From positions 276,592-340,591 of the forward strand of contig CANLOV010000003.1 in assembly GCA_947492955.1 (NCBI GenBank): DNA of 64,000 bases, written 5' to 3'. The position numbers and the translations under genes were made by a program. The DNA is from an uncultured Cellulophaga sp. GTDB taxonomy: Bacteria > Bacteroidota > Bacteroidia > Flavobacteriales > Flavobacteriaceae. Below, piece after piece: positions 1 to 64,000 of the stretch (positions are counted from its first letter, which is position 1; the number at the start of each line of letters is the position of its first letter). Below the pieces are notes generated by a model. That model ran no database searches, was not told the origin of the DNA, and saw only the letters and a program-made list of their open reading frames with translations.

Positions 1-317
1 GTAACATATATTTTTCTATTTTCTTTAACCTTATTGCCCGCTGGCGGATTCTGTTCTATAATAGAAAACCTTGGATAGTTTGGATTATAATTTGCAGAAT
101 CTAATACCTGATATCGCAATTTATTATCCTCTACCACCTTACGCATATCGCTTACCGATAATTTAGATAAATCTGGCACTTCTACAAATTCACCATGGTT
201 AGTAGTACTTTTTAACCAACTTAAAGTTAAAAATATTATAACTACAAGTATTAATAAGGCTAACCCAATTTGGATTAAGAAGCTTTTACTTTTTAAAAAA
301 TTTAGAAAATTCCGCAT
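1..317 (-). CDS. PASTA domain protein, N-terminal part (3' end outside window)
   Basis: The first 105 codons are present; the gene continues beyond base 1. The protein begins MRNFLNFLKSKSF, followed by one hydrophobic segment (about residues 13-33), so it is probably a membrane-anchored protein with its bulk in the periplasm. After the helix comes a PASTA-type repeat (VEVPDLSKLSVSDMRKVVED, later NPPAGNKVKENRKIYV), a fold that binds peptidoglycan fragments in other proteins. It is divergent from ddl, which fits a cell-wall role, and this pairing is common in Flavobacteriia. The number of PASTA repeats cannot be seen. Confidence 0.85.
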   Translation of the reverse strand, partial: MRNFLNFLKSKSFLIQIGLALLILVVIIFLTLSWLKSTTNHGEFVEVPDLSKLSVSDMRKVVEDNKLRYQVLDSANYNPNYPRFSIIEQNPPAGNKVKENRKIYV

Positions 318-432
318 AACAAGTTTTATTGCAGTAGCAAATATATGAAACGTAATACTTTTTTCTTTACTTTAAAAAAATGATATTTGCTCTACTTACA
401 AACTAAAATTAGGGAATAAACTAACATAGCTA

Positions 433-1407
433 ATGAAAAAAAACATAGCCATTATAATGGGCGGTTACTCTAGTGAATATAAAATTTCTCTTAAAAGCGG
501 TAATGTTGTATACAAACATTTAGATAAAGAAAAATTTAACACTTACAAAATACATATTCTAAAAGATAAATGGATTTATGTAAGTGATAGCAATGAGGAG
601 GCCCTTGTTAACAAAGAAGATTTTAGCATAATTTTAAAAGGAGAAAAAATTAATTTCGACTGTGTTTTTAATGCTATTCATGGATCTCCTGGAGAAGATG
701 GTCTATTACAAGCTTATTTTAAATTAATAAATATTCCTCAAACCTCTTGCGATTACTACCAGGCTGCTTTAACATATAACAAAAGAGATTTACTAAGCAC
801 TTTAAAACCTTATGGTATAAAATCTGCTGCATCTTATTACTTAAATCTTGGAGATATTATTAACGAAAATCTTATTGTAGAAAAAGTAGGACTTCCTTGT
901 TTTGTAAAAGCTAATAAAGCGGGTAGTAGCTTTGGCATATCTAAAGTCTATAAAAAAGAGGAACTACAAAATGCAATAGAATTGGCCTATAAAGAAGATG
1001 ATGAAATTATTATTGAAGCTTTTTTAGAAGGAACAGAAGTCTCTATAGGCGTAATAAAATATAAGGGAGAAACCAAAGCGTTACCTATTACAGAAATAGT
1101 TTCTGAAAATGATTTTTTTGATTATGAAGCAAAATACCAAGGAAAATCTAAAGAAATTACACCCGCAAGAATAACTCCAACCCAAGAAAAAAATGTTATT
1201 GAAGCTGCAAAAAAAGCTTACGACATTTTAAAAATGAAAGGCTACTCTAGAAGTGAGTTTATTTTTATAGGCGATGAACCTTACATGCTTGAAATGAATA
1301 CAACTCCTGGTTTAACCGAAGAAAGTATTTTACCCCAACAAGCTAGTATTGCAGGAATATCTTTACCAGAATTATTTAGTAGCGCCATAGATGAGGCTTT
1401 GCAATAA
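433..1407 (+). CDS. ddl: D-alanine--D-alanine ligase
   Basis: It joins two D-alanines with ATP to make the dipeptide used in peptidoglycan precursors; it acts in the cytosol. The 324 residues have the family layout: an N-terminal domain starting IAIIMGGYSSEYKISLKSG, the substrate-loop region NAIHGSPGEDG, and an ATP-grasp domain with FVKANKAGSSFGISKV and the metal-binding end YMLEMNTTPGLTEES. Length is normal. It is followed 42 bases later by coaD on the same strand, with a PASTA protein divergent upstream, a neighbourhood usual in this family. Confidence 0.96.
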   Translation: MKKNIAIIMGGYSSEYKISLKSGNVVYKHLDKEKFNTYKIHILKDKWIYVSDSNEEALVNKEDFSIILKGEKINFDCVFNAIHGSPGEDGLLQAYFKLINIPQTSCDYYQAALTYNKRDLLSTLKPYGIKSAASYYLNLGDIINENLIVEKVGLPCFVKANKAGSSFGISKVYKKEELQNAIELAYKEDDEIIIEAFLEGTEVSIGVIKYKGETKALPITEIVSENDFFDYEAKYQGKSKEITPARITPTQEKNVIEAAKKAYDILKMKGYSRSEFIFIGDEPYMLEMNTTPGLTEESILPQQASIAGISLPELFSSAIDEALQ

Positions 1408-1449
1408 AAAATAAGTATTTTTAACACTCAAAATTAACTCAAATAAAAG

Positions 1450-1905
1450 ATGAGACGTGCTATTTTTCCTGGTTCTTTTGACCCTTTAACTTTAGGGCAT
1501 AATGATATTATTAAAAGAGGTGTTACCTTATTTGATGAGTTAATTATAGCTATTGGTGTAAATGCCGATAAAAAATATATGTTCTCTTTAGAAGAACGCA
1601 AAAAGTTTATAACAGAGGCCTATAAAGACGAGCCCAAAATAAAGGTAACCACTTATGAAGGCCTAACCGTGCATTTTTGCAAAGAAATAAAAGCAAATTT
1701 TATTTTAAGGGGGCTTAGAAATCCTGCTGATTTTGAGTTTGAAAAAGCTATTGCACATACCAACAGAAGCCTTTCCGAAATTGAAACCGTTTTTTTACTT
1801 ACCTCTTCCGGAAAATCCTATATAAGCTCCTCTATTGTTAGAGATGTAATTAGAAATGGTGGTGACTATACAGGATTAGTACCAAATACTGTTAAAGTAA
1901 AGTAA
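1450..1905 (+). CDS. coaD: Phosphopantetheine adenylyltransferase
   Basis: It catalyses the penultimate step of coenzyme A synthesis, transferring AMP from ATP to 4'-phosphopantetheine. The 151-residue protein opens with FPGSFDPLTLGHNDIIKRG, which contains the T/HxGH nucleotidyltransferase signature, and has the second signature SGKSYISSSIVRDV near the C-terminus. Length is typical for the bacterial hexameric enzyme. It lies 42 bases after ddl and is probably co-transcribed with it. Confidence 0.96.
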   Translation: MRRAIFPGSFDPLTLGHNDIIKRGVTLFDELIIAIGVNADKKYMFSLEERKKFITEAYKDEPKIKVTTYEGLTVHFCKEIKANFILRGLRNPADFEFEKAIAHTNRSLSEIETVFLLTSSGKSYISSSIVRDVIRNGGDYTGLVPNTVKVK

Positions 1906-2069
1906 TTAGTATTTTAAATTTATAAAAAAACAACTCAACTATTTAATAATTTGAGACCACTTCTTATACACATTTAATATAAATCACAACTGTTTTTACA
2001 TTATTTACAACAATATTAGTGTATTTTCTTACAAAAATTATTAATTTAGTAAGAAATAGCCTATAAATA

Positions 2070-3917
2070 TTGCAAAAGAACAAAACACATACGAATAGTT
2101 ATTTAATTAAACAATTACCTGACGCTGTAGTATTTCTAAATAGAAAAATGGAAATAATTTATGCTTCAGATAAATTGTCTACTGATTTTGAACTAAGTAC
2201 ATCTAATGTTATTGGTGAAAACTTTTTTACCACATTCCCATACTTAAGCACACAATGCCAAAATGCTATTAGGGATAGTATTACAGGAAAAAACTACAAA
2301 GTAAAAAAAGAATATTATTTTAATAATGATGAAAGTTATAAGTGGGTAGAATGGTCTAGCGCACCTTGGTATGATGAGGACGAGAATATTATTGGAGTAA
2401 TTGTTAAACTAGAGAATGTAGATGATACTACAAACATTGAATTAGAATTAAAAAAAACTAAGGATTTATTAGAAGAGACCGCAACTACAGGTAAAATAGG
2501 GACTTGGGAATATAAAATTAAAGAAGATATTTTAAAATGGTCTAATATGACCAAGCAAATCCATGGAGTATCTAACAACTATAAACCAAGTATACAAACA
2601 GCTATAAAATTTTATAAGAGAGGATATAGCCGTAAAACGATTAAAGAAAAAGTACAAAACTCTTTAAAAGATGGTAAACCTTGGTCCGAAAAATTACAAA
2701 TAATCACCGCTGATGGCAGAGAAATATGGATTATTGCCTCTGGGAAACCTATATTTAAAAAGGATAAATTAATTGGTATTTTTGGAACTTTTAACGATGT
2801 AAATGATATTGTTAATTCAGAAATTAAAATAAAAAAAAGCGAAGAACTCCTTAGGACATTAATAGATCACTTACCTATAAACGTTTTTATTAAAGATATT
2901 AATTCTAAAAAAATAGTATCTAATAAACACGATACTATTTTTTCTAAAGTATTGGGATCAGATGAAGTTATAGGAAAAAATGATTTTCATTTTTGTGACG
3001 AAGAAACAGCTAAAAAAAATGTAAAAGAAGATCGGGAAGTTATTAATTCTCGTATTCCTGTATTAGCCAAAGAAAAGCTAATTATAAAAAAGGATGGCAC
3101 AAAATCTATTATGCTTACCTCTAAAATTCCACTTATAGAAAACAATGGAGAGGTTAACAAACTAGTTGGGTTCAGCGTTGATATTACCGATATAAAAGAA
3201 AAAGAAAAAGAGTTAAAAAAACTAATAAATGTAACCTCTTTACAAAACGAACGATTAATAAATTTTGCGCATATAATATCTCATAATCTAAGATCACAAA
3301 CTGCTAATTTTTCTATGCTTTTAGATTTTCTGGTAAAAGAAACAAACGAAATAGAAAAAAAGAGTATTACAAATATGCTCATTAGCACTTCTGAAAAACT
3401 ACTAGATACACTACAAACTTTAAATGAAGTTGTTATTATTAATACTAATGTAACATTAGAAAAAAAGCCGATTTGTTTAAGTAATAAAATATCTAGTATA
3501 GAAAAAGAATTATTTCCTTTATTAAATAGCAATAAAGCTATTATAATAAATGAAGTTCCTAAAAGTGTTTATATAAATGTATCAGAAAATTATTTAGATG
3601 ACATCTTAAAAAACATGATTGAAAATAGTGTTAAATACAAACACAAAGATAGATCTCCTATAATTAAATTATCTACTAAAAAAAATGAAGACTATATCAC
3701 ACTCAACATAGAAGATAATGGTATTGGTATAGATTTAAAAAAATACGGAGACAAAATATTTGGAATGCACAAAACTTTCCATAATAACAATGACACAAAA
3801 GGTATTGATTTATACATCATAAAAAATCAAATTGAAGCTATGAATGGTAAAATCACTGTATCAAGCATAGTAAATGAGGGGACTATATTTAATATTTATT
3901 TTAATGAAAAAGATTAA
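2070..3917 (+). CDS. PAS-domain sensor histidine kinase
   Basis: This is a 615-residue probable cytosolic kinase with no clear membrane segment. It has PAS/PAC segments at about 8-130, 135-250 and 258-385, then a histidine phosphoacceptor helix (FAHIISHNLRSQTANFSMLL) and an HATPase domain with N box NMIENSVKYK and G1 box IEDNGIGIDL. The usual G2 box (GxGLGL) is replaced by NDTKGIDLYIIKNQIEAMNG, which may weaken ATP-lid function. The start chosen is TTG, because the PAS fold needs the N-terminal residues and no ATG is close. The 3' end overlaps the response regulator gene by 14 bases, so the two probably form a translationally coupled pair. Confidence 0.85.
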   Translation: MQKNKTHTNSYLIKQLPDAVVFLNRKMEIIYASDKLSTDFELSTSNVIGENFFTTFPYLSTQCQNAIRDSITGKNYKVKKEYYFNNDESYKWVEWSSAPWYDEDENIIGVIVKLENVDDTTNIELELKKTKDLLEETATTGKIGTWEYKIKEDILKWSNMTKQIHGVSNNYKPSIQTAIKFYKRGYSRKTIKEKVQNSLKDGKPWSEKLQIITADGREIWIIASGKPIFKKDKLIGIFGTFNDVNDIVNSEIKIKKSEELLRTLIDHLPINVFIKDINSKKIVSNKHDTIFSKVLGSDEVIGKNDFHFCDEETAKKNVKEDREVINSRIPVLAKEKLIIKKDGTKSIMLTSKIPLIENNGEVNKLVGFSVDITDIKEKEKELKKLINVTSLQNERLINFAHIISHNLRSQTANFSMLLDFLVKETNEIEKKSITNMLISTSEKLLDTLQTLNEVVIINTNVTLEKKPICLSNKISSIEKELFPLLNSNKAIIINEVPKSVYINVSENYLDDILKNMIENSVKYKHKDRSPIIKLSTKKNEDYITLNIEDNGIGIDLKKYGDKIFGMHKTFHNNNDTKGIDLYIIKNQIEAMNGKITVSSIVNEGTIFNIYFNEKD

Positions 3918-4320
3918 TTCCATATACATAATTGACGATGACCCTATCACTGTTTTTGGAATAAAAAAAGTTCTAAGCACTATTGTATTATGTGATAGTA
4001 TAACTACTCATATAAATGGTAAACTAGCCTTAGATGGTATAAACAATCTTATTTCAGAAAACAAAAATTTACCAGACGTTATTTTTTTAGATATTAATAT
4101 GCCAGTAATGGATGGTTGGGAGTTTTTAGACGAGTTTATAAAAATACCTCTAGAAAAAAAAATAAAAATTAATATTGTTACCTCTTCTATAGATCCTTAT
4201 GATAAAAAGAAAACAAATAGCTATAAGAAAAAAACGCATCATCCGATTTTCTACATTAACAAACCCATACAAAAAACAGAGGTAGAAGAAATAACTACCA
4301 AAACGCATTTAAAACCTTAA
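3904..4320 (+). CDS. Response regulator, single receiver domain
   Basis: The 138-residue protein is a stand-alone CheY-like receiver without an output domain. Acidic residues IDDDP lie near the N-terminus, the phosphoacceptor Asp is in VIFLDINMPVMDGWEFL, the conserved Ser/Thr is in NIVTSSIDP, and the Lys is in FYINKPIQ. The ATG at 3904 is preferred over the upstream in-frame ATG at 3874 because it starts exactly at the receiver fold (MKKINSIYIIDDDP) and gives a short overlap with the kinase gene. It is probably the phosphorylation target of that kinase. A terminator hairpin covers its stop codon. Confidence 0.88.
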   Translation: MKKINSIYIIDDDPITVFGIKKVLSTIVLCDSITTHINGKLALDGINNLISENKNLPDVIFLDINMPVMDGWEFLDEFIKIPLEKKIKINIVTSSIDPYDKKKTNSYKKKTHHPIFYINKPIQKTEVEEITTKTHLKP

Positions 4321-4342
4321 AAAAATGTAATTTTAAGGTTTT
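4311..4342 (+). terminator. Hairpin after the kinase/response regulator pair
   Basis: Arms at 4311-4322 (AAAACCTTAAAA) and 4331-4342 are perfect inverted repeats of 12 bases with an 8-base loop. The 3' arm ends in a short T run. It spans the stop codon of the response regulator gene and ends 10 bases before the next start. Confidence 0.6.
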
Positions 4343-4352
4343 AAGCTACAAC

Positions 4353-6122
4353 ATGATACGTATTTTATCGCTTTTAACTGTTTTAATATTTTTTTCGTGT
4401 AAAACAGAAGAAAAAGAAAAAGAAACACCCTTTAAAACTCCATTTGAGATTTCTTCTGGTACAGAAACAGCTAGCTATAATGAAGTTATTGATTTTTACA
4501 TGAAGTTAGCTAAAGAATTTCCAGAAATAAACATTCAAACCATAGGAGAAACAGACAGCGGTCTGCCTTTACATTTAGTAACTTATAATCCGGATGGTGA
4601 TTTTAATTTTCAAAAAATTGGAACCAATAAAATTACTATTCTAATAAATAATGGTATACATGCAGGTGAGAGTGATGGTGTAGATGCCACTATGTTACTT
4701 TATAAAGATTTAGTATTAGAAAAAATAGATGCTCCAAAAAACACAATTTTAGCTACAATTCCACTCTATAACATTGGTGGGGCTCTAAATAGAAATTCTA
4801 CAACAAGAGTTAACCAAAACGGACCAAAATCATATGGTTTTAGAGGTAATGCCCAAAACTACGATCTAAATAGAGATTTTATTAAATCCGAATCAAAGAA
4901 TGCAAAAACTTTTGCCTCTATTTTTCATCTGGTAAAACCCGATATTTTTATTGATAACCATGTTAGTAATGGTGCAGATTACCAGTACACCCTAACACAT
5001 TTATTTACACAACACAATAAGCTAAATGGAAAATTAGGAAACTACCTTCATAAAGAAATGATGCCTAAGTTAGAACAATTATTAAGTAATGATAACTGGG
5101 ATATTACCCCTTATGTAAATGTTTTTAATGAAGTTCCAGAAAATGGATTCTCGCAATTCATGGATTCTCCAAGATACTCTACTGGGTATACTACATTATG
5201 GAACACATTAGGGTTAATGGTAGAAACACACATGCTAAAACCATACAAGCAAAGAGTAGAAGGCACCTATACCTTAATGAAAAAAATGATTGCTATTTCT
5301 GAAAAAGACAGAGAAAAAATTAAAAAATTAAGAGAAAGCTCTTTCCATACATATAAAGACCAAAAGTCGTATACATTACAATGGGCTATAGACAGCACAA
5401 AAACATCTACTTTAAATTTTAAAGGGTATAAAGCTGAAACAATAACAAGTGAGGTTACTGGCCTACCAAGGCTTAAATATGATACTAATAAACCATTTAC
5501 AAAAAAAACAGAATATTACAATTATTTTACCCCTACAAGTACTATAGAAATACCTAAAGCATATATTCTAAAAAAAGGATGGAATAAAATAATTAATTTA
5601 ATGACCTTAAATAACATTACATACCACACTATAAAACAAGACACCACTATAACAGTAGAATATTACAAAATAGACAGTTATGAAACTAAGAAAAACGCTT
5701 ACGAAGGTCATTACCCGCACTACAATACTAAAATAAAAGCAACAACAAAGAACATTCGGTTTTCTGCAGGAGATTATTACATACCAACCAACCAAAAAGG
5801 TATGCGTTATATTATAGAAACACTAGAACCAGAAGCTGTAGACTCATTTTTTAACTGGAATTTTTTTGATACTATTTTACAACAAAAAGAAGACTTTTCC
5901 CCTTATGTTTTCGAGGATATTGCTTTAGACTTACTAAAAAACAATGAACAATTAAGAGACACTTTCTTATTAAAAAAGAATACAGATAAAAATTTTAATA
6001 GCGATTGGTACGCACAATTAAATTGGATTTATAAACATTCTAAGTATTACGAAGAAGCTCATTTACAATATCCTGTATACAGAATATTAAAAAACATGAG
6101 TTTTTCTATTGAAGAAGAATAA
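4353..6122 (+). CDS. M14 family zinc carboxypeptidase, lipoprotein
   Basis: A 589-residue predicted lipoprotein: the signal LSLLTVLIFFSC is followed by charged residues (KTEEKEKE), so the mature protein would be lipid-anchored in the envelope. The peptidase domain occupies about residues 40-330. Zinc-binding HxxE is in NNGIHAGESDGVDA, an Arg is in NYDLNRDFIKSES, the third zinc ligand is probably His in IDNHVSNGADYQY, and a catalytic Glu is in LMVETHMLKPY. The rest (about 340-589) is a C-terminal extension of unknown role. It probably trims peptides outside the cytoplasm. Confidence 0.85.
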   Translation: MIRILSLLTVLIFFSCKTEEKEKETPFKTPFEISSGTETASYNEVIDFYMKLAKEFPEINIQTIGETDSGLPLHLVTYNPDGDFNFQKIGTNKITILINNGIHAGESDGVDATMLLYKDLVLEKIDAPKNTILATIPLYNIGGALNRNSTTRVNQNGPKSYGFRGNAQNYDLNRDFIKSESKNAKTFASIFHLVKPDIFIDNHVSNGADYQYTLTHLFTQHNKLNGKLGNYLHKEMMPKLEQLLSNDNWDITPYVNVFNEVPENGFSQFMDSPRYSTGYTTLWNTLGLMVETHMLKPYKQRVEGTYTLMKKMIAISEKDREKIKKLRESSFHTYKDQKSYTLQWAIDSTKTSTLNFKGYKAETITSEVTGLPRLKYDTNKPFTKKTEYYNYFTPTSTIEIPKAYILKKGWNKIINLMTLNNITYHTIKQDTTITVEYYKIDSYETKKNAYEGHYPHYNTKIKATTKNIRFSAGDYYIPTNQKGMRYIIETLEPEAVDSFFNWNFFDTILQQKEDFSPYVFEDIALDLLKNNEQLRDTFLLKKNTDKNFNSDWYAQLNWIYKHSKYYEEAHLQYPVYRILKNMSFSIEEE

Positions 6123-6124
6123 GG

Positions 6125-6712
6125 CTAATCCTCAAAAAGAATTTTAATATTTATATATGAATTTTCAAGAGCCTTAGCAATTTTCTTTGGGCCTTTCCAT
6201 TTCACCTTTTCTATACCTTCTTTTTTTTGTCCTTTTAATTTTCCTTTATAAGAAGTTTTCATAGCAAACCAATGCACTTCTTTTAGCTTATAAACTCCAT
6301 TTCTTTTAAACACATGGTAAGTTGTTTTTAAAAAATTTTCAATTTTTAAGCCTTGTACACCTGTCTCCTCCTCTACCTCACGTATAGCACATTCCTCAAT
6401 CGTTTCTCCTTTATCTAATTTACCCTTAGGTAAATCCCACTTATCGTTTCTATAAATAAAAAGAACTTTACCTTTTTTATTTGTTACCACACCACCAGCC
6501 GCAGTAACTAAAGGAATTTTATTGGTAAACTTCTTTAAGATTTCTTCTTTATTTGGATGATAAATATAAGCTTGTTTTAATTTATTTTTAGATAATGCCT
6601 CAATAGCATCACCAATAGCATCACTATTTAACAAAAAATATTCATCATTTACAGTATCTGAGAGTTTATTTGTTAAAATCAAAGGAGCCTCATTAACAAA
6701 AACTTTATACAT
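6125..6712 (-). CDS. NUDIX hydrolase
   Basis: The 195-residue protein carries a complete Nudix box, GKLDKGETIEECAIREVEEE followed by TGV, preceded by WDLPK. Nudix enzymes hydrolyse nucleoside diphosphates linked to another group; the substrate here is not evident. The N-terminal 65 residues form an extra domain found in Bacteroidota homologues. It is divergent from pyrE with only 7 bases between the start codons, so the two promoters must overlap coding sequence. It ends 2 bases after the M14 gene, tail to tail. Confidence 0.9.
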   Translation of the reverse strand: MYKVFVNEAPLILTNKLSDTVNDEYFLLNSDAIGDAIEALSKNKLKQAYIYHPNKEEILKKFTNKIPLVTAAGGVVTNKKGKVLFIYRNDKWDLPKGKLDKGETIEECAIREVEEETGVQGLKIENFLKTTYHVFKRNGVYKLKEVHWFAMKTSYKGKLKGQKKEGIEKVKWKGPKKIAKALENSYINIKILFED

Positions 6713-6719
6713 TTGCGCT

Positions 6720-7361
6720 ATGGTTTTAAATAAAGATACTGCGAAAAAAACAGCAGAATTACTGCTACAAATTAATGCAATAAAATTGAAACCAGAAAAT
6801 CCTTTTACATGGGCTTCTGGATGGAAATCTCCAATTTATTGCGATAACAGAATATTACTTTCTTATCCAACAATAAGAAACTACATTAGAGAACAAATAG
6901 CTAAACAAGTAGAAGCAATTTACGGCAAACCAGACGTAATAGCTGGTGTTGCTACTGGTGCCATTGGCATTGGCATGCTAGTTGCTGAGTATTTGGGATT
7001 ACCTTTTATTTATGTACGTCCAGAGCCAAAATCTCATGGAAGACAAAACCAAATAGAAGGGCAATTAGAAGAAAACCAAACAGTTGTAGTTATAGAAGAT
7101 TTAATTAGCACCGGAAAAAGTAGTTTAAATGCTGTTGATGCTCTAAAAAAAGGAGGAGCAAATGTAAAAGGAATGATTGCTATATTTACTTATGGATTTG
7201 ATGTGGCAACAGAAAATTTTGAGAATGCAGCCGTAAAATTAAATACGCTTAGCGATTACAATCATTTAATAGAACAAGCGTCTGATACAAGTTATATAAA
7301 AGAAGAACAATTAAACACCCTACTTGCCTGGAAAAGTAATCCTGCAATTTGGAAACCATAA
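6720..7361 (+). CDS. pyrE: Orotate phosphoribosyltransferase
   Basis: It converts orotate and PRPP to orotidine monophosphate in pyrimidine synthesis. The 213-residue protein has the type I PRTase signature VVVIEDLISTGKSSLNAV (PRPP-binding loop), the N-terminal region FTWASGWKSPIYCDNR, and the active-site loop VRPEPKSHGRQNQIEG. Length is normal. It is followed 3 bases later by a small START-like protein gene, with which it is probably transcribed. Confidence 0.96.
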   Translation: MVLNKDTAKKTAELLLQINAIKLKPENPFTWASGWKSPIYCDNRILLSYPTIRNYIREQIAKQVEAIYGKPDVIAGVATGAIGIGMLVAEYLGLPFIYVRPEPKSHGRQNQIEGQLEENQTVVVIEDLISTGKSSLNAVDALKKGGANVKGMIAIFTYGFDVATENFENAAVKLNTLSDYNHLIEQASDTSYIKEEQLNTLLAWKSNPAIWKP

Positions 7362-7364
7362 GTT

Positions 7365-7757
7365 ATGCACATAGAAACTCCTAACAAAAATATAGCCAAA
7401 AGTAATGTTGAAGTATTTAATTTCTTAAACGACATTAAAAATTTTGAACGCTTAATGCCAGATAACACCAGTAAATTTGAAGTGTTGAGTGAAGATAAAT
7501 TTCTTTTTGCCTTAAAAGGAATGCCAGAAATAGTATTAAAACTAAAAGAGCAATTCCCTCATGAAAAAATAATTTTTGGTGCCGCTAGTGACAAATTACC
7601 TTTTACACTAACAGCAAATATTAATAGTATTAACGAAAACGAAAGTTCTGTATTACTTAGTTTCGAAGGTGAATTTAATGCTATGATGGCAATGATGATA
7701 AAAAGTCCTATTACTAACTTCATGAATACGTTAGCTGAAAACTTACAGAAAATTTAG
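7365..7757 (+). CDS. SRPBCC (START-like) family protein
   Basis: The 130-residue protein begins with the typical SRPBCC pattern SNVEVFNFLNDIKNFERLMP and ends with an amphipathic helix (ITNFMNTLAENLQKI). Such proteins bind hydrophobic ligands in an internal cavity; the ligand is unknown. It sits 3 bases after pyrE, an order seen repeatedly in Flavobacteriia, but no functional link is known to me. Its 3' end overlaps birA by 4 bases, tail to tail. Confidence 0.8.
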   Translation: MHIETPNKNIAKSNVEVFNFLNDIKNFERLMPDNTSKFEVLSEDKFLFALKGMPEIVLKLKEQFPHEKIIFGAASDKLPFTLTANINSINENESSVLLSFEGEFNAMMAMMIKSPITNFMNTLAENLQKI

Positions 7758-8488
7758 TATAATAGTTGTACTTCTTTAAGTCCATATTCAGTTACAATAT
7801 TATCTTCTAAAGTTATCAAAAGTTTTCCTTCGGGAGAAACACCTTTTATAAACCCCATAAATAATTCGCCATCCATATTTTTAAATGTGGATGGTTTATT
7901 TTTTCTAAACAATAAGCTTTCATAAGAAAATTGTAGCTGCTCTTTTCCTTTGTTTATTTCTTCATTAAAATATTTTTTAAAAACCACTGTAAAAGATTTT
8001 AATAAATAATCTAAATCAAATGTGCGTCCCAATAAAAGTTTTAAAGAAGATACATTGGGTAAATTTTTAAACTCTAACTGGTTTACATTTAAACCTATAC
8101 CAATTACAGAAGCTTGTATTTTTTTTCCTGAAAGTATATTTTCTATTAAAATACCACATATTTTTGAGTGACCTGACAGAATGTCGTTAGGCCATTTAAT
8201 ACTTAAATTTGGAACCTGTTGCTGTTTTAAAAAGTCATAAATAGCCAAAGAAACACAAATGTTTAGGAAAAACTGATTAGATACCAAAAAATCATCAAAA
8301 CGCTTTAAAACACTGAAAGTTAAGTTTTTACCAGACTCCGAAACCCAAGTAGTTCCCATTTGCCCTCTCCCAGCAACTTGTTCTTTTGCAACAACAACTG
8401 TATAGTCTTTTACTTCTTCTGTAGCAAGCAAATAATCTTTTAAATAAGCATTTGTAGACGCTGTGGCATTAAGTTTGACTATATTCAT
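7754..8488 (-). CDS. birA: Biotin--[acetyl-CoA-carboxylase] ligase
   Basis: It activates biotin as biotinyl-AMP and attaches it to the biotin carboxyl carrier protein. The 244-residue protein contains the biotin-binding motif VAKEQVAGRGQMGTTWVS, then LSIKWPNDIL and KICGILIENI, with a C-terminal SH3-like domain. There is no N-terminal winged helix, so it is the mono-functional form rather than a BirA repressor. The ATG at 8488 is chosen over an upstream in-frame ATG at 8530 because MNIVKLNATASTNAYL matches the family start. It is divergent from rsfS. Confidence 0.92.
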   Translation of the reverse strand: MNIVKLNATASTNAYLKDYLLATEEVKDYTVVVAKEQVAGRGQMGTTWVSESGKNLTFSVLKRFDDFLVSNQFFLNICVSLAIYDFLKQQQVPNLSIKWPNDILSGHSKICGILIENILSGKKIQASVIGIGLNVNQLEFKNLPNVSSLKLLLGRTFDLDYLLKSFTVVFKKYFNEEINKGKEQLQFSYESLLFRKNKPSTFKNMDGELFMGFIKGVSPEGKLLITLEDNIVTEYGLKEVQLLY

Positions 8489-8553
8489 ACAATTAGTTAT
8501 GTAAAACTTTAATCTTATATTGAAAAACAATAGCTAAAAAAACAAAAAAATAA

Positions 8554-8561
8554 TAACTTTG
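8554..8561 (+). promoter_or_regulatory. Putative flavobacterial -7 box (TAACTTTG) upstream of rsfS
   Basis: The octamer fits the Bacteroidota -7 consensus TAnnTTTG and lies 20 bases before the rsfS start. A clear -33 TTG is not obvious, so this rests on the one box and its position. Confidence 0.5.
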
Positions 8562-8580
8562 TAAAAATTAAAATTTTTTA

Positions 8581-8958
8581 ATGCAAAAAGACAAAGCTAG
8601 TGCAGATGAACTAATTGCCCTAATTTTAAATGGTATAGAAGACGTTAAAGGGCACGATATAAGTTTACTGGATCTCAGAGAAATAGAAAATACTGTTTGT
8701 GACTACTTTATAATTTGCAATGGTACTTCCAATACGCATGTAAATGCAATCGTTAACTCAATACAAAAAACAGTTAGTAAAGCTATAAAGGATAAACCTT
8801 GGCACGTAGAAGGTTCAGAAAACTCCGAGTGGGTTTTATTAGACTACGTTAATGTTGTAATTCACGTTTTTCAAAAACAAGTGAGAGAATTTTACGATAT
8901 TGAAGGGCTTTGGGGAGATGCTAAAGTAACAATAATAGAAAATAGCTTTAATCAGTAA
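8581..8958 (+). CDS. rsfS: Ribosome silencing factor
   Basis: RsfS (Iojap/DUF143 family) binds uL14 on the large ribosomal subunit and blocks subunit joining when nutrients are scarce. The 125 residues cover the full domain: VKGHDISLLDLREIENTVCDYFIICNG at the start, then KPWHVEGSENSEWVLLDY and VVIHVFQKQVREFYDIEGLWG at the end, the conserved family tail. It lies 9 bases before ftsH and is probably the first gene of the ftsH-cdsA-psd run. Confidence 0.95.
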   Translation: MQKDKASADELIALILNGIEDVKGHDISLLDLREIENTVCDYFIICNGTSNTHVNAIVNSIQKTVSKAIKDKPWHVEGSENSEWVLLDYVNVVIHVFQKQVREFYDIEGLWGDAKVTIIENSFNQ

Positions 8959-8967
8959 TAAAATATA

Positions 8968-10950
<1,983 letters not shown>

Positions 10951-11021
10951 AATAAATACTATATTTTACACGTTGTCATAATAAGTATACGCATTACTTA
11001 AATTAAAGTTTTTAACTATTA

Positions 11022-11633
11022 ATGGGGTTATTTGATAAGCTATTTGGGGGAGGTAAGAAAAAAGGTTCTCAAGAAACAGCAGAAGCAAGAGGGCTTCATA
11101 TGCCCGACCTTAAACTCCCTGTAGATGAAAAATTTACCATTAATTTTAAAAAGAATGGTGGTAAATTTATATACTGCGATTCGTTAAAAGAAGTAAAAAG
11201 TACACTTAAAAACATTATAGCAGAAAATAGTTGGGAAGAAGAGAGTTTCTTTTCTATGGATGAAAGGTTAGAAAAAAAGTTTTCTAAGGAGAATATAAAT
11301 TTCACTGCTAATCCTAAACAAAGTCCCGTATTTATAACAACTTGCGAATATTTAATTGCTCAAAATGGATCTATACTAATTTGTTCAAATCAAATTAATG
11401 ATAGAAAGCTAGATGAATTACCTAGTAATTTCATTGTTTATGCTACCACTAGTCAGTTAACAGATTCTATTGGAGAAGGTTTAAAAAACATTAAAAAGAA
11501 ATATACAAATCATATACCTGCAAATATTACTACCATAAAAAACTTCCAGGAAAAACCAGAAAATAAAGACAATTTTTTATCGTACGGAAGTAGTTCCAAA
11601 AATCTTTATCTTTTACTTTTGGAAGACTTGTAA
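11022..11633 (+). CDS. LUD (LutC/YkgG-type) domain protein
   Basis: The 203-residue protein starts MGLFDKLFGGGKKKGS and then shows the LUD-type core (FITTCEYLIAQNGSILICS, FIVYATTSQLTDSIGEGLKN). LutC relatives take part in lactate utilisation, but this gene has no lutA/lutB neighbours. It lies between ftsH and cdsA, as in many Flavobacteriia, which suggests a conserved but different role. It ends 1 base before cdsA, indicating a shared transcript. Confidence 0.75.
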   Translation: MGLFDKLFGGGKKKGSQETAEARGLHMPDLKLPVDEKFTINFKKNGGKFIYCDSLKEVKSTLKNIIAENSWEEESFFSMDERLEKKFSKENINFTANPKQSPVFITTCEYLIAQNGSILICSNQINDRKLDELPSNFIVYATTSQLTDSIGEGLKNIKKKYTNHIPANITTIKNFQEKPENKDNFLSYGSSSKNLYLLLLEDL

Positions 11634-11634
11634 T

Positions 11635-12456
11635 ATGAGAGAAATATTTAGACGATTAATTACCGGAGCAGTATTCGTTTTTTTACTGCTTTCTTCTATT
11701 TTTTTAAATTCAGATGCTTTTGATTTCTTATTTATGGTATTTGGACTAACTTGTATTTATGAATACAAGAGAATGGTAAGATTAAAAGGTTACTATATTT
11801 TTATTGCTTACTTAACATTATGGTGGATTTATATTTATTTAATAAATGATATAAGTACTACTTACAATACGATTGCCATTAATACTTTAATGGTATTAAC
11901 ACTAAGTATTAATAGTATATTATTATATTATCTATTTTCTAAAAAAGAGAAATTATTTAATAGCTTGCAAAAGTTTATCATTGGTATATTTTACATTGGA
12001 GGCGGAAGCATATTTTTAACTATGATTCCTTATAAAGAAAATACATTTGCAGAATTACTTATAATGGGTGTTTTTATTCTTATATGGGTTAACGATTCTT
12101 TTGCTTATTTAACAGGCAGAAGCTTTGGCAAAACAAAACTATTTCCATCTGTTTCTCCTAAAAAAACAATAGAAGGCGCAATTGGCGGATTTATTTTTGC
12201 TTTAATTGCTGCTTATATTATTTCTAATTTTGAATCTAACTTAACACTTATACAATGGCTAATTTTAGCTTCTGTAATTGTTATAACTGGTAATTTAGGA
12301 GACCTTATAGAATCTAAATTTAAAAGAACTGCTGGCGTAAAAGATAGCGGCGCAATTTTACCTGGACACGGTGGAATGTTAGATCGACTTGATAGTTTAA
12401 TTTTTGCAGCACCATTTGTTTATTTAACACTAAATATTTTTACCTATGTTTCATAA
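11635..12456 (+). CDS. cdsA: Phosphatidate cytidylyltransferase
   Basis: It makes CDP-diacylglycerol from phosphatidic acid and CTP, the branch point of phospholipid synthesis, in the inner membrane. The 273-residue protein has about seven hydrophobic helices and the complete C-terminal signature: SKFKRTAGVKDSGAILPGHG then GMLDRLDS, preceded by SVSPKKTIEGAIGG. It starts 1 base after the LUD gene and overlaps psd by 11 bases, so translation is probably coupled. Confidence 0.95.
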   Translation: MREIFRRLITGAVFVFLLLSSIFLNSDAFDFLFMVFGLTCIYEYKRMVRLKGYYIFIAYLTLWWIYIYLINDISTTYNTIAINTLMVLTLSINSILLYYLFSKKEKLFNSLQKFIIGIFYIGGGSIFLTMIPYKENTFAELLIMGVFILIWVNDSFAYLTGRSFGKTKLFPSVSPKKTIEGAIGGFIFALIAAYIISNFESNLTLIQWLILASVIVITGNLGDLIESKFKRTAGVKDSGAILPGHGGMLDRLDSLIFAAPFVYLTLNIFTYVS

Positions 12457-13114
12457 AGAAGGCCAAAAAATTATATTGGTAACTTTTTTCATTGTTTGTG
12501 CAATTGTACTCTTAGCTCATTTCTATATAGATATAACATGGCTAAAGTATGCATTACACGCACTAGCATTAATTATTTTAATATTAATACTGCAATTCTT
12601 TAGAAACCCTAAACGTGTTATTACTCAAAGTTTTGATGAAATAGTAGCCCCTGTAGATGGTAAAGTAGTGGTTATTGAAGAGGTTGAAGAACCAGAATAT
12701 TTTAAGGGAAAAAGAAAACAAGTATCTATTTTTATGTCGCCTATTAACGTACATGTTACTAGATATGCTGCAAGTGGAGTTATAAAATTTTCTAAATATC
12801 ATCCTGGAAAATATTTAGTTGCTTGGCACCCTAAGGCTAGTGAAGAAAATGAACGTACCACCGTTGTTATTAACACTCCTAAATTTGGCGATATCTTATA
12901 TAGACAAATAGCTGGTGCTCTAGCAAGACGTATTGTAAACTACGCTGAAGTTGGCGATAGTGTACAACAAGGACAAGATGCTGGTTTTATAAAATTTGGT
13001 TCTAGAGTAGATTTGTTCTTACCTTTAGATTGTGCTATTACTGTTAAACTAAACCAAAAAGTAACAGGAAACAAAACATGTATAGCAGCTCTTGTAGAGA
13101 CGAATGAAGAATAA
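12446..13114 (+). CDS. psd: Phosphatidylserine decarboxylase proenzyme
   Basis: It converts phosphatidylserine to phosphatidylethanolamine. The 222-residue protein is the short form: two N-terminal hydrophobic segments (about 8-25 and 30-48), a core with DEIVAPVDGKVVVIEEV and SIFMSPINVHVTRYAASG, and the self-cleavage site near the C-terminus in FIKFGSRVDLFLP, where Ser of the Gly-Ser pair becomes the pyruvoyl group. It overlaps cdsA (11 bases) and the acyl-CoA-binding gene (11 bases), forming a tight phospholipid operon. Confidence 0.93.
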   Translation: MFHKEGQKIILVTFFIVCAIVLLAHFYIDITWLKYALHALALIILILILQFFRNPKRVITQSFDEIVAPVDGKVVVIEEVEEPEYFKGKRKQVSIFMSPINVHVTRYAASGVIKFSKYHPGKYLVAWHPKASEENERTTVVINTPKFGDILYRQIAGALARRIVNYAEVGDSVQQGQDAGFIKFGSRVDLFLPLDCAITVKLNQKVTGNKTCIAALVETNEE

Positions 13115-13361
13115 AAAGCTAAAAGAAGATTTTATAAAAGCAGTAGAATATGCTAAAACATATCCTAGTGCTATACCTGCCGATATTAAATTAAAATTTT
13201 ATGCTTACTATAAAATAGCTAGTAAAAATTTTGACCGTCCAGGCAGCAAAACACCTTTAGTTAATGCTTTTAAGGCTAATGCTCTTATACAAGCTAATAA
13301 TATTAGTAGGGAAAAAGCCATGAAATTATACATAGCCCTGGTAAAAAAAGAACTTAAATAA
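13104..13361 (+). CDS. Acyl-CoA-binding protein
   Basis: The 85-residue protein is a complete ACBP domain: LKEDFIKAVEYAKTYPS, then KLKFYAYYKIASKNFDRPGS (related to the family YGLYKQATxG...RPG region) and the C-terminal helix REKAMKLYIALVKKEL. ACBPs bind long-chain acyl-CoA esters and buffer or deliver them. It ends the CdsA-Psd operon with an 11-base overlap, consistent with a role in lipid supply. The final codon abuts the next gene on the other strand. Confidence 0.92.
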   Translation: MKNKKLKEDFIKAVEYAKTYPSAIPADIKLKFYAYYKIASKNFDRPGSKTPLVNAFKANALIQANNISREKAMKLYIALVKKELK

Positions 13362-13807
13362 TTACAATTCTATTTCTACAATTCTATTATCTGATAATGT
13401 TTTAAAACCTAATTCTTTTACAGTTATATTTTCAATAGAACCAAAATCGCAGCATTGATTAGTTTTAGGTAGATTATACGTAAAAGACATCTCTATTACA
13501 TTTTGCCTTCTATACTAAGCCTTACTTCCTCTTTATATACTTCTCTAATAGAGATACTACCTATATTATTTTCTTTAGAAAAATTAAATTCAAACAGAAT
13601 AGGCTCATTATTAAAATCTGTAACCTTAATATCATCAATACTTATTTCTTTATTAAGTATATAATTTTCTTTTGTTTCCGAATCTATCAACCTTATATTA
13701 AACCCTGAAGCTGCACATAATACAGCAGAGCAATCTGGTTCTTTACTTGTTTCATTACAAGACGTTGCTAATGTAAGTATCAATAATATTTGTACTATTT
13801 TTTTCAT
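13362..13807 (-). pseudogene. Small lipoprotein gene interrupted by a -1 frameshift
   Basis: The first part (13496-13807, 103 codons) encodes a lipoprotein signal MKKIVQILLILTLATSCNET and a soluble domain, stopping after LSIEGKM. In the -1 frame, reading continues directly from the same site as NVIEMSFTYNLPKTNQCCDF and on to VEIEL, with a stop at 13362-13364. The two parts join at an AAAA run (about 13501-13504). One extra A would restore a protein of about 148 residues. This could be a sequencing error, a real loss, or slippage. Function is unknown. Confidence 0.6.
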
Positions 13808-13873
13808 AATATAATCTTATATCACAAAGAGTATAAATTATACAAATGGTTGCGTAAAATAATTTTAGGAAAT

Positions 13874-14698
13874 TTATGCTTTAAATAAGCCCTGACGTTC
13901 TGCCCATTCTGTCCAAGAACCATCATATATATACTTATTATTTTTTAACACCTTTTCACTTGCCAATAATACAATACAAGCTGTAATTCCCGAACCACAA
14001 CTAAAAACAATATCTTGATTTTTAATATTCTTAAATATTTTAATTAAATCTTCTTCATTTTTATATGTTCCGTTCTCTTGCAAAACATCTTTATAGTGGA
14101 TATTAATGGCATTAGGAATATGCCCACTCTTTAGATTTTTCCTAGGATCATCTTCAGTCCCCACAAAGCGTCCGTTAGAACGTGCATCAATTAAAAGCAT
14201 TTTCTTTTCTGATATATTGCTAACAATATCATCATACGATTTAATATTAACTTGCTCTTTAAGAGCTCTAAAATTCCCTATACTATGCTCTTTATTATGA
14301 AATTTTTCTGTAGGATAGCCTTTATTAATCCATTCTGGCAAACCGCCATCTAATACAGATACCTTTTTATGCCCTAAAGCTTTAAACATCCACCAAACTC
14401 TAGGACTTGTATAAATACCTAAATTATCATAAACTATAATATGAGAAGTATTGTTAATACCTAATTCTCTAGATTCTTTTTGAAACTGAGCTATGGAAGG
14501 AAACATATTTGGTAATTCGCTTTCTTTATTTGAAAATTTTAACTTTAAATCAAAGAATTTAGCAGTTGGTATAACTTTAGCTTTACAAACAGGAATAACA
14601 CGATGGGCTGTAGCAACAAAGCTAGTATCTAATACAATTATATCCTCTTTATGTAAATTATCCTTAAGCCACGCTACAGAAACTATATTTTCTAACAT
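13874..14698 (-). CDS. Sulfurtransferase, two rhodanese domains (SseA type)
   Basis: The 274-residue protein has two rhodanese domains (about 5-125 and 155-270). The catalytic Cys is in FSCGSGITACIVLLAS, whose loop CGSGITAC matches the 3-mercaptopyruvate sulfurtransferase type rather than thiosulfate sulfurtransferase (CRKGVTA). CH2A-like features include DARSNGRFVGTEDDPRKN and SGHIPNAINI. It would transfer sulfur from 3-mercaptopyruvate to an acceptor such as thioredoxin or cyanide. A hydrolase gene on the same strand lies 14 bases upstream. Confidence 0.9.
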   Translation of the reverse strand: MLENIVSVAWLKDNLHKEDIIVLDTSFVATAHRVIPVCKAKVIPTAKFFDLKLKFSNKESELPNMFPSIAQFQKESRELGINNTSHIIVYDNLGIYTSPRVWWMFKALGHKKVSVLDGGLPEWINKGYPTEKFHNKEHSIGNFRALKEQVNIKSYDDIVSNISEKKMLLIDARSNGRFVGTEDDPRKNLKSGHIPNAINIHYKDVLQENGTYKNEEDLIKIFKNIKNQDIVFSCGSGITACIVLLASEKVLKNNKYIYDGSWTEWAERQGLFKA

Positions 14699-14712
14699 TT
14701 TAATTGTTTAAT

Positions 14713-15264
14713 TTAAGATGTAATTTTTTTAATTAGGTTAGCTAATATTTTTTGTCCTTCTTCCCAAATACCTAATTGAGATTCGGAGTTTATGTGCCCT
14801 AGTTTTCCAACACTAACAAACTTACTCTCCCATTTATTTGCAAAAAACCTTGCTCTTTCTATACTTATATAATTATCGTTTTCACTACAAACTACAATAG
14901 ATGGTATTTTTATTTTTTGCAATGGCATTGGAGCAAAAGACCTTACAACATCTGGTGTATGACTAGGAGAATCTACATCTGCAGGCGCTACTAACATAAC
15001 TCCTTTTATATTAGTATTTTCATATATAAGCAACCAATGAAGCACTAAAGAAACTGCCAAACTATGCGCTATTAAAATAATTTGTTCGTCTGATTTATTT
15101 ATATGCTCATTAAGGCGTTGTACCCATAAATCTTTACTAGGTGTATCCCAATTATCTTGTTCTACTCTATCTGTATTTTTAAGTGTATTGCACCAATAAG
15201 TTTGCCAATGATCCTCTCCTGAACCTCCTAGCCCAGGAACTATTAACAATTTATACTCACTCAT
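14713..15264 (-). CDS. Alpha/beta hydrolase, RBBP9/YdeN family
   Basis: The 183-residue protein begins with the family pattern LLIVPGLGGSGEDHWQTYW. The nucleophile elbow is in ILIAHSLAVSLVLHWL (Ser in HSL), the catalytic Asp is probably in VVCSENDNYISIERAR, and the His in LGHINSESQLGIW. These small serine hydrolases have poorly known substrates. It precedes the sulfurtransferase gene by 14 bases on the same strand, so the two may share a transcript. Confidence 0.88.
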   Translation of the reverse strand: MSEYKLLIVPGLGGSGEDHWQTYWCNTLKNTDRVEQDNWDTPSKDLWVQRLNEHINKSDEQIILIAHSLAVSLVLHWLLIYENTNIKGVMLVAPADVDSPSHTPDVVRSFAPMPLQKIKIPSIVVCSENDNYISIERARFFANKWESKFVSVGKLGHINSESQLGIWEEGQKILANLIKKITS

Positions 15265-15502
15265 AAATATTACTTTATTACCTCTATTCTCTAAATATAA
15301 TTCTAAAATACAATTAAATATTCTCTTTTTATTGCTGATACATTTCTGAAAAGTAAAATCTAATCTCTTAAAGAAAATACAAGTTTTGTTAAATCTCTAC
15401 TAAAATGTTAGCTAAACATTAGTTATAGATTAACTCATCGTAAATGGCATATATAGGGAATATTCTTTGATACTTTCTGTATCTAATATAAAAACAAATC
15501 AC

Positions 15503-16204
15503 ATGAAAAAATTAGTATTCTTTACAGCATTATTAGCTTTTGGTTTTTCAACAGCTCAACAATCTAAAAAAAATGAAAAACTAACACTAAAAAAAGACAC
15601 TTGGTATTTGGGAGGAGATGCTTCTTTTAGGGATTCTAACAATGAACTCCTTAGAAATGATACTATTAGAAATAGGAATAACAGATATCGATTTAACATT
15701 AGCCCAAAAGTAGGCTACTTTATTCAAGATAATTTACTAGTAGGACTAGGTGTTAATTATAGGTATGGCAAAAATAAAAGTACAAATATGTATACCAATG
15801 AAAATAACGAATTAACTTCAGAAAAATACTGCAATACGGACGAATCATTAGGCATCTTTAGCTACTTAAGAAAATATATTCCAATCTCTAAAAATTTAGC
15901 TTTATTTATACAAGGAGAAGTAAAATATAATGAAAATTGGCACAAAATAGAAGACGATGGCGTTCTTTATAACAGTTATAAAGATCATGAAACATTTATA
16001 GGTTTTAGACCTGGGATCACCTATTTTATTTCTAAAAAATTAGCTTTAGAAACCAATCTAGGGCGAATTGGTTATAGTATTGGCAAAGGAACTAATAAAA
16101 ATATTAATGAAACTAACGAACCTAAAATGGAAGATAAGTATAATTCTTTCGATTTTTCTTTTAACTCAACAGATTTAAATTTTGGTTTTGCTTATTATTT
16201 TTAA
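15503..16204 (+). CDS. Outer membrane beta-barrel protein
   Basis: A 233-residue protein with a signal peptide (MKKLVFFTALLAFGFSTAQQ) and alternating patterns typical of a small barrel (YRFNISPKVGYFIQDNLLVG, FIGFRPGITYFISKKLALET), ending in an aromatic residue (LNFGFAYYF) as outer-membrane barrels do. The ATG at 15503 is used because it begins the signal peptide; an upstream in-frame ATG at 15467 would bury it. The 238-base gap before it holds no gene. A strong terminator follows. Ligand or function is unknown. Confidence 0.85.
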   Translation: MKKLVFFTALLAFGFSTAQQSKKNEKLTLKKDTWYLGGDASFRDSNNELLRNDTIRNRNNRYRFNISPKVGYFIQDNLLVGLGVNYRYGKNKSTNMYTNENNELTSEKYCNTDESLGIFSYLRKYIPISKNLALFIQGEVKYNENWHKIEDDGVLYNSYKDHETFIGFRPGITYFISKKLALETNLGRIGYSIGKGTNKNINETNEPKMEDKYNSFDFSFNSTDLNFGFAYYF

Positions 16205-16218
16205 TTTTATAAAATAAG

Positions 16219-16255
16219 AAGCCTTCAAATACTAATGATTAGTATTTGAAGGCTT
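16219..16255. terminator. Strong bidirectional terminator hairpin
   Basis: Arms of 18 bases (16219-16236 starting AAGCCTTCAAATACTAAT, and 16238-16255) are perfectly complementary around a single central G. It lies between the barrel gene (plus strand) and the hybrid kinase (minus strand), so it could end both transcripts. Confidence 0.8.
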
Positions 16256-16301
16256 TATAAATTCTTGTTAATTTATATAATATATTATGCAGTATCCGCG
16301 C

Positions 16302-18293
16302 TTAACTACTCAATGCTATCATTGCTTTTTCTAAAAAACAAACCAAATCATTACTAGTTTTTTTAATTTTAACACTATTAGCTACTTGTACCTCCTTTTC
16401 AATAGTTGAGCATAATATCCTTCCTTTATCAAAGTGAAAAACTCCAAAAGTGCCCATAATTAAATGTACTTTCTCTTTTAAGGCTTCTAAATTGTTACTC
16501 GCTATTGCTTCTTTTATATCTAATATATCTTGCGGAGTTCTTTCTAAAAAATATCCTGTAATTTCATTTACAAAATCTTCTCCTTCTTTAATTTTTAGTC
16601 TTTTAATTATTTCTTTAAAATCATCAAATTTTACTTCTCTATTAAATTCACTATCACTACTAACATTCTTATATTTTAATACTGTTTTTATTAAATCTTG
16701 CTCTGTGTAAGGTTTTGTAATATAATCTACCATACCCATTGCTATACATTTTTCCTTTTCCCCAACTAAGGAATGTGCAGAACATGCTATTATAGGTATA
16801 TTTATTTTTAAATCTTCTCTCATTTTTTCTGTAGTAGCAAACCCATCTAATACTGGCATTTGTAAATCCATTAAAATTAAATCATAACTATTATCGGTTA
16901 TCACATCTAGGGCTACTTGTCCATTTTCTGCCACATCAATACTTGCTCCCCACCTACTTAAATATGTTTTTGCTAAAATTTGATTATGAATATTATCCTC
17001 TACTAATAATATACTAAGATTGGCTAACACTTCTTTATCTTCTGTAACAACAGGAAGAACAATTTCTGTATTAGACGCTACTTTTGGCATATCAAAAACA
17101 ATATTAAAAGTAAACTCTGAGCCTTTACCAACACTACTAAGCACATTAATTTTTCCCTTATACAAACGTACAAGCATACTAACTATGCTTAAGCCTAAAC
17201 CTGTGCCTCCATAAAACCTTGTTGTAGATGTTTCTGCTTGCGAAAAACGCTCAAAAATTGAATCTAATTTATCTTTAGGAATACCAATACCTGTATCTTT
17301 TACAGTAAAAGACACTTTTACTTTAGTTTCTTTAATAAAATCTACAATAGCTCTTAATTCTACACTTCCTTTATTAGTAAATTTAATTGCATTACTAATT
17401 AAATTAATAAAAATTTGAATAAGCCTTGTCTCATCTCCTAATACATAATTTGGTATTTCATTATCTATGGTAGAAATAAGCTTAACACCTTTTTCTTTTG
17501 CTATTTGTGCTTGTAAATTAATTACATGGTGTATAAGCTTATGTAAAGAGATTGGTGTTTTCTCTAAAATAACATTACCACTTTCTAACTTAGATACATC
17601 TAATATATCATTAATTATTACTTTTAAATTCTGAGAAGAAACTGCTATTATATCTAAATAATCTAATTGCTCTTTTGTTAATACCGTCTTCTTTAACACA
17701 TCATTAAAACCTATTATGGCATTTAAAGGTGTTCTAATTTCATGACTCATGTTAGATAAAAACTCATCTTTTATGCTAGATAGTTTTTCTATTTCAAATT
17801 TCTCGCGTCTTAACCTAATAAGATTCATAAGCGTCTTGGAAATTAACTCCATTATTTTTCGCTTTTCGTTGGTTAAGTTTTTAGGAATAGAATCTATAGC
17901 ACATAATGCTCCGATTGCCGCCCCTTCCATATCTACCAATGGTGCTCCTGCGTAAAACCTAATTCTTGGATCAGCAATAACTAACGGGTTATTTTTAAAC
18001 CTATCGTCTTCTAAAGTATCTTGAATCTCGAAAACCTCTTCGCCCATTATTGCATATTGACAAAAGGAAATATTCCTAGGGGTATCTTTTACATTAGAAC
18101 CACTATTAGATTTAAACCACTGTCTATTTTCATCTACAAGAGTAACCATACAACTTGATACGCCTAAAATATCACTAGCTAATTCTGTTAGATTATCAAA
18201 CATTTCCTCTTTCTCCGTATCTAGTATAGAGTAGTATTTAAGCCTTTCTAAACGAAATGATTCATTTTCTGGAATTGGGGGAGAGATGTTCAT
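16302..18293 (-). CDS. Hybrid sensor histidine kinase with receiver and Hpt domains
   Basis: The 663-residue protein contains a GAF domain (about 20-160), a dimerisation/phosphoacceptor helix with FLSNMSHEIRTPLNAIIGF, an HATPase domain (N box FINLISNAIKFT, G1 DTGIGIP, G2 YGGTGLGLSIV), a receiver (phospho-Asp in LILMDLQMPVLDGF), and a C-terminal Hpt-like domain with His in KVHLIMGTFGVFHF. It thus has all relays of a phosphorelay in one chain, and no transmembrane segment is evident. The GAF domain with its Cys-containing NISFCQYAIMG could sense a small molecule or redox state. No dedicated regulator gene is adjacent. Confidence 0.92.
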   Translation of the reverse strand: MNISPPIPENESFRLERLKYYSILDTEKEEMFDNLTELASDILGVSSCMVTLVDENRQWFKSNSGSNVKDTPRNISFCQYAIMGEEVFEIQDTLEDDRFKNNPLVIADPRIRFYAGAPLVDMEGAAIGALCAIDSIPKNLTNEKRKIMELISKTLMNLIRLRREKFEIEKLSSIKDEFLSNMSHEIRTPLNAIIGFNDVLKKTVLTKEQLDYLDIIAVSSQNLKVIINDILDVSKLESGNVILEKTPISLHKLIHHVINLQAQIAKEKGVKLISTIDNEIPNYVLGDETRLIQIFINLISNAIKFTNKGSVELRAIVDFIKETKVKVSFTVKDTGIGIPKDKLDSIFERFSQAETSTTRFYGGTGLGLSIVSMLVRLYKGKINVLSSVGKGSEFTFNIVFDMPKVASNTEIVLPVVTEDKEVLANLSILLVEDNIHNQILAKTYLSRWGASIDVAENGQVALDVITDNSYDLILMDLQMPVLDGFATTEKMREDLKINIPIIACSAHSLVGEKEKCIAMGMVDYITKPYTEQDLIKTVLKYKNVSSDSEFNREVKFDDFKEIIKRLKIKEGEDFVNEITGYFLERTPQDILDIKEAIASNNLEALKEKVHLIMGTFGVFHFDKGRILCSTIEKEVQVANSVKIKKTSNDLVCFLEKAMIALSS

Positions 18294-18337
18294 AATAATA
18301 ACGTATATAATATTTTAACGCTATTTTTCCTTCAATA

Positions 18338-18796
18338 TTACATAATTCCTACATATATACTTGCTTCTCCGTTTGTTGGGTTTATTGCTTTTTCTCCATA
18401 TACTTCAAAATCTGCTTTATAACTTCTATTTAAATTTTGCTTCCAAATACTGGTCCAAACATCGTAAACAGCATTTTTAGTTAAATCTCCTTTTGCTATA
18501 AATTTTTTATAAACGCCTTCGTTAAAACTCATACCAACCATGCCTTCTGGAACATCTTTTAAATCTTTTACTTTACAGCCTAATAATGCCGTATAGGGTT
18601 TTAAATGATCACCTTCATACGCTGTGTAAACAGCATAAATATCATTGGTTAATTTATTTGGTATGCTATTTAAAATGTCATCGTTCATAAACTTATTCCA
18701 TAGAGCACCTATATCTCTTGCTGCCTCACCGTTTAAATTAGAGGTTCTTACTTTTATACCTATTACTTTAAATGATTCTATTTTTATATTACCCAT
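18338..18796 (-). CDS. GyrI-like / effector-binding domain protein
   Basis: The 152-residue protein resembles the stand-alone AraC effector-binding (GyrI-like, SOUL-related) fold: FKVIGIKVRTSN near the start, AVYTAYEGDHLKPYTALLGC in the middle, and YKADFEVYGEKAINPTNGEA followed by SIYVGI at the end. The start at 18796 (MGNIKIESFKVIGIKV) is preferred over an upstream in-frame ATG. Such proteins bind small ligands; no DNA-binding domain is attached. It follows an NTF2-like gene by 11 bases on the same strand. Confidence 0.8.
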   Translation of the reverse strand: MGNIKIESFKVIGIKVRTSNLNGEAARDIGALWNKFMNDDILNSIPNKLTNDIYAVYTAYEGDHLKPYTALLGCKVKDLKDVPEGMVGMSFNEGVYKKFIAKGDLTKNAVYDVWTSIWKQNLNRSYKADFEVYGEKAINPTNGEASIYVGIM

Positions 18797-18807
18797 AATT
18801 CTAATAT

Positions 18808-19206
18808 TTAAACAATTGTTTGATACATAATACTTGTAATTAACCAATTACCATTGTCTTTAGATAAAGACACATAATCGCAACCCCATGCACGAGGTGC
18901 CCACTCTAATTCTATTTTAACTACAGCTATTTTATCTTGTAGATCCAAAAGCGTTGTATTACAAGTACCATTAGGCATTATTTTTTTTAAATTATAAGTT
19001 GCTGCCCATTGCTTTATTTCTTTGTAATTATGAATAGACTTATCTAACCATTTATCATTTTCAAAATCATAAATAAACCCAATTTTTACACATTCTGGAG
19101 AAAAATAATCATTTACCAATTGGGGTTTTACTTCTTTAAAAGCTTGTACATACTTTTCTGCTATTGCAGTTACTACTTGTTCTTCTTTTCCTATTTCTGC
19201 TATCAT
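18808..19206 (-). CDS. NTF2-like (putative lumazine-binding / SnoaL-type) protein
   Basis: The 132-residue protein fits the cone-shaped NTF2-like fold: an N-terminal helix (EEQVVTAIAEKYVQAFKEV), then DYFSPECVKIGFIYD and a C-terminal beta meander (VVKIELEWAPRAWGCDYVSL, NWLITSIMYQT). Members range from enzymes to ligand-binding proteins, and nothing here shows a catalytic role. It is upstream of the GyrI-like gene, probably in a two-gene unit. Confidence 0.75.
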   Translation of the reverse strand: MIAEIGKEEQVVTAIAEKYVQAFKEVKPQLVNDYFSPECVKIGFIYDFENDKWLDKSIHNYKEIKQWAATYNLKKIMPNGTCNTTLLDLQDKIAVVKIELEWAPRAWGCDYVSLSKDNGNWLITSIMYQTIV

Positions 19207-19293
19207 ACTTTTATTATGGTTTTACATATTAATACCATAAAAGTAAAATCTAACGATGCCAAACAATGTCAGGGGTAATTTTTATTTATAAAA

Positions 19294-19319
19294 AAAGGCA
19301 CCTTTATAAAGGTGCCTTT
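19294..19319 (-). terminator. Terminator downstream of folD
   Basis: A 26-base perfect palindrome, arms of 13 bases beginning AAAGGCACCTTTA, lies 24 bases past the folD stop codon. On the minus strand it is followed by an A/T-rich tract with T runs. Confidence 0.75.
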
Positions 19320-19342
19320 GTAAAAATCTATGAAAGAGATTT

Positions 19343-20230
19343 TTATTTTTTCTTACTAATATGTCTCTCTCTGGCTAATAATGTGTTTTTTAATAGCATT
19401 GCTATAGTCATTGGACCTACACCTCCAGGTACTGGTGTAATAAAAGATGCTTTTTTACTTACACTCTCAAAATCTACATCACCTGCTAACCTGTAACCAT
19501 TCTTTTTAGTTTGATCTGGCACTCTGGTAATTCCTACATCAATTACCACTACATCTTCTTTTACCATATCTCCTGTTAAGAATTCGGAAATACCAATAGC
19601 AGCTACAACAATATCTGCCCTTTTTGTAATTTCTTTTAAATCTTTAGATCTACTATGAACTACAGTAACTGTTGCATCGCCTGCTTTACGCTTTTGACTC
19701 ATTAAAATACTCATGGGTCTACCAACAATATGGCTTCTTCCTAAGACAACTACGTTTTTGCCAGATGTTTCTACCTGATACCTTTCTAATAACTCCATAA
19801 TACCATAGGGTGTTGCTGGTAAAAAGGTAGGTAAATCTAAAGCCATTTTACCTACATTGGTAGGATGAAAACCATCTACATCTTTATCGGTATCTATAGC
19901 CATTAAAATTTTTTGCTCATCTATTTGATCAGGCAAAGGCAACTGAACTATAAATCCATCGATATCATCATTAGTATTTAGTTCGTTTATTTTTTCTAAC
20001 AACTCTTCTTCTGAAGTATATTCTGGTAATTCAATTAACGTAGAATTAAATCCTATTTTTTCACATGCTTTTACTTTTGCATTTACATAGGTCATACTTG
20101 CGCCATCACTCCCAACTAATACAGCTGCTAAATGTGGCACTTTTTCTTTACGCTCTTTCATTTTTACTACCTCGGCAGTAATTTCTTCTTTTATCTGATT
20201 CGATATTTTTTTACCGTCTAATAACTCCAT
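19343..20230 (-). CDS. folD: Bifunctional methylenetetrahydrofolate dehydrogenase/cyclohydrolase
   Basis: FolD interconverts 5,10-methylene-, methenyl- and 10-formyl-tetrahydrofolate with NADP+. The 295-residue protein has the catalytic Lys region [17 protein letters not shown], the signature [12 protein letters not shown], the cofactor region [18 protein letters not shown], and the C-terminal motif [20 protein letters not shown]. Length is normal. It lies 49 bases downstream of ffh on the same strand. Confidence 0.97.
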
Positions 20231-20279
20231 TGTCTATTATCGTGAGTTTATATTTTATATTTATTTAATGGCTGATAAT

Positions 20280-21617
20280 TTAACGCATACCTTTCATGGC
20301 ACCCATCATCTGCATCATTTTTTTACCGCCACCGCCTTGCATCATCTTCATCATCTTACTCATTTGGTTAAATTGCTTTAGTAATTGGTTTACCTCTTGT
20401 ATGGTACGTCCACTACCTTTAGCAATTCTCTTTTTTCTACTAGCATTTAATTTGGCTGGTGTAGATCTTTCTAATGGTGTCATAGAATGTATAATTGCCT
20501 CTATATGCTTAAAGGCATCATCGTCTATATCTAAACCTTTCATTGCCTTTCCTGCACCAGGAATCATCCCCATTAAATCCTTCATACTACCCATTTTCTT
20601 AATCTGCTGAATCTGACTTAAAAAGTCATCAAAACCAAACTTATTCTTGGCAATTTTCTTTTGAATTTTACGAGCTTCCTCTTCATCGAACTGCTCTTGT
20701 GCTCGTTCTACTAAAGAAACAACATCTCCCATTCCTAGGATACGATCTGCCATACGTGTTGGGTAAAACACGTCTATAGCATCCATTTTTTCTCCTGTAC
20801 CAATAAATTTAATTGGTTTATTTACTACAGATTTAATAGATATTGCTGCACCACCACGAGTATCACCATCTAACTTGGTTAAAATTACTCCATCAAAATT
20901 TAAAATATCATTAAATGCTTTTGCTGTATTTACAGCATCTTGCCCTGTCATGGCATCTACAACAAATAATGTTTCTTGTGGTTGTATTGCTTTATGAACG
21001 TTAGATATTTCGTTCATCATTTCTTCATCTACTGCCAAACGGCCAGCGGTATCTATTATTACCACATTATTTCCGTTTGCTTTAGCATGTGCTATAGCTG
21101 CTTTAGAAATAGCTACTGGATCTGTATTTCCTCTATCCGAATATACTTCTACTCCTATTTGCTCTCCTACTACATGCAATTGATCTATTGCCGCAGGACG
21201 GTATATATCACAAGCTACCAATAAAGGTTTCTTATTCTTTTTTGTTTTTAAAAAGTTACCTAATTTACCTGTAAAAGTTGTTTTACCAGAACCTTGTAGT
21301 CCTGACATTAATATTACAGACGGGTTTCCTGATAAATTAATACCTTCTACATCTCCTCCCATGAGTTCTACCAACTCATCTTTAACCAACTTCACCATTA
21401 ACTGCCCTGGTTGCAGGGTTGTTAATACATCTTGACCTAGTGCTTTTTCTTTTACTCTAGCTGTAAATTCTTTGGCTATTTTAAAGTTAACATCGGCATC
21501 TAATAAAGCTCTACGTACTTCTTTTAAAGTTTCTGCAACATTAATTTCTGTTATTTGCCCGTGCCCCTTTAAAACGTGGAGTGCTTTATCTAACTTATCA
21601 CTTAAATTATCAAACAT
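20280..21617 (-). CDS. ffh: Signal recognition particle protein Ffh
   Basis: Ffh binds the signal sequences of nascent membrane proteins and, with SRP RNA and FtsY, brings ribosomes to the membrane. The 445-residue protein has the N domain, the GTPase domain (P-loop GLQGSGKTTFTGKLG, DTAGR, LTKLDGD), and the Met-rich M domain ending MSKMMKMMQGGGGKKMMQMM. On the minus strand a TAAATTTG box (21643-21650) lies about 26 bases upstream and may be its -7 element. Confidence 0.97.
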   Translation of the reverse strand: MFDNLSDKLDKALHVLKGHGQITEINVAETLKEVRRALLDADVNFKIAKEFTARVKEKALGQDVLTTLQPGQLMVKLVKDELVELMGGDVEGINLSGNPSVILMSGLQGSGKTTFTGKLGNFLKTKKNKKPLLVACDIYRPAAIDQLHVVGEQIGVEVYSDRGNTDPVAISKAAIAHAKANGNNVVIIDTAGRLAVDEEMMNEISNVHKAIQPQETLFVVDAMTGQDAVNTAKAFNDILNFDGVILTKLDGDTRGGAAISIKSVVNKPIKFIGTGEKMDAIDVFYPTRMADRILGMGDVVSLVERAQEQFDEEEARKIQKKIAKNKFGFDDFLSQIQQIKKMGSMKDLMGMIPGAGKAMKGLDIDDDAFKHIEAIIHSMTPLERSTPAKLNASRKKRIAKGSGRTIQEVNQLLKQFNQMSKMMKMMQGGGGKKMMQMMGAMKGMR

Positions 21618-21694
21618 AGTCTTACCTTATTATCAAGAAATGCAAATTTAGTGATTTGAACATTACTATTGAAGAAACACTTTACAAACTAAAA

Positions 21695-21731
21695 AATAAA
21701 GGCTGCTAAATTTAATTTAGCAGCCTTTATT
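21695..21731 (-). terminator. Terminator after the modular lipoprotein gene
   Basis: Perfect 17-base arms (21695-21711 and 21715-21731, beginning AATAAAGGCTGCTAAAT) enclose a 3-base loop. It lies 20 bases past the stop codon of the lipoprotein gene and upstream of ffh. Confidence 0.75.
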
Positions 21732-21751
21732 AATTTGTGCAATTAATAATC

Positions 21752-23533
21752 TTATTGATCAAGACGTTCTAATACTATAACACTATATGTTTCGTCATCG
21801 TTTAAATGTTTTAACTCTACACGATCACCAGTCTCAGATGCTGTAACAAACTTCCAATCATTAGTTATTAATCCTTGAAAAGGTGAATCTCCTGCAAAAT
21901 TTAAGTACACTTTTAAATTGTAATCAATATCCATAAGTACTCGCCATACACCTACTCCTCCTGGTGTTCCTAAGCTTGTATTAACAATTGTAGTTTGATT
22001 ATTTAATTGTAGGCTTATAGTTTTATCCTCAAATAAATCTGTTTTATCTTCTTCTCCTTTAAAATATGATGCTACAACCCAATCTTCTCCTTTTAATACA
22101 TTTTTAAGCCCAGAAATTTCAGCGTTTGTATCACCATCATCACATAACCTTTCTAAGATAAGTTCATAATTTGTGCCTTCTATATTAAATTGTAAACGCT
22201 TATTTCTTAAATCTGACAACAACCACTCAAAACTTACCTCTTGCTCATCTTCCATAATAATAGCCATTACTAGTTTACCTTCTTGGTTGGTAGTTATAGC
22301 CCATGTTCCATTACTAACCGCATGACCATTAGTTAAAATAACTAAACCATCTGATTTAAATTCAAAGGCTAAGCCTAATAAACGGTCTATATTTTCATTA
22401 TTTAATTTTACTTTTTGGATTATCCACGCACATTCTTTTAAAACTTCTCTTAATGTATCTGGCGAAGAAGTATCTGGTAAATCACATGCCTTTTTCATAA
22501 CAATTTTATTCCCACCTTCTGCAAATAATTTAATTTTACCTGGCTCTAATTCATAGATAAACCAATCTAATGTAAAATCTACTAATTCCTCGAACTCTAA
22601 TTTTAATAGTACTCTAAAATCGCTTACTCTAGTATTCCAAGTTCCTGTAAGCATTTCTCCATTTCTTCCTTTAACTTTTACTACCCCATCTTCTGTAAAG
22701 TTCATTACATACTCAAAATACTGTTCTCTTTGGCTTTGGTTATCTCTTTGTACATCATAAACTAACCAAGGACACTGTACTAAATAGTTATCTAAACGTT
22801 CTTTTGTAAAATCATCATCGTTATGATCATCATCATCATCCTCATCACACATACCTTTAGCTCTCTCTATTGCTGCAGCTAATTCTTCGTTATTATTTAC
22901 CATAGTTTTAGTACCATCATACAACTCTAATTCTACAGGAAAATCGATACTTACAATATCATTATCATCTAAGCCAGCAAAAAATCTTCTTAATTCTTTA
23001 TCGCTATTTACAGTTACGTTACCTGTTTGCTCTCTATTAATATCAAAAGTGTATAATTTAATAGGGTATACAAAATCGATACACTCAATATCATCGTCGT
23101 TACCACCTTCTACACATTCTTCTGCTATGGCACGCAAATCTTCTTTCCCATTAATTACAATCTCTGTAAAATCTGCAAGGGTTACTGTAATAGGAAAAAT
23201 AAATTCTAATACATCTATATCATCATCAACAGCATCAAAAAGTTCTTCTATTGTTTTTAAATCTTCGATAGCATCTATAGTTACATCTAAACCTTTTACC
23301 GTTACCGTGTAAGGGAATTTAACCGCAAAACAACTGGCTCCATCTACTATATTATCAAAAGAACCATCATTAGCAGCGGTATTTGTTACCAGCTTTGCTG
23401 TAGTAGAATTTGCTGTAATGGTTTCTTGTTCGTTTGGTTCTGTTACATCTTCGAATTCATCTTGACACGAAGTGAAAGTTAATGCCATCATAAGTAGGCT
23501 TGTGCATGCTAAGAATTTAATTAAATGTTTCAT
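21752..23533 (-). CDS. Large repeat-containing surface lipoprotein
   Basis: The 593-residue protein has a lipoprotein signal (LACTSLLMMALTFTSC then QDEFEDV). Residues about 65-245 contain four degenerate repeats of about 45-50 residues, each with an [FY]P[IV]xL-type strand followed by a VxxxEEL-type segment. An acidic linker (MCDEDDDDDHNDDD) follows. Residues about 255-593 contain three longer repeats with a C-x-W start, a GTW core and, in two of them, an xLERLC/D end, resembling calycin-like lipoprotein domains. It is divergent from an ECF sigma factor whose operon encodes a FecR and a TonB receptor, suggesting a surface partner or target. I do not recognise a named family for the whole. Confidence 0.8.
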   Translation of the reverse strand: MKHLIKFLACTSLLMMALTFTSCQDEFEDVTEPNEQETITANSTTAKLVTNTAANDGSFDNIVDGASCFAVKFPYTVTVKGLDVTIDAIEDLKTIEELFDAVDDDIDVLEFIFPITVTLADFTEIVINGKEDLRAIAEECVEGGNDDDIECIDFVYPIKLYTFDINREQTGNVTVNSDKELRRFFAGLDDNDIVSIDFPVELELYDGTKTMVNNNEELAAAIERAKGMCDEDDDDDHNDDDFTKERLDNYLVQCPWLVYDVQRDNQSQREQYFEYVMNFTEDGVVKVKGRNGEMLTGTWNTRVSDFRVLLKLEFEELVDFTLDWFIYELEPGKIKLFAEGGNKIVMKKACDLPDTSSPDTLREVLKECAWIIQKVKLNNENIDRLLGLAFEFKSDGLVILTNGHAVSNGTWAITTNQEGKLVMAIIMEDEQEVSFEWLLSDLRNKRLQFNIEGTNYELILERLCDDGDTNAEISGLKNVLKGEDWVVASYFKGEEDKTDLFEDKTISLQLNNQTTIVNTSLGTPGGVGVWRVLMDIDYNLKVYLNFAGDSPFQGLITNDWKFVTASETGDRVELKHLNDDETYSVIVLERLDQ

Positions 23534-23619
23534 AATGATTTGGATTATTTTTAGTTTCTATACCAATGAAACAACTATCTCTAAAAATACCCTACTTATT
23601 TTTTTATTTATTTTTAAGA

Positions 23620-23627
23620 TATCTTTG
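23620..23627 (+). promoter_or_regulatory. Putative -7 box (TATCTTTG) for the sigma factor gene
   Basis: The octamer fits TAnnTTTG and lies 15 bases before the GTG start at 23642, leaving a very short leader. Confidence 0.45.
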
Positions 23628-23641
23628 AAAAAAAACAAATA

Positions 23642-24154
23642 GTGGCATCTAAAAATAATAATTCTGTTTGTGAAGATAAGGTATACAGCCATATCTTTAC
23701 TACTAATGCAAAAACGGTTTTTAATTATATATATTATAAGTTTGGCAACGAAGAAAAGGCTAACGATGCTGTGCAAGAAGCTTTTTTAAAATTATGGGAG
23801 AATTGCGCTAAAGTAAGTCCCGAAAAAGCAAAATCGTATGTATATACTATTGCCAACAACCTATACTTAAATGTATTAAAAGCGGAAAAAGTACGTCTTA
23901 AACATGCCGATAAAACCTTAAAAGTATCTAATGAGTCTCCAGAATTTATATTAGAACATAAAGAATACCAGGACAAATTAGATGCTGCCCTTAATAGTTT
24001 ACCAGAAAACCAACGCACTACTTTTTTATTGAATAGAATTGATGGAAAAAAATATGCTGAGATTGCCGAAATGGAAGGTGTTAGTATAAAGGCTATTGAA
24101 AAACGAATGCATTTAGCTCTAAAATCTCTTAGAGAAAAAATTGATGGTATATAA
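23642..24154 (+). CDS. ECF-type RNA polymerase sigma factor (FecI-like)
   Basis: The 170-residue protein has sigma region 2 (VFNYIYYKFGNEEKANDAVQ, EAFLKLWEN) and region 4 (SLPENQRTTFLLNRIDGKKY, AEIAEMEGVSIKAIEKRMHL). The start is GTG. It is followed by fecR and a TonB receptor with an STN domain, so it is expected to direct transcription of this locus and perhaps the divergent lipoprotein when the receptor binds its substrate. Confidence 0.93.
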   Translation: MASKNNNSVCEDKVYSHIFTTNAKTVFNYIYYKFGNEEKANDAVQEAFLKLWENCAKVSPEKAKSYVYTIANNLYLNVLKAEKVRLKHADKTLKVSNESPEFILEHKEYQDKLDAALNSLPENQRTTFLLNRIDGKKYAEIAEMEGVSIKAIEKRMHLALKSLREKIDGI

Positions 24155-24280
24155 ATTAGTTGGTAGTGAAAATAAAAAAACTAAACTTAAAATCTGCTCT
24201 CTAACTTTTTCTAATTTTATAAAATAGAAAAGTAGGGTTTTTAGATTTTAAATTGTTATTCATATATAAAGCATAAGATC

Positions 24281-25195
24281 ATGCAAGAAAATTATTTAGC
24301 AAAATGGCTTAACGGTGAGCTTTCTGAAGCTGAGTTGTCGGAATTTAAAAAAACCGATGAATACGCTTCGTATCAGAAAATTATTGAAGCATCTACATTT
24401 TTAGAAGCTCCAAAATTTGATACTGAAAAAGCCTTAATAGATATTAAAGTAAAACAACAAAATAATAATAGTGTTAAAGTTGTAAAATTAAGTCCTATTA
24501 AAAAATTAATGAGAGTAGCTGCTGCAATTGCCATTCTTATTACTGGAACTTACTTTTACATGAACTCTTTAAACGAAACTATTACAACACTATATGCTGA
24601 ACGCACAGAAATTACACTTCCAGATAATTCTGAAGTAGTTTTAAATGCCGACTCTAAAGTTAGTTATAGTATAAAAAATTGGGATACCAAAAGGAACATA
24701 GATTTAGATGGTGAAGCTTATTTTAAAGTTGCTAAAGGAAAACGTTTTACAGTAGCTACAGACGCAGGTACTGTTAGTGTTTTAGGAACACAATTTAATG
24801 TAACACAAAGAGATGGCATTTTTAAAGTTACTTGTTTTGAAGGGCTTGTTAGCGTACTTTTTAACAACAAAGAAACTAAGTTACCTGCCGGTACATCTTT
24901 TTTAGTTGTTAACGGACAAATTAAAGACATTAAGGCTCCCAACACATCTGAACCATCATGGATTAACAACGAAAGTTCTTTTAAAAGTATTCCTTTATCT
25001 TATGTTTTAAACGAATTAAAAAGACAGTATAATATAACTGTTGAAACTAAAAATATTAACACAGATAAATTATTTACTGGTAGCTTTAGTAACACTAATA
25101 TAGACTTAGCTTTAAAAAGTATTAGTGTTCCCGCTCAAATAAAATTTAAATTAGAGGGGAATAAAGTACTATTCTATGCTGAAAAGACGCATTAA
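24281..25195 (+). CDS. FecR family anti-sigma factor
   Basis: The 304-residue inner-membrane protein has a cytosolic N-terminal segment (about 1-80), one transmembrane helix (about 82-100, VAAAIAILITGTYFYMN), a periplasmic FecR domain (TEITLPDNSEVVLNADSKVS, DLDGEAYFKVAKGKRFTV), and a C-terminal domain of the DUF4974 type (IPLSYVLNELKRQYNITVET). FecR proteins hold the sigma factor and receive a signal from the STN domain of the partner receptor. Its last 20 bases overlap the receptor gene. Confidence 0.93.
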   Translation: MQENYLAKWLNGELSEAELSEFKKTDEYASYQKIIEASTFLEAPKFDTEKALIDIKVKQQNNNSVKVVKLSPIKKLMRVAAAIAILITGTYFYMNSLNETITTLYAERTEITLPDNSEVVLNADSKVSYSIKNWDTKRNIDLDGEAYFKVAKGKRFTVATDAGTVSVLGTQFNVTQRDGIFKVTCFEGLVSVLFNNKETKLPAGTSFLVVNGQIKDIKAPNTSEPSWINNESSFKSIPLSYVLNELKRQYNITVETKNINTDKLFTGSFSNTNIDLALKSISVPAQIKFKLEGNKVLFYAEKTH

Positions 25196-27728
25196 ACATT
25201 TTCTTTTTATTGTAGTAATACTTTGCTTAAATATTACTACCACTTTGGGGCAAGATAAAACCTTAGCCCCAAAACTTCTTATTACTTATTTACATGAATT
25301 AGAGTTAGCCTATAATATTAAATTTTCATATGTAGATGAAGATATAAAAGCGATTAAACTACAAGCATCTAATAGCGAAGAATTAAAAGATATCTTAACT
25401 AATATTGAAGCCCAAACAAAACTTAAAATAAAAAAAATAGATAGTCGTTATTATTCCTTATTTAAAAGTACTACATTGGATGTATGCGGTGCTATTTTAG
25501 ATAATTTTAAAATACCTCTTAGTAGCGCTAGTATTGAAATTTTAGATACTAAAATTGCTACAACCACCAATATTAATGGAGAATTTTATTTTAAAAATAT
25601 TCCCAGACAAGCTGTTATACGTATTAAACACTTAGGATTTAAAACAAAATTTATTACTGCGGAATACTTAATAAAACAAGACTCTTGCACCTCTATATTA
25701 TTAAGCCCTTATTACCAACAGTTAGAAGAAATTGTTGTGATACAATTTTTAACTACCGGTTTAACCAAACACAAAGATGCAAGTATACAATTAAACACCA
25801 ATGATTTTGGCATTTTACCTGGATTAATAGAGCCCGATGTATTACAGACCGTACAAGCACTTCCGGGCATTAAAAGTATAGACGAAACAGTATCTAATAT
25901 TAATATTAGAGGTGGTACCAACGACCAGAATTTAATTTTATGGGATGGTATTAAAATGTATCAATCTGGTCACTTTTTTGGGCTAATATCTGCCTTTAAC
26001 CCTTATTTAACCAATAAAGTTACCCTCATTAAAAATGGTACTAGTGCCAAATACGGAGATGGTGTTAGTGGAATAGTTAATATGGAAACCAATAATGAAA
26101 TTAAAACTAATTTCTTTGGTGGTGGCGGTTTAAATTTAATTGGAGGAGATGTATACGGACAATTACCTATTAGCAAAAAATTAGCTTTTCAGTTTTCAGC
26201 ACGACGTTCCATTACTGATTTTTTAGATACTCCTATTTACAATCGATTTTCTGATAGGGTTTTTCAAGATAGTGACATTAATAAAAACAATACCAGCGAT
26301 TTTAATGTAATACAAAACGAGACCTTTTATTTTTATGATTTTACAGGAAAACTATTGTATAATATAAACCCTAATCATAAACTAAAAGTTAGTTTTATTA
26401 ACTCTAACAACAATCTAGATTATACCGAATCTGTTGTAGAAAATAATAGAGGCAGTAATAGTAAATTAGACCAAACCAATATATCTGTTGGTGCTAGTTT
26501 AGAAAGCAATTGGTCTTCTAAATTATCTACACATATAAACACCTACTCTACTCGTTATAATTTAAATTCTGAAAATATAACCGCAAATACAAACCAAACG
26601 CTATTTCAAAAAAACGAAGTTTTAGAAACTGCAATTCAGCTAAACACTAACTATAGTGTTTCTAATACGCTAAATTGGTTAAATGGTTATCATTTTAATG
26701 AAGTAGGCATTACCAATACTACTAATGTAAGCCTCCCCCCTTTTAAAAGCAATATAAAAGGAGTTATTAGAACTCATGCTTTATATTCCGAAATAAATTA
26801 TACCTCTAACAACAAAAAATTAAATGCAAAAGCAGGGCTTAGGTTTAATGCTATAGAAAATATAAATAACACATTTAACGACCAGATTTTAGAACCTAGA
26901 ATTAATATTAATTACAAACTAGCTAAAAATTTATATGCCGAGCTTCTGGGAGAATATAAAAACCAAACTACCAACCAAATTATTGATTTAAAACAAAACT
27001 TTTTAGGTATAGAAAAACGTAGGTGGATATTATCTGATGGTGATTCTTTGCCTATTACAAAAAGTAAACAATTTTCTTTAGGCTTTAACTACAATAAAAA
27101 AGATTTATTTATTGGTTTAGAAGGCTTTTACAAAAGAGTAAACGGCATTAGCACTACAACACAAGGTTTTCAGAACCAAGACCATTTTAATGGAGAAATA
27201 GGCAGCTATACTGCAAAAGGTATTGAGTTTTTAATTAATAAAAAAACAAAAACATTTAGCACTTGGTTTAGCTACACATACAATATTAACAACTATACGT
27301 TTAAAGATATTACACCCAATACTTTTCCTAATAATTTAGACAATAGGCATACTGCTTCTTTCGCTAGCGCATATACTTATAAAAATATAAAACTAAGTTT
27401 AGGTATTAATTATAAATCTGGAAGCCCATATACGCAACCATTAGCAGAAAACCCTATAAATCTAAATAATTTCCCTAACACTATTAATTACAAAGAACCT
27501 AATAGCGCTAGATTACCACATTATTTTAGAGCTGATGCTTCTGCCATCTATAGTTTTACTATTAATTCTAAAATAAAGGCATCTGCTGGTGCTTCTGTTT
27601 TAAATTTACTAAGTAGAAAAAACATTTTAAATACTTATTACAGACTAAATACTAACAACGAAATAGAAACTATAGAAAGTGTATCTTTAGGTATTACTCC
27701 TAACTTAAATTTTAGAGTGAGGTTTTAA
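25176..27728 (+). CDS. TonB-dependent receptor with STN and carboxypeptidase-like domains
   Basis: The 850-residue outer membrane protein has a signal peptide (about 1-25), an STN signalling domain (about 28-95), a carboxypeptidase-regulatory-like domain (about 100-185, FYFKNIPRQAVIRIKHLGFK), a plug with VQALPGIKSIDETVSNINIR, and a barrel ending in LGITPNLNFRVRF. The STN domain and the preceding sigma/FecR genes mark it as a transducing receptor. No SusD partner gene follows, so the substrate is not predicted; the divergent repeat lipoprotein is the only extracellular candidate nearby. Confidence 0.93.
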   Translation: MLKRRIKHFLFIVVILCLNITTTLGQDKTLAPKLLITYLHELELAYNIKFSYVDEDIKAIKLQASNSEELKDILTNIEAQTKLKIKKIDSRYYSLFKSTTLDVCGAILDNFKIPLSSASIEILDTKIATTTNINGEFYFKNIPRQAVIRIKHLGFKTKFITAEYLIKQDSCTSILLSPYYQQLEEIVVIQFLTTGLTKHKDASIQLNTNDFGILPGLIEPDVLQTVQALPGIKSIDETVSNINIRGGTNDQNLILWDGIKMYQSGHFFGLISAFNPYLTNKVTLIKNGTSAKYGDGVSGIVNMETNNEIKTNFFGGGGLNLIGGDVYGQLPISKKLAFQFSARRSITDFLDTPIYNRFSDRVFQDSDINKNNTSDFNVIQNETFYFYDFTGKLLYNINPNHKLKVSFINSNNNLDYTESVVENNRGSNSKLDQTNISVGASLESNWSSKLSTHINTYSTRYNLNSENITANTNQTLFQKNEVLETAIQLNTNYSVSNTLNWLNGYHFNEVGITNTTNVSLPPFKSNIKGVIRTHALYSEINYTSNNKKLNAKAGLRFNAIENINNTFNDQILEPRININYKLAKNLYAELLGEYKNQTTNQIIDLKQNFLGIEKRRWILSDGDSLPITKSKQFSLGFNYNKKDLFIGLEGFYKRVNGISTTTQGFQNQDHFNGEIGSYTAKGIEFLINKKTKTFSTWFSYTYNINNYTFKDITPNTFPNNLDNRHTASFASAYTYKNIKLSLGINYKSGSPYTQPLAENPINLNNFPNTINYKEPNSARLPHYFRADASAIYSFTINSKIKASAGASVLNLLSRKNILNTYYRLNTNNEIETIESVSLGITPNLNFRVRF

Positions 27729-27755
27729 TTTGCATGAAGTACACTTATTAGTAAA

Positions 27756-28547
27756 CTACTTACTAAAATCAAAATTTAGCATCCGTTTCATAATACTATA
27801 CAATTCAGGGAAATCTCTCTTAAAAACAGCTGGAGTTTCTATATAATTTTCGACTGCAACGGCAAAAAACTCGTGTATATTAGTTCTTCCATAGGCTCTA
27901 AAATAAGTTGTAGTTTCTAACTTATTTAAAAAGTCTTTACTGGTATACATGCGTTTTAATTTTCGTAACCCGTGCATAAAAGACCAGCCCTGGAAAGATT
28001 GTTTATTTAACACATTAAAACTAATAGCATGCGCAAATTCGTGCACCGCTAAATTTACATTATCGTTAGGTATTTTAAATCCATGAAATAATTGTTCCGC
28101 AGAAAACACAACTATTTTTAAAGCAGGGTTGTATTCTCCATAATGATTTTGCCTGGTAAATACAGAATAATAATATGTTGGATAAATAATAATACGCTTT
28201 ATGGATAACACCATAAAATCTCGCATTCCCATAGTTAACATGGCAACAGTAGCACTTAATAACAATTTAATATCATCTTGCTTTTCTACATCTTCATGAA
28301 AAACAATTTTCTTACGGCTTCTAAATCGTAGGAGTCTTTTTTTAAATTTCTTCTTATTAGTATCAGATAATTTTCCGTAGAAAGGCAAATTAACACTAAT
28401 TAATGTCTCCTCCTCTTTAGTTAACGCTGGCAACTTTTTAAACGGATTTAAAAAAAATAAATCTAGCGCATAATAAATTATGTATCCTAAAAAAAAGACG
28501 ATAAAAAAAAGTGCTGCTAATGCAAATACTTGTTCGGTTGTAATCAT
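27756..28547 (-). CDS. Zinc-dependent peptidase, M90 (MtfA) family
   Basis: The 263-residue protein has an N-terminal membrane helix (about 8-30) and the zinc motif HEFAH in NLAVHEFAHAISFNVLNKQS, with a downstream Glu in NIHEFFAVAVENYIETP. MtfA relatives are zinc aminopeptidases that interact with the Mlc repressor in enterobacteria; that partner is not expected here. The 3' end faces the TonB receptor gene 27 bases away. Upstream on the same strand is argS, 29 bases off. Confidence 0.85.
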   Translation of the reverse strand: MITTEQVFALAALFFIVFFLGYIIYYALDLFFLNPFKKLPALTKEEETLISVNLPFYGKLSDTNKKKFKKRLLRFRSRKKIVFHEDVEKQDDIKLLLSATVAMLTMGMRDFMVLSIKRIIIYPTYYYSVFTRQNHYGEYNPALKIVVFSAEQLFHGFKIPNDNVNLAVHEFAHAISFNVLNKQSFQGWSFMHGLRKLKRMYTSKDFLNKLETTTYFRAYGRTNIHEFFAVAVENYIETPAVFKRDFPELYSIMKRMLNFDFSK

Positions 28548-28576
28548 TAACCAAACATAATAAAAGTAAATTACTA

Positions 28577-30484
28577 TTACATGCGTTCTGGCACCTGTAT
28601 CCCTAATAATTTAAAAGCAGATGCTATTACCTCTCCTACTTTTTTGGCTAATTGTATTCTAAAAACTTTCTTTTGCTCATCTGTTTCTGGTAAAATAGGC
28701 ACATTCTGATAAAAAGAATTGAACTCTTTTACCAAATCATAAGTATAATTTGCAATAATTGCCGGACTATAATTAGCTGCTGCTAATTGTATGGTTTCTG
28801 GAAAAAGCTGTAGTTGCTTTAACAACTCTTTTTCTTTTTCGTGTAATGCTATAGTAGTATTAATAGCTCCTAAAACTATACCTGTATCATTTGCTTTGCG
28901 AACAATAGATTGTATTCTTGCATAGGTATACTGAATAAAAGGTCCTGTATTACCTTGAAAATCTACCGATTCTTCTGGATTAAAAAGAATACGCTTTTTA
29001 GGGTCTACTTTCAAAATATAATATTTTAAAGCCCCCATACCTATTACCTTGTATAACTCTTTCTTTTCGGTATCCGAATAATCTTCTAACTTCCCTAATT
29101 CTTCAGAAATGGCCGCGGCAGTATTTGTCATATCTTCCATTAAATCATCTGCATCAACCACGGTACCTTCTCTACTTTTCATTTTTCCACTAGGTAAATC
29201 TACCATTCCGTAACTTAAATGAAATAGCTTTTCTGCCCATGAAAACCCTAACTTTTTAAGAATTAAAAACAATACTTTAAAATGGTAATCTTGCTCATTA
29301 CCAACGGTGTAAACCATTCCGTTTACATCTGGGTTGTTTTTAACACGTTGTATGGCTGTACCGATATCTTGCGTCATATAAACCGCAGTACCATCTGATC
29401 GTAGAACTATCTTTTCATCTAAACCTTCATCGGTTAAATCTATCCAAACGCTACCATCTTCTTTTCTGTAAAAAACTCCCTTTTCCAAACCATCTGCAAC
29501 AACATCTTTTCCTAACAAGTAGGTATCGCTCTCATAATATAATTGGTCAAAATCTACGCCTAAATTTTTATACGTAACATCGAACCCATCATAAACCCAA
29601 CCATTCATGGTTTTCCATAGACTCACAACTTCTTCGTCACCAGCTTCCCATTTTTTTAGTAGATTTTTTGTATCTAATCCTAATCCACTATAATTATTAA
29701 AATATGTATCCTTATATATTTTTTTAAAATATCGTAAAATCTCAATTATATCAGAATTCTTATCTAACGAATTTTCTTTAATAAATTCTTGTCCTTCCTT
29801 TGATGTTTCAATAAAAATTTTCAAAGCAGATTTACCTTCTTCAATATCAAACCAATCTGAAAACTCTTTTTGAAATTCCTGCTCAAACCTAACATAATAG
29901 TTTCCTACTAACTTATCCCCTTTTAAACCTGTACTCTCTGGTGTTTCTCCATTTCCAAAACGCTGCCATGCCAACATACTTTTACAAATATGTATACCTC
30001 TATCATTTATAATCTGCGTTTTATATATTTTTTTACCAGAAGCCTTTATAATTTCTGCTACAGCATAGCCTAATAAATTATTACGTATGTGTCCTAGGTG
30101 TAATGGCTTATTGGTATTAGGCGAAGAATATTCTACCATTACAGCATCTGCATCGGTAGCTGTAACATAACCAAAATTAGCAACATCATTAACAGAAGTA
30201 AAAAAATCTAAGTAAAAAGAATCACTTATTACTAAATTTAAAAACCCTTTTACTACATTAAAATTAACAACCTCAGCAACATTTTCTTTTAAAAAAGTTC
30301 CTATTTGTTCTCCTATTTGTACAGGGTTTCCTTTTACAAAACGTAAAATTGGAAAAACAACTACGGTAATATCTCCCTCAAAATCCTTTCTTGTAGGCTG
30401 AAACTCTACCGTTGGTAAATCTATTGCATAAATAGCTTTTACAGCTTCTTGTACTTTTGCACTTAAAATGGCTTGGATGTTCAT
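28577..30484 (-). CDS. argS: Arginyl-tRNA synthetase
   Basis: The 635-residue class I synthetase carries the HIGH-type motif (EYSSPNTNKPLHLGHIRNNL), a KMSKS-like loop (GKMKSREGTVVDADDL), and the C-terminal anticodon-binding domain (FQGNTGPFIQYTYARIQSIV). The N-terminal additional domain that recognises tRNA-Arg is present. A minus-strand TAGTTTTG box (30507-30514) lies about 22 bases upstream and may be its promoter -7 element. Confidence 0.97.
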   Translation of the reverse strand: MNIQAILSAKVQEAVKAIYAIDLPTVEFQPTRKDFEGDITVVVFPILRFVKGNPVQIGEQIGTFLKENVAEVVNFNVVKGFLNLVISDSFYLDFFTSVNDVANFGYVTATDADAVMVEYSSPNTNKPLHLGHIRNNLLGYAVAEIIKASGKKIYKTQIINDRGIHICKSMLAWQRFGNGETPESTGLKGDKLVGNYYVRFEQEFQKEFSDWFDIEEGKSALKIFIETSKEGQEFIKENSLDKNSDIIEILRYFKKIYKDTYFNNYSGLGLDTKNLLKKWEAGDEEVVSLWKTMNGWVYDGFDVTYKNLGVDFDQLYYESDTYLLGKDVVADGLEKGVFYRKEDGSVWIDLTDEGLDEKIVLRSDGTAVYMTQDIGTAIQRVKNNPDVNGMVYTVGNEQDYHFKVLFLILKKLGFSWAEKLFHLSYGMVDLPSGKMKSREGTVVDADDLMEDMTNTAAAISEELGKLEDYSDTEKKELYKVIGMGALKYYILKVDPKKRILFNPEESVDFQGNTGPFIQYTYARIQSIVRKANDTGIVLGAINTTIALHEKEKELLKQLQLFPETIQLAAANYSPAIIANYTYDLVKEFNSFYQNVPILPETDEQKKVFRIQLAKKVGEVIASAFKLLGIQVPERM

Positions 30485-30506
30485 TAAATAGTAATGTTTA
30501 AGGCTG

Positions 30507-30514
30507 CAAAACTA
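30507..30514 (-). promoter_or_regulatory. Putative -7 box (TAGTTTTG) for argS
   Basis: On the minus strand the octamer matches TAnnTTTG and is 22 bases from the argS start. No clear -33 box was identified. Confidence 0.4.
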
Positions 30515-30584
30515 AGCATTTTTTACTTTTATTCTTTTCTAAATCCTAGCTTATTAAATGATGCTATAAATAGTATTATAAAAA

Positions 30585-30612
30585 TAAATTTTCAGTAATT
30601 ACTGAAAATTTA
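30585..30612. promoter_or_regulatory. Operator 1 for the GbsR-type regulator: 28-base perfect palindrome
   Basis: The sequence is a perfect inverted repeat with half-site TAAATTTTCAGTAA and its complement. The core CAG-N6-CTG recurs in operators 2 and 3. It ends 11 bases before a putative -7 box and covers the region where the -33 element of the regulator gene should lie, so binding would repress the regulator's own promoter. Confidence 0.75.
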
Positions 30613-30623
30613 GAAATTATTAT

Positions 30624-30631
30624 TATATTTG
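30624..30631 (+). promoter_or_regulatory. Putative -7 box (TATATTTG) for the GbsR-type regulator gene
   Basis: The octamer matches TAnnTTTG and ends 4 bases before the ATG, implying a very short or absent leader. It is 11 bases downstream of operator 1. Confidence 0.5.
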
Positions 30632-30635
30632 TTTC

Positions 30636-31139
30636 ATGGAATACAAAGAAGCTAAAGATAAGTTTATAAATACATGGGGCAGTTTAGGCTCTTTATGGGG
30701 TATTAACAAAGCTATGGCGCAAATACAATCCTTGCTTTTTATTTCTACCAAGCCTTTATCTATGGAAGAGATTATGGAAGAGTTACATATATCTAGAGGT
30801 AATACAAGCATGAATATTCGTCAGTTAATAGATTGGGGAATTGTTACTAAAGAATTAATTCCTGGTGAACGCAAAGAGTTTTTTACCACAGAGAAAGATG
30901 TACAAGAATTAGCCAGAATTGTAGCTAAAGAAAGAAGCAGAAGAGAAATAAAACCTGTTATAAAAGTTTTAGAAGAAGTCTCTACTATTAAGGATGACGG
31001 CACAGAAAAAACCAGAGAACTTATAAAACAAACAAAAGCATTACACGATTTAGCTGCAACGGCAGATAGCATGCTAAATAAAATGGTAAACCAAAAACAA
31101 AACTGGATAACTAAGTCTATCTTAAAATTTGTGAAATAA
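30636..31139 (+). CDS. GbsR/MarR-type transcriptional regulator
   Basis: The 167-residue protein shows the GbsR pattern: WGSLGSLWGINKAMAQIQSL, the winged helix-turn-helix MSMEEIMEEL-like stretch (PLSMEEIMEELHISRGNTSM, NIRQLIDWGIVTKELIPGER), and a C-terminal dimerisation helix. Family members respond to osmolytes or other small ligands. It stands first in a plus-strand run with a membrane protein, a desaturase, an epimerase and a methyltransferase. Palindromic sites lie before itself, the membrane protein and the desaturase. Confidence 0.88.
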   Translation: MEYKEAKDKFINTWGSLGSLWGINKAMAQIQSLLFISTKPLSMEEIMEELHISRGNTSMNIRQLIDWGIVTKELIPGERKEFFTTEKDVQELARIVAKERSRREIKPVIKVLEEVSTIKDDGTEKTRELIKQTKALHDLAATADSMLNKMVNQKQNWITKSILKFVK

Positions 31140-31152
31140 AAAAATTTAAATC

Positions 31153-31178
31153 AAACTTTCAGTATTTTCTGAAAGTTT
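31153..31178. promoter_or_regulatory. Operator 2 for the GbsR-type regulator
   Basis: Perfect 10-base arms (AAACTTTCAG and CTGAAAGTTT) flank a 6-base spacer TATTTT. It is in the 53-base gap between the regulator and the small membrane protein gene. Spacing and core match operator 1. Confidence 0.7.
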
Positions 31179-31192
31179 AAAATAATTAATCT

Positions 31193-31474
31193 ATGAAACA
31201 ACTCATAAAATCAACAAAAGTTATAAATATAATTGCTCTATGCTGTCTAATAATGGGAGCATATGGTCTTATCTTAACAGGAGCTCTTCAAGTATTAGCA
31301 GGAGTTATATTCTTTATCGCTTTTCCAAAAGACAAATACATCCATGTTTATTTAGGTTCTGTTACGTTATTCTTTATTTTTTGGAAGGTTGATACTTTTT
31401 TTGAATGGCAATTTATAATTCCAATACTACTAATGATTTATTTTACTTATATAATTCACTTTAAAAAAATTTAA
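31193..31474 (+). CDS. Small membrane protein
   Basis: The 93-residue protein has three to four hydrophobic segments (about 12-27, 29-45, 55-70, 72-90), with short charged links such as FPKDKYIH. It is not recognised. It lies between operators 2 and 3 and upstream of the desaturase, so it is probably part of the same membrane-lipid response. Confidence 0.75.
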   Translation: MKQLIKSTKVINIIALCCLIMGAYGLILTGALQVLAGVIFFIAFPKDKYIHVYLGSVTLFFIFWKVDTFFEWQFIIPILLMIYFTYIIHFKKI

Positions 31475-31477
31475 ACA

Positions 31478-31503
31478 ATACTTTCAATATTTTCTGAAAG
31501 TTT
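31478..31503. promoter_or_regulatory. Operator 3 for the GbsR-type regulator
   Basis: CTTTCA (31481-31486) and TGAAAG (31495-31500) form the arms of an imperfect copy of operator 2, with the same TATTTTCTGAAAGTTT right half. It starts 4 bases after the stop of the small membrane protein and ends 15 bases before the desaturase start. Confidence 0.65.
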
Positions 31504-31517
31504 AAAACACACAGACT

Positions 31518-32411
31518 ATGAACAAAAATTTAAAAACATCAGTTGGTAATATATATTTCTCATGGAAAAAAACGCTATGGTTATATTTTATAATGATACC
31601 TGTGTTATTTATTGATTTTTCATCTGTTACTATATATGATTATATCTTAATGTTTTGTCTTATGGTATTAACAGTAGGGATTGGTCATTCAGTAGGACTA
31701 CATAGAGGCATTATTCACAAATCTTATAAAACTTCAAAAACTTTTAGGAAAGTTAGTCTATATCTATTTGTTTTAACAGGACTAGGTAGCCCTTTAACTT
31801 GGTTAAAACAACATTATTATAGAGATTATTGGCAAAACAGAAATGACTGTCCAAAATATTTTCAGTACAAACACTCCTTATTTACTGACTATTTTTGGAA
31901 TCTTCATTTACAATTTGTTCCAAAAAAAATAAGTCTATATAGTATCCCAAAAGAAGACATAGAAGACATTACAATAGTATGGCTACATAAAACTTGGTAT
32001 ATATACTATTTTGGTTTTATGATTACAATCTATTTCCTTCTTGGCTTCAATAGTATGTTAATAGCTGCTTCTTTAAGAACCAGTACAATAATACTAGGAC
32101 ATTGGTATATTGGATATGCTTCTCACAAATATGGATATTCTAGATATAAAATAAAAAATGCAGATGAGAGCGGGTATAATGATGTTTTACTTGGACTTAT
32201 TTCTTTTGGAGAAGGCTTTCATAATAACCATCATTCGCACCCTGGCTCTGCAAAATTTTCAATGAAATGGTACGAAATGGATTTTGGTTGGGTATTAGTT
32301 TGGATACTAAATAAATTAAGATTAATAAGCAACATAAAAACTCACAAAAAAACATTAAAGGTTAATGCTGTAGTACACAAAAATATAAATTGGCAATTAC
32401 CTTGGAATTAA
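31518..32411 (+). CDS. Membrane fatty acid desaturase, divergent second histidine box
   Basis: The 297-residue integral membrane protein has at least four hydrophobic segments. Box 1 is in HSVGLHRGIIHKSYK (HRxxxH), and box 3 is in GEGFHNNHHSHPG (HxxHH). At the position of box 2 (usually HRxHH) the sequence is WLKQHYYRDYWQNRNDCP, keeping only one His. The two-iron centre may therefore differ, or other residues supply ligands. It would be expected to introduce a double bond or otherwise oxidise an acyl chain or lipid. Operator 3 lies directly upstream. Confidence 0.85.
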   Translation: MNKNLKTSVGNIYFSWKKTLWLYFIMIPVLFIDFSSVTIYDYILMFCLMVLTVGIGHSVGLHRGIIHKSYKTSKTFRKVSLYLFVLTGLGSPLTWLKQHYYRDYWQNRNDCPKYFQYKHSLFTDYFWNLHLQFVPKKISLYSIPKEDIEDITIVWLHKTWYIYYFGFMITIYFLLGFNSMLIAASLRTSTIILGHWYIGYASHKYGYSRYKIKNADESGYNDVLLGLISFGEGFHNNHHSHPGSAKFSMKWYEMDFGWVLVWILNKLRLISNIKTHKKTLKVNAVVHKNINWQLPWN

Positions 32412-32431
32412 ACTTTCTTAAATTAAAAACT

Positions 32432-33331
32432 ATGAACAAAATAATAATTGCAGGTGGTAGCGGCTTTTTAGGTAACGTTTTGGAAAACTATTTTACTAAA
32501 AAACAATACAATGTTATAATATTAACACGTAGCCCTAAACGAAAAAATGAGGTGTTTTGGGATGCTATTAATTTGGGAAAATGGACTAAAGAATTAGAGA
32601 ATGCTCAAATCCTGATTAATCTTACTGGAAAATCAGTTGATTGTCGGTATACAGAAAAAAACAAAAAAGAAATCTACAACTCTAGAATAAATGCTACTAA
32701 AGTACTTGGTACTGCTATAAACTTATGTAAAAGCCCACCAAATCTATGGCTTAACTCATCTACAGCAACCATATACAAACATTCTTTAGAGAAAGAAATG
32801 ACGGAAGAAAATGGAGATATAGGTAATGATTTTTCTATGAACATTGCTAAATCTTGGGAAAATACATTCTACAGCATAACTAATTCTAACACCAGAAAAA
32901 TAGCTTTGCGAACGTCTATTGTTTTAGGAAAAAATGGTGGAGCACTTACTCCTCTTAAAAAATTAACAAAATTAGGCTTAGGAGGAAAACAAGGCTCTGG
33001 AAAACAAAAAGTAAGCTGGATTCATGAATTAGATTTTGCCAGAGCTATACATTTTTTAATACAAAAAGATAATCTTAAAGGCAACTTTAACCTATCGGTT
33101 AAAAGCCCTACCAATAACAAAACCTTAATGAAAAAATTAAGGGAAATTTTAAAAAACCCTTTTGGTATTAATCATCCTATAGGATTATTAAAATTTGGAG
33201 CAAAACTTATCGGAACCGAAACAGAACTTGTTTTAAAAAGTAGAAATGTAATTCCAAAGCGATTATTAGACAACGGATTTAAATTTACGCACGATAATTT
33301 AGAATTAGCATTGATTGATTTACTTAAATAA
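32432..33331 (+). CDS. TIGR01777-type NAD-dependent epimerase/oxidoreductase
   Basis: The 299-residue protein begins with a Rossmann motif, IIIAGGSGFLGNVLENYF, and has the extended-SDR features LINLTGKSVDCRYTEKNK, WLNSSTATIYKHS and ALRTSIVLGKNGGAL, with the C-terminal domain DUF1731-like (NPFGINHPIGLLKFGAKLIG). The usual YxxxK is not evident (AKSWENTF region), as in this subfamily. The ATG at 32432 is preferred because the upstream in-frame start overlaps the desaturase gene and adds no conserved residues. Substrate is unknown. Confidence 0.87.
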   Translation: MNKIIIAGGSGFLGNVLENYFTKKQYNVIILTRSPKRKNEVFWDAINLGKWTKELENAQILINLTGKSVDCRYTEKNKKEIYNSRINATKVLGTAINLCKSPPNLWLNSSTATIYKHSLEKEMTEENGDIGNDFSMNIAKSWENTFYSITNSNTRKIALRTSIVLGKNGGALTPLKKLTKLGLGGKQGSGKQKVSWIHELDFARAIHFLIQKDNLKGNFNLSVKSPTNNKTLMKKLREILKNPFGINHPIGLLKFGAKLIGTETELVLKSRNVIPKRLLDNGFKFTHDNLELALIDLLK

Positions 33332-33337
33332 AATATC

Positions 33338-34213
33338 ATGAAAACCACAACAATCACTTTTCAAGAAAAACTAGAAAAAACTAAACTAGAAATGGTAGAT
33401 TTCTATAATGGTGCTACCGAAGATTATAAGTACTGGAGCAAAGACTTTAATATGCATTTTGGGTATTTTAATTTATTTAAAACAAACCTGTTTAAAAGAG
33501 ATACTATGCTTAATGAAATGAACAATCAGGTTTTAAAAAGATTAGAGCTACCACAAAACAAAGCTCTCTTAGCAGATTTAGGTTGTGGTATGGGTGGCGC
33601 TATGCGTTACATGTTAAAAAAGAAGAAAAAATTAGCAGCCTTTGGAGTTACCTTATCCGATTTTCAGGTTAAAAAAGGAAACGAATTATTAAAAAATTAC
33701 AATGGAACAATCGTAAAAGAAAATTACAATAATACTTCGTTCTCTTCTGAAATGTTTAATGCTGCTATAGCTATTGAAAGTTTTTGTCATTCTGGTCACA
33801 GCGAAAAATCATTTAAAGAAGCGTACAGAATATTAAAACCTAATGGAAAATTTGTAATTGCCGATGCTTTTCTAAAAAAAGAAGAAACAGAACTTTGTTA
33901 TGGGGGAAATTTAGCTTACCAAAAATTGTGTAACCATTGGAGCTTAGAAAAATTAGGAAATATAAATACAGTAGTACAACAACTAAAAAAACAAGGGTTT
34001 AAGAAAGTAATAATAGAAGATATTTCTTTTAGAGTTGCTCCATCCGTATTACATGTTCCTTTTGCTATCATTGGGTTTATTTTTAAAGGATTACTCGGTT
34101 ATAATTCTTTAAAACAAGAAAGTTTACATAACTTAAAAGGTTCTTTTTATGCACTCCTATCTGGTTTACATATGCGAAGTTTTGGATATTATATAGTTAC
34201 TTGCACTAAATAA
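33338..34213 (+). CDS. SAM-dependent methyltransferase
   Basis: The 291-residue protein has the class I SAM-binding motif LLADLGCGMGGAMRYMLKKK, followed by VTLSDFQVKKG and the post-motif AIAIESFCHSGHSEKSFKEA, ERILKPNGKF-like AYRILKPNGKFVIAD. The early region FYNGATEDYKYWSKDFNMHF with FGYF is like that of sterol/tocopherol and fatty-acid-type C-methyltransferases. It follows the epimerase by 6 bases in the lipid-related operon, so a lipid or isoprenoid substrate is plausible but inferred. Confidence 0.87.
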   Translation: MKTTTITFQEKLEKTKLEMVDFYNGATEDYKYWSKDFNMHFGYFNLFKTNLFKRDTMLNEMNNQVLKRLELPQNKALLADLGCGMGGAMRYMLKKKKKLAAFGVTLSDFQVKKGNELLKNYNGTIVKENYNNTSFSSEMFNAAIAIESFCHSGHSEKSFKEAYRILKPNGKFVIADAFLKKEETELCYGGNLAYQKLCNHWSLEKLGNINTVVQQLKKQGFKKVIIEDISFRVAPSVLHVPFAIIGFIFKGLLGYNSLKQESLHNLKGSFYALLSGLHMRSFGYYIVTCTK

Positions 34214-34354
34214 ATAAAACATTAGGGTAATAAAATTCCATATAACAAGTTTATTTATTAATAATATTAAAATAATGTCTTCTATTTTGTGAAGGTTCTG
34301 TGATACATGTTTTTTTTATTTGTATAATACATATGGTACATCATTTAAAAAAAT

Positions 34355-34362
34355 TATATTTG
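34355..34362 (+). promoter_or_regulatory. Putative -7 box (TATATTTG) for the ECF sigma gene
   Basis: The octamer matches TAnnTTTG, 16 bases before the ATG. Confidence 0.45.
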
Positions 34363-34378
34363 ATTTAGTAAATACACT

Positions 34379-34933
34379 ATGAGCAAACACCGATTAAATC
34401 CAGATACATGGATAGATTTATATGCAGATTACCTTTTTAACTATGCTGTATCTAGAGTTAATGATGCAGAAATTGCTAAGGATTTAGTACAAGAAACTTT
34501 CTTTGCTGGATTAAAATCTGCTAAAAACTTTAAAGGTGATGCTGCTGAACGTACATGGCTTATTGCTATATTAAAACGAAAAGTAATAGACCATTACAGA
34601 AAAATAAACTCTAATAAGGGTAAAGCCGAAGTTCGTATGAACTATAGCGCAGGAAGTGATTCTGAAGGAGACTGGTTAGAAGAACAAGTTGCAGACCCAT
34701 TTAGTAAACTAGAAAATAGTGCTATTGAAAATGAAGAATTAGGTTTAGCCATACAAAGTTGCCTATCAAAATTACCTAAAAAACAAAACCTAGTATTTAC
34801 CATGAAAACTATTCAAGGAATAAATACAGAAGATATTTGTAATGAGTTAGATATTAACCCGTCTAACCTGTGGGTAATGATTCATAGAGCACGAACTTCT
34901 TTGATGGATTGCCTTAATCAAAATTGGTTTTAA
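34379..34933 (+). CDS. ECF-type RNA polymerase sigma factor
   Basis: The 184-residue protein has region 2 (YLFNYAVSRVNDAEIAKDLV, QETFFAGLKSAKNF) and region 4 (SKLPKKQNLVFTMKTIQGIN, ICNELDINPSNLWVMIHRAR). Its gene starts 165 bases after the methyltransferase. A TATATTTG box (34355-34362) lies 16 bases upstream, so it may have its own promoter. It is paired with a small zinc-finger protein 2 bases later. Confidence 0.92.
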   Translation: MSKHRLNPDTWIDLYADYLFNYAVSRVNDAEIAKDLVQETFFAGLKSAKNFKGDAAERTWLIAILKRKVIDHYRKINSNKGKAEVRMNYSAGSDSEGDWLEEQVADPFSKLENSAIENEELGLAIQSCLSKLPKKQNLVFTMKTIQGINTEDICNELDINPSNLWVMIHRARTSLMDCLNQNWF

Positions 34934-34935
34934 AT

Positions 34936-35169
34936 ATGATTTCTTGCGAAAAAGCAAAACACCTTTGCGATAAAAGTCAGTATAACGAATCTTCTTTATG
35001 GGAAAGAATAAAGCTTTCTATTCACCTATACACCTGTAAAGTATGTTCTAAATACAGTAAAAAAAATTCGAAACTTACAAGTTTGTGTGAACAAGCTAAT
35101 ATGTTTAATTTATCTGAAGCAGACAAAGCCGAAATGAAAAAAGTGTTTGATCAAGAAAATATTAAATAA
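34936..35169 (+). CDS. Small zinc-finger (ZAS-type) anti-sigma protein
   Basis: The 77-residue soluble protein contains HLYTCKVC, the HxxxCxxC zinc motif of anti-sigma (ZAS) domains, with an additional upstream Cys (ISCEKAKHLC). It has no transmembrane helix, so it would bind the sigma factor in the cytosol, possibly as a redox or metal sensor. The ATG at 34936 follows the sigma stop by 2 bases. Its 3' end overlaps the converging UbiA-like gene by 8 bases. Confidence 0.82.
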   Translation: MISCEKAKHLCDKSQYNESSLWERIKLSIHLYTCKVCSKYSKKNSKLTSLCEQANMFNLSEADKAEMKKVFDQENIK

Positions 35170-35986
35170 AATAAGATAACCCTAGTATTACAGCATACCA
35201 CATAATAGGTATTGCTTCTACCCAAAAAGAAGCAAAGTATTTCTTTTTTGCATTTCCTGTCTCCAACATTAACATACCAAAAGTTAAAAATAAAATACCC
35301 TTACTTAAGGCATCTAAAATACTTACATGGTCTTTTAAAAATGTAATAAAGTAAAATGCCACAGTTATAAAAGCTCCAAATATTTTAGTTTTTGTTGCCC
35401 CATAGCGTTGTGGTATAGTTCGCAGTTCTGGCGCATCATACTGTAAATCTCTTATCTCAAAAGGTATTAATAATACCAATACCAATATAAAACGTTGTAT
35501 AGCTTCTACTATAACATCCCAATAAACAATATCTTTAGCTGCTATAACTGGTAAAATTACGGTGGCACCAGACCATACTAATGCTACAATAAAAACTTTT
35601 AAGCCTCCTAAGCTTCTTAAGTTTTTTGCCTTAGGTAAAATTGGCAACGTATATAAACCAACATATAATACCAAACCAATAATTACTAACCATGTGTTGT
35701 ATGTTAAAAACCAACCATAGTAAAGTGCAATAGCTAAAGCAATAAAACTTACAAATTGTATATTCTTATGGTATTTATTGGCAACTAAAATATATTTTTT
35801 TGCCTCTACTCCATATTTAATAAAATTATAACTAGCTATAGTCCCAAAAAACAGAAAATAAGCCAAATTTTTATCCATAGATATTTCTAACAGATAAGTA
35901 GAAATATAGGCTAATGAATATACAGATAAGGCTACGTGTATACTTGCGTCAATATAAAAATCAAAAAACTTTTTAAGTAGGCTCAC
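35162..35986 (-). CDS. UbiA-like membrane prenyltransferase family protein
   Basis: The 274-residue protein has about eight transmembrane helices. A motif like the second Asp-rich motif of UbiA enzymes is seen in FEIRDLQYDAPELRTIPQRY (RDxxxD then TxPxxxG). The first motif (NxxxDxxxD) is degenerate, reduced to ASYNFIKYGVEAKKY. It may be a divergent prenyltransferase or a non-catalytic relative. It converges on the zinc-finger gene. Confidence 0.65.
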   Translation of the reverse strand: MSLLKKFFDFYIDASIHVALSVYSLAYISTYLLEISMDKNLAYFLFFGTIASYNFIKYGVEAKKYILVANKYHKNIQFVSFIALAIALYYGWFLTYNTWLVIIGLVLYVGLYTLPILPKAKNLRSLGGLKVFIVALVWSGATVILPVIAAKDIVYWDVIVEAIQRFILVLVLLIPFEIRDLQYDAPELRTIPQRYGATKTKIFGAFITVAFYFITFLKDHVSILDALSKGILFLTFGMLMLETGNAKKKYFASFWVEAIPIMWYAVILGLSYFI

Positions 35987-36084
35987 CTAGTAAAAATAAT
36001 AAAACTGTTTATAACATTCGTTTTTAGTTAAAAACTTTAGCTCAAGTGATAGGGTATAACATTATAATAATATAATTTATTACC

Positions 36085-36092
36085 TAATTTTG
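36085..36092 (+). promoter_or_regulatory. Putative -7 box (TAATTTTG) for gcvP
   Basis: The octamer matches TAnnTTTG and lies 37 bases before the gcvP start. No glycine riboswitch-like structure is evident between it and the gene. Confidence 0.45.
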
Positions 36093-36129
36093 TCCTTTAT
36101 TTATTATAGACAAGATAACGCTTAAAATT

Positions 36130-38979
36130 ATGAGAACAGACGTGTTTGCATCTCGCCATATTGGTATTTCTGAAAAAGACCTTCAGCATATGTTAAAAAC
36201 TGTTGAAGCTGAAAATTTAGAACAACTAGTATATGAAACTTTACCAGATGACATTAGGCTTAAAAGCAAGCTTAATTTACCAGAGGCAATGAGCGAACAC
36301 GAGTTTTTATCTCATATAAAAACGCTTTCTAATAAAAATAGTGTTTTTAAATCTTACATAGGCTTGGGTTACCATGAAAGTATAACACCATCTGTAATTA
36401 AGAGAAATATCTTAGAAAACCCAGGATGGTATACTGCCTACACGCCTTACCAAGCAGAAATTGCTCAAGGTAGATTAGAGGCCTTATTAAATTTCCAAAC
36501 CATGGTTTGTGACCTTACTGGAATGGAACTAGCTAATGCTTCTCTTTTAGATGAAAGTACTGCTGCTGCAGAAGCTATGAATATGCTTTTTGATGTAAGA
36601 AGTCGTGATCAAAAGAAAAATAAGGTTTCAAAATTCTTTATATCAGAAGATTTATTACCGCAAACAATTTCTTTATTACAAACACGTGCTATTCCTTTAG
36701 GTATAGAATTAATAATTGGTAAGCACGATACAATAACATTAGACACTTCTTTTTTTGGTGCTTTGTTACAATACCCAGGAAAACACGGTCAGGTTTTCGA
36801 TTATGCTTCCTTTGTAATAGCTGCAAATGAAAAAGGAGTTAAAGTTGCTGTTGCTGCAGATATATTAAGTTTAACATTATTAACTCCTCCAGGAGAATTT
36901 GGAGCCGATGTTGTTGTAGGTACTACACAACGTTTTGGAATTCCTTTAGGATATGGAGGCCCTCATGCAGCTTTTTTTGCTACAAAAGAAGCTTATAAAC
37001 GTAGTATCCCAGGAAGAATTATTGGTGTAACCAAAGATGTAGATGGCAAAACTGCGCTACGCATGGCTTTACAAACACGCGAACAGCATATAAAAAGAGA
37101 CAAAGCCACTTCTAATATATGTACCGCACAAGTATTATTAGCTGTAATGGCAGGTATGTATGCCGTATATCATGGACCAAAAGGCCTAGCGTATATTGCT
37201 AATAAAGTACATACTGCTACAACTACATTAGCTGCCGCATTAAATAGATTAGGATTTAAACAAAAAAACAGCAGCTATTTTGATACTCTTTTAATTGAAG
37301 TTGAAGCTGATATATTGAAAACCACAGCAGAAAAAAATAAAATTAACTTTAATTATGTAGATAAAAACCATGTTTCTATTTCATTAAATGAAGCTGTTGG
37401 TTTAAATGAAATAAATAAAATTGTAGATTGTTTTGAACAAGCATTTAATGTACAAGATATTACGATAACAGAATTTGTTTCTACTACTAGTATTCCCGAA
37501 AATATTCAGAGAAAAACTGCATATCTACAAAGTCCTGTATTTAATTCGCATCATTCAGAAACAGAATTAATGCGCTACATAAAAAAATTAGAGCGCAAAG
37601 ATTTAGCATTAAATCATTCTATGATTTCTTTAGGATCATGCACCATGAAATTAAATGCGGCTTCAGAAATGCTTCCTTTAAGCTGGGCGCAATGGGGAAA
37701 TATACACCCTTTTGTTCCTATTGAACAAGCAGAAGGCTACCAAATCGTATTAAAAGAATTAGAAGAGCAACTCAATGTAATTACTGGTTTTGCTGGTACC
37801 TCACTACAACCAAATTCGGGAGCACAAGGAGAATACGCTGGTTTAATGACTATTAGAGCCTATCACGAATCTAGACACGAAAAACATAGAAACATTTGTC
37901 TTATTCCTGCTTCTGCACATGGTACCAACCCTGCATCTGCAGTAATGGCAGGTATGAAAGTTGTTGTTACAAAAACTGACGAAAAAGGAAATATAGATGT
38001 TAACGATTTAAAAGAAAAAGCATTATTACACGCAAATAATTTAGCGGCTTTAATGATAACATATCCTTCTACACATGGTGTATACGAATCTTCTATAAAA
38101 GAAATTACTAAACTTATCCATGATAATGGCGGACAAGTTTATATGGATGGTGCTAATATGAATGCCCAAGTAGGATTAACAAACCCTGCAACTATCGGTG
38201 CAGATGTCTGCCATTTAAATTTACATAAAACATTTGCAATACCGCACGGAGGTGGCGGACCGGGTGTAGGCCCTATATGTGTTGCAGAACAATTAGTTCC
38301 CTTTTTACCTGGAAATCCTGTTATAAAAACTGGAGGAGAAAAAGCAATAACTGCTATTTCTGCTGCACCATGGGGTAGCGCTTTAGCCTGTTTAATATCT
38401 TACGGATACATTAAAATGTTAGGAGAAAAAGGCCTAACACAAGCAACAACTATAGCCATCTTAAATGCTAATTACATAAAGAATAGACTTAATGGTAAGT
38501 TTAATGTGCTTTATACTGGAGAAATGGGTAGAGCTGCCCATGAAATGATTATTGATTGCAGACCATTTAAGCAAAATGGCATAGAGGTTAGTGATATTGC
38601 TAAGCGCTTAATGGATTATGGTTTTCATGCTCCTACAGTTTCTTTTCCTGTAGCCGGCACTTTAATGATAGAACCTACAGAAAGTGAAAATTTAGCAGAA
38701 TTAGATCGTTTCTGTGATGCCATGATTTCTATAAGACACGAGATTGATGAAACATATTCTAATGACAGTAATAATGTTTTAAAAAATGCGCCTCATACTT
38801 TAGAAATGATAACAAACGATACTTGGGATTTTCCGTATAGCAGACAAAAAGCAGCTTTTCCATTACCTTATGTTTTAGAAAATAAGTTTTGGCCTTCTGT
38901 AAGAAGAGTTGATGATGCCTATGGCGATCGTAATTTAATATGTACTTGTACTCCTATTGAAGCATATATAGAGGCATAA
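36130..38979 (+). CDS. gcvP: Glycine dehydrogenase (decarboxylating), P protein
   Basis: The P protein decarboxylates glycine and passes the aminomethyl group to the lipoyl arm of the H protein. The 949 residues include both homologous halves in one chain (the bacterial/mitochondrial homodimer type). The PLP-binding Lys is in [20 protein letters not shown], at about residue 700. The N-terminal [14 protein letters not shown] and C-terminal [14 protein letters not shown] are typical. gcvT and gcvH are not adjacent. A terminator follows. Confidence 0.97.
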
Positions 38980-39003
38980 AAACACTCTAAAAGCAATAAT
39001 CAC

Positions 39004-39035
39004 AAGCCTTTCTTAATTATAAGAAAGGTTTTTTT
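39004..39035 (+). terminator. Rho-independent terminator of gcvP
   Basis: Perfect 9-base arms CCTTTCTTA (39007-39015) and TAAGAAAGG (39020-39028), extended by one wobble and one A-T pair, are followed by seven T residues. Confidence 0.8.
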
Positions 39036-39147
39036 ATTTAAGAATAAATTAGAGGTTATTTATTGAACATCGTAATAGCGACCTAGAAAAATTTAACTTT
39101 TAAACTCATTACACTATATTGTATAAGCTAAACCAATATTTAAATTT

Positions 39148-40206
39148 ATGACCATAGGTATCACAGGAACTGGTTCTTACATACCGAAAAATGCAACCAA
39201 AAACGAAGATTTTTTAGAACATCATTTTTTAAATGAAGACGGGTCTCCTTTTAAAAATTCTAATGATGTTATTATTAAAAAATTTAAAGTAATTACGGGG
39301 ATATCAGAAAGACGATATGCTTCTGATAATTTAGATACCTCTGACTTAGGTTTTTTAGCTTCTGAAAAAGCTATTGCTGCTGCTAATATCGATAAAGAAG
39401 AGTTAGACTATATTATTTTTGCTCATAATTTTGGAGATGTTTCTCATAATAAAACGCAAGGAGATACTTTACCAAGTTTAGCCACTCGTGTTAAACACTT
39501 ATTACAAATTAAAAATCCAAAATGCGTAGCCTACGATTTATTATTTGGATGCCCTGGTTGGGTAGAAGGTATTATACAAGCTAATGCATTTATTAAAAGT
39601 GGTATTGCTAAAAAATGTCTTGTAATTGGTGCAGAAACCCTATCTAGAGTAGTAGACAAAAATGATAGAGATAGTATGATTTTTTCTGATGGTGCAGGAG
39701 CAGTTATTGTAGAAGCAAATCCTGGTTCTGGCGAAATTCTTGGTCATAATTCTGCTACCTATGCTAACGAAGAAGCCAACTATCTTTTTTTTGGAGAAGG
39801 CTACAATACAAACAATAAAAAAGATACACGGTATATAAAAATGCTTGGCAGAAAAATATACGAGTTCGCAATTACCCATGTACCTAAAGCTATGGCAGAT
39901 TGTATAGATAATTGCAACGTAGCTATTTCTGATGTAAAAAAAATATTTATTCATCAGGCAAATGAAAAAATGGACCAAGCTATTGTAGCTCGTTTTTACA
40001 AGCTATATAATTTAGAAATGCCAGAGAATATAATGCCCATGAATATTAATAAACTAGGGAATAGTTCTGTAGCAACGGTGCCTACTTTATTTGATATGGT
40101 AAAAAGAGGCGAAATAGAAAATCACCATCTAAATAAAGGAGACATTGTTATATTTGCTAGTGTAGGAGCAGGTATGAACATTAATGCTATCGCATATAAA
40201 TATTAA
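39148..40206 (+). CDS. 3-oxoacyl-ACP synthase III-like (KASIII) enzyme
   Basis: The 352-residue thiolase-fold protein has the catalytic triad: Cys135 in LLFGCPGWVEGIIQAN, His in IFIHQANEKMDQAIV, Asn in NINKLGNSSVATVPTLFDM. It lacks adjacent fatty acid synthesis genes and is joined by a methyltransferase gene 1 base later, then an SDR. It may therefore be a dedicated decarboxylating condensing enzyme or an acyl transferase in a small biosynthetic set rather than housekeeping FabH. Confidence 0.88.
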   Translation: MTIGITGTGSYIPKNATKNEDFLEHHFLNEDGSPFKNSNDVIIKKFKVITGISERRYASDNLDTSDLGFLASEKAIAAANIDKEELDYIIFAHNFGDVSHNKTQGDTLPSLATRVKHLLQIKNPKCVAYDLLFGCPGWVEGIIQANAFIKSGIAKKCLVIGAETLSRVVDKNDRDSMIFSDGAGAVIVEANPGSGEILGHNSATYANEEANYLFFGEGYNTNNKKDTRYIKMLGRKIYEFAITHVPKAMADCIDNCNVAISDVKKIFIHQANEKMDQAIVARFYKLYNLEMPENIMPMNINKLGNSSVATVPTLFDMVKRGEIENHHLNKGDIVIFASVGAGMNINAIAYKY

Positions 40207-40207
40207 A

Positions 40208-40735
40208 ATGTACGAAAATAATTTCCCAAATAAACGTTTTAAAAACACGTTAAATTTTATTCAAAAACACATTTCTGACAAAGAAACCATATTAGATTTA
40301 GGAGTAGAAAATCCTTTTTCTAAAATAATGGTATCTGAAGGTTATAAAGTAACCAATACAAAAGGAGAAGACTTAGATATAGATTTTTCTTCTGTTACTA
40401 ATGCTAAGGAAGATGTGGTTACTGCTTTAGAAATTTTTGAACATCTTATTGCTCCTTATAATATTTTAAAAGAAATTAAGGCAGATAAACTTATTACTAG
40501 TATTCCTTTACGCCTATGGTTTTCTCCTGCATATAAAAGTAAAACAGACCCTTGGGATAGGCATTATCATGAGTTCGAAGATTGGCAGTTTAATTGGCTT
40601 TTAGAAAAAGCTGGTTGGGAAATAAAAGATACTGCTAAATGGACAAACCCTGTGAAAAAAATAGGGCTTAGACCCTTATTAAGGCTTTTTACAAACAGAT
40701 ATTATATTGTTTACGCTGAGCGAAAAAAATCCTAA
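40208..40735 (+). CDS. Class I SAM-dependent methyltransferase
   Basis: The 175-residue protein has a compact methyltransferase shape: a degenerate SAM loop (ETILDLGVENPFSKIMV), an acidic residue after strand 2 (TKGEDLDIDF), and AKEDVVTALEIFEHL (EHL motif), then WDRHYHEFEDWQFNWLLEKA. The ATG at 40208 is chosen over 40184, which lies inside the KASIII gene. It is coupled to the KASIII gene with a 1-base gap; substrate unknown. Confidence 0.8.
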   Translation: MYENNFPNKRFKNTLNFIQKHISDKETILDLGVENPFSKIMVSEGYKVTNTKGEDLDIDFSSVTNAKEDVVTALEIFEHLIAPYNILKEIKADKLITSIPLRLWFSPAYKSKTDPWDRHYHEFEDWQFNWLLEKAGWEIKDTAKWTNPVKKIGLRPLLRLFTNRYYIVYAERKKS

Positions 40736-40752
40736 CTTTTTTATCAATACAA

Positions 40753-41490
40753 ATGAAAAAAGTAATTTTAATAACTGGTGCAAGCAAAGGAATTGGAAAA
40801 GCAATCGCTTTAGAGTTAGCACTAAATAATTATACGATTTGTATCAATTACAAAAGTGACAAAACAAAAGCCAAAGAAGTAGCTAATGAAATTCTAAAAA
40901 ATGGTGGTGAAGCTACAATTATTAAAGCAGATATATCAATAGAAGAAGAGGTTCTCAGTTTATTTAATGCAATTGACAAAAAATATGGCAGATTAGATGG
41001 TTTAGTGAATAATGCTGGTATCTTAACTAAGAAATCTCCTCTTTCTCAGATGACAGCAGATAGAATAAATAATATATTTAAAACAAATGTTATCGGTTCA
41101 TTTTTATGCTCAAGAGAAGCTATTAAAAGAATGTCTATAAAGTACGGTGGAAATGGCGGCGGAATTGTAAATATATCTTCTGGAGCTTCAAAATCGGGAT
41201 CTCCAAATGAATATATTGATTATGCAGCAACTAAAGGAGCTATTGATACATTTACAGTCGGATTAGCAAAAGAAATTGCAAGTGAACATATTCGTGTAAA
41301 TGCAATTAGACCCGGTTTTATAGATACCAATATTCATAAAATCCCTAATAGATTAGAAACAATAAAATCTACTATTCCAATGGAACGTATAGGAGAACCA
41401 AAAGAAATTGCTAATGCTGTTTTATGGCTATTGTCCAACAAATCGTCTTATACTACAGGAGCAATTATTGATGTAGCTGGCGGGAAATAA
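40753..41490 (+). CDS. SDR family oxidoreductase
   Basis: The 245-residue classical short-chain dehydrogenase has the cofactor motif ITGASKGIGKAIALEL, the NNAG motif (GLVNNAGIL), catalytic Ser in NISSGASKSGSPNEY and the YxxxK in IDYAATKGAID. It resembles FabG-type 3-oxoacyl reductases and sugar dehydrogenases. It follows a methyltransferase and a KASIII gene on the same strand (17-base gap), so it may reduce a keto product made by that set. Confidence 0.88.
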   Translation: MKKVILITGASKGIGKAIALELALNNYTICINYKSDKTKAKEVANEILKNGGEATIIKADISIEEEVLSLFNAIDKKYGRLDGLVNNAGILTKKSPLSQMTADRINNIFKTNVIGSFLCSREAIKRMSIKYGGNGGGIVNISSGASKSGSPNEYIDYAATKGAIDTFTVGLAKEIASEHIRVNAIRPGFIDTNIHKIPNRLETIKSTIPMERIGEPKEIANAVLWLLSNKSSYTTGAIIDVAGGK

Positions 41491-41493
41491 ATT

Positions 41494-42834
41494 TTAAAGC
41501 AAGTCTAAAATCATATTTTCGACTTGCTTACTATCCCATTTCGTATCAATATCTGGAAGTTGCATCACTTGTTGCATAATTTTTTCTTGCCTATCGCCAG
41601 CTGCTAATGCTTCTGCATAAGGTTTATCAGAAAAAGTAACTCTGGAATAAGCAGGAATCCATTTTTCGGGATGTTTTTTAGCAAAGTGTTTTTCTATTTT
41701 CTTTTGCAGTAAAAAATTAGCATCTGCTGTTTTACTACTCATTTCCACAAAATTTCGATAGCTTAATTCTGCAATTGCGTCTGCATTAGGTTTTCGTTCT
41801 TTTTGGTAGGCATCAAAAACCTTTTCCCAATCATCGCCATATTTTTTAATTAAAGTATTTAGCACATAAATATCTTCAAAACCAGCATTCATTCCCTGCC
41901 CATAAAAAGGAACTATCGCATGTGCAGAATCGCCTACTAAAGCAACTTTATCCCAATAAGTCCACGGGTAACATTTCATGGTTACCATAGCACTTGTAGG
42001 GTTAGAGAAGAAATCATGAATTAAATCATCAATATCATCCATTACATCAGAAAAATAGGTCGTAAAAAAGGCTTTAGCTTGCTCTTTTGTTTTTAAAGTA
42101 TCAAAAGAAACTTTTCCTTCAAAAGGCAAAAATAATGTACAAGTAAAACTTCCGTCTAAATTAGGCATGGCAATTAACATAAACTTACCTCTTGGCCATA
42201 TATGAAAAGAGTTTTTATCTAATTTATGAGAACCATCCGAATTCGGTAATATGGTTAGTTCTTTGTAGCCTACATCTATAAAATCCTGAGAATAATCGAA
42301 CCTACTACGTCGTTGCATTTTATGTCTTACTCTAGAAAAGGCTCCATCGCAACCAAATATAGCATCGTACTTATACTCTTGCCACTCTCCTTTTTCGGTT
42401 TCCCCTGTATACAATTTAGCTTCAGGCAAATTTACATCCCATACTTTTTCTTCAAATTTAAACTCTACACCAAAAGATTCTGCAAAGTCTATCATTTTTC
42501 TGTTTAGAACCCCTCTAGAAATAGACCAAATACTCTCTCCTTCTTTTCCATATTTTTGAAAATAAATTGGTTTATCTGTAACATGCATAGCCCTTTTATC
42601 TAAAGGAATAGCTATTTTTTTTATTTCATCTTCTAAACCAACATCCTTAAGGGTTTTCCACCCTCTATTACTCATCGCTAAATTTATAGATCTACCAGAA
42701 AATTGTATAGTTCTAATATCTGGTCTACGATCAAATACGGTTACTCCATGCCCTAATTTTCTTAAATAAACAGCTAATAAAGAACCTACCAATCCAGAAC
42801 CTACTATAGCAATTTTCTTTGGTGTATGTGTCAT
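41494..42834 (-). CDS. kmo: Kynurenine 3-monooxygenase
   Basis: This FAD enzyme hydroxylates kynurenine with NADPH and O2, in tryptophan degradation and quinolinate formation. The 446-residue protein has the FAD-binding motif IAIVGSGLVGSLLAVYLRK, VFDRRPDIR, and VALVGDSAHAIVPFYGQGMN. The start at 42834 (MTHTPKKIAIVGSG) is chosen because an upstream in-frame ATG adds a non-conserved extension. Kynureninase lies about 1.7 kb upstream on the same strand, with a ClpP gene and a lipoprotein between. Confidence 0.94.
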   Translation of the reverse strand: MTHTPKKIAIVGSGLVGSLLAVYLRKLGHGVTVFDRRPDIRTIQFSGRSINLAMSNRGWKTLKDVGLEDEIKKIAIPLDKRAMHVTDKPIYFQKYGKEGESIWSISRGVLNRKMIDFAESFGVEFKFEEKVWDVNLPEAKLYTGETEKGEWQEYKYDAIFGCDGAFSRVRHKMQRRSRFDYSQDFIDVGYKELTILPNSDGSHKLDKNSFHIWPRGKFMLIAMPNLDGSFTCTLFLPFEGKVSFDTLKTKEQAKAFFTTYFSDVMDDIDDLIHDFFSNPTSAMVTMKCYPWTYWDKVALVGDSAHAIVPFYGQGMNAGFEDIYVLNTLIKKYGDDWEKVFDAYQKERKPNADAIAELSYRNFVEMSSKTADANFLLQKKIEKHFAKKHPEKWIPAYSRVTFSDKPYAEALAAGDRQEKIMQQVMQLPDIDTKWDSKQVENMILDLL

Positions 42835-43137
42835 GTAAATATTAAAATAAAGAAACCATAAAGTTACTAAAATTGATTTAGTATGCCTCAATTTGATTAC
42901 ATCTAAAATTAAAGCCTTTTATAAATGAATTAAATATTTTTTCTACAGCTTATAAAAATCACAAAAAACATACATCTAGAAATATAGCTACTTCATCGAT
43001 TGCAAAAACAAGTAATCGATAATACGCTATTTTAAACTAATAAATTAACTTATATACATTTTATGCCTTTATTTTTATGGAAAGTTTACAGGCTAATAAG
43101 AATATTATAAAGATAAATACCAAACAACCAATTATCA
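42835..43137. other. Intergenic stretch without a gene
   Basis: The bases between kmo and the clpP terminator are A/T rich. No open reading frame with coding character and no RNA gene was seen. It presumably carries the kmo promoter, but no confident box was identified. Confidence 0.5.
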
Positions 43138-43172
43138 AAAAAGTCCTTTACAAAATTTGTAAAGGACTTTTT
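43138..43172 (-). terminator. Terminator downstream of the ClpP-type gene
   Basis: Perfect 17-base arms (43138-43154 and 43156-43172, core AGTCCTTTACAAA) surround one central A. It lies 25 bases past the stop codon of the peptidase gene and reads as a T-rich hairpin on the minus strand. Confidence 0.8.
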
Positions 43173-43197
43173 ATATTATGTATGTTGCAGCAATATT

Positions 43198-43746
43198 TTA
43201 TTCTAGAATACCATCTACAATACCATAGGCAATAGATTCCTCGGCACTCATCCAGTAATCTCTATCAAAGTCTTTCATTACTTTTTCAAAATCCTGACCA
43301 CAGTTATCTGCTAAAATATGTGCACTTAATTCTCTTGTTTTTATAATTTCTCTTGCCTGTATTTCTATATTAGAAGCCTGCCCTCTAGCACCACCACTTG
43401 GTTGGTGAATCATTACTTGCGCATGTGGCTGTATAAAACGTCTTCCTTTTGCTCCTACAGATAATAAAATAGACCCCATAGAAGCCGCTAAACCAGAACA
43501 AATTGTAGACACTGGACTTTTTAATGATTTTATAGTATCGTACATAGCAAAGCCAGATGTTACATAACCACCTGGGCTATTGATAAACAACTGTATTTCT
43601 TTATCATTTTGCATATCTAAATACAATAAACGATCAATTACATGTTTTGCAGAATCGTCATCTACCATGCCCCATAAAAAAACTTTACGTTCGCTTAGTA
43701 ATTTTTCATCTATAGCTTCTTGTACTTTTCCTTTTTTAGAACTCAT
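43198..43746 (-). CDS. ClpP-type serine protease subunit
   Basis: The 182-residue protein has the complete ClpP triad: Ser in CSGLAASMGSILLSVGAKGR, His in QPHAQVMIHQPSGGARGQAS, and Asp in DFDRDYWMSAEES. Helix KRLLY and LQLFINSPGGYVTSG match the family. It has no propeptide and no clpX gene beside it, and its sequence departs from the most common ClpP (for example DDDSAKHVIDRLLYLDMQND), so it may be the second ClpP paralogue found in some Flavobacteriia; this cannot be decided here. Confidence 0.9.
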   Translation of the reverse strand: MSSKKGKVQEAIDEKLLSERKVFLWGMVDDDSAKHVIDRLLYLDMQNDKEIQLFINSPGGYVTSGFAMYDTIKSLKSPVSTICSGLAASMGSILLSVGAKGRRFIQPHAQVMIHQPSGGARGQASNIEIQAREIIKTRELSAHILADNCGQDFEKVMKDFDRDYWMSAEESIAYGIVDGILE

Positions 43747-43880
43747 ATGCTTTTTTCTTATTGAATACCAAAAATAAAGAATATTTTAAAACTGACTATG
43801 ATACCTCTGCATAAATATAAAAACATAAATTAAAGCCCTAAATACTAATTACATATCTTTGATTAATAAGCCATAAACTG

Positions 43881-44546
43881 ATGATAAAGAAAATAATTTG
43901 GATAACTTTTATACTTACAATCTTGCTAAATAGCTGTAAAAATGAAACTAAGAAAGTAGTAAAAGAGCTAACGATATTGGAAAAAATAGCGAATGCTAAT
44001 GGATATAATAATTGGAAAAACATTAACAAAATAGATTTTACTTTTAATGTAGACAAAGACACTTCTCATTTTGAACGCCGTTGGGTATGGAATATAAAAT
44101 CTAATACTATTACGAACATAACAGCTAAAGATACTATTACCTACAAACGCTCTAAATTAGATAGCATTACTACAAAAACAAATGCTGGTTTTATTAATGA
44201 TAAATTTTGGCTCTTAGCGCCCTATAATCTTGTATGGGATGCTAGTAATTTTACGTATGAACACACACTTAACACAGTCTCTCCTATTAACAAACAGCAA
44301 CTACAAAAACTTACAATCGTATATAGTTCTGTAGGCGGTTATACTCCTGGCGATGCTTATGATTTTTATTTTAATGATGATTATATTATACAAGAATGGG
44401 TGTTTAGAAAAGCTAATCAAGAGAAACCATCAATGATAAATACATGGGAAGCCTATAAAGAAATTAAAGGCTTAAAAATTGCCACAATGCATAAAAACAA
44501 AGCTGGTAATTTTAAATTATATTTTACAAATTTAAAAGTAGAATAA
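43881..44546 (+). CDS. Hypothetical lipoprotein
   Basis: The 221-residue protein has a lipoprotein signal (MIKKIIWITFILTILLNSC then KNETKK). The rest looks like a secreted beta-rich domain (KIDFTFNVDKDTSHFERRWV, YSSVGGYTPGDAYDFYFNDD), a pattern seen in uncharacterised Bacteroidota proteins that resemble LolA-like folds. A TATCTTTG box at 43854-43861 lies 19 bases upstream. It is convergent with kynU. Function unknown. Confidence 0.8.
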   Translation: MIKKIIWITFILTILLNSCKNETKKVVKELTILEKIANANGYNNWKNINKIDFTFNVDKDTSHFERRWVWNIKSNTITNITAKDTITYKRSKLDSITTKTNAGFINDKFWLLAPYNLVWDASNFTYEHTLNTVSPINKQQLQKLTIVYSSVGGYTPGDAYDFYFNDDYIIQEWVFRKANQEKPSMINTWEAYKEIKGLKIATMHKNKAGNFKLYFTNLKVE

Positions 44547-44554
44547 AATTAGTT

Positions 44555-45826
44555 TTACAAGCCCCCCTGTATCCCTTTCCTTAAAATTTGTCCAAAACGA
44601 TACATATCTTCATAAGAACAATAAAAAGGTGCTGGTGCTAGCCTAATTACATTAGGTTCTCTCCAATCAATTACAACACCATTCTCCATTAAATAATTAA
44701 ATAAAGATTTACCTTCCCCGTGCAATAATACCGATAATTGGCAACCTCTGTCTTTGGGCGTTATAATTTCAAAAGTACTTTCTACCACAGCATCTACCTC
44801 TTTTAAAATAAACTCTAAATAGGCTACTATTTTATCTCTTTTCTCTATAAGTGCTTTCATACCCACCTCTTCAAAAAGTGTTAATGAAGCTAAATAAGGC
44901 GCTACAGATAAAACAGGAGGGTTACTTAACTGCCATGCATCTGCATTGGGCATAGGTTCAAACTCTGGTTTCATTAAAAAACGAGTTTCTTTTTTAGTTC
45001 CCCACCACCCCTCAAAACGGGGTATATCTTCTTTTCCTAAATATTGCTCATTTATAAATACACCCGATGCATTTCCGGGGCCACTATTCATGTATTTATA
45101 ACTACACCAAGCAGCAAAATCAACATTCCAATCGTGTAATTTTAAGTCAACATTACCAACACCATGTGCTAAATCCCAACCAACATAGGCTCCTACATTT
45201 TTACCCGCTTTAGTAATAGCCTCCATATTAAAAACTTGGCCATTATAATAGTTTACTCCGCCTATTAACACCAATGCAAGCTCCTCTCCTACCTCATTTA
45301 TTTTGGCTATTACATCTTCTGTACGCCATGCGTGTTCTCCTGATCTTTTCTTTATCGTTACAATAGTATCCTTTGCATTTAAACCATGTACCCTTACCTG
45401 GCTTTTTAATATATATTGATCAGAAGGGAAAGCCTTCTCTTCGCAAATAATCTTATACCTTTTTTTTGTAGGTCTGTAAAAAGAAACTAATAGTAAATGA
45501 AGATTTACAGTTAAGGTATTCATTACGGAAACCTCTTCTGGTTTTGCTCCCACTACTTTTGCTAAAGGTGCTGCTAATTTTTCATGATAATCCCACCAAG
45601 GTTTTTGAGCATAAAAATGACCTTCTACACCCAAATTACCCCAATCTGTCATTACCTCATCTACGTAATTTTTAGTACGTTTAGGTTGTAAGCCTAAAGA
45701 GTTCCCCGTAAAATAAATTACTGGTTTTCCGTTTATTTTAGGAAAATTAAACTCGTTACGATAATTATATAGTTTATCCTCAGCATCTAACTGTTGGGCA
45801 AATTCTAAGCTGTTTTTAAACTGCAT
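44555..45826 (-). CDS. kynU: Kynureninase
   Basis: This PLP enzyme cleaves kynurenine or 3-hydroxykynurenine to anthranilate or 3-hydroxyanthranilate and alanine. The 423-residue protein contains the PLP Lys in FAAWCSYKYMNSGPGNASGV, the region VYFTGNSLGLQPKRTKNYVD-like (IYFTGNSLGLQPKRT), and GWWGTKKETRFLM. With kmo nearby, the pair would give 3-hydroxyanthranilate, a precursor of quinolinate and NAD. Confidence 0.95.
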   Translation of the reverse strand: MQFKNSLEFAQQLDAEDKLYNYRNEFNFPKINGKPVIYFTGNSLGLQPKRTKNYVDEVMTDWGNLGVEGHFYAQKPWWDYHEKLAAPLAKVVGAKPEEVSVMNTLTVNLHLLLVSFYRPTKKRYKIICEEKAFPSDQYILKSQVRVHGLNAKDTIVTIKKRSGEHAWRTEDVIAKINEVGEELALVLIGGVNYYNGQVFNMEAITKAGKNVGAYVGWDLAHGVGNVDLKLHDWNVDFAAWCSYKYMNSGPGNASGVFINEQYLGKEDIPRFEGWWGTKKETRFLMKPEFEPMPNADAWQLSNPPVLSVAPYLASLTLFEEVGMKALIEKRDKIVAYLEFILKEVDAVVESTFEIITPKDRGCQLSVLLHGEGKSLFNYLMENGVVIDWREPNVIRLAPAPFYCSYEDMYRFGQILRKGIQGGL

Positions 45827-45913
45827 ATCTTTTTACTTTTTTTCAAAAGTAAGCATGAAATATTTAAAAACGCTAGGGACAATTCTGTTTTTTAGAATTT
45901 ATAACAGCTATTA

Positions 45914-46156
45914 TTATTTATCTTTATAAATAAGCTCTAAAGCACCATTAAGATAGCCATGAAAAAGTAAATATTCATCTATAGTAATCTCTTCAAAAGC
46001 TTCATGTCCAATAACAGACTGAACAACTTTTAATACATTTTCGGACTCTTTAAATTTTTGTACTGTAAAATCGAATGGGCTTTCTGTTAGTGGAGATTTT
46101 CTGTCTTTTCTAAATCCTCTTATAATATTTTTGTTACCTAAAATAAAAAAATGCAT
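45914..46156 (-). CDS. Small protein of accessory module A (paralogue of 47961-48233)
   Basis: The 80-residue soluble protein is unknown to me. It is about 76% identical over 75 aligned residues to the product of 47961-48233; conserved stretches include SVIGHEAFEEITIDEY and LLFHGYLNGALELIY. No signal or membrane segment is seen. In each module one copy lies on the far side of an HTH regulator gene, on the opposite strand, which suggests a functional link to that regulator. Confidence 0.75.
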   Translation of the reverse strand: MHFFILGNKNIIRGFRKDRKSPLTESPFDFTVQKFKESENVLKVVQSVIGHEAFEEITIDEYLLFHGYLNGALELIYKDK

Positions 46157-46188
46157 TAATTGGTTTTTTGGTTGTAAACATTTGCATT

Positions 46189-46431
46189 TTACATATATTG
46201 ATACGAAACTACATGGGCATAGCGTAATTCTATTCTAGAAAGATAACTTTTTAGCTTTTTTAATTGAGAAAAATATTGGTTACCATCTAAACTACCTAAT
46301 TGCTGTTTTTCTTTTATTTTATTATATTTTTTTGCCACTTTCTTACGTGCCAATAAGTAGCAATACTCATCATAAAAAAAGTATAAGCCTTTATTTTTTA
46401 ACTCAACTATAATTTGGTTACCTATTTGCAT
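46189..46431 (-). CDS. Small basic hypothetical protein of module A
   Basis: The 80-residue, Lys/Tyr-rich protein (ARKKVAKKYNKIKEKQQ) is predicted to be mostly helical and soluble. It is not recognised. It lies 32 bases upstream of the 45914 gene and is divergent from the HTH regulator at 46629, so it probably shares a transcript with the paralogue. Confidence 0.65.
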   Translation of the reverse strand: MQIGNQIIVELKNKGLYFFYDEYCYLLARKKVAKKYNKIKEKQQLGSLDGNQYFSQLKKLKSYLSRIELRYAHVVSYQYM

Positions 46432-46517
46432 ATATGGTTGTGTATATAAGGTTATTTTTCAAAAAAGTATGTTTTTTTTAGTTAAAAAAATACATCAATT
46501 AATTATATTTTACATAT

Positions 46518-46531
46518 TGACCTATTGGTCA
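46518..46531. promoter_or_regulatory. Candidate operator between divergent genes of module A
   Basis: TGACC and GGTCA flank a TATT spacer (perfect 5-base arms), with partly matching AT/TA flanks. It is in the 197-base gap between the small-protein genes and the HTH regulator, a likely place for binding by that regulator. The palindrome is short, so confidence is low. Confidence 0.4.
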
Positions 46532-46628
46532 TATTTCTCATTTATAATATATTTGTTTATTATACACAACAATATTATACAGAAATTCTGAATTTTAAAA
46601 ATATATTTTTCAAAAAATAAAGTTAATC

Positions 46629-47123
46629 ATGGCCGATATCAAAGACATTAATGAAAGATTTATTATTGCTGTTGAAACACTAGTTAAATCTAGAGCAACC
46701 AAAGATAAATCCACACTCTCCAACTCTTTAGGTATTAAGCAAAATAAGCTATCAGAAATTCTGGGAAAAAGAATGAACACGAGTTTAGAGCTTATTTCTG
46801 ATCTTTCTGAACTATACAATATTAATTTAGATTGGCTTATTTATGGTAGGGGAGAAATAAAAAAAGAGGAAGAAAGTAATTTTGTAAATGAACCTAGCTT
46901 AAATTACAACGCTGATATTGATCAAAAACTTATAAATCAAATGTGTAATTATGTAGGAGTGAAAGATAAAAAACAACTGATTATTTTTTTTAGACGAATT
47001 AACGAAAAGAGAACAAAATTTAATCCCGATAAATTAGAAATGAGGATTGAACGTTTAGAATTACTAGTAGGACAAATGACCTTAAATAATATTGAAATAA
47101 AGAAACACAAAACTACTATATAG
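46629..47123 (+). CDS. HTH transcriptional regulator of module A (phage-repressor-like)
   Basis: The 164-residue protein has an N-terminal XRE/CI-like helix-turn-helix (KSTLSNSLGIKQNKLSEIL) followed by the Bacteroidota phage-repressor signature LYNINLDWLIYGRGEI. The C-terminal part (about 95-164) is charged and probably a coiled coil or oligomerisation segment (RIERLELLVGQMTLNN). The module B regulator (48438) has the same INxxWLxxGR signature. Its 3' end overlaps the converging 56-residue gene by 8 bases. Confidence 0.8.
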   Translation: MADIKDINERFIIAVETLVKSRATKDKSTLSNSLGIKQNKLSEILGKRMNTSLELISDLSELYNINLDWLIYGRGEIKKEEESNFVNEPSLNYNADIDQKLINQMCNYVGVKDKKQLIIFFRRINEKRTKFNPDKLEMRIERLELLVGQMTLNNIEIKKHKTTI

Positions 47124-47286
47124 TATTTATATCATCTATAGACCCCATAATAATCTTATTCAAAGAACTAATACGCTTCTTAACTTGCTTAGATAAACGC
47201 TCTTTTATTTGCATCTGTTCATCTTCGCTATAAGACGATTTGTTATCTCTAAAATCTAATATTTGATTTAACAAGTTATTATTCAT
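47116..47286 (-). CDS. 56-residue charged protein ending the module A membrane operon
   Basis: This gene starts at the ATG at 47284-47286, which shares one base with the stop of the upstream membrane protein (TAATG). The protein (MNNNLLNQILDFRDNKSSYS...) is charged and probably helical. Its position, size and MNN start match the 61-residue product ending module B. It overlaps the HTH gene tail to tail by 8 bases. Function unknown. Confidence 0.6.
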   Translation of the reverse strand: MNNNLLNQILDFRDNKSSYSEDEQMQIKERLSKQVKKRISSLNKIIMGSIDDINTI

Positions 47287-47723
47287 TAGATTTTTTTATA
47301 CTTATTATAGAAATAATATGCTACCAGCAATACTGCAAATAAAAAATTAACTATAATTTTAGTTGTAAATTCATTAGTTGTTGTACTTCTAGCATCAAAA
47401 AGATAAATACTTAATTGAAAACTAAGCATAAAAATTGGAGCTAATATTATAAAACGATACGATTTATCTTTTGAGTTTACAAAAGCAAATATCCATCCAG
47501 ACAAAGCAATTACAAACATTGAAACAATAAAAATCCCAGATCTTAATGATTTAAAACCACTAAAACCTGAGTATTTTTTTAAATCACCAATATCATGTAT
47601 ATAGGGTAAAAATGATATAAATAATATTAAGAGCGATACCAATAAATCTTTTAAAACAACTTTTTTATATTTCGTCGTCCGATATTTCACTGTTTCTAAT
47701 GGATGATTCTTCTTGTAATTCAT
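47286..47723 (-). CDS. Four-helix membrane protein of module A
   Basis: The open frame encodes 145 residues with four hydrophobic segments (about 23-41, 60-80, 90-108 and 122-139). No family is recognised. The ATG at 47723 gives an N-terminus (MNYKKNHPLETVKYR) that lies inside the upstream 47-residue lipoprotein gene in another frame, so the true start may be a later TTG near residue 28; I keep the ATG. It is the counterpart of the four-helix proteins of module B. Confidence 0.65.
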   Translation of the reverse strand: MNYKKNHPLETVKYRTTKYKKVVLKDLLVSLLILFISFLPYIHDIGDLKKYSGFSGFKSLRSGIFIVSMFVIALSGWIFAFVNSKDKSYRFIILAPIFMLSFQLSIYLFDARSTTTNEFTTKIIVNFLFAVLLVAYYFYNKYKKI

Positions 47724-47808
47724 TATCTGCAGTTGTACTGTCTGTACAGCTTGTTATTAATAATACTAATGCAAATGCAGCTACTAAGGTAAATGTTACT
47801 TTTTTCAT
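47665..47808 (-). CDS. Small lipoprotein at the head of the module A operon
   Basis: The frame encodes 47 residues: a lipoprotein signal MKKVTFTLVAAFALVLLITS followed by Cys and an acidic tail (TDSTTADNELQEESS...SEISDDEI). After processing it would be a lipid-anchored peptide of about 27 residues. Its 3' end overlaps the membrane protein gene by 59 bases in a different frame. The signal peptide and coding start are convincing despite the length. Confidence 0.65.
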   Translation of the reverse strand: MKKVTFTLVAAFALVLLITSCTDSTTADNELQEESSIRNSEISDDEI

Positions 47809-47960
47809 AATTTTTTGTATTTTAATGTTTTAATACAAAAATTATAAAATATATACTGCTACTACTTAAAATGTTTAGCAATATATTAAATAGTTATCAA
47901 CATAACTAAAAGTATGGTATGAGAATTAATTTAGAAGGTTAAAATTATTGTTTTCAATAA

Positions 47961-48233
47961 CTATTTTATATCAGAATTATAAATAAGTTCCAAAGCTCCA
48001 TTTAGATAACCATGAAAAAGTAGATATTCATCTACACTAATTTCTTCAAAAGCTTCATGTCCAATAATAGACTGAACAACCTTTTGTATGTTTTCTATTT
48101 CGTTAAATCTCTGGATTGTAAATTCAAAAGGGTTTTCAGTTAATGGAAATTTTCTATCTCTTCTAAATGCCTTTATAAAGTCTTTCGTGCCTAAAATAAA
48201 AAACACATGTTTTGATTTATAATCTAATAACAT
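47961..48233 (-). CDS. Small protein of accessory module B (paralogue of 45914-46156)
   Basis: The 90-residue protein carries the same core as the module A copy (SIIGHEAFEEISVDEYLLFH then GYLNGALELIY), with a longer N-terminus (MLLDYKSKHVFFILG). It is soluble and unrecognised. It is divergent from the HTH regulator at 48438 across a 204-base gap holding palindromes. Keeping the paralogue beside a regulator in both modules argues that it belongs to the system. Confidence 0.75.
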   Translation of the reverse strand: MLLDYKSKHVFFILGTKDFIKAFRRDRKFPLTENPFEFTIQRFNEIENIQKVVQSIIGHEAFEEISVDEYLLFHGYLNGALELIYNSDIK

Positions 48234-48366
48234 AATTTTATTTTATGTCTTTTTTCATGAAATTTAACCTCATTTTTTAACAAAAAATTATAGACATTTG
48301 GTTATAAGCCTCTCTTTCCTTTATCTTAGCTATAAAGCAACAAATATCAAAGTCTAAAATTTTAAC

Positions 48367-48417
48367 GCAATTCAAATATACAAATATGTTTGAATAATTC
48401 AAATATATTTGAATTGC
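48367..48417. promoter_or_regulatory. Cluster of palindromes before the module B regulator
   Basis: A perfect 20-base palindrome at 48396-48415 (AATTCAAATATATTTGAATT) and an imperfect one at 48371-48394 (half-sites TTCAAATAT and ATGTTTGAA) lie in tandem. The outer 13 bases (48367-48379 and 48405-48417) are also perfect inverted repeats. This is the arrangement expected for two adjacent operators, ending 20 bases before the regulator start, probably autoregulatory. Confidence 0.6.
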
Positions 48418-48437
48418 ATTTTTTAAACTTATAATTT

Positions 48438-48911
48438 ATGAAAGGTTTTTATAATAGAATTAAATCTATAGCTACATATTACGATTACAAAAGCGTTAAT
48501 GAATTCGCTTTATCTGGACTTGATTATAAATCTTCAGAAAAATTAAATAGGCTTAAAAATGACGATAATTATCCATCTGTAAAAATTATATTAGACATTT
48601 TAAACAATTTTAAAAAAATAAATATCAATTGGCTTTTAACAGGAAGAGAGTCTATGCTTGTAACTACTTTTGAGCAAAATTTAATAACTGCCGAAAGCAG
48701 TAAATTTAACACAGCTAATCCTTTAGAAGAATTTAGTGAATTAGAGATTGTGGAGTATATTTTTTGTAATAAAGATAAATTTTATAATCTAAAATCTTTT
48801 AATGAGTTGCTAAAAGATATGGATGAAGATATAAAAATTAAAGAAATGAATCGTATGATAAACGAGTTAAAAGATTTAGAAATAAAAAGTAATAAGCTAT
48901 TTAAAAAATAA
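48438..48911 (+). CDS. HTH regulator of module B (phage-repressor-like)
   Basis: The 157-residue protein has an N-terminal DNA-binding region (YKSVNEFALSGLDYKSSEKL, NRLKNDDNYPSVKIILDILN) followed by FKKININWLLTGRESM, the same signature as in the module A regulator. The C-terminal half is charged and helical. Two palindromic sites precede the gene. The 3' end overlaps the opposing 61-residue gene by 15 bases. Confidence 0.75.
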   Translation: MKGFYNRIKSIATYYDYKSVNEFALSGLDYKSSEKLNRLKNDDNYPSVKIILDILNNFKKININWLLTGRESMLVTTFEQNLITAESSKFNTANPLEEFSELEIVEYIFCNKDKFYNLKSFNELLKDMDEDIKIKEMNRMINELKDLEIKSNKLFKK

Positions 48912-49082
48912 ACGTTCTTCTATTAATTTCTTTTCTTTTTTTAAGTTTTCTAATCTATTTACTTTCTTTTCTCGTTCTTTAAATATCATCGTTGTCAATT
49001 CATCATCATACATAAAATTAACAATTTCTGTATCTAAAAAGCCCTTATTAATAAGCTGATTATTTCTTTTTTTATTATTCAT
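48897..49082 (-). CDS. 61-residue coiled-coil protein ending the module B operon
   Basis: It begins MNNKKRNNQLINKG, so its first codons share the N-terminal MNN[IK][KR]R pattern of the upstream membrane proteins, but the rest is a charged helix (FKEREKKVNRLENLKKEKKL). Start and upstream stop overlap as ATGAATAA (8 bases). It may have arisen by replacement of the body of a further tandem unit. Function unknown. Confidence 0.6.
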   Translation of the reverse strand: MNNKKRNNQLINKGFLDTEIVNFMYDDELTTMIFKEREKKVNRLENLKKEKKLIEERLFFK

Positions 49083-50190
49083 CTAATTTTTCTAATGTTG
49101 GGTTAATAATTTCTTCTTTCCATCTTTCTTTATTAGTAACATGCTTATTTTTAACAGACTCTACAATTAGTTTGTACATAACAAAACGTATTTTAGATTT
49201 TAATTTTTCAATAGATTCATAATTATCTCCCATATATGTTGAAAAAACAAATACAGTTATAATTATTATAGTTGCGACAATAAAATTAATTATTAATTCC
49301 TCTTTAGTATTATATGCCTTTTCTTCTAGTAATATCCATGAAATGAAATAAAGGCCAATGAAAGCTATTACATAGGCTAAAATCAAAAATGGCTTTTTTG
49401 TCTTCTCTTCCATAAATTTGGTTATATAGGCCAATATTAAAGCAAAAGACAAATAAGAAACCTCGACACCACAAGCATATAAAAAAATTGATAACCACCG
49501 AAAATCAAAAAAATCTCCTTCCACGTCATTATCTTCTAAATGGAAAACATATGCAAATCTAGCCACTACTATAAAAATAATTGCAACACCAACCACCCAT
49601 TTAAAAGAAAGGGGTTTTCTTTTTTTATTATTTACACCTACCTTATTTAAAGTAAAATTTACAATCTCATTTTCCCATCTTTCTTTATTAACAACATGAT
49701 TGTTTTCAACAGACTCTACAATCATTTTATTCATAACAAAACGTATTTTAGATTTCAATTTTGCTGTAGAATTGTAATTCTCTTTTATAAATTTAGATAA
49801 AATATAAATTGTAATAATTATACCTATCGATGCTAAAAAACAAATTAATAATTCTTCTTTGGTATTATATACACCTTCATCTAACAATATCCATGAAATA
49901 AAATAAAAACCTACAAAAGAAATAACATAGGATAAAAATAAAAATGGTTTTTTTGCATTTTTTTCCATAAATCTAGTTGCATAAGCTAGAATAAAAGCGA
50001 ATGATAAATAAGAAACCTCAACACCACAAGTATATAAAAAAGTAGATAGCTGCTGGAAATCAAGAAAATCACCTTCAACGTCATTATCTCCTATATAAAA
50101 AATATATGCAAATCTAGATATTACAATAAAAACAGCAGTAATGCTTATTACCAAATTAAGAGGAAAACTTATTCTTTTTATATTATTCAT
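49075..50190 (-). CDS. Fused double four-helix membrane protein (tandem units 3 and 4)
   Basis: The 371-residue protein is two head-to-tail copies of the unit in the upstream genes: residues about 1-185 and 186-371. Each has four hydrophobic helices, a motif of type GDNDVEGDFxDF after helix 1, CGVEVSYLSFA in helix 2, and a cytosolic tail LKSKIRFVMNKMIVESV...KERW. The join reads NKVGVNNKKRK, where other junctions have a stop/start; relative to those, two extra bases fuse the frames. It overlaps the flanking genes by 8 bases on each side. No known family is recognised. Confidence 0.75.
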   Translation of the reverse strand: MNNIKRISFPLNLVISITAVFIVISRFAYIFYIGDNDVEGDFLDFQQLSTFLYTCGVEVSYLSFAFILAYATRFMEKNAKKPFLFLSYVISFVGFYFISWILLDEGVYNTKEELLICFLASIGIIITIYILSKFIKENYNSTAKLKSKIRFVMNKMIVESVENNHVVNKERWENEIVNFTLNKVGVNNKKRKPLSFKWVVGVAIIFIVVARFAYVFHLEDNDVEGDFFDFRWLSIFLYACGVEVSYLSFALILAYITKFMEEKTKKPFLILAYVIAFIGLYFISWILLEEKAYNTKEELIINFIVATIIIITVFVFSTYMGDNYESIEKLKSKIRFVMYKLIVESVKNKHVTNKERWKEEIINPTLEKLDE

Positions 50191-50313
50191 CTAATTTATC
50201 TAAAGTAGGATCTACAATTTCTTCTTTCCATCTTTCTTTATTAATTATATGCTTATTTTTAACAGACTCTACAATCATTTTATTCATAACAAAACGTATT
50301 TTAGATTTTAATT
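50179..50313. repeat. Near-identical direct repeat (copy 1; copy 2 at 50732-50866)
   Basis: This 135-base segment, covering the tail of unit 2 and the start of the next gene, recurs 553 bases away at 50732-50866 with about five differences by eye. Similar but less exact copies occur near 49075-49205 and 49660-49765. They correspond to the conserved C-terminal tail and junction of each unit and could allow recombination to change the number of copies. Confidence 0.75.
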
Positions 50314-50743
50314 TCTCTACAGTCTCTTGATTATTATTTATGAATCTAGACATATAATATACTACAAAAATTATCGTAGTTGAAGCAATAAAACTGATTA
50401 TCAATTCTTTTTTTGTACTGTATTCTTTAGCTTCTAAAAAAATCCAAGAAATAAAAAATAACCCTACAAAAGAAATCACATAAGACAAAAATATAAATGG
50501 TTTTTTTGCATTCTCTTCCATAAACCGAGTAGCATATGCTAATATCAATGCAAAAAACAAATAAGAAACCTCAGCACCAAAGGTGTATATAAAAACAGAC
50601 AACCAAGTAAAGCCAAAAAAATTACCCTCAACGTCTTTTTCTCCAATAAAAAAAATATAAATAAATCTAATCGTTACTACAAAAATAACAGCGAAACAAA
50701 TACTCCACTTAAGAGTAAGGTTCTTTCTTCTTATATTATTCAT
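50183..50743 (-). CDS. Four-helix membrane protein (tandem unit 2)
   Basis: The 186-residue protein has helices at about 12-33, 47-70, 80-102 and 111-131, a loop motif GEKDVEGNFFGFTWLSVF after helix 1, and a charged tail (about 135-186: KLKSKIRFVMNKMIVESVKN, then KERWKEEIVDPTLDKLDE). The tail is nearly identical to that of unit 1. Both junctions are ATGAATAA overlaps, implying reinitiation coupling. Unrecognised family. Confidence 0.75.
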   Translation of the reverse strand: MNNIRRKNLTLKWSICFAVIFVVTIRFIYIFFIGEKDVEGNFFGFTWLSVFIYTFGAEVSYLFFALILAYATRFMEENAKKPFIFLSYVISFVGLFFISWIFLEAKEYSTKKELIISFIASTTIIFVVYYMSRFINNNQETVEKLKSKIRFVMNKMIVESVKNKHIINKERWKEEIVDPTLDKLDE

Positions 50744-51326
50744 CTAACTTATCTAAAGTAGGATCTACAATTTCTTCTTTCCATCTTTCTTTATTAATGA
50801 TATGCTTATTTTTAACAGATTCTACAATCATTTTATGCATTACAAAACGTATTTTAGATTTTAATTCTGTAATAGTCATTAATTCTTTATTTAAAAATTT
50901 CATTAAGAAAACAATACTAAAAGTAGCCAAGAAAGAAAGCGACAAACTGCCAACAACCTCAAATGTTTCATTAAATTTTTCATTATCCAAAAATATCCAA
51001 AACACATAAAAAAACCCTATCAAGATTATCAAATATGAACTCAACCTAAAAACCTTCTTAAACTTATTTTCAGTGTGGAAAATTGTTGAATACCATAACA
51101 ATAACCCTGTAAAAATTGTAAAACACTGAGAACCAAAATCCCACAAAAAAAAAGACAACCATTCAAACCCAAAAAAATCACCTTTAACATCGTTCTCTCC
51201 TAAAAAAAAGATATAAATAAATCTACTTAATATTATTACTAGTAATAATAAACTAATAAGCAATGCCTGAAACGTGATTCCTTTTTTTCTTAACCGGTGA
51301 AAGAATTTCGATTTGTTTATCTTCAT
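50736..51326 (-). CDS. Four-helix membrane protein (tandem unit 1, most divergent)
   Basis: The 196-residue protein is first in the array. It keeps the loop motif (GENDVKGDFFGFEWLSFF) and the tail (LKSKIRFVMHKMIVESVKNK) but its helices 2-4 differ more from the other units and its N-terminus (MKINKSKFFHRLRKKG) is not of the MNN type. This suggests it is the oldest or outgroup copy, or that only its tail has been homogenised with unit 2 by recombination. Confidence 0.75.
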   Translation of the reverse strand: MKINKSKFFHRLRKKGITFQALLISLLLLVIILSRFIYIFFLGENDVKGDFFGFEWLSFFLWDFGSQCFTIFTGLLLWYSTIFHTENKFKKVFRLSSYLIILIGFFYVFWIFLDNEKFNETFEVVGSLSLSFLATFSIVFLMKFLNKELMTITELKSKIRFVMHKMIVESVKNKHIINKERWKEEIVDPTLDKLDE

Positions 51327-51330
51327 TGAC

Positions 51331-51384
51331 TTAGTCTTTGGTAAAAGCTGTTGCTAATAAAATTTCTACTACTAACCTATTCAT
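51331..51384 (-). other. Possible 17-residue leader reading frame
   Basis: ATG at 51384 opens a frame of 17 codons (MNRLVVEILLATAFTKD) that stops 4 bases before the start of unit 1. Position suggests a leader peptide, but such a short frame can arise by chance and there is no other support. Confidence 0.25.
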
Positions 51385-51654
51385 TTTAAAAATTTACAGA
51401 GGTTTATATTATTGATAAACATATTTAAAAAACATCCTAGCATAAAAAATCTAATTACAAATTTTACATACTTTTATAAACAAAAAAACAGTGTTATAAT
51501 ACTGCATCTAATATATTAATCTATTACATAATAAAACTACATAAAACCTTAAAAAAAATAAGATTTTATACATTATATATTATCTTCTTATGATACTAAC
51601 TAAATTGTTTTATAAAGTACAATAGCTAAACATTTCTTTCTTCAATTATTTATC
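51385..51654. other. Intergenic, no gene seen
   Basis: The stretch between the membrane-protein array and the O-methyltransferase gene is strongly A/T rich. I see no coding frame, RNA gene or clear repeat. It should contain the promoter of the minus-strand array. Confidence 0.5.
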
Positions 51655-51662
51655 TAATTTTG
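51655..51662 (+). promoter_or_regulatory. Putative -7 box (TAATTTTG) for the O-methyltransferase gene
   Basis: The octamer matches TAnnTTTG and lies 13 bases before the ATG at 51676. Confidence 0.45.
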
Positions 51663-51675
51663 CAAAAAAATTATA

Positions 51676-52317
51676 ATGCATTTTTTATCTCCATTATTAG
51701 AAAATTATATTGCTGAGCATTCTGAAAACGAACCCCAGTTATTACAAGAGTTAACAAAAGAAACTCATTTAAAAATAATACAACCCAGAATGATAACTGG
51801 GCATTTTCAAGGGCGAGTTTTAAGTGCTTTATCTAAACTTATAAACCCCACCAATATCCTAGAAATAGGTACTTACACGGGGTATTCTGCCCTGTGTTTG
51901 GCAGAAGGCTTAACTAAAGAAGGAAAACTACATACCATTGATGTTAATGAGGAACTAGAAGATATACAACGTAAGTATTTTAATAAAAGTAATTATGGCA
52001 AACAAATAATACAGCATATAGGAGATGCACTAGATATTATTCCCCATTTAGATATTAGGTTTGACCTTGTTTTTATTGATGCCGAAAAAAAGAGTTATGA
52101 TGCTTATTTTGAAGCTGCCCTACAAAAAACAAAACCCGGCAGTATAATATTATCCGATAATGTTTTATGGTCTGGTAAAGTAGTAGAACCTTTAAGTCCT
52201 AAGGACAAGGCTACCAAAGTATTGTTAGATTACAATAAAAAACTAAAAGAAGACCCAAGAGTAGAAACAGTATTACTACCTATACGTGACGGTTTAACTT
52301 TGTGTAGGGTGCTATAA
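51676..52317 (+). CDS. O-methyltransferase (caffeoyl-CoA OMT-like)
   Basis: The 213-residue class I methyltransferase has the SAM motif NILEIGTYTGYSALCLAEGL, acidic HTIDVNEELEDIQR, metal-binding region LVFIDAEKKSYDAYFEAALQ, and PGSIILSDNVLWSGKVVEP, typical of metal-dependent catechol-type O-methyltransferases. The substrate in bacteria of this group is not known. The 3' end overlaps the PAP2 gene by 38 bases, tail to tail. Confidence 0.92.
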   Translation: MHFLSPLLENYIAEHSENEPQLLQELTKETHLKIIQPRMITGHFQGRVLSALSKLINPTNILEIGTYTGYSALCLAEGLTKEGKLHTIDVNEELEDIQRKYFNKSNYGKQIIQHIGDALDIIPHLDIRFDLVFIDAEKKSYDAYFEAALQKTKPGSIILSDNVLWSGKVVEPLSPKDKATKVLLDYNKKLKEDPRVETVLLPIRDGLTLCRVL

Positions 52318-52855
52318 GTTTACCATAGATTTTATAAAATAAAATACCTGAGGAAATACCCACTAAAGTACCCACCAATATATCTAAAGGATAATGAACC
52401 CCTACATAAATTCTACTATAGGCAAATAACAATGGCCATAAATAAAATACCCAACACCATTTTACCTGTTTTCTTAAAAACAAAACTATTAGGGTTGTTA
52501 TAGAAAAAGAACTAGAGGAATGCCCAGAGAAAAAACTATAACTACCGGGGTTCTTTACAATTCTTATAAAAGTATTTATAGCTTCATTATTATTAGGTCT
52601 TAAACGCTGAAAAAACTCCTTAGTTAAGCCCGTAACTGTTGTTATGAACAAGATTAGTAATATTACCGTAAGTGTTTTAAAAAAGGTTTCTCTTTTGGTA
52701 TTATTTAGCGAAATAAAAATGAAGAAAATAATAAATAAAGGAATCCATGTGGTAATAGTAGTAATGGCAGACCAAAAAGAATCATAAGACTCGGAACCTA
52801 AACTATTTAAATAAACAAAAGTATCTACATCCCAATCTATAAGTTTTTTAAGCAT
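52280..52855 (-). CDS. PAP2 family membrane phosphatase
   Basis: The 191-residue protein has about five helices and the PAP2 signature: KEFFQRLRPN (KxxxxxxRP form), SFFSGHSSSSFSITTLIVLF (PSGH-type motif), and YSRIYVGVHYPLDILVGTLV (SRxxxxxHxxxD). Likely substrates are undecaprenyl pyrophosphate or other lipid phosphates. A TatA-type gene lies 11 bases upstream on the same strand. Confidence 0.92.
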   Translation of the reverse strand: MLKKLIDWDVDTFVYLNSLGSESYDSFWSAITTITTWIPLFIIFFIFISLNNTKRETFFKTLTVILLILFITTVTGLTKEFFQRLRPNNNEAINTFIRIVKNPGSYSFFSGHSSSSFSITTLIVLFLRKQVKWCWVFYLWPLLFAYSRIYVGVHYPLDILVGTLVGISSGILFYKIYGKLIAPYTKLNRHV

Positions 52856-52866
52856 TTGATAGTGAC

Positions 52867-53136
52867 TTATTTTCTTTTAATAACTCCTGTAATTTCATTT
52901 ACACTATCTTTTACTTTACCTATTTCTTCTTGTATGTCTTTGGTAAAACTAGTGTCTATACCTTGGGTATCTGCACTTTTTTGTATTTCTTGTTTAATAT
53001 CTTCTGTAGCATCTTTTAACTGACGCATTCCTTTACCAAGGCCTTTTGCTATTCCTGGAATTTTATCTGCACCAAAAACCATCACCACAATAAACATGAT
53101 GAAAAAAATTTCTGCTCCACTTATAAATAAAAACAT
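52867..53136 (-). CDS. tatA: Twin-arginine translocase subunit TatA/TatB type
   Basis: The 89-residue protein has a short N-terminal helix with IFFIMFIVVMVFGADKIPGI, followed by the amphipathic helix AKGLGKGMRQLKDATEDIK, the standard TatA/Hcf106 layout. It forms or helps form the pore for folded proteins. A minus-strand TATATTTG box (53157-53164) lies about 21 bases upstream. tatC is not in the window. Whether it is TatA or TatB is not certain. Confidence 0.88.
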   Translation of the reverse strand: MFLFISGAEIFFIMFIVVMVFGADKIPGIAKGLGKGMRQLKDATEDIKQEIQKSADTQGIDTSFTKDIQEEIGKVKDSVNEITGVIKRK

Positions 53137-53212
53137 AGTTATACTATTACTTACAGCAAATATAATAAGAAGTTTGTGAGCTGTTTAATTAGAACTATAA
53201 AAAGTATAAAAA

Positions 53213-53248
53213 ACAAAGCAAGGAGCTTATAAAAACACCTTGCTTTGT
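53213..53248 (-). terminator. Terminator downstream of the M1 peptidase gene
   Basis: Perfect 11-base arms ACAAAGCAAGG and CCTTGCTTTGT enclose a 14-base loop. It lies 20 bases past the stop codon of the M1 gene and between it and tatA. Confidence 0.65.
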
Positions 53249-53268
53249 AGTATACATTTAAAAGAAAT

Positions 53269-55578
53269 TTATTTTCCTTTTATACTTTCTTTAAAATTAT
53301 CAAAGCCAGATTTAACTTCCTCTTTTGGCCAAGAATTATTTGTAGTGTCTATATCTGCTGTTTCTGCTTTTGGATCTACAACTATACCAACAATTTCTTT
53401 TTCCGAAGAAATTACCTTTTTTACCTCTGCATCGTTCTTTCTCCATACCTCTGCTGGGTAAGTAATATTTTTAACCGTACCATCTGCATAGGTATATTCT
53501 ACAATTAATGGCATTGGTAATCCTCCTGGTTTATCAAAAACCACTTCATAAAAATATTTAGGTGTTTTAACTGCTGCTCTTTCCACTTCAGTCATATTAT
53601 CCATCATATATTCTTTTAAGGTTTTAGAAGCTTCTGTTGGAGATTTACCCTTTTCTTTGGAAGGTATATCGTCTACTCCTTCTTCTGCTAAATATACTAA
53701 AGGAATTAATTGTGCTTCTGTTATTTTTTGCGCTGCCATGTACTCTTTCATTTTCTCGGTAGGCTTACTAGACACAAAGTATTTTTTTACTTCTTTTACT
53801 CCTATATCTACATAATCTGTAGTATAGAACCAACCTCTCCAATACCAATCTAAATCTACAGCAGAAGCATCTTCCATAGTTCTAAAAAAGTCTTCTGGTG
53901 TTGGATGTTTAAATTTCCAACGATTAGCATAGGTTTTAAAAGCATGATCAAACAACTCTTTTCCCATTACTGTTTCTCTAAGAATATTTAAAGCTGTTGC
54001 AGGTTTTCCATATGCATTTGGCCCTAATTGATACACATTTTCTGGGTTAGACATTATAGGTGCTATATGACTTTGGTCTCCGCTCATATAAGGAACTATT
54101 TTCGATGGCTCCCCTCGTCTAGATGGGTATTTATCATTAGGTGCTATCGCTTCAGGATATTTTTCTCCAAATTCTTGCTCAGCAATATATTGCATAAAGG
54201 TATCTAAACCTTCATCCATCCAACCCCATTGGCGCTCATCAGAATTAACAATCATTGGAAAAAAGTTATGTCCAACTTCATGAATAATAACACTAATCAT
54301 CCCAAATTTTATACGGTCTGTATATTCTCCTTTTTCATTAGGTCTACCATAGTTCCAACAAATCATAGGATACTCCATTCCTTGTTGCTTGGCATGTACA
54401 GATATTGCTTTATGGTAAGGATAATCAAAAGTATGGTTAGAATACGATTTTAATGTTGCTGCTACTGCCTTAGTAGAATACTCTTCCCATAGCGGGTTTC
54501 CTTCTTTAGGATACATAGAAACTGCCATAACTGTTCTACTTCCTAATTTTACCGCCTGCATATCCCAAATAAATTTACGTGATGTTGCAAAACCAAAATC
54601 TCTTACATTTTTGGCTTTTAACTTCCATGTTTTCTTTGCCGTAGATTTAACTTTTTCTGCTGTTTCTGCTTCTGCTTGCGATACAATAATAACAGGTTTA
54701 TCGTAAGATTTTTTTGCCTGCTCGTAACGTTGCATCATAGTTTTAGAAAAAACTTCTTTTCTATTCTGCAACTCTCCGGTACCATCTAATATATGATCTG
54801 CTGGCACTGTAATATTTACTTCATAATCTCCAAATGGTAATGCAAACTCTCCACTACCCCAAAACTGATGGTTTTGCCAACCTTCTACATCGTTATAAAC
54901 ACACATTCTTGGAAAAAACTGAGCTATTACGTAAGCTCTGTTATCGTCTTTAGGAAAATATTCGTACCCAGACCTTGCTCTATCTACGGTATGATTTACT
55001 ACATTAAACCACCATTTAATAGAAAAAGATATTTCTGATTTACTTTTTAATGGCTGCGGTAAGTTAATACGCATCATGGTTTGGTTAATAGTATAAGATA
55101 GCGGTGCTCCTTTGGCATCCCTTACATATTCTATATTAAAACCACCATCGAAAGGGGTTGTCATATGTTTACCAACAAAAGTTGATGGTCTTTGTGCCAT
55201 AGGAACTCCATCTCCTTCTCTCAATGGAGATTTAGAATCTTTTGCTCTTACATTCTGATCTAATTGTACCCATAAAAATTCTAAATCGTCGGGAGAATTA
55301 TTAATGTAAGTAATGGTTTCTTTACCATATATTTTTTTGTTTTCATCATCCAACTCAATATCCATTTTATAATTGGCTTGTTGTTGGTAATATGCTGCTC
55401 CAGGAGCTCCAGATGCCGACCTATATGCATTGGGCGTAGAAAACTCCTCGTATAACTGCTTAAACTTATTGTGGTTGTAATGACCTGGTTCTTTTTCTTT
55501 TTGCTCTTCTTCTTGTGCTGTACTAATTGCCGCAAACAAGAATAAAAATAGCATTGTACAATACCTAGTTTTGTTCAT
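53269..55578 (-). CDS. M1 family metallopeptidase (secreted)
   Basis: The 769-residue protein starts with a signal peptide (TRYCTMLFLFLFAAISTAQ). The zinc motif HEVGHNFFPMI (near residue 433) and downstream DEGLDTFMQYIAEQEFG fit HExxH-x18-E of M1 aminopeptidases. The N-terminal beta domain (about 60-300) and a C-terminal extension with a short helix ending DNFKESIKGK are present. The canonical GAMEN exopeptidase motif is replaced by GMEYPMICWNYG, common in Bacteroidota M1 proteins. It probably digests peptides in the periplasm. Confidence 0.93.
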   Translation of the reverse strand: MNKTRYCTMLFLFLFAAISTAQEEEQKEKEPGHYNHNKFKQLYEEFSTPNAYRSASGAPGAAYYQQQANYKMDIELDDENKKIYGKETITYINNSPDDLEFLWVQLDQNVRAKDSKSPLREGDGVPMAQRPSTFVGKHMTTPFDGGFNIEYVRDAKGAPLSYTINQTMMRINLPQPLKSKSEISFSIKWWFNVVNHTVDRARSGYEYFPKDDNRAYVIAQFFPRMCVYNDVEGWQNHQFWGSGEFALPFGDYEVNITVPADHILDGTGELQNRKEVFSKTMMQRYEQAKKSYDKPVIIVSQAEAETAEKVKSTAKKTWKLKAKNVRDFGFATSRKFIWDMQAVKLGSRTVMAVSMYPKEGNPLWEEYSTKAVAATLKSYSNHTFDYPYHKAISVHAKQQGMEYPMICWNYGRPNEKGEYTDRIKFGMISVIIHEVGHNFFPMIVNSDERQWGWMDEGLDTFMQYIAEQEFGEKYPEAIAPNDKYPSRRGEPSKIVPYMSGDQSHIAPIMSNPENVYQLGPNAYGKPATALNILRETVMGKELFDHAFKTYANRWKFKHPTPEDFFRTMEDASAVDLDWYWRGWFYTTDYVDIGVKEVKKYFVSSKPTEKMKEYMAAQKITEAQLIPLVYLAEEGVDDIPSKEKGKSPTEASKTLKEYMMDNMTEVERAAVKTPKYFYEVVFDKPGGLPMPLIVEYTYADGTVKNITYPAEVWRKNDAEVKKVISSEKEIVGIVVDPKAETADIDTTNNSWPKEEVKSGFDNFKESIKGK

Positions 55579-55641
55579 TTTCTTTAATTAATATTTAGTC
55601 AATGGTAAAATAACATTTTTTTAATGATTTGTTATTACATC

Positions 55642-56148
55642 CTACAATTTTAACATTCCCTTATTGTTTTCCCTAATTAACACCATACTTTTTTTTCTTT
55701 TTGGCAATTTATAATGAATTATATTTTGCTGTTCATTAAAAACATCCATTAAAACAGTATTTGTTATTTCTATAGATTTTACGGTATCTATATTTATGGT
55801 AGGAAATTCTAAATAACATTTCATAACATCATTTTCATATTCTTTTCCTATAAAATTAAAAGTACTAATCTTAGAATTTACTTTTAAAATAAACTTTTGC
55901 TTTAAATACTTTTTAATATAAGCGTCTGTACTTTTTAATTCTTCAGGGCTTGCTAAAGCTGCTTTTACACCATAACGTTCTTCTAACAGCCTTTCAAAAT
56001 CATCTATAAAAATAAGACTTGTTACCTGTAATGCCTTATCTTTTTCTGAATAATTTACAGTGGTAACACTCATGTAATATTTATGTACAACAGTAAAAGC
56101 CAGTAAAGGCAACAATAATAGTAAATATGTTTTTTTTAAAAATCTCAT
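55642..56148 (-). CDS. DUF6702-like envelope protein
   Basis: The 168-residue protein has an N-terminal signal or anchor (LKKTYLLLLLPLLAFTVVHK) and a domain starting YYMSVTTVNYSEKDKALQVT followed by SLIFIDDFERLLEERYGV, a pattern I associate with the DUF6702 family next to M1 peptidase genes in Flavobacteriia. Function is unknown. It lies 63 bases upstream of the M1 gene on the same strand, so a shared transcript is likely. Confidence 0.78.
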   Translation of the reverse strand: MRFLKKTYLLLLLPLLAFTVVHKYYMSVTTVNYSEKDKALQVTSLIFIDDFERLLEERYGVKAALASPEELKSTDAYIKKYLKQKFILKVNSKISTFNFIGKEYENDVMKCYLEFPTINIDTVKSIEITNTVLMDVFNEQQNIIHYKLPKRKKSMVLIRENNKGMLKL

Positions 56149-56203
56149 AAAATTTCTATGTTATTTAATACCGTAATTGCAATGTATATACCAAAATAAC
56201 ATC

Positions 56204-56977
56204 TTAGTTCTTTTTTTCTTCTGTAACTACAGATAATTTATTGTTTTTTCTGTAAACAACGCTTTTTTGCTTAAAAAAATCCCAGATTTTAAGCTTATCG
56301 TGTGTATCTACCAAACTACTAAAAGAGGGGTCTATTTCACAGAAATACATAAAATCGTCTATTTTATCTAAGGGTATTTTTAAATCTTTAAGATAAATAG
56401 AATCTGCATAAAAAGCTTTTACCCTTTCAGTTCTTGCATATTTTTTATTTCTGGCAACACGCTCTTTTAACATTTTTGTTCGCCCTGTTATCCCATTAAT
56501 AATAGGGTTTAATGGCACAATACCGCCGCCAGATTTAGCCTCAAACAATTCTCTTTCTGCTTTTGTTGGTGGTATTACGTAGGCGTTAGGTAAACCTAAT
56601 GTAGAAGCTGTTACTACGGGCTCTATTTCTAATGTTTTTAAATCGTCTCCAATATCACCAGATAAATAAAATGGTTTTACTACAATCTCATCTAATTGGG
56701 TAAGTGCTTCTTCTAACAAAACATAAAGCTTAGCTTGTAAAAACACTTCTTGTGTTACTACTAGTTGTTTCTTTTTAAATTGCACCGCAGAAAACACTAA
56801 GGTATCGTTAAGGTTCGCACGAATAGAAAAAGAACCATCTATATCGGTAATAGTTGCCTTGTTTAGAGTTGTGTTTAAAACATGGGTTGCAGCTACATCG
56901 CCATCTTTACTAAACACCTTACCTGTTATCTCTTTAGAAAAAGTTTGTGCTTTTACCAAGAGACTTGTACATAACAA
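56204..56977 (-). CDS. Carboxypeptidase-regulatory-like domain protein (second of a pair)
   Basis: From the TTG at 56977 the frame gives 257 residues. In-frame codons farther upstream (to the stop at 57008-57010) read LRNSIFFVFLLC..., a better signal peptide, but only CTG or ATT could start it; the true start is unresolved. A carboxypeptidase-regulatory-like domain (about 15-100, GKVFSKDGDVAATHVLNTTL) is followed by a C-terminal region shared with the next gene (KIPLDKIDDFMYFCEIDPSF). It lies 16 bases after its paralogue. Confidence 0.75.
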   Translation of the reverse strand: MLCTSLLVKAQTFSKEITGKVFSKDGDVAATHVLNTTLNKATITDIDGSFSIRANLNDTLVFSAVQFKKKQLVVTQEVFLQAKLYVLLEEALTQLDEIVVKPFYLSGDIGDDLKTLEIEPVVTASTLGLPNAYVIPPTKAERELFEAKSGGGIVPLNPIINGITGRTKMLKERVARNKKYARTERVKAFYADSIYLKDLKIPLDKIDDFMYFCEIDPSFSSLVDTHDKLKIWDFFKQKSVVYRKNNKLSVVTEEKKN

Positions 56978-56993
56978 GAAAACAAAAAAAATA

Positions 56994-57737
56994 CTATTTC
57001 TCAGAATCTAACTGTTTTAAATAAGTTTTACTATGTGTTACTAAAAAATCTATTAAAGCAAACTCATTATCTTTCTTTAATAAAGATTGTGTTGGTATTT
57101 TAGTATCACAATAATGTAAAAAATTGTCAATCTGGTCTTTCGGTAATTTTAAATCAACCACAAAAAATCTATCATCATATACTTGTCGTAATACCTCACT
57201 TATTTTTAAAGGTTCTTTTTTCTCTTCTTTTTTATTAGACTTAAAAATTGCTTTAAAAAGGTTCACAAAATTAAGTCCATCCTTCATCCCACGAACATGT
57301 TGTGCTTCTGCAATATTTTCTACTTCGGTAGTACGATCTATCTCATAATCGTAGCCTTTAAACTCTTCATTTTTAAGCTCTATAAACTTTTCTTGATTTT
57401 CTGGTCCTACAACAACTTCATCTAGCTCCGTTACTTTTTCATTTACTTCAATTACAAGACGGTTATTTTTTAATATATCATTGGTAATCTCTACAACTTT
57501 TAACTGGTAATTAACTGCTGTAAAAACAAGTTGATCGCCATCTTTTACAGCAATAACAAACTCTCCTTTATCATTGGTTATCGTAGCATTTTCAGAAGTT
57601 GCATTAATAACATTTTCATTTACAACACTCGTATTTCTGTACAATACTTTACCTCTTAACAACTGCCTACCATCTTCTTGCGAGTACCCTACAGCCAAAA
57701 ACAACAAGGATATAAGTAAAAGAATATTGTTTTTCAT
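56994..57737 (-). CDS. Carboxypeptidase-regulatory-like domain protein (first of a pair)
   Basis: The 247-residue secreted protein has a signal peptide (NNILLLISLLFLAVGYSQ), then a carboxypeptidase-regulatory-like beta domain (GKVLYRNTSVVNENVINATS, NDKGEFVIAVKDGDQLVFTA) and a linker. The C-terminal segment (KLPKDQIDNFLHYCDTKIP) resembles KIPLDKIDDFMYFCEI in the neighbour, marking them as duplicates. Such domains usually belong to surface proteins, but no TonB barrel is attached. Function is unknown. Confidence 0.82.
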   Translation of the reverse strand: MKNNILLLISLLFLAVGYSQEDGRQLLRGKVLYRNTSVVNENVINATSENATITNDKGEFVIAVKDGDQLVFTAVNYQLKVVEITNDILKNNRLVIEVNEKVTELDEVVVGPENQEKFIELKNEEFKGYDYEIDRTTEVENIAEAQHVRGMKDGLNFVNLFKAIFKSNKKEEKKEPLKISEVLRQVYDDRFFVVDLKLPKDQIDNFLHYCDTKIPTQSLLKKDNEFALIDFLVTHSKTYLKQLDSEK

Positions 57738-57846
57738 AATTTTTAATTCATTGTTGTTTGTCCAAAGAAAAAGTAAGTTCTTGTTAAAAAAAAATATACC
57801 ACCATTAAACTTTTGTTAATTTGTACAAATAAAAAATAATTCTCTT

Positions 57847-58539
57847 TTGAAAAAATTACTTCTTGCTAGTACCTCTACACTATTTGGCGAATCTTATTTA
57901 GATTATTTATTAAAAGAATTAGAAAGCTTTTTTGCTACCACAGACACTATTACATTTATACCCTATGCCAGACCTAGTGGTATAACTCATGATGCTTATA
58001 CAGCAACTGTTCAAAAGGCTTTCTCTAAGATAAACAAAAAAGTAATAGGATTACACAGTTACAATAATCCAATTAAGGGAATTACAGAAGCTAAAGCTAT
58101 TTTTACAGGTGGAGGCAATACCTTTATGTTAGTACACCAATTGTACGAACAAAACCTTATGCAAATTTTAAAAGAAAAAATAGAAACAGGAACCCCGTAT
58201 TTGGGTACAAGCGCTGGGAGTAATATTGCTGGTATTTCTATGCAGAACACCAATGACATGCCTATTGTATACCCTAAAAGCTTTAAAACATTAGGCTTGG
58301 TAAATTTTAATATAAATGCACATTATATGGACCCAAACCCTAATAGCACCCATAATGGAGAAACTAGAGAAACAAGAATAAAAGAGTTTCATTGTTTTAA
58401 TAATACACCTGTAGTTGGCTTAAGAGAAGGAAGCTATATACAGGTAAACAACCAAGAAATTAAATTATTTGGTAAAGAAACAGCTCGTATTTTTTTACCC
58501 AACCAAAAATCTTACGAATCAAAATCATTTTCCTTTTAA
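57847..58539 (+). CDS. pepE: Dipeptidase E (peptidase S51)
   Basis: The 230-residue cytosolic enzyme releases N-terminal aspartate from dipeptides. The nucleophile Ser122 is in GTPYLGTSAGSNIAGI, next to the family motif AIFTGGGNTFMLVHQLYEQ, and the His region NAHYMDPNPNSTHNGETRE is present. Start is TTG; the N-terminal MKKLLLASTS matches homologues. It is divergent from the carboxypeptidase-like pair. Confidence 0.93.
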   Translation: MKKLLLASTSTLFGESYLDYLLKELESFFATTDTITFIPYARPSGITHDAYTATVQKAFSKINKKVIGLHSYNNPIKGITEAKAIFTGGGNTFMLVHQLYEQNLMQILKEKIETGTPYLGTSAGSNIAGISMQNTNDMPIVYPKSFKTLGLVNFNINAHYMDPNPNSTHNGETRETRIKEFHCFNNTPVVGLREGSYIQVNNQEIKLFGKETARIFLPNQKSYESKSFSF

Positions 58540-58732
58540 ATAATTAAACAATCGCTCTAAGACTTGTGCAAGTAACTAAAAAAACCGAATATAAAAATAT
58601 AGAATAAGTTATAAAAAAATACGTTATCATTTTAACCGTACGAAAGCGTATTTTATCTTATATATTTAGCTATATAGGTATATAATACTATTTTTGTAAA
58701 TACCTTAAACCTAAAGTAAACCTCTTATAATT

Positions 58733-61651
58733 ATGAAATTAAAACCAATATTTCTATTATTTGTTTTATGTATTACTAATATCAATGCTCAAATAAAAAT
58801 AGGAGATGACCCCCAAAATTTACATTCGCAATCACTTTTAGAATTAAATAGCTTAGATAAAGCTTTAGTTATAACTAGAATTTCAGATGTTCAAATGCTT
58901 GCTATGACTCCTCTAGAGGGAGCTATGGTTTATAACACTGATTTTGAATGCATATTTCAATACACAGGTACTACATGGATAAATTTATGCGAAGCCTTCG
59001 GAGACACTTTTGAGCTCAATGGAGACGATACCATAAGAGTTGAGAATCCAACCGATACTAATATTTTTAATCTAAGAGTAGGTATAATTAACGGGACCTC
59101 TAATATACAAGATGCATCTATTACTACAGAAAAATTACAAGATGGAGCCATAGGCCCTAACAAAATAGCAGAAAATGCTATTTCAGATTTCCAATTAGAC
59201 AAAGCAAATATTTCAATTAGTGGTTTTGCTGAACCTATAGAAAATTTAAATTTAGGCAATTATAGAATTATAAATATTGATACACCTATAGATGATCAAG
59301 ATGCAGCCACTAAAAAATATGTAGATGATGCTACCAATGAATTAAATGAACTTGCTGACGGTACAATATATATTGGTGATAACACCAATACAGCCCAAGA
59401 AGTCTCTATTACTGGTGATATTTTAATAGATAATACAGGATTCGTAACTATACAGCCTAACGTCATAGATAATGGTAAAATTTTAGATGAAGCTGTAAAC
59501 TCAGCTAAAATTGAAGACCTAACTATTATAAATGATGATATTTCTGCTACTGCTGCCATAGAAGGCTCTAAAATAAATCCAGACTTTGGAAATCAAAACA
59601 TAGTAACAACTGGAACACTAGAAGCAGTAAACACTACTATAAATGGTATATTAGAAATAACTGGGCAAACTACTATTAATGCAGGTGCTAACGCTACTAG
59701 TTTACCAACAGACAGAGGAACTAACAATCAAGTATTAACAACAGACGGAGCTGGGATTTCCTCTTGGACTACTATTAGTACTATTCCAACACTTACCGAT
59801 GCTCAAATTGTAGTTTCTGATGGAGCTACGCCAACAGCAACTACAATTTCTGGTGATGCATCTATTACCAACGATGGAACATTAACTATTGCTAATGATG
59901 CTGTTAATTCTGCTAAAATTGATGACGGTACTATTATTGGAGATGATATTGATAATGATGCAATAACTACTGTTAAAATTTTAGATGCAAACATTACCAA
60001 TGCTAAACTAGATAAAGGCAATATACCCTTAAGTGGATTTGGAGCAGCTGCAACAGATATTGATTTGGGAACTAATAAATTAATAAATGTTGTTGACCCA
60101 ACTGACCCTCAAGACGCAGCTACCAGAAATTATGTAGACACTTCTATAGGTTCAATAAATACATTAAACGACGGTTTAATTTATTTAGGTAGCGCAACCA
60201 ATAATGCAATACAAGTAGCTATTTCTGGAGATGCAATTATTAGTAACACAGGGATTTTAACTATTGAAGATGATGCTATTAATACTAACAAAATAAACGA
60301 TGAAACAATTACAAATATTGATATTGCTACTACAGCTGCAATCGATGGAACTAAAATAAATCCAAACTTTGGAACTCAAAATATAACTACAACAGGTACA
60401 CTGGCTTCTGGTAACGCAACCATAACTGGAACTCTAGGTGTTTCAGGACAAACTACTATAAATACAGGTGCTAATTCAACAAATTTACCAACAGATAGAG
60501 GAACAGCCAATCAAGTTTTAACTACTGATGGTGCTGGAGCTGCAAATTGGACATCCTTAACTGGTATCCCTACGCTTACTAGTGCTCAAATTGTTGTTGC
60601 TAATGCAACTGGTGTTCCTACTGCTACTACAATGACTGGTGATGCTTCTATTAATGATGTTGGAGCTTTAACTATTTCTCCTAATATTATTGACAATGCG
60701 GATATTTCCAATACAGCTGCAATCGATGGAACTAAAATAAATCCAAACTTTGGAACTCAAAATATAACTACAACTGGAACTACTACTATTGGTGCTAATA
60801 CGATAACAAATATTGACGGCGTAAACGGACAAGTATTAACCACTAATGGAGCAGGTAATGCTACATGGTCTACTGCTAATAATTTAGCTAACAATGATTT
60901 AACCCAAACTATCTCTCAAAATAGAAGCTATAATTTAAATGGTAGTAATTTAAATTTTACAGGTACAGGTAGTGTTGTTATAGGTGCAAATGTACCTGGC
61001 TCAAATAAATTAAGAATAGATGGTACAACACGAACATCTGGTCTTAATAACTCTCCTGGCACAAATAACCAACCATCATATCGATTCAGTGATGATTCTA
61101 ATACGGGAATGTATAGAGATTCACCTGATCAACTTGCATTCTCAACAGGTGGCACAGAAGCGTTAAGAATAAACGCTTCGCAAAATATTACAACAACTGG
61201 TAATTTAAACATTTCTGGAGTAACAACTATAAATAATGGAGCCAATTCAACAACCTTACCAACCGATAGAGGAACAGCTGACCAAGTATTAACTACTGAT
61301 GGAGCTGGTAATGCCACTTGGCAAGCTCCATCAGTCGTTGCCATGGGAATGGTTAATAGACAAGCAGATGGAGCAACAAATCCTGTTAATCCAACAAAAG
61401 AAAAAGGAGCTACAACTACTCGTACAGGAACTGGGTTATACACAGTAACTTTTGATACTGGTAACGAAAGAAATGATGGGTTATATACAATTCAATTAAC
61501 ATTATTGGGCACATCAACTGCTCGTACAATTAAGGTATTTGCTAATTCATCAATTTCCGCTCCAAACACAACTAGATTTATAGTTGAAACTACAGATGAT
61601 ACGGGAACTAGAGTAGATTCAGCATGGTATTATACTGTAACAGATTTTTAA
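58733..61651 (+). CDS. Long repeat surface protein with tail-fibre-like segments
   Basis: The 972-residue secreted protein has a signal peptide (LFVLCITNINAQ), an N-terminal module (IGDDPQNLHSQSLLELNSLD ... PLEGAMVYNTD) shared with the gene at 63029, and a long region (about 100-850) of repeats such as NLPTDRGTANQVLTTDGAGA and KINPNFGTQNITTTGT. Around residue 780-830 it has YRFSDDSNTGMYRDSPDQLA, resembling phage tail-fibre/spike repeats, and ends in a beta-rich domain (about 870-972). It is probably a trimeric or fibrous surface protein. No S74 autoprotease was seen. Confidence 0.82.
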   Translation: MKLKPIFLLFVLCITNINAQIKIGDDPQNLHSQSLLELNSLDKALVITRISDVQMLAMTPLEGAMVYNTDFECIFQYTGTTWINLCEAFGDTFELNGDDTIRVENPTDTNIFNLRVGIINGTSNIQDASITTEKLQDGAIGPNKIAENAISDFQLDKANISISGFAEPIENLNLGNYRIINIDTPIDDQDAATKKYVDDATNELNELADGTIYIGDNTNTAQEVSITGDILIDNTGFVTIQPNVIDNGKILDEAVNSAKIEDLTIINDDISATAAIEGSKINPDFGNQNIVTTGTLEAVNTTINGILEITGQTTINAGANATSLPTDRGTNNQVLTTDGAGISSWTTISTIPTLTDAQIVVSDGATPTATTISGDASITNDGTLTIANDAVNSAKIDDGTIIGDDIDNDAITTVKILDANITNAKLDKGNIPLSGFGAAATDIDLGTNKLINVVDPTDPQDAATRNYVDTSIGSINTLNDGLIYLGSATNNAIQVAISGDAIISNTGILTIEDDAINTNKINDETITNIDIATTAAIDGTKINPNFGTQNITTTGTLASGNATITGTLGVSGQTTINTGANSTNLPTDRGTANQVLTTDGAGAANWTSLTGIPTLTSAQIVVANATGVPTATTMTGDASINDVGALTISPNIIDNADISNTAAIDGTKINPNFGTQNITTTGTTTIGANTITNIDGVNGQVLTTNGAGNATWSTANNLANNDLTQTISQNRSYNLNGSNLNFTGTGSVVIGANVPGSNKLRIDGTTRTSGLNNSPGTNNQPSYRFSDDSNTGMYRDSPDQLAFSTGGTEALRINASQNITTTGNLNISGVTTINNGANSTTLPTDRGTADQVLTTDGAGNATWQAPSVVAMGMVNRQADGATNPVNPTKEKGATTTRTGTGLYTVTFDTGNERNDGLYTIQLTLLGTSTARTIKVFANSSISAPNTTRFIVETTDDTGTRVDSAWYYTVTDF
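60332..60393 (+). repeat. 62-base exact repeat (second copy 60713-60774)
   Basis: The segment starting ACAGCTGCAATCGATGGAAC is identical at both positions, 381 bases (127 codons) apart, within the repeat protein. It encodes TAAIDGTKINPNFGTQNITT. Nucleotide identity beyond what protein conservation requires suggests recent duplication or gene conversion. Confidence 0.85.
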
Positions 61652-61653
61652 TT

Positions 61654-62814
61654 ATGAAGCAGCTACTCTATATATTTATTTGCTTTATAAGCATAAATCT
61701 TAGCGCACAAACTGCCCTTTACAATAGCACAAGCAGTACTATTGGTTTTGGTACAGGTGCACAAATAGGTTTTCATACCAACCTAATAAATAATGGCACT
61801 TTTAATGATAATGAAGGCTTTGTTGGTTTTTATGGTAGAAACCCCATAAATATAAGTGGTATGTTTTCCCCTGTTTTTTATAATACAGAACTTTTTCTTT
61901 TTAACAACCTATCTTTAGATATACCCATTACCGTTACTAACAATACAAATTTCATACAAGGCAACATAGTTACACCACGTAATTTAGAAACCATTTATGT
62001 AAATTACCTACAAAATGCAACGCCAAATGGTGCAAATGATAATTCAAAAGTAGATGGCTATGTAATAGCCAACAACGAACAACGTTTTAATTTTCCTGTA
62101 GGAGATGCTGAATACTACCGACCATTAATTATAAACTCAGATGCTGTAAATATACAAACTAGATGCGCATATTATTCAGAAAACCCGAATACCCCTTCTA
62201 CATTCTCTTCTAAGGTGTTTCCTACTGTAAGAAAACCTAGAGTCATAGATTATATTAGTAACAGAGAATTTTGGCATTTAGTAGGTAACCAAACTTCTAA
62301 TATAATACTTAGCTGGAATCTTAGAAGTAGTTTAGCTGCTGTTACAGATGATATTACAACTATTATTGTAGTAGGGTGGAGTAAAAACCAACAACGCTGG
62401 GTAAACTTAGGTAATATAGCTTCTTCAGGAGATGTTATTGAAGGTATTGTAATATCTGACAGTTTTATCCCTAACGATTATGAAATTATTACCTTAGGTG
62501 CATTAGGTACTCCCACAGAAATACTAACACTTGGCAATTATATAGTTACACCAAATGAAGACGGAAAAAACGATGAACTCATTATAGAAGAAGTAGAAGC
62601 GCTATCCCCGAATAATCATATTCAAATTTTTGACCGCAATGGCTTAAAAGTATTTGAAAAAGAAAACTATAGAAATGAGTTTAATGGTTTTTCTAATACC
62701 GGTAATTTTGTAATACAACAAAATAAAGGCTTACCTTCTGGTGTTTATTTTTATATTATACACTTAAAAGATTTAGAAATAAATTACCAAGGCTTCTTGT
62801 ATTTAACTAGATAG
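61654..62814 (+). CDS. Secreted protein with gliding-motility C-terminal (type IX sorting) domain
   Basis: The 386-residue protein has a signal peptide (MKQLLYIFICFISINLSAQ), a beta-rich body, and a C-terminal type B sorting domain of the CHU_C kind (NYIVTPNEDGKNDELIIEEV, IQIFDRNGLKVFEKENYRNE, GVYFYIIHL). Such proteins pass the outer membrane by the type IX system. The ATG at 61654 is chosen because it starts the signal peptide. It lies 2 bases after the repeat gene, so the two are co-transcribed and may assemble together. Confidence 0.9.
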   Translation: MKQLLYIFICFISINLSAQTALYNSTSSTIGFGTGAQIGFHTNLINNGTFNDNEGFVGFYGRNPINISGMFSPVFYNTELFLFNNLSLDIPITVTNNTNFIQGNIVTPRNLETIYVNYLQNATPNGANDNSKVDGYVIANNEQRFNFPVGDAEYYRPLIINSDAVNIQTRCAYYSENPNTPSTFSSKVFPTVRKPRVIDYISNREFWHLVGNQTSNIILSWNLRSSLAAVTDDITTIIVVGWSKNQQRWVNLGNIASSGDVIEGIVISDSFIPNDYEIITLGALGTPTEILTLGNYIVTPNEDGKNDELIIEEVEALSPNNHIQIFDRNGLKVFEKENYRNEFNGFSNTGNFVIQQNKGLPSGVYFYIIHLKDLEINYQGFLYLTR

Positions 62815-63028
62815 GAAAAAAGAAGAAATATTACCACTCCAAAACTTCCACCAAACGCTGAAAAGCTTAAAAAAATCGACAAAATACACTTTTGAAAGTT
62901 AAATCTTACAATAATGTAAGTTAAATATACATACTTTTCTTACTATTTACACAACAAATACTACTGTATACGCATACTTTTTCATAAATTTACTTTATTA
63001 ACTAGCATAACCATTAATAAATCTAATA

Positions 63029-64000
63029 ATGAAAAAGTTCCTCTACACAATATTTTTATTGTTTGTATCATACTCATATGCGCAAGTAAAAGTTGGAGAT
63101 AATATTAATAGTATAGATGCAAATTCTATTCTAGAATTAGAAAGTGCCACCAAAGTTTTTGTAGTAACAAGAGTAACCTCAGTTCAAATGAATGCTATTA
63201 CTCCTTTAGAAGGAGCATTGGTATATAATACTGATCAGGATTGTTTACACCAATACAAAAACAATACTTGGGAAAGTCTTTGTACCAACGTAAGTGCTAA
63301 CGAAACAATAACCGCTTTAATAGATAATAACGATGGCACATTTACCTATACCAATGAAGCTGGCACGCCGTCCATAATTGCTAAAGCAAATCTTGTAGAT
63401 AATGGAGATGGCACCTATACATTTACAAGCGGATCAACATCATCTATCCAATTAAATACAAATGCAAACTCTAACCCATATGATGGTACAACATCTGGTT
63501 TAGCTGCTACTAATGTACAAGAAGCCATAGACCAAATAGCAGCTGGTGCAATTTCAGGAACTGGTGATATTACATCTTCTGACATCAACATAACAAATGG
63601 AACAGATGCAGTAATTAAAGATATAACACTTACTATTGCCAATGATGCCATTACTGCCGATAAAATAAATAGTAATATAGCAGGTAATGGTTTAACTCAA
63701 AATGCTACCACAGGTGCTTTAGAAGTAGATGTTGCTGCTTTAACTGGTGACGGAAATATAAACTCTACAAATGCTACTATTGATGTAGGCGGAGATACCA
63801 ACGCACTACTAGGCAATGTTACCTTAGATGTTGCAGATGATGCTATTACTGCCGATAAGATAAATAGTAATATAGCTGGCAATGGTTTAACTCAAAATGC
63901 TACCACTGGTGCTTTAGAAGTAAATGTTGCTGCTTTAACTGGTGACGGAAATATAAACTCTACAAATGCTACTATTGATGTAGGCGGAGATACCAACGCA
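63029..64000 (+). CDS. Second repeat surface protein, N-terminal part (runs off window)
   Basis: The first 324 codons are visible. Signal peptide MKKFLYTIFLLFVSYSYAQ is followed by the module VKVGDNINSIDANSILELES ... PLEGALVYNTDQD, like the gene at 58733. After residue 205 a 65-residue repeat begins, and two copies (the second cut by the end) are seen. The 214-base gap before the gene holds a small hairpin (62905-62920) but no gene. Function as for its relative: probably fibrous and surface exposed. Confidence 0.85.
   Translation, partial: MKKFLYTIFLLFVSYSYAQVKVGDNINSIDANSILELESATKVFVVTRVTSVQMNAITPLEGALVYNTDQDCLHQYKNNTWESLCTNVSANETITALIDNNDGTFTYTNEAGTPSIIAKANLVDNGDGTYTFTSGSTSSIQLNTNANSNPYDGTTSGLAATNVQEAIDQIAAGAISGTGDITSSDINITNGTDAVIKDITLTIANDAITADKINSNIAGNGLTQNATTGALEVDVAALTGDGNINSTNATIDVGGDTNALLGNVTLDVADDAITADKINSNIAGNGLTQNATTGALEVNVAALTGDGNINSTNATIDVGGDTNA
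63644..64000 (+). repeat. 195-base tandem repeat, first copy 63644-63838, second 63839 onward
   Basis: The two copies differ at only about five positions over the visible overlap. The unit encodes DAITADKINSNIAGNGLTQN followed by a stretch ending VTLDVAD. More copies are probable beyond the window. Confidence 0.9.

Follow-up and report, generated by a model that had tools for sequence, protein, structure and literature searches.

GbsR-type repressors of cytochrome bd genes have been described in Alishewanella sp. WH16-1 (CydE) and in Chromobacterium (CioR), each encoded within its own operon (PMC6096048, PMC11837568). The DNase I footprint of CydE, TATTTCAGAAATTTCTGAAAGTTCA, contains TTTCA-N8-TGAAA followed by GTT (PMC6096048); a second CydE site is unrelated to it in sequence, and the reported inducer is sulfate (PMC6096048, PMC11837568). 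Two B. subtilis members of the MarR-type GbsR subfamily, GbsR and OpcR, have choline and glycine betaine targets and an aromatic cage. OpcR has its operator over the -35 region, while GbsR is a roadblock further downstream (PMC7396694), and the half-sites of GbsR are 4 bp apart. GbsR proteins outside the osmostress group are reported to lack the choline cage, and a survey of the GbsR proteins found "no consistent picture" of targets for the Bacteroidetes branch (PMC6207618). Our literature searches found no papers on GbsR with Flavobacterium or on DUF2071 with TIGR01777.

A GbsR-type regulator and its operon in Cellulophaga

The window is the whole stretch of DNA analysed here, 64,000 nucleotides from an uncultured Cellulophaga sp. 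The features that concern us are as follows, by position in the window.

30586..30611, no strand: operator O1 (site S1), AAATTTTCAGTAATTACTGAAAATTT; core 30590-30607, a perfect palindrome
30624..30631, + strand: -7 promoter element of the regulator, TATATTTG, a TAnnTTTG at fixed distance from O1
30636..31139, + strand: GbsR/MarR-type regulator, 167 aa (Pfam MarR_2, PDB 1ku9)
31153..31178, no strand: operator O2 (S2), AAACTTTCAGTATTTTCTGAAAGTTT; core 31157-31174, between the regulator and the first target
31193..31474, + strand: small membrane protein of 93 aa (cluster c9), of no known family
31478..31503, no strand: operator O3 (S3), ATACTTTCAATATTTTCTGAAAGTTT; core 31482-31499, before the desaturase
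31518..32411, + strand: fatty acid desaturase family protein, 297 aa (Pfam FA_desaturase, 1.2e-13)
32432..33331, + strand: TIGR01777 family oxidoreductase, 299 aa (epimerase fold plus DUF1731; 265 bits, cut-off 207)
33338..34213, + strand: SAM-dependent methyltransferase, 291 aa, predicted from sequence
34355..34362, + strand: -7 element TATATTTG before an ECF sigma gene, a match to the same box

The regulator matches Pfam MarR_2 at 5.7e-8. The closest solved structure by profile is MJ223 (PDB 1KU9), matched over nearly its full length (E 7e-25, profile positions 3-152), although MJ223 is archaeal. By these matches the regulator fits the GbsR subfamily, whose members are MJ223-like proteins of about 150-180 aa with an N-terminal winged helix and a C-terminal dimerisation part, and the relationship to MJ223 supports the GbsR type that an earlier note on this DNA had proposed. 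Against the NCBIfam model of the choline regulator CudC it reached 54 bits, far below the curated cut-off of 218; by this score it is a family relative and not CudC itself.

Like CydE and CioR, the regulator is encoded in the operon that it would control, and it belongs to the same subfamily as GbsR and OpcR of B. subtilis. However, neither cydAB nor cydDC adjoins it, the targets here are not cydAB, and an internal operator parts the regulator from its targets, unlike in the CydE and CioR operons. The three sites of the window share one core, in contrast to the two sites of CydE, and the core spacer is N8 rather than the 4 bp of B. subtilis GbsR. The choline and glycine betaine targets and the aromatic cage of the B. 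subtilis proteins count as a further difference.

Operator sites and their conservation

The earlier note placed matching palindromes before the regulator, the small membrane protein and the desaturase, and all three were located there. The S1 20-mer (TTTTCAGTAATTACTGAAAA, 30589-30608) precedes the regulator start at 30636, the S2 20-mer (CTTTCAGTATTTTCTGAAAG, 31156-31175) precedes the start of the 93-aa membrane protein at 31193, and the S3 20-mer (CTTTCAATATTTTCTGAAAG, 31481-31500), with one mismatch against S2, precedes the desaturase start at 31518; O2 and O3 each lie 18 nt 5' of the ATG of their gene. A search for CTTTCAGTATTTTCTGAAAG with up to 3 mismatches gave 2 matches, and 100 shuffles gave 0. 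When the 3.87-Mb genome was scanned for TTTCARTAWTTWCTGAAA with up to 2 mismatches, the places without a mismatch were S1, S2 and S3 only, and every other match carried 2 mismatches, at the frequency of a reversed-pattern control. An operator matrix built from 80 other loci, with the window left out, scored S1 at 27.5, S2 at 36.3 and S3 at 33.1; the rest of the window held no site above 4, and shuffles peaked at about 3. Further regulon members elsewhere in the genome were considered and rejected: the TTTCA-N8-TGAAA core occurs 19 times genome-wide against 26 for a control pattern (4 or 5 of the 19 being without flank scoring by the matrix), and the top non-local site among the scored loci reached 17.4, within an unrelated Fic-like gene. 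The strong sites found in the genome are these three only, and both matching operators and a regulon limited to the cluster are supported. It is almost certain that the adjacent GbsR/MarR regulator uses S1 to S3 as its operators, and the array very probably forms a genuine switch for a little-understood set of membrane-associated genes.

A genome scan supplied the 80 related loci, mainly from Flavobacteriia with a few from Pedobacter, to which the window was added; the resulting 81 are not independent, as Winogradskyella, Aquimarina and Flavobacterium are over-represented. All 81 loci have an exact TTTCA-N8-TGAAA no more than 130 bp 5' of the regulator (O1), and all 81 have a second one, before the next gene, no more than 150 bp past the regulator's stop codon (O2); about 0.004 would be expected per 280 bp, and the background is 15 in 1.16 Mb. 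Core spacers other than 8 are nearly absent from these loci, and AAAC and GTTT flanks are likewise conserved. The core had been given earlier as CAG-N6-CTG. Because the base completing CAG or CTG varies in the 81-locus alignment, this definition was dropped and replaced by TTTCA-N8-TGAAA within AAAC...GTTT. Judged by its sequence, which the CydE footprint also contains, the operator is of a known, CydE-like kind.

Eighteen genomes of the genus were surveyed. Fourteen have the regulator, and the operator is present in all 14; the four without it (G004, G007, G008 and G014) have no operator, showing only 2-mismatch, chance-like matches or none. In a draw across the phylum, a relative of the regulator was found in 83 of 198 genomes. 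O1 is kept in most further Bacteroidota orthologues above about 200 bits, and locus L034 retains it at 52% GC. The orthologues L159 and L169 have no exact core nearby, and none of the more distant loci examined (L170-L175) has a site close to the gene. The subclade L028-L032 showed no O2 core behind the regulator, and two of its loci, L028 and L029, have their site some 790 bp 5' of the gene. A third operator is not unique to the window: the C. baltica group (L020-L023, L042) and Psychroserpens (L068, L069) also have one, located 16-18 nt 5' of the second target and after a small membrane gene.

The position of O2 follows the gene downstream of it. Its distance to the next start is 10-25 nt in 72 of the 81 loci, and the distance from the upstream stop ranges from 16 to 116 nt. 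The sequence TTTAA is found 12 to 8 nt upstream of the O2 core (31145-31149 in the window), with its T positions conserved at 95-99%, and this fixed spacing is seen before O2 and not before O1. DNA looping between O1 and O2 with helical phasing was considered and set aside, since Winogradskyella and the other genera are about 7 bp apart in this spacing.

Target genes and the limits of the regulon

The genes behind O2 vary. Counts across the 80 related loci, which are approximate because they come from mechanical ORF calling and single-linkage clustering, were 40 for the TIGR01777 oxidoreductase, 40 for the methyltransferase, 34 for a pair of small membrane proteins (c0), 30 and 26 for membrane proteins c5 and c6, 25 for c7, 15 for DUF2071, 13 for c9 and 5 for the desaturase. 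Most downstream targets have no Pfam or NCBIfam match. A close relative of the TIGR01777 gene also occurs in G007 and G008, both without the regulator, and the targets are therefore not strictly tied to it. Going by this distribution, the downstream genes are a changing pool, in which operators are kept while targets swap freely.

The earlier note saw here a membrane-lipid regulon that could respond to an acyl or an osmotic signal, with a desaturase, an epimerase and a methyltransferase under joint control. The gene called an epimerase is part of the operon; it is better named a TIGR01777 oxidoreductase (265 bits against a cut-off of 207), and its activity is a prediction. A lipid function is possible but rather unlikely. 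The operon does hold a desaturase and a methyltransferase, the latter weakly similar to small-molecule, phosphoethanolamine and cyclopropane-fatty-acid methyltransferases. However, the desaturase is found in only 5 of 80 relatives and, within the genus, in this genome alone (1 of 18), the methyltransferase is found in 40 of 80, and the other targets are mostly uncharacterised membrane proteins, TIGR01777, DUF2071 and similar; across relatives the operators stay and the targets change. An osmotic (choline) ligand is unlikely because the aromatic cage is reported absent outside the osmostress GbsR group (PMC6207618).

The -7 box at 34355-34362 is likely to be the 3' limit of the regulon. We considered the ECF sigma/anti-sigma pair behind it as regulon members and rejected this, since the sigma gene (34379-34933) has its own TATATTTG box, no operator was found before it by the matrix scan, and in L113 the pair is sited away from the regulator operon. 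An ECF sigma factor and a small protein resembling an anti-sigma factor make up the pair (34379-35169), which has a promoter box of its own and adjoins a membrane protein (35162-35986 in the window) and gcvP in many relatives. On the other side of the regulator, an MtfA-like M90 peptidase gene (27756-28547, Pfam 1.8e-25) is located 3' of argS.

A predicted promoter at O1 and the proposed mode of repression

The -7 element of Bacteroidetes promoters is TAnnTTTG. In the window this box, TATATTTG at 30624-30631, ends 4 nt ahead of the regulator ATG, and a TAnnTTTG lies 33-35 bp past the O1 start in 79 of 81 loci. By consensus, O1 overlaps the -33 region of the regulator's own promoter in these 79 loci, and the CTG/TTG in its right half is the probable -33 element. 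The first palindrome thus lies on the expected -33 region, as the earlier note had it, and this placement supports autorepression as probable. In 70 of the 81 loci, 27-29 bp separate the operator from the regulator ATG; together with a -7 box 4 nt from the ATG, this constancy suggests that a leaderless or nearly leaderless regulator mRNA is conserved. At O2, a TAnnTTTG within +18 to +60 of the site start was found in 1 of 81 loci, which is about none, and S2 and S3 in the window have no recognisable promoter of their own. Because the box follows O1 and is absent at O2, the operon has one recognisable promoter, which carries O1, and O2 and O3 would lie within the transcribed region. A sigma-70 consensus scan gave matches at shuffle level, this consensus being uninformative for the phylum.

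The DNA itself shows the sites, how well they are conserved, that they go with the regulator gene, and that a promoter box accompanies O1 but not O2; binding, repression, the roadblock and the ligand are inferred. We put at about three in four the probability that a GbsR-type, CydE-like repressor governs its own operon through occlusion at O1 and a roadblock at O2 and O3. A winged-helix repressor would act on its own operon through repeated TTTCA-N8-TGAAA operators. A dimer on O1 would mask the -33 part of the sole recognisable promoter and so repress transcription of the regulator itself, while a dimer on the promoterless O2, and here also on O3, 16-20 nt before the target start codons, would most likely block elongating RNA polymerase. 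Being inside the operon, the roadblock would shut the targets more tightly than the regulator. A cytoplasmic ligand would free the dimer from its operators. Both modes have precedent, since OpcR binds at -35 and GbsR acts as a roadblock in B. subtilis (PMC7396694). There, two separate proteins use the two modes; here, one protein is proposed at both kinds of site, and both known GbsR modes of repression are suggested within one operon.

The roadblock model does not require the locking of O2 to the downstream start codon, and the conserved TTTAA 12 nt upstream of O2 lies outside its account. Alternatively, each target may have a promoter of its own, of a type that is not recognised, with O2 or O3 as its operator; O2 keeps a fixed spacing to the start codon, much as in the leaderless arrangement at O1, and a conserved TTTAA lies upstream. 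We consider this unlikely, as the stretch from +18 to +60 after the O2 start holds a TAnnTTTG in a single locus of the 81, compared with 79 at O1, and the O2 flanks are little conserved past +25. It is also quite unlikely that O2 and O3 act in RNA, as 5' hairpins before the start codon that tune mRNA stability or translation, with O1 the sole DNA operator. In its favour, S2 can fold into a stem of 10 bp (-10.2 kcal/mol), the position of O2 is locked to the next ATG, and some outer pairs of O2 switch from C-G to G-C (Olleya, Aquimarina, Dokdonia). However, the same core is present at O1, upstream of the -7 box, and it is invariant and not covarying; in 54 of the 81 O2 sites the pair that closes the loop is an A-C mismatch, the outer bases often do not pair, many O2 folds are weak (median -5.9 kcal/mol), and the CydE footprint is on DNA. 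That the palindromes serve a different regulator, or have arisen by chance or from a repeat element and have nothing to do with GbsR, is very improbable, because the sites come and go with the regulator gene within the genus, adjoin orthologues across two phyla and have a core identical to that of the CydE footprint.

For the GbsR branch of the Bacteroidetes, these loci supply an operator that is defined, an operon layout that is fixed and a pool of targets that recurs, so that binding and ligand can be tested directly. None of the papers searched describes the two-level operon layout or the target set. In the window, the Cellulophaga baltica group and Psychroserpens, a small membrane gene has an operator on either side, and each of the two is followed by a start codon about 16-20 nt further on. 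We tentatively suggest a modular, phylum-wide regulon in which target cassettes keep or bring their own roadblock operator, and in which the whole array may be gated by a single conserved repressor and an ancient operator that proteobacterial CydE also has.

Relatives of the regulator in Proteobacteria (up to 45% identity) were found by tblastn on plasmids. The exact core lies just 5' of the ATG of the cydE-type genes of Rhizobium (65% GC), Chelatococcus (72% GC), Phyllobacterium and Pseudoalteromonas, and these four genes precede cydD/cydC or cydA/cydB-like genes, the cydAB reading of L181 being from its translated sequence and not from a family search. The core upstream of Phyllobacterium cydE (L184) equals the S1 core in 18 of 18 bases. 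The same operator sequence has persisted in Bacteroidota and Pseudomonadota, while its target genes have changed. A palindrome that resembles it without being the same, with the halves TTTCTGT and ACAGAAA, is found in Methylobacterium, Cupriavidus, Burkholderia and Novosphingobium, and Cupriavidus has a one-mismatch core between the regulator and the next gene. In Novosphingobium and Cupriavidus, related GbsR genes lie ahead of DUF4166 and TIGR01777, and of SDR-DoxX and DCC. GbsR-type genes before TIGR01777/SDR, DUF4166, DoxX-like and DCC genes, with the variant palindrome TTTCTGT...ACAGAAA, were seen at four proteobacterial loci (L178, L180, L183 and L185), and point to an uncharacterised membrane-associated module common to the two phyla.
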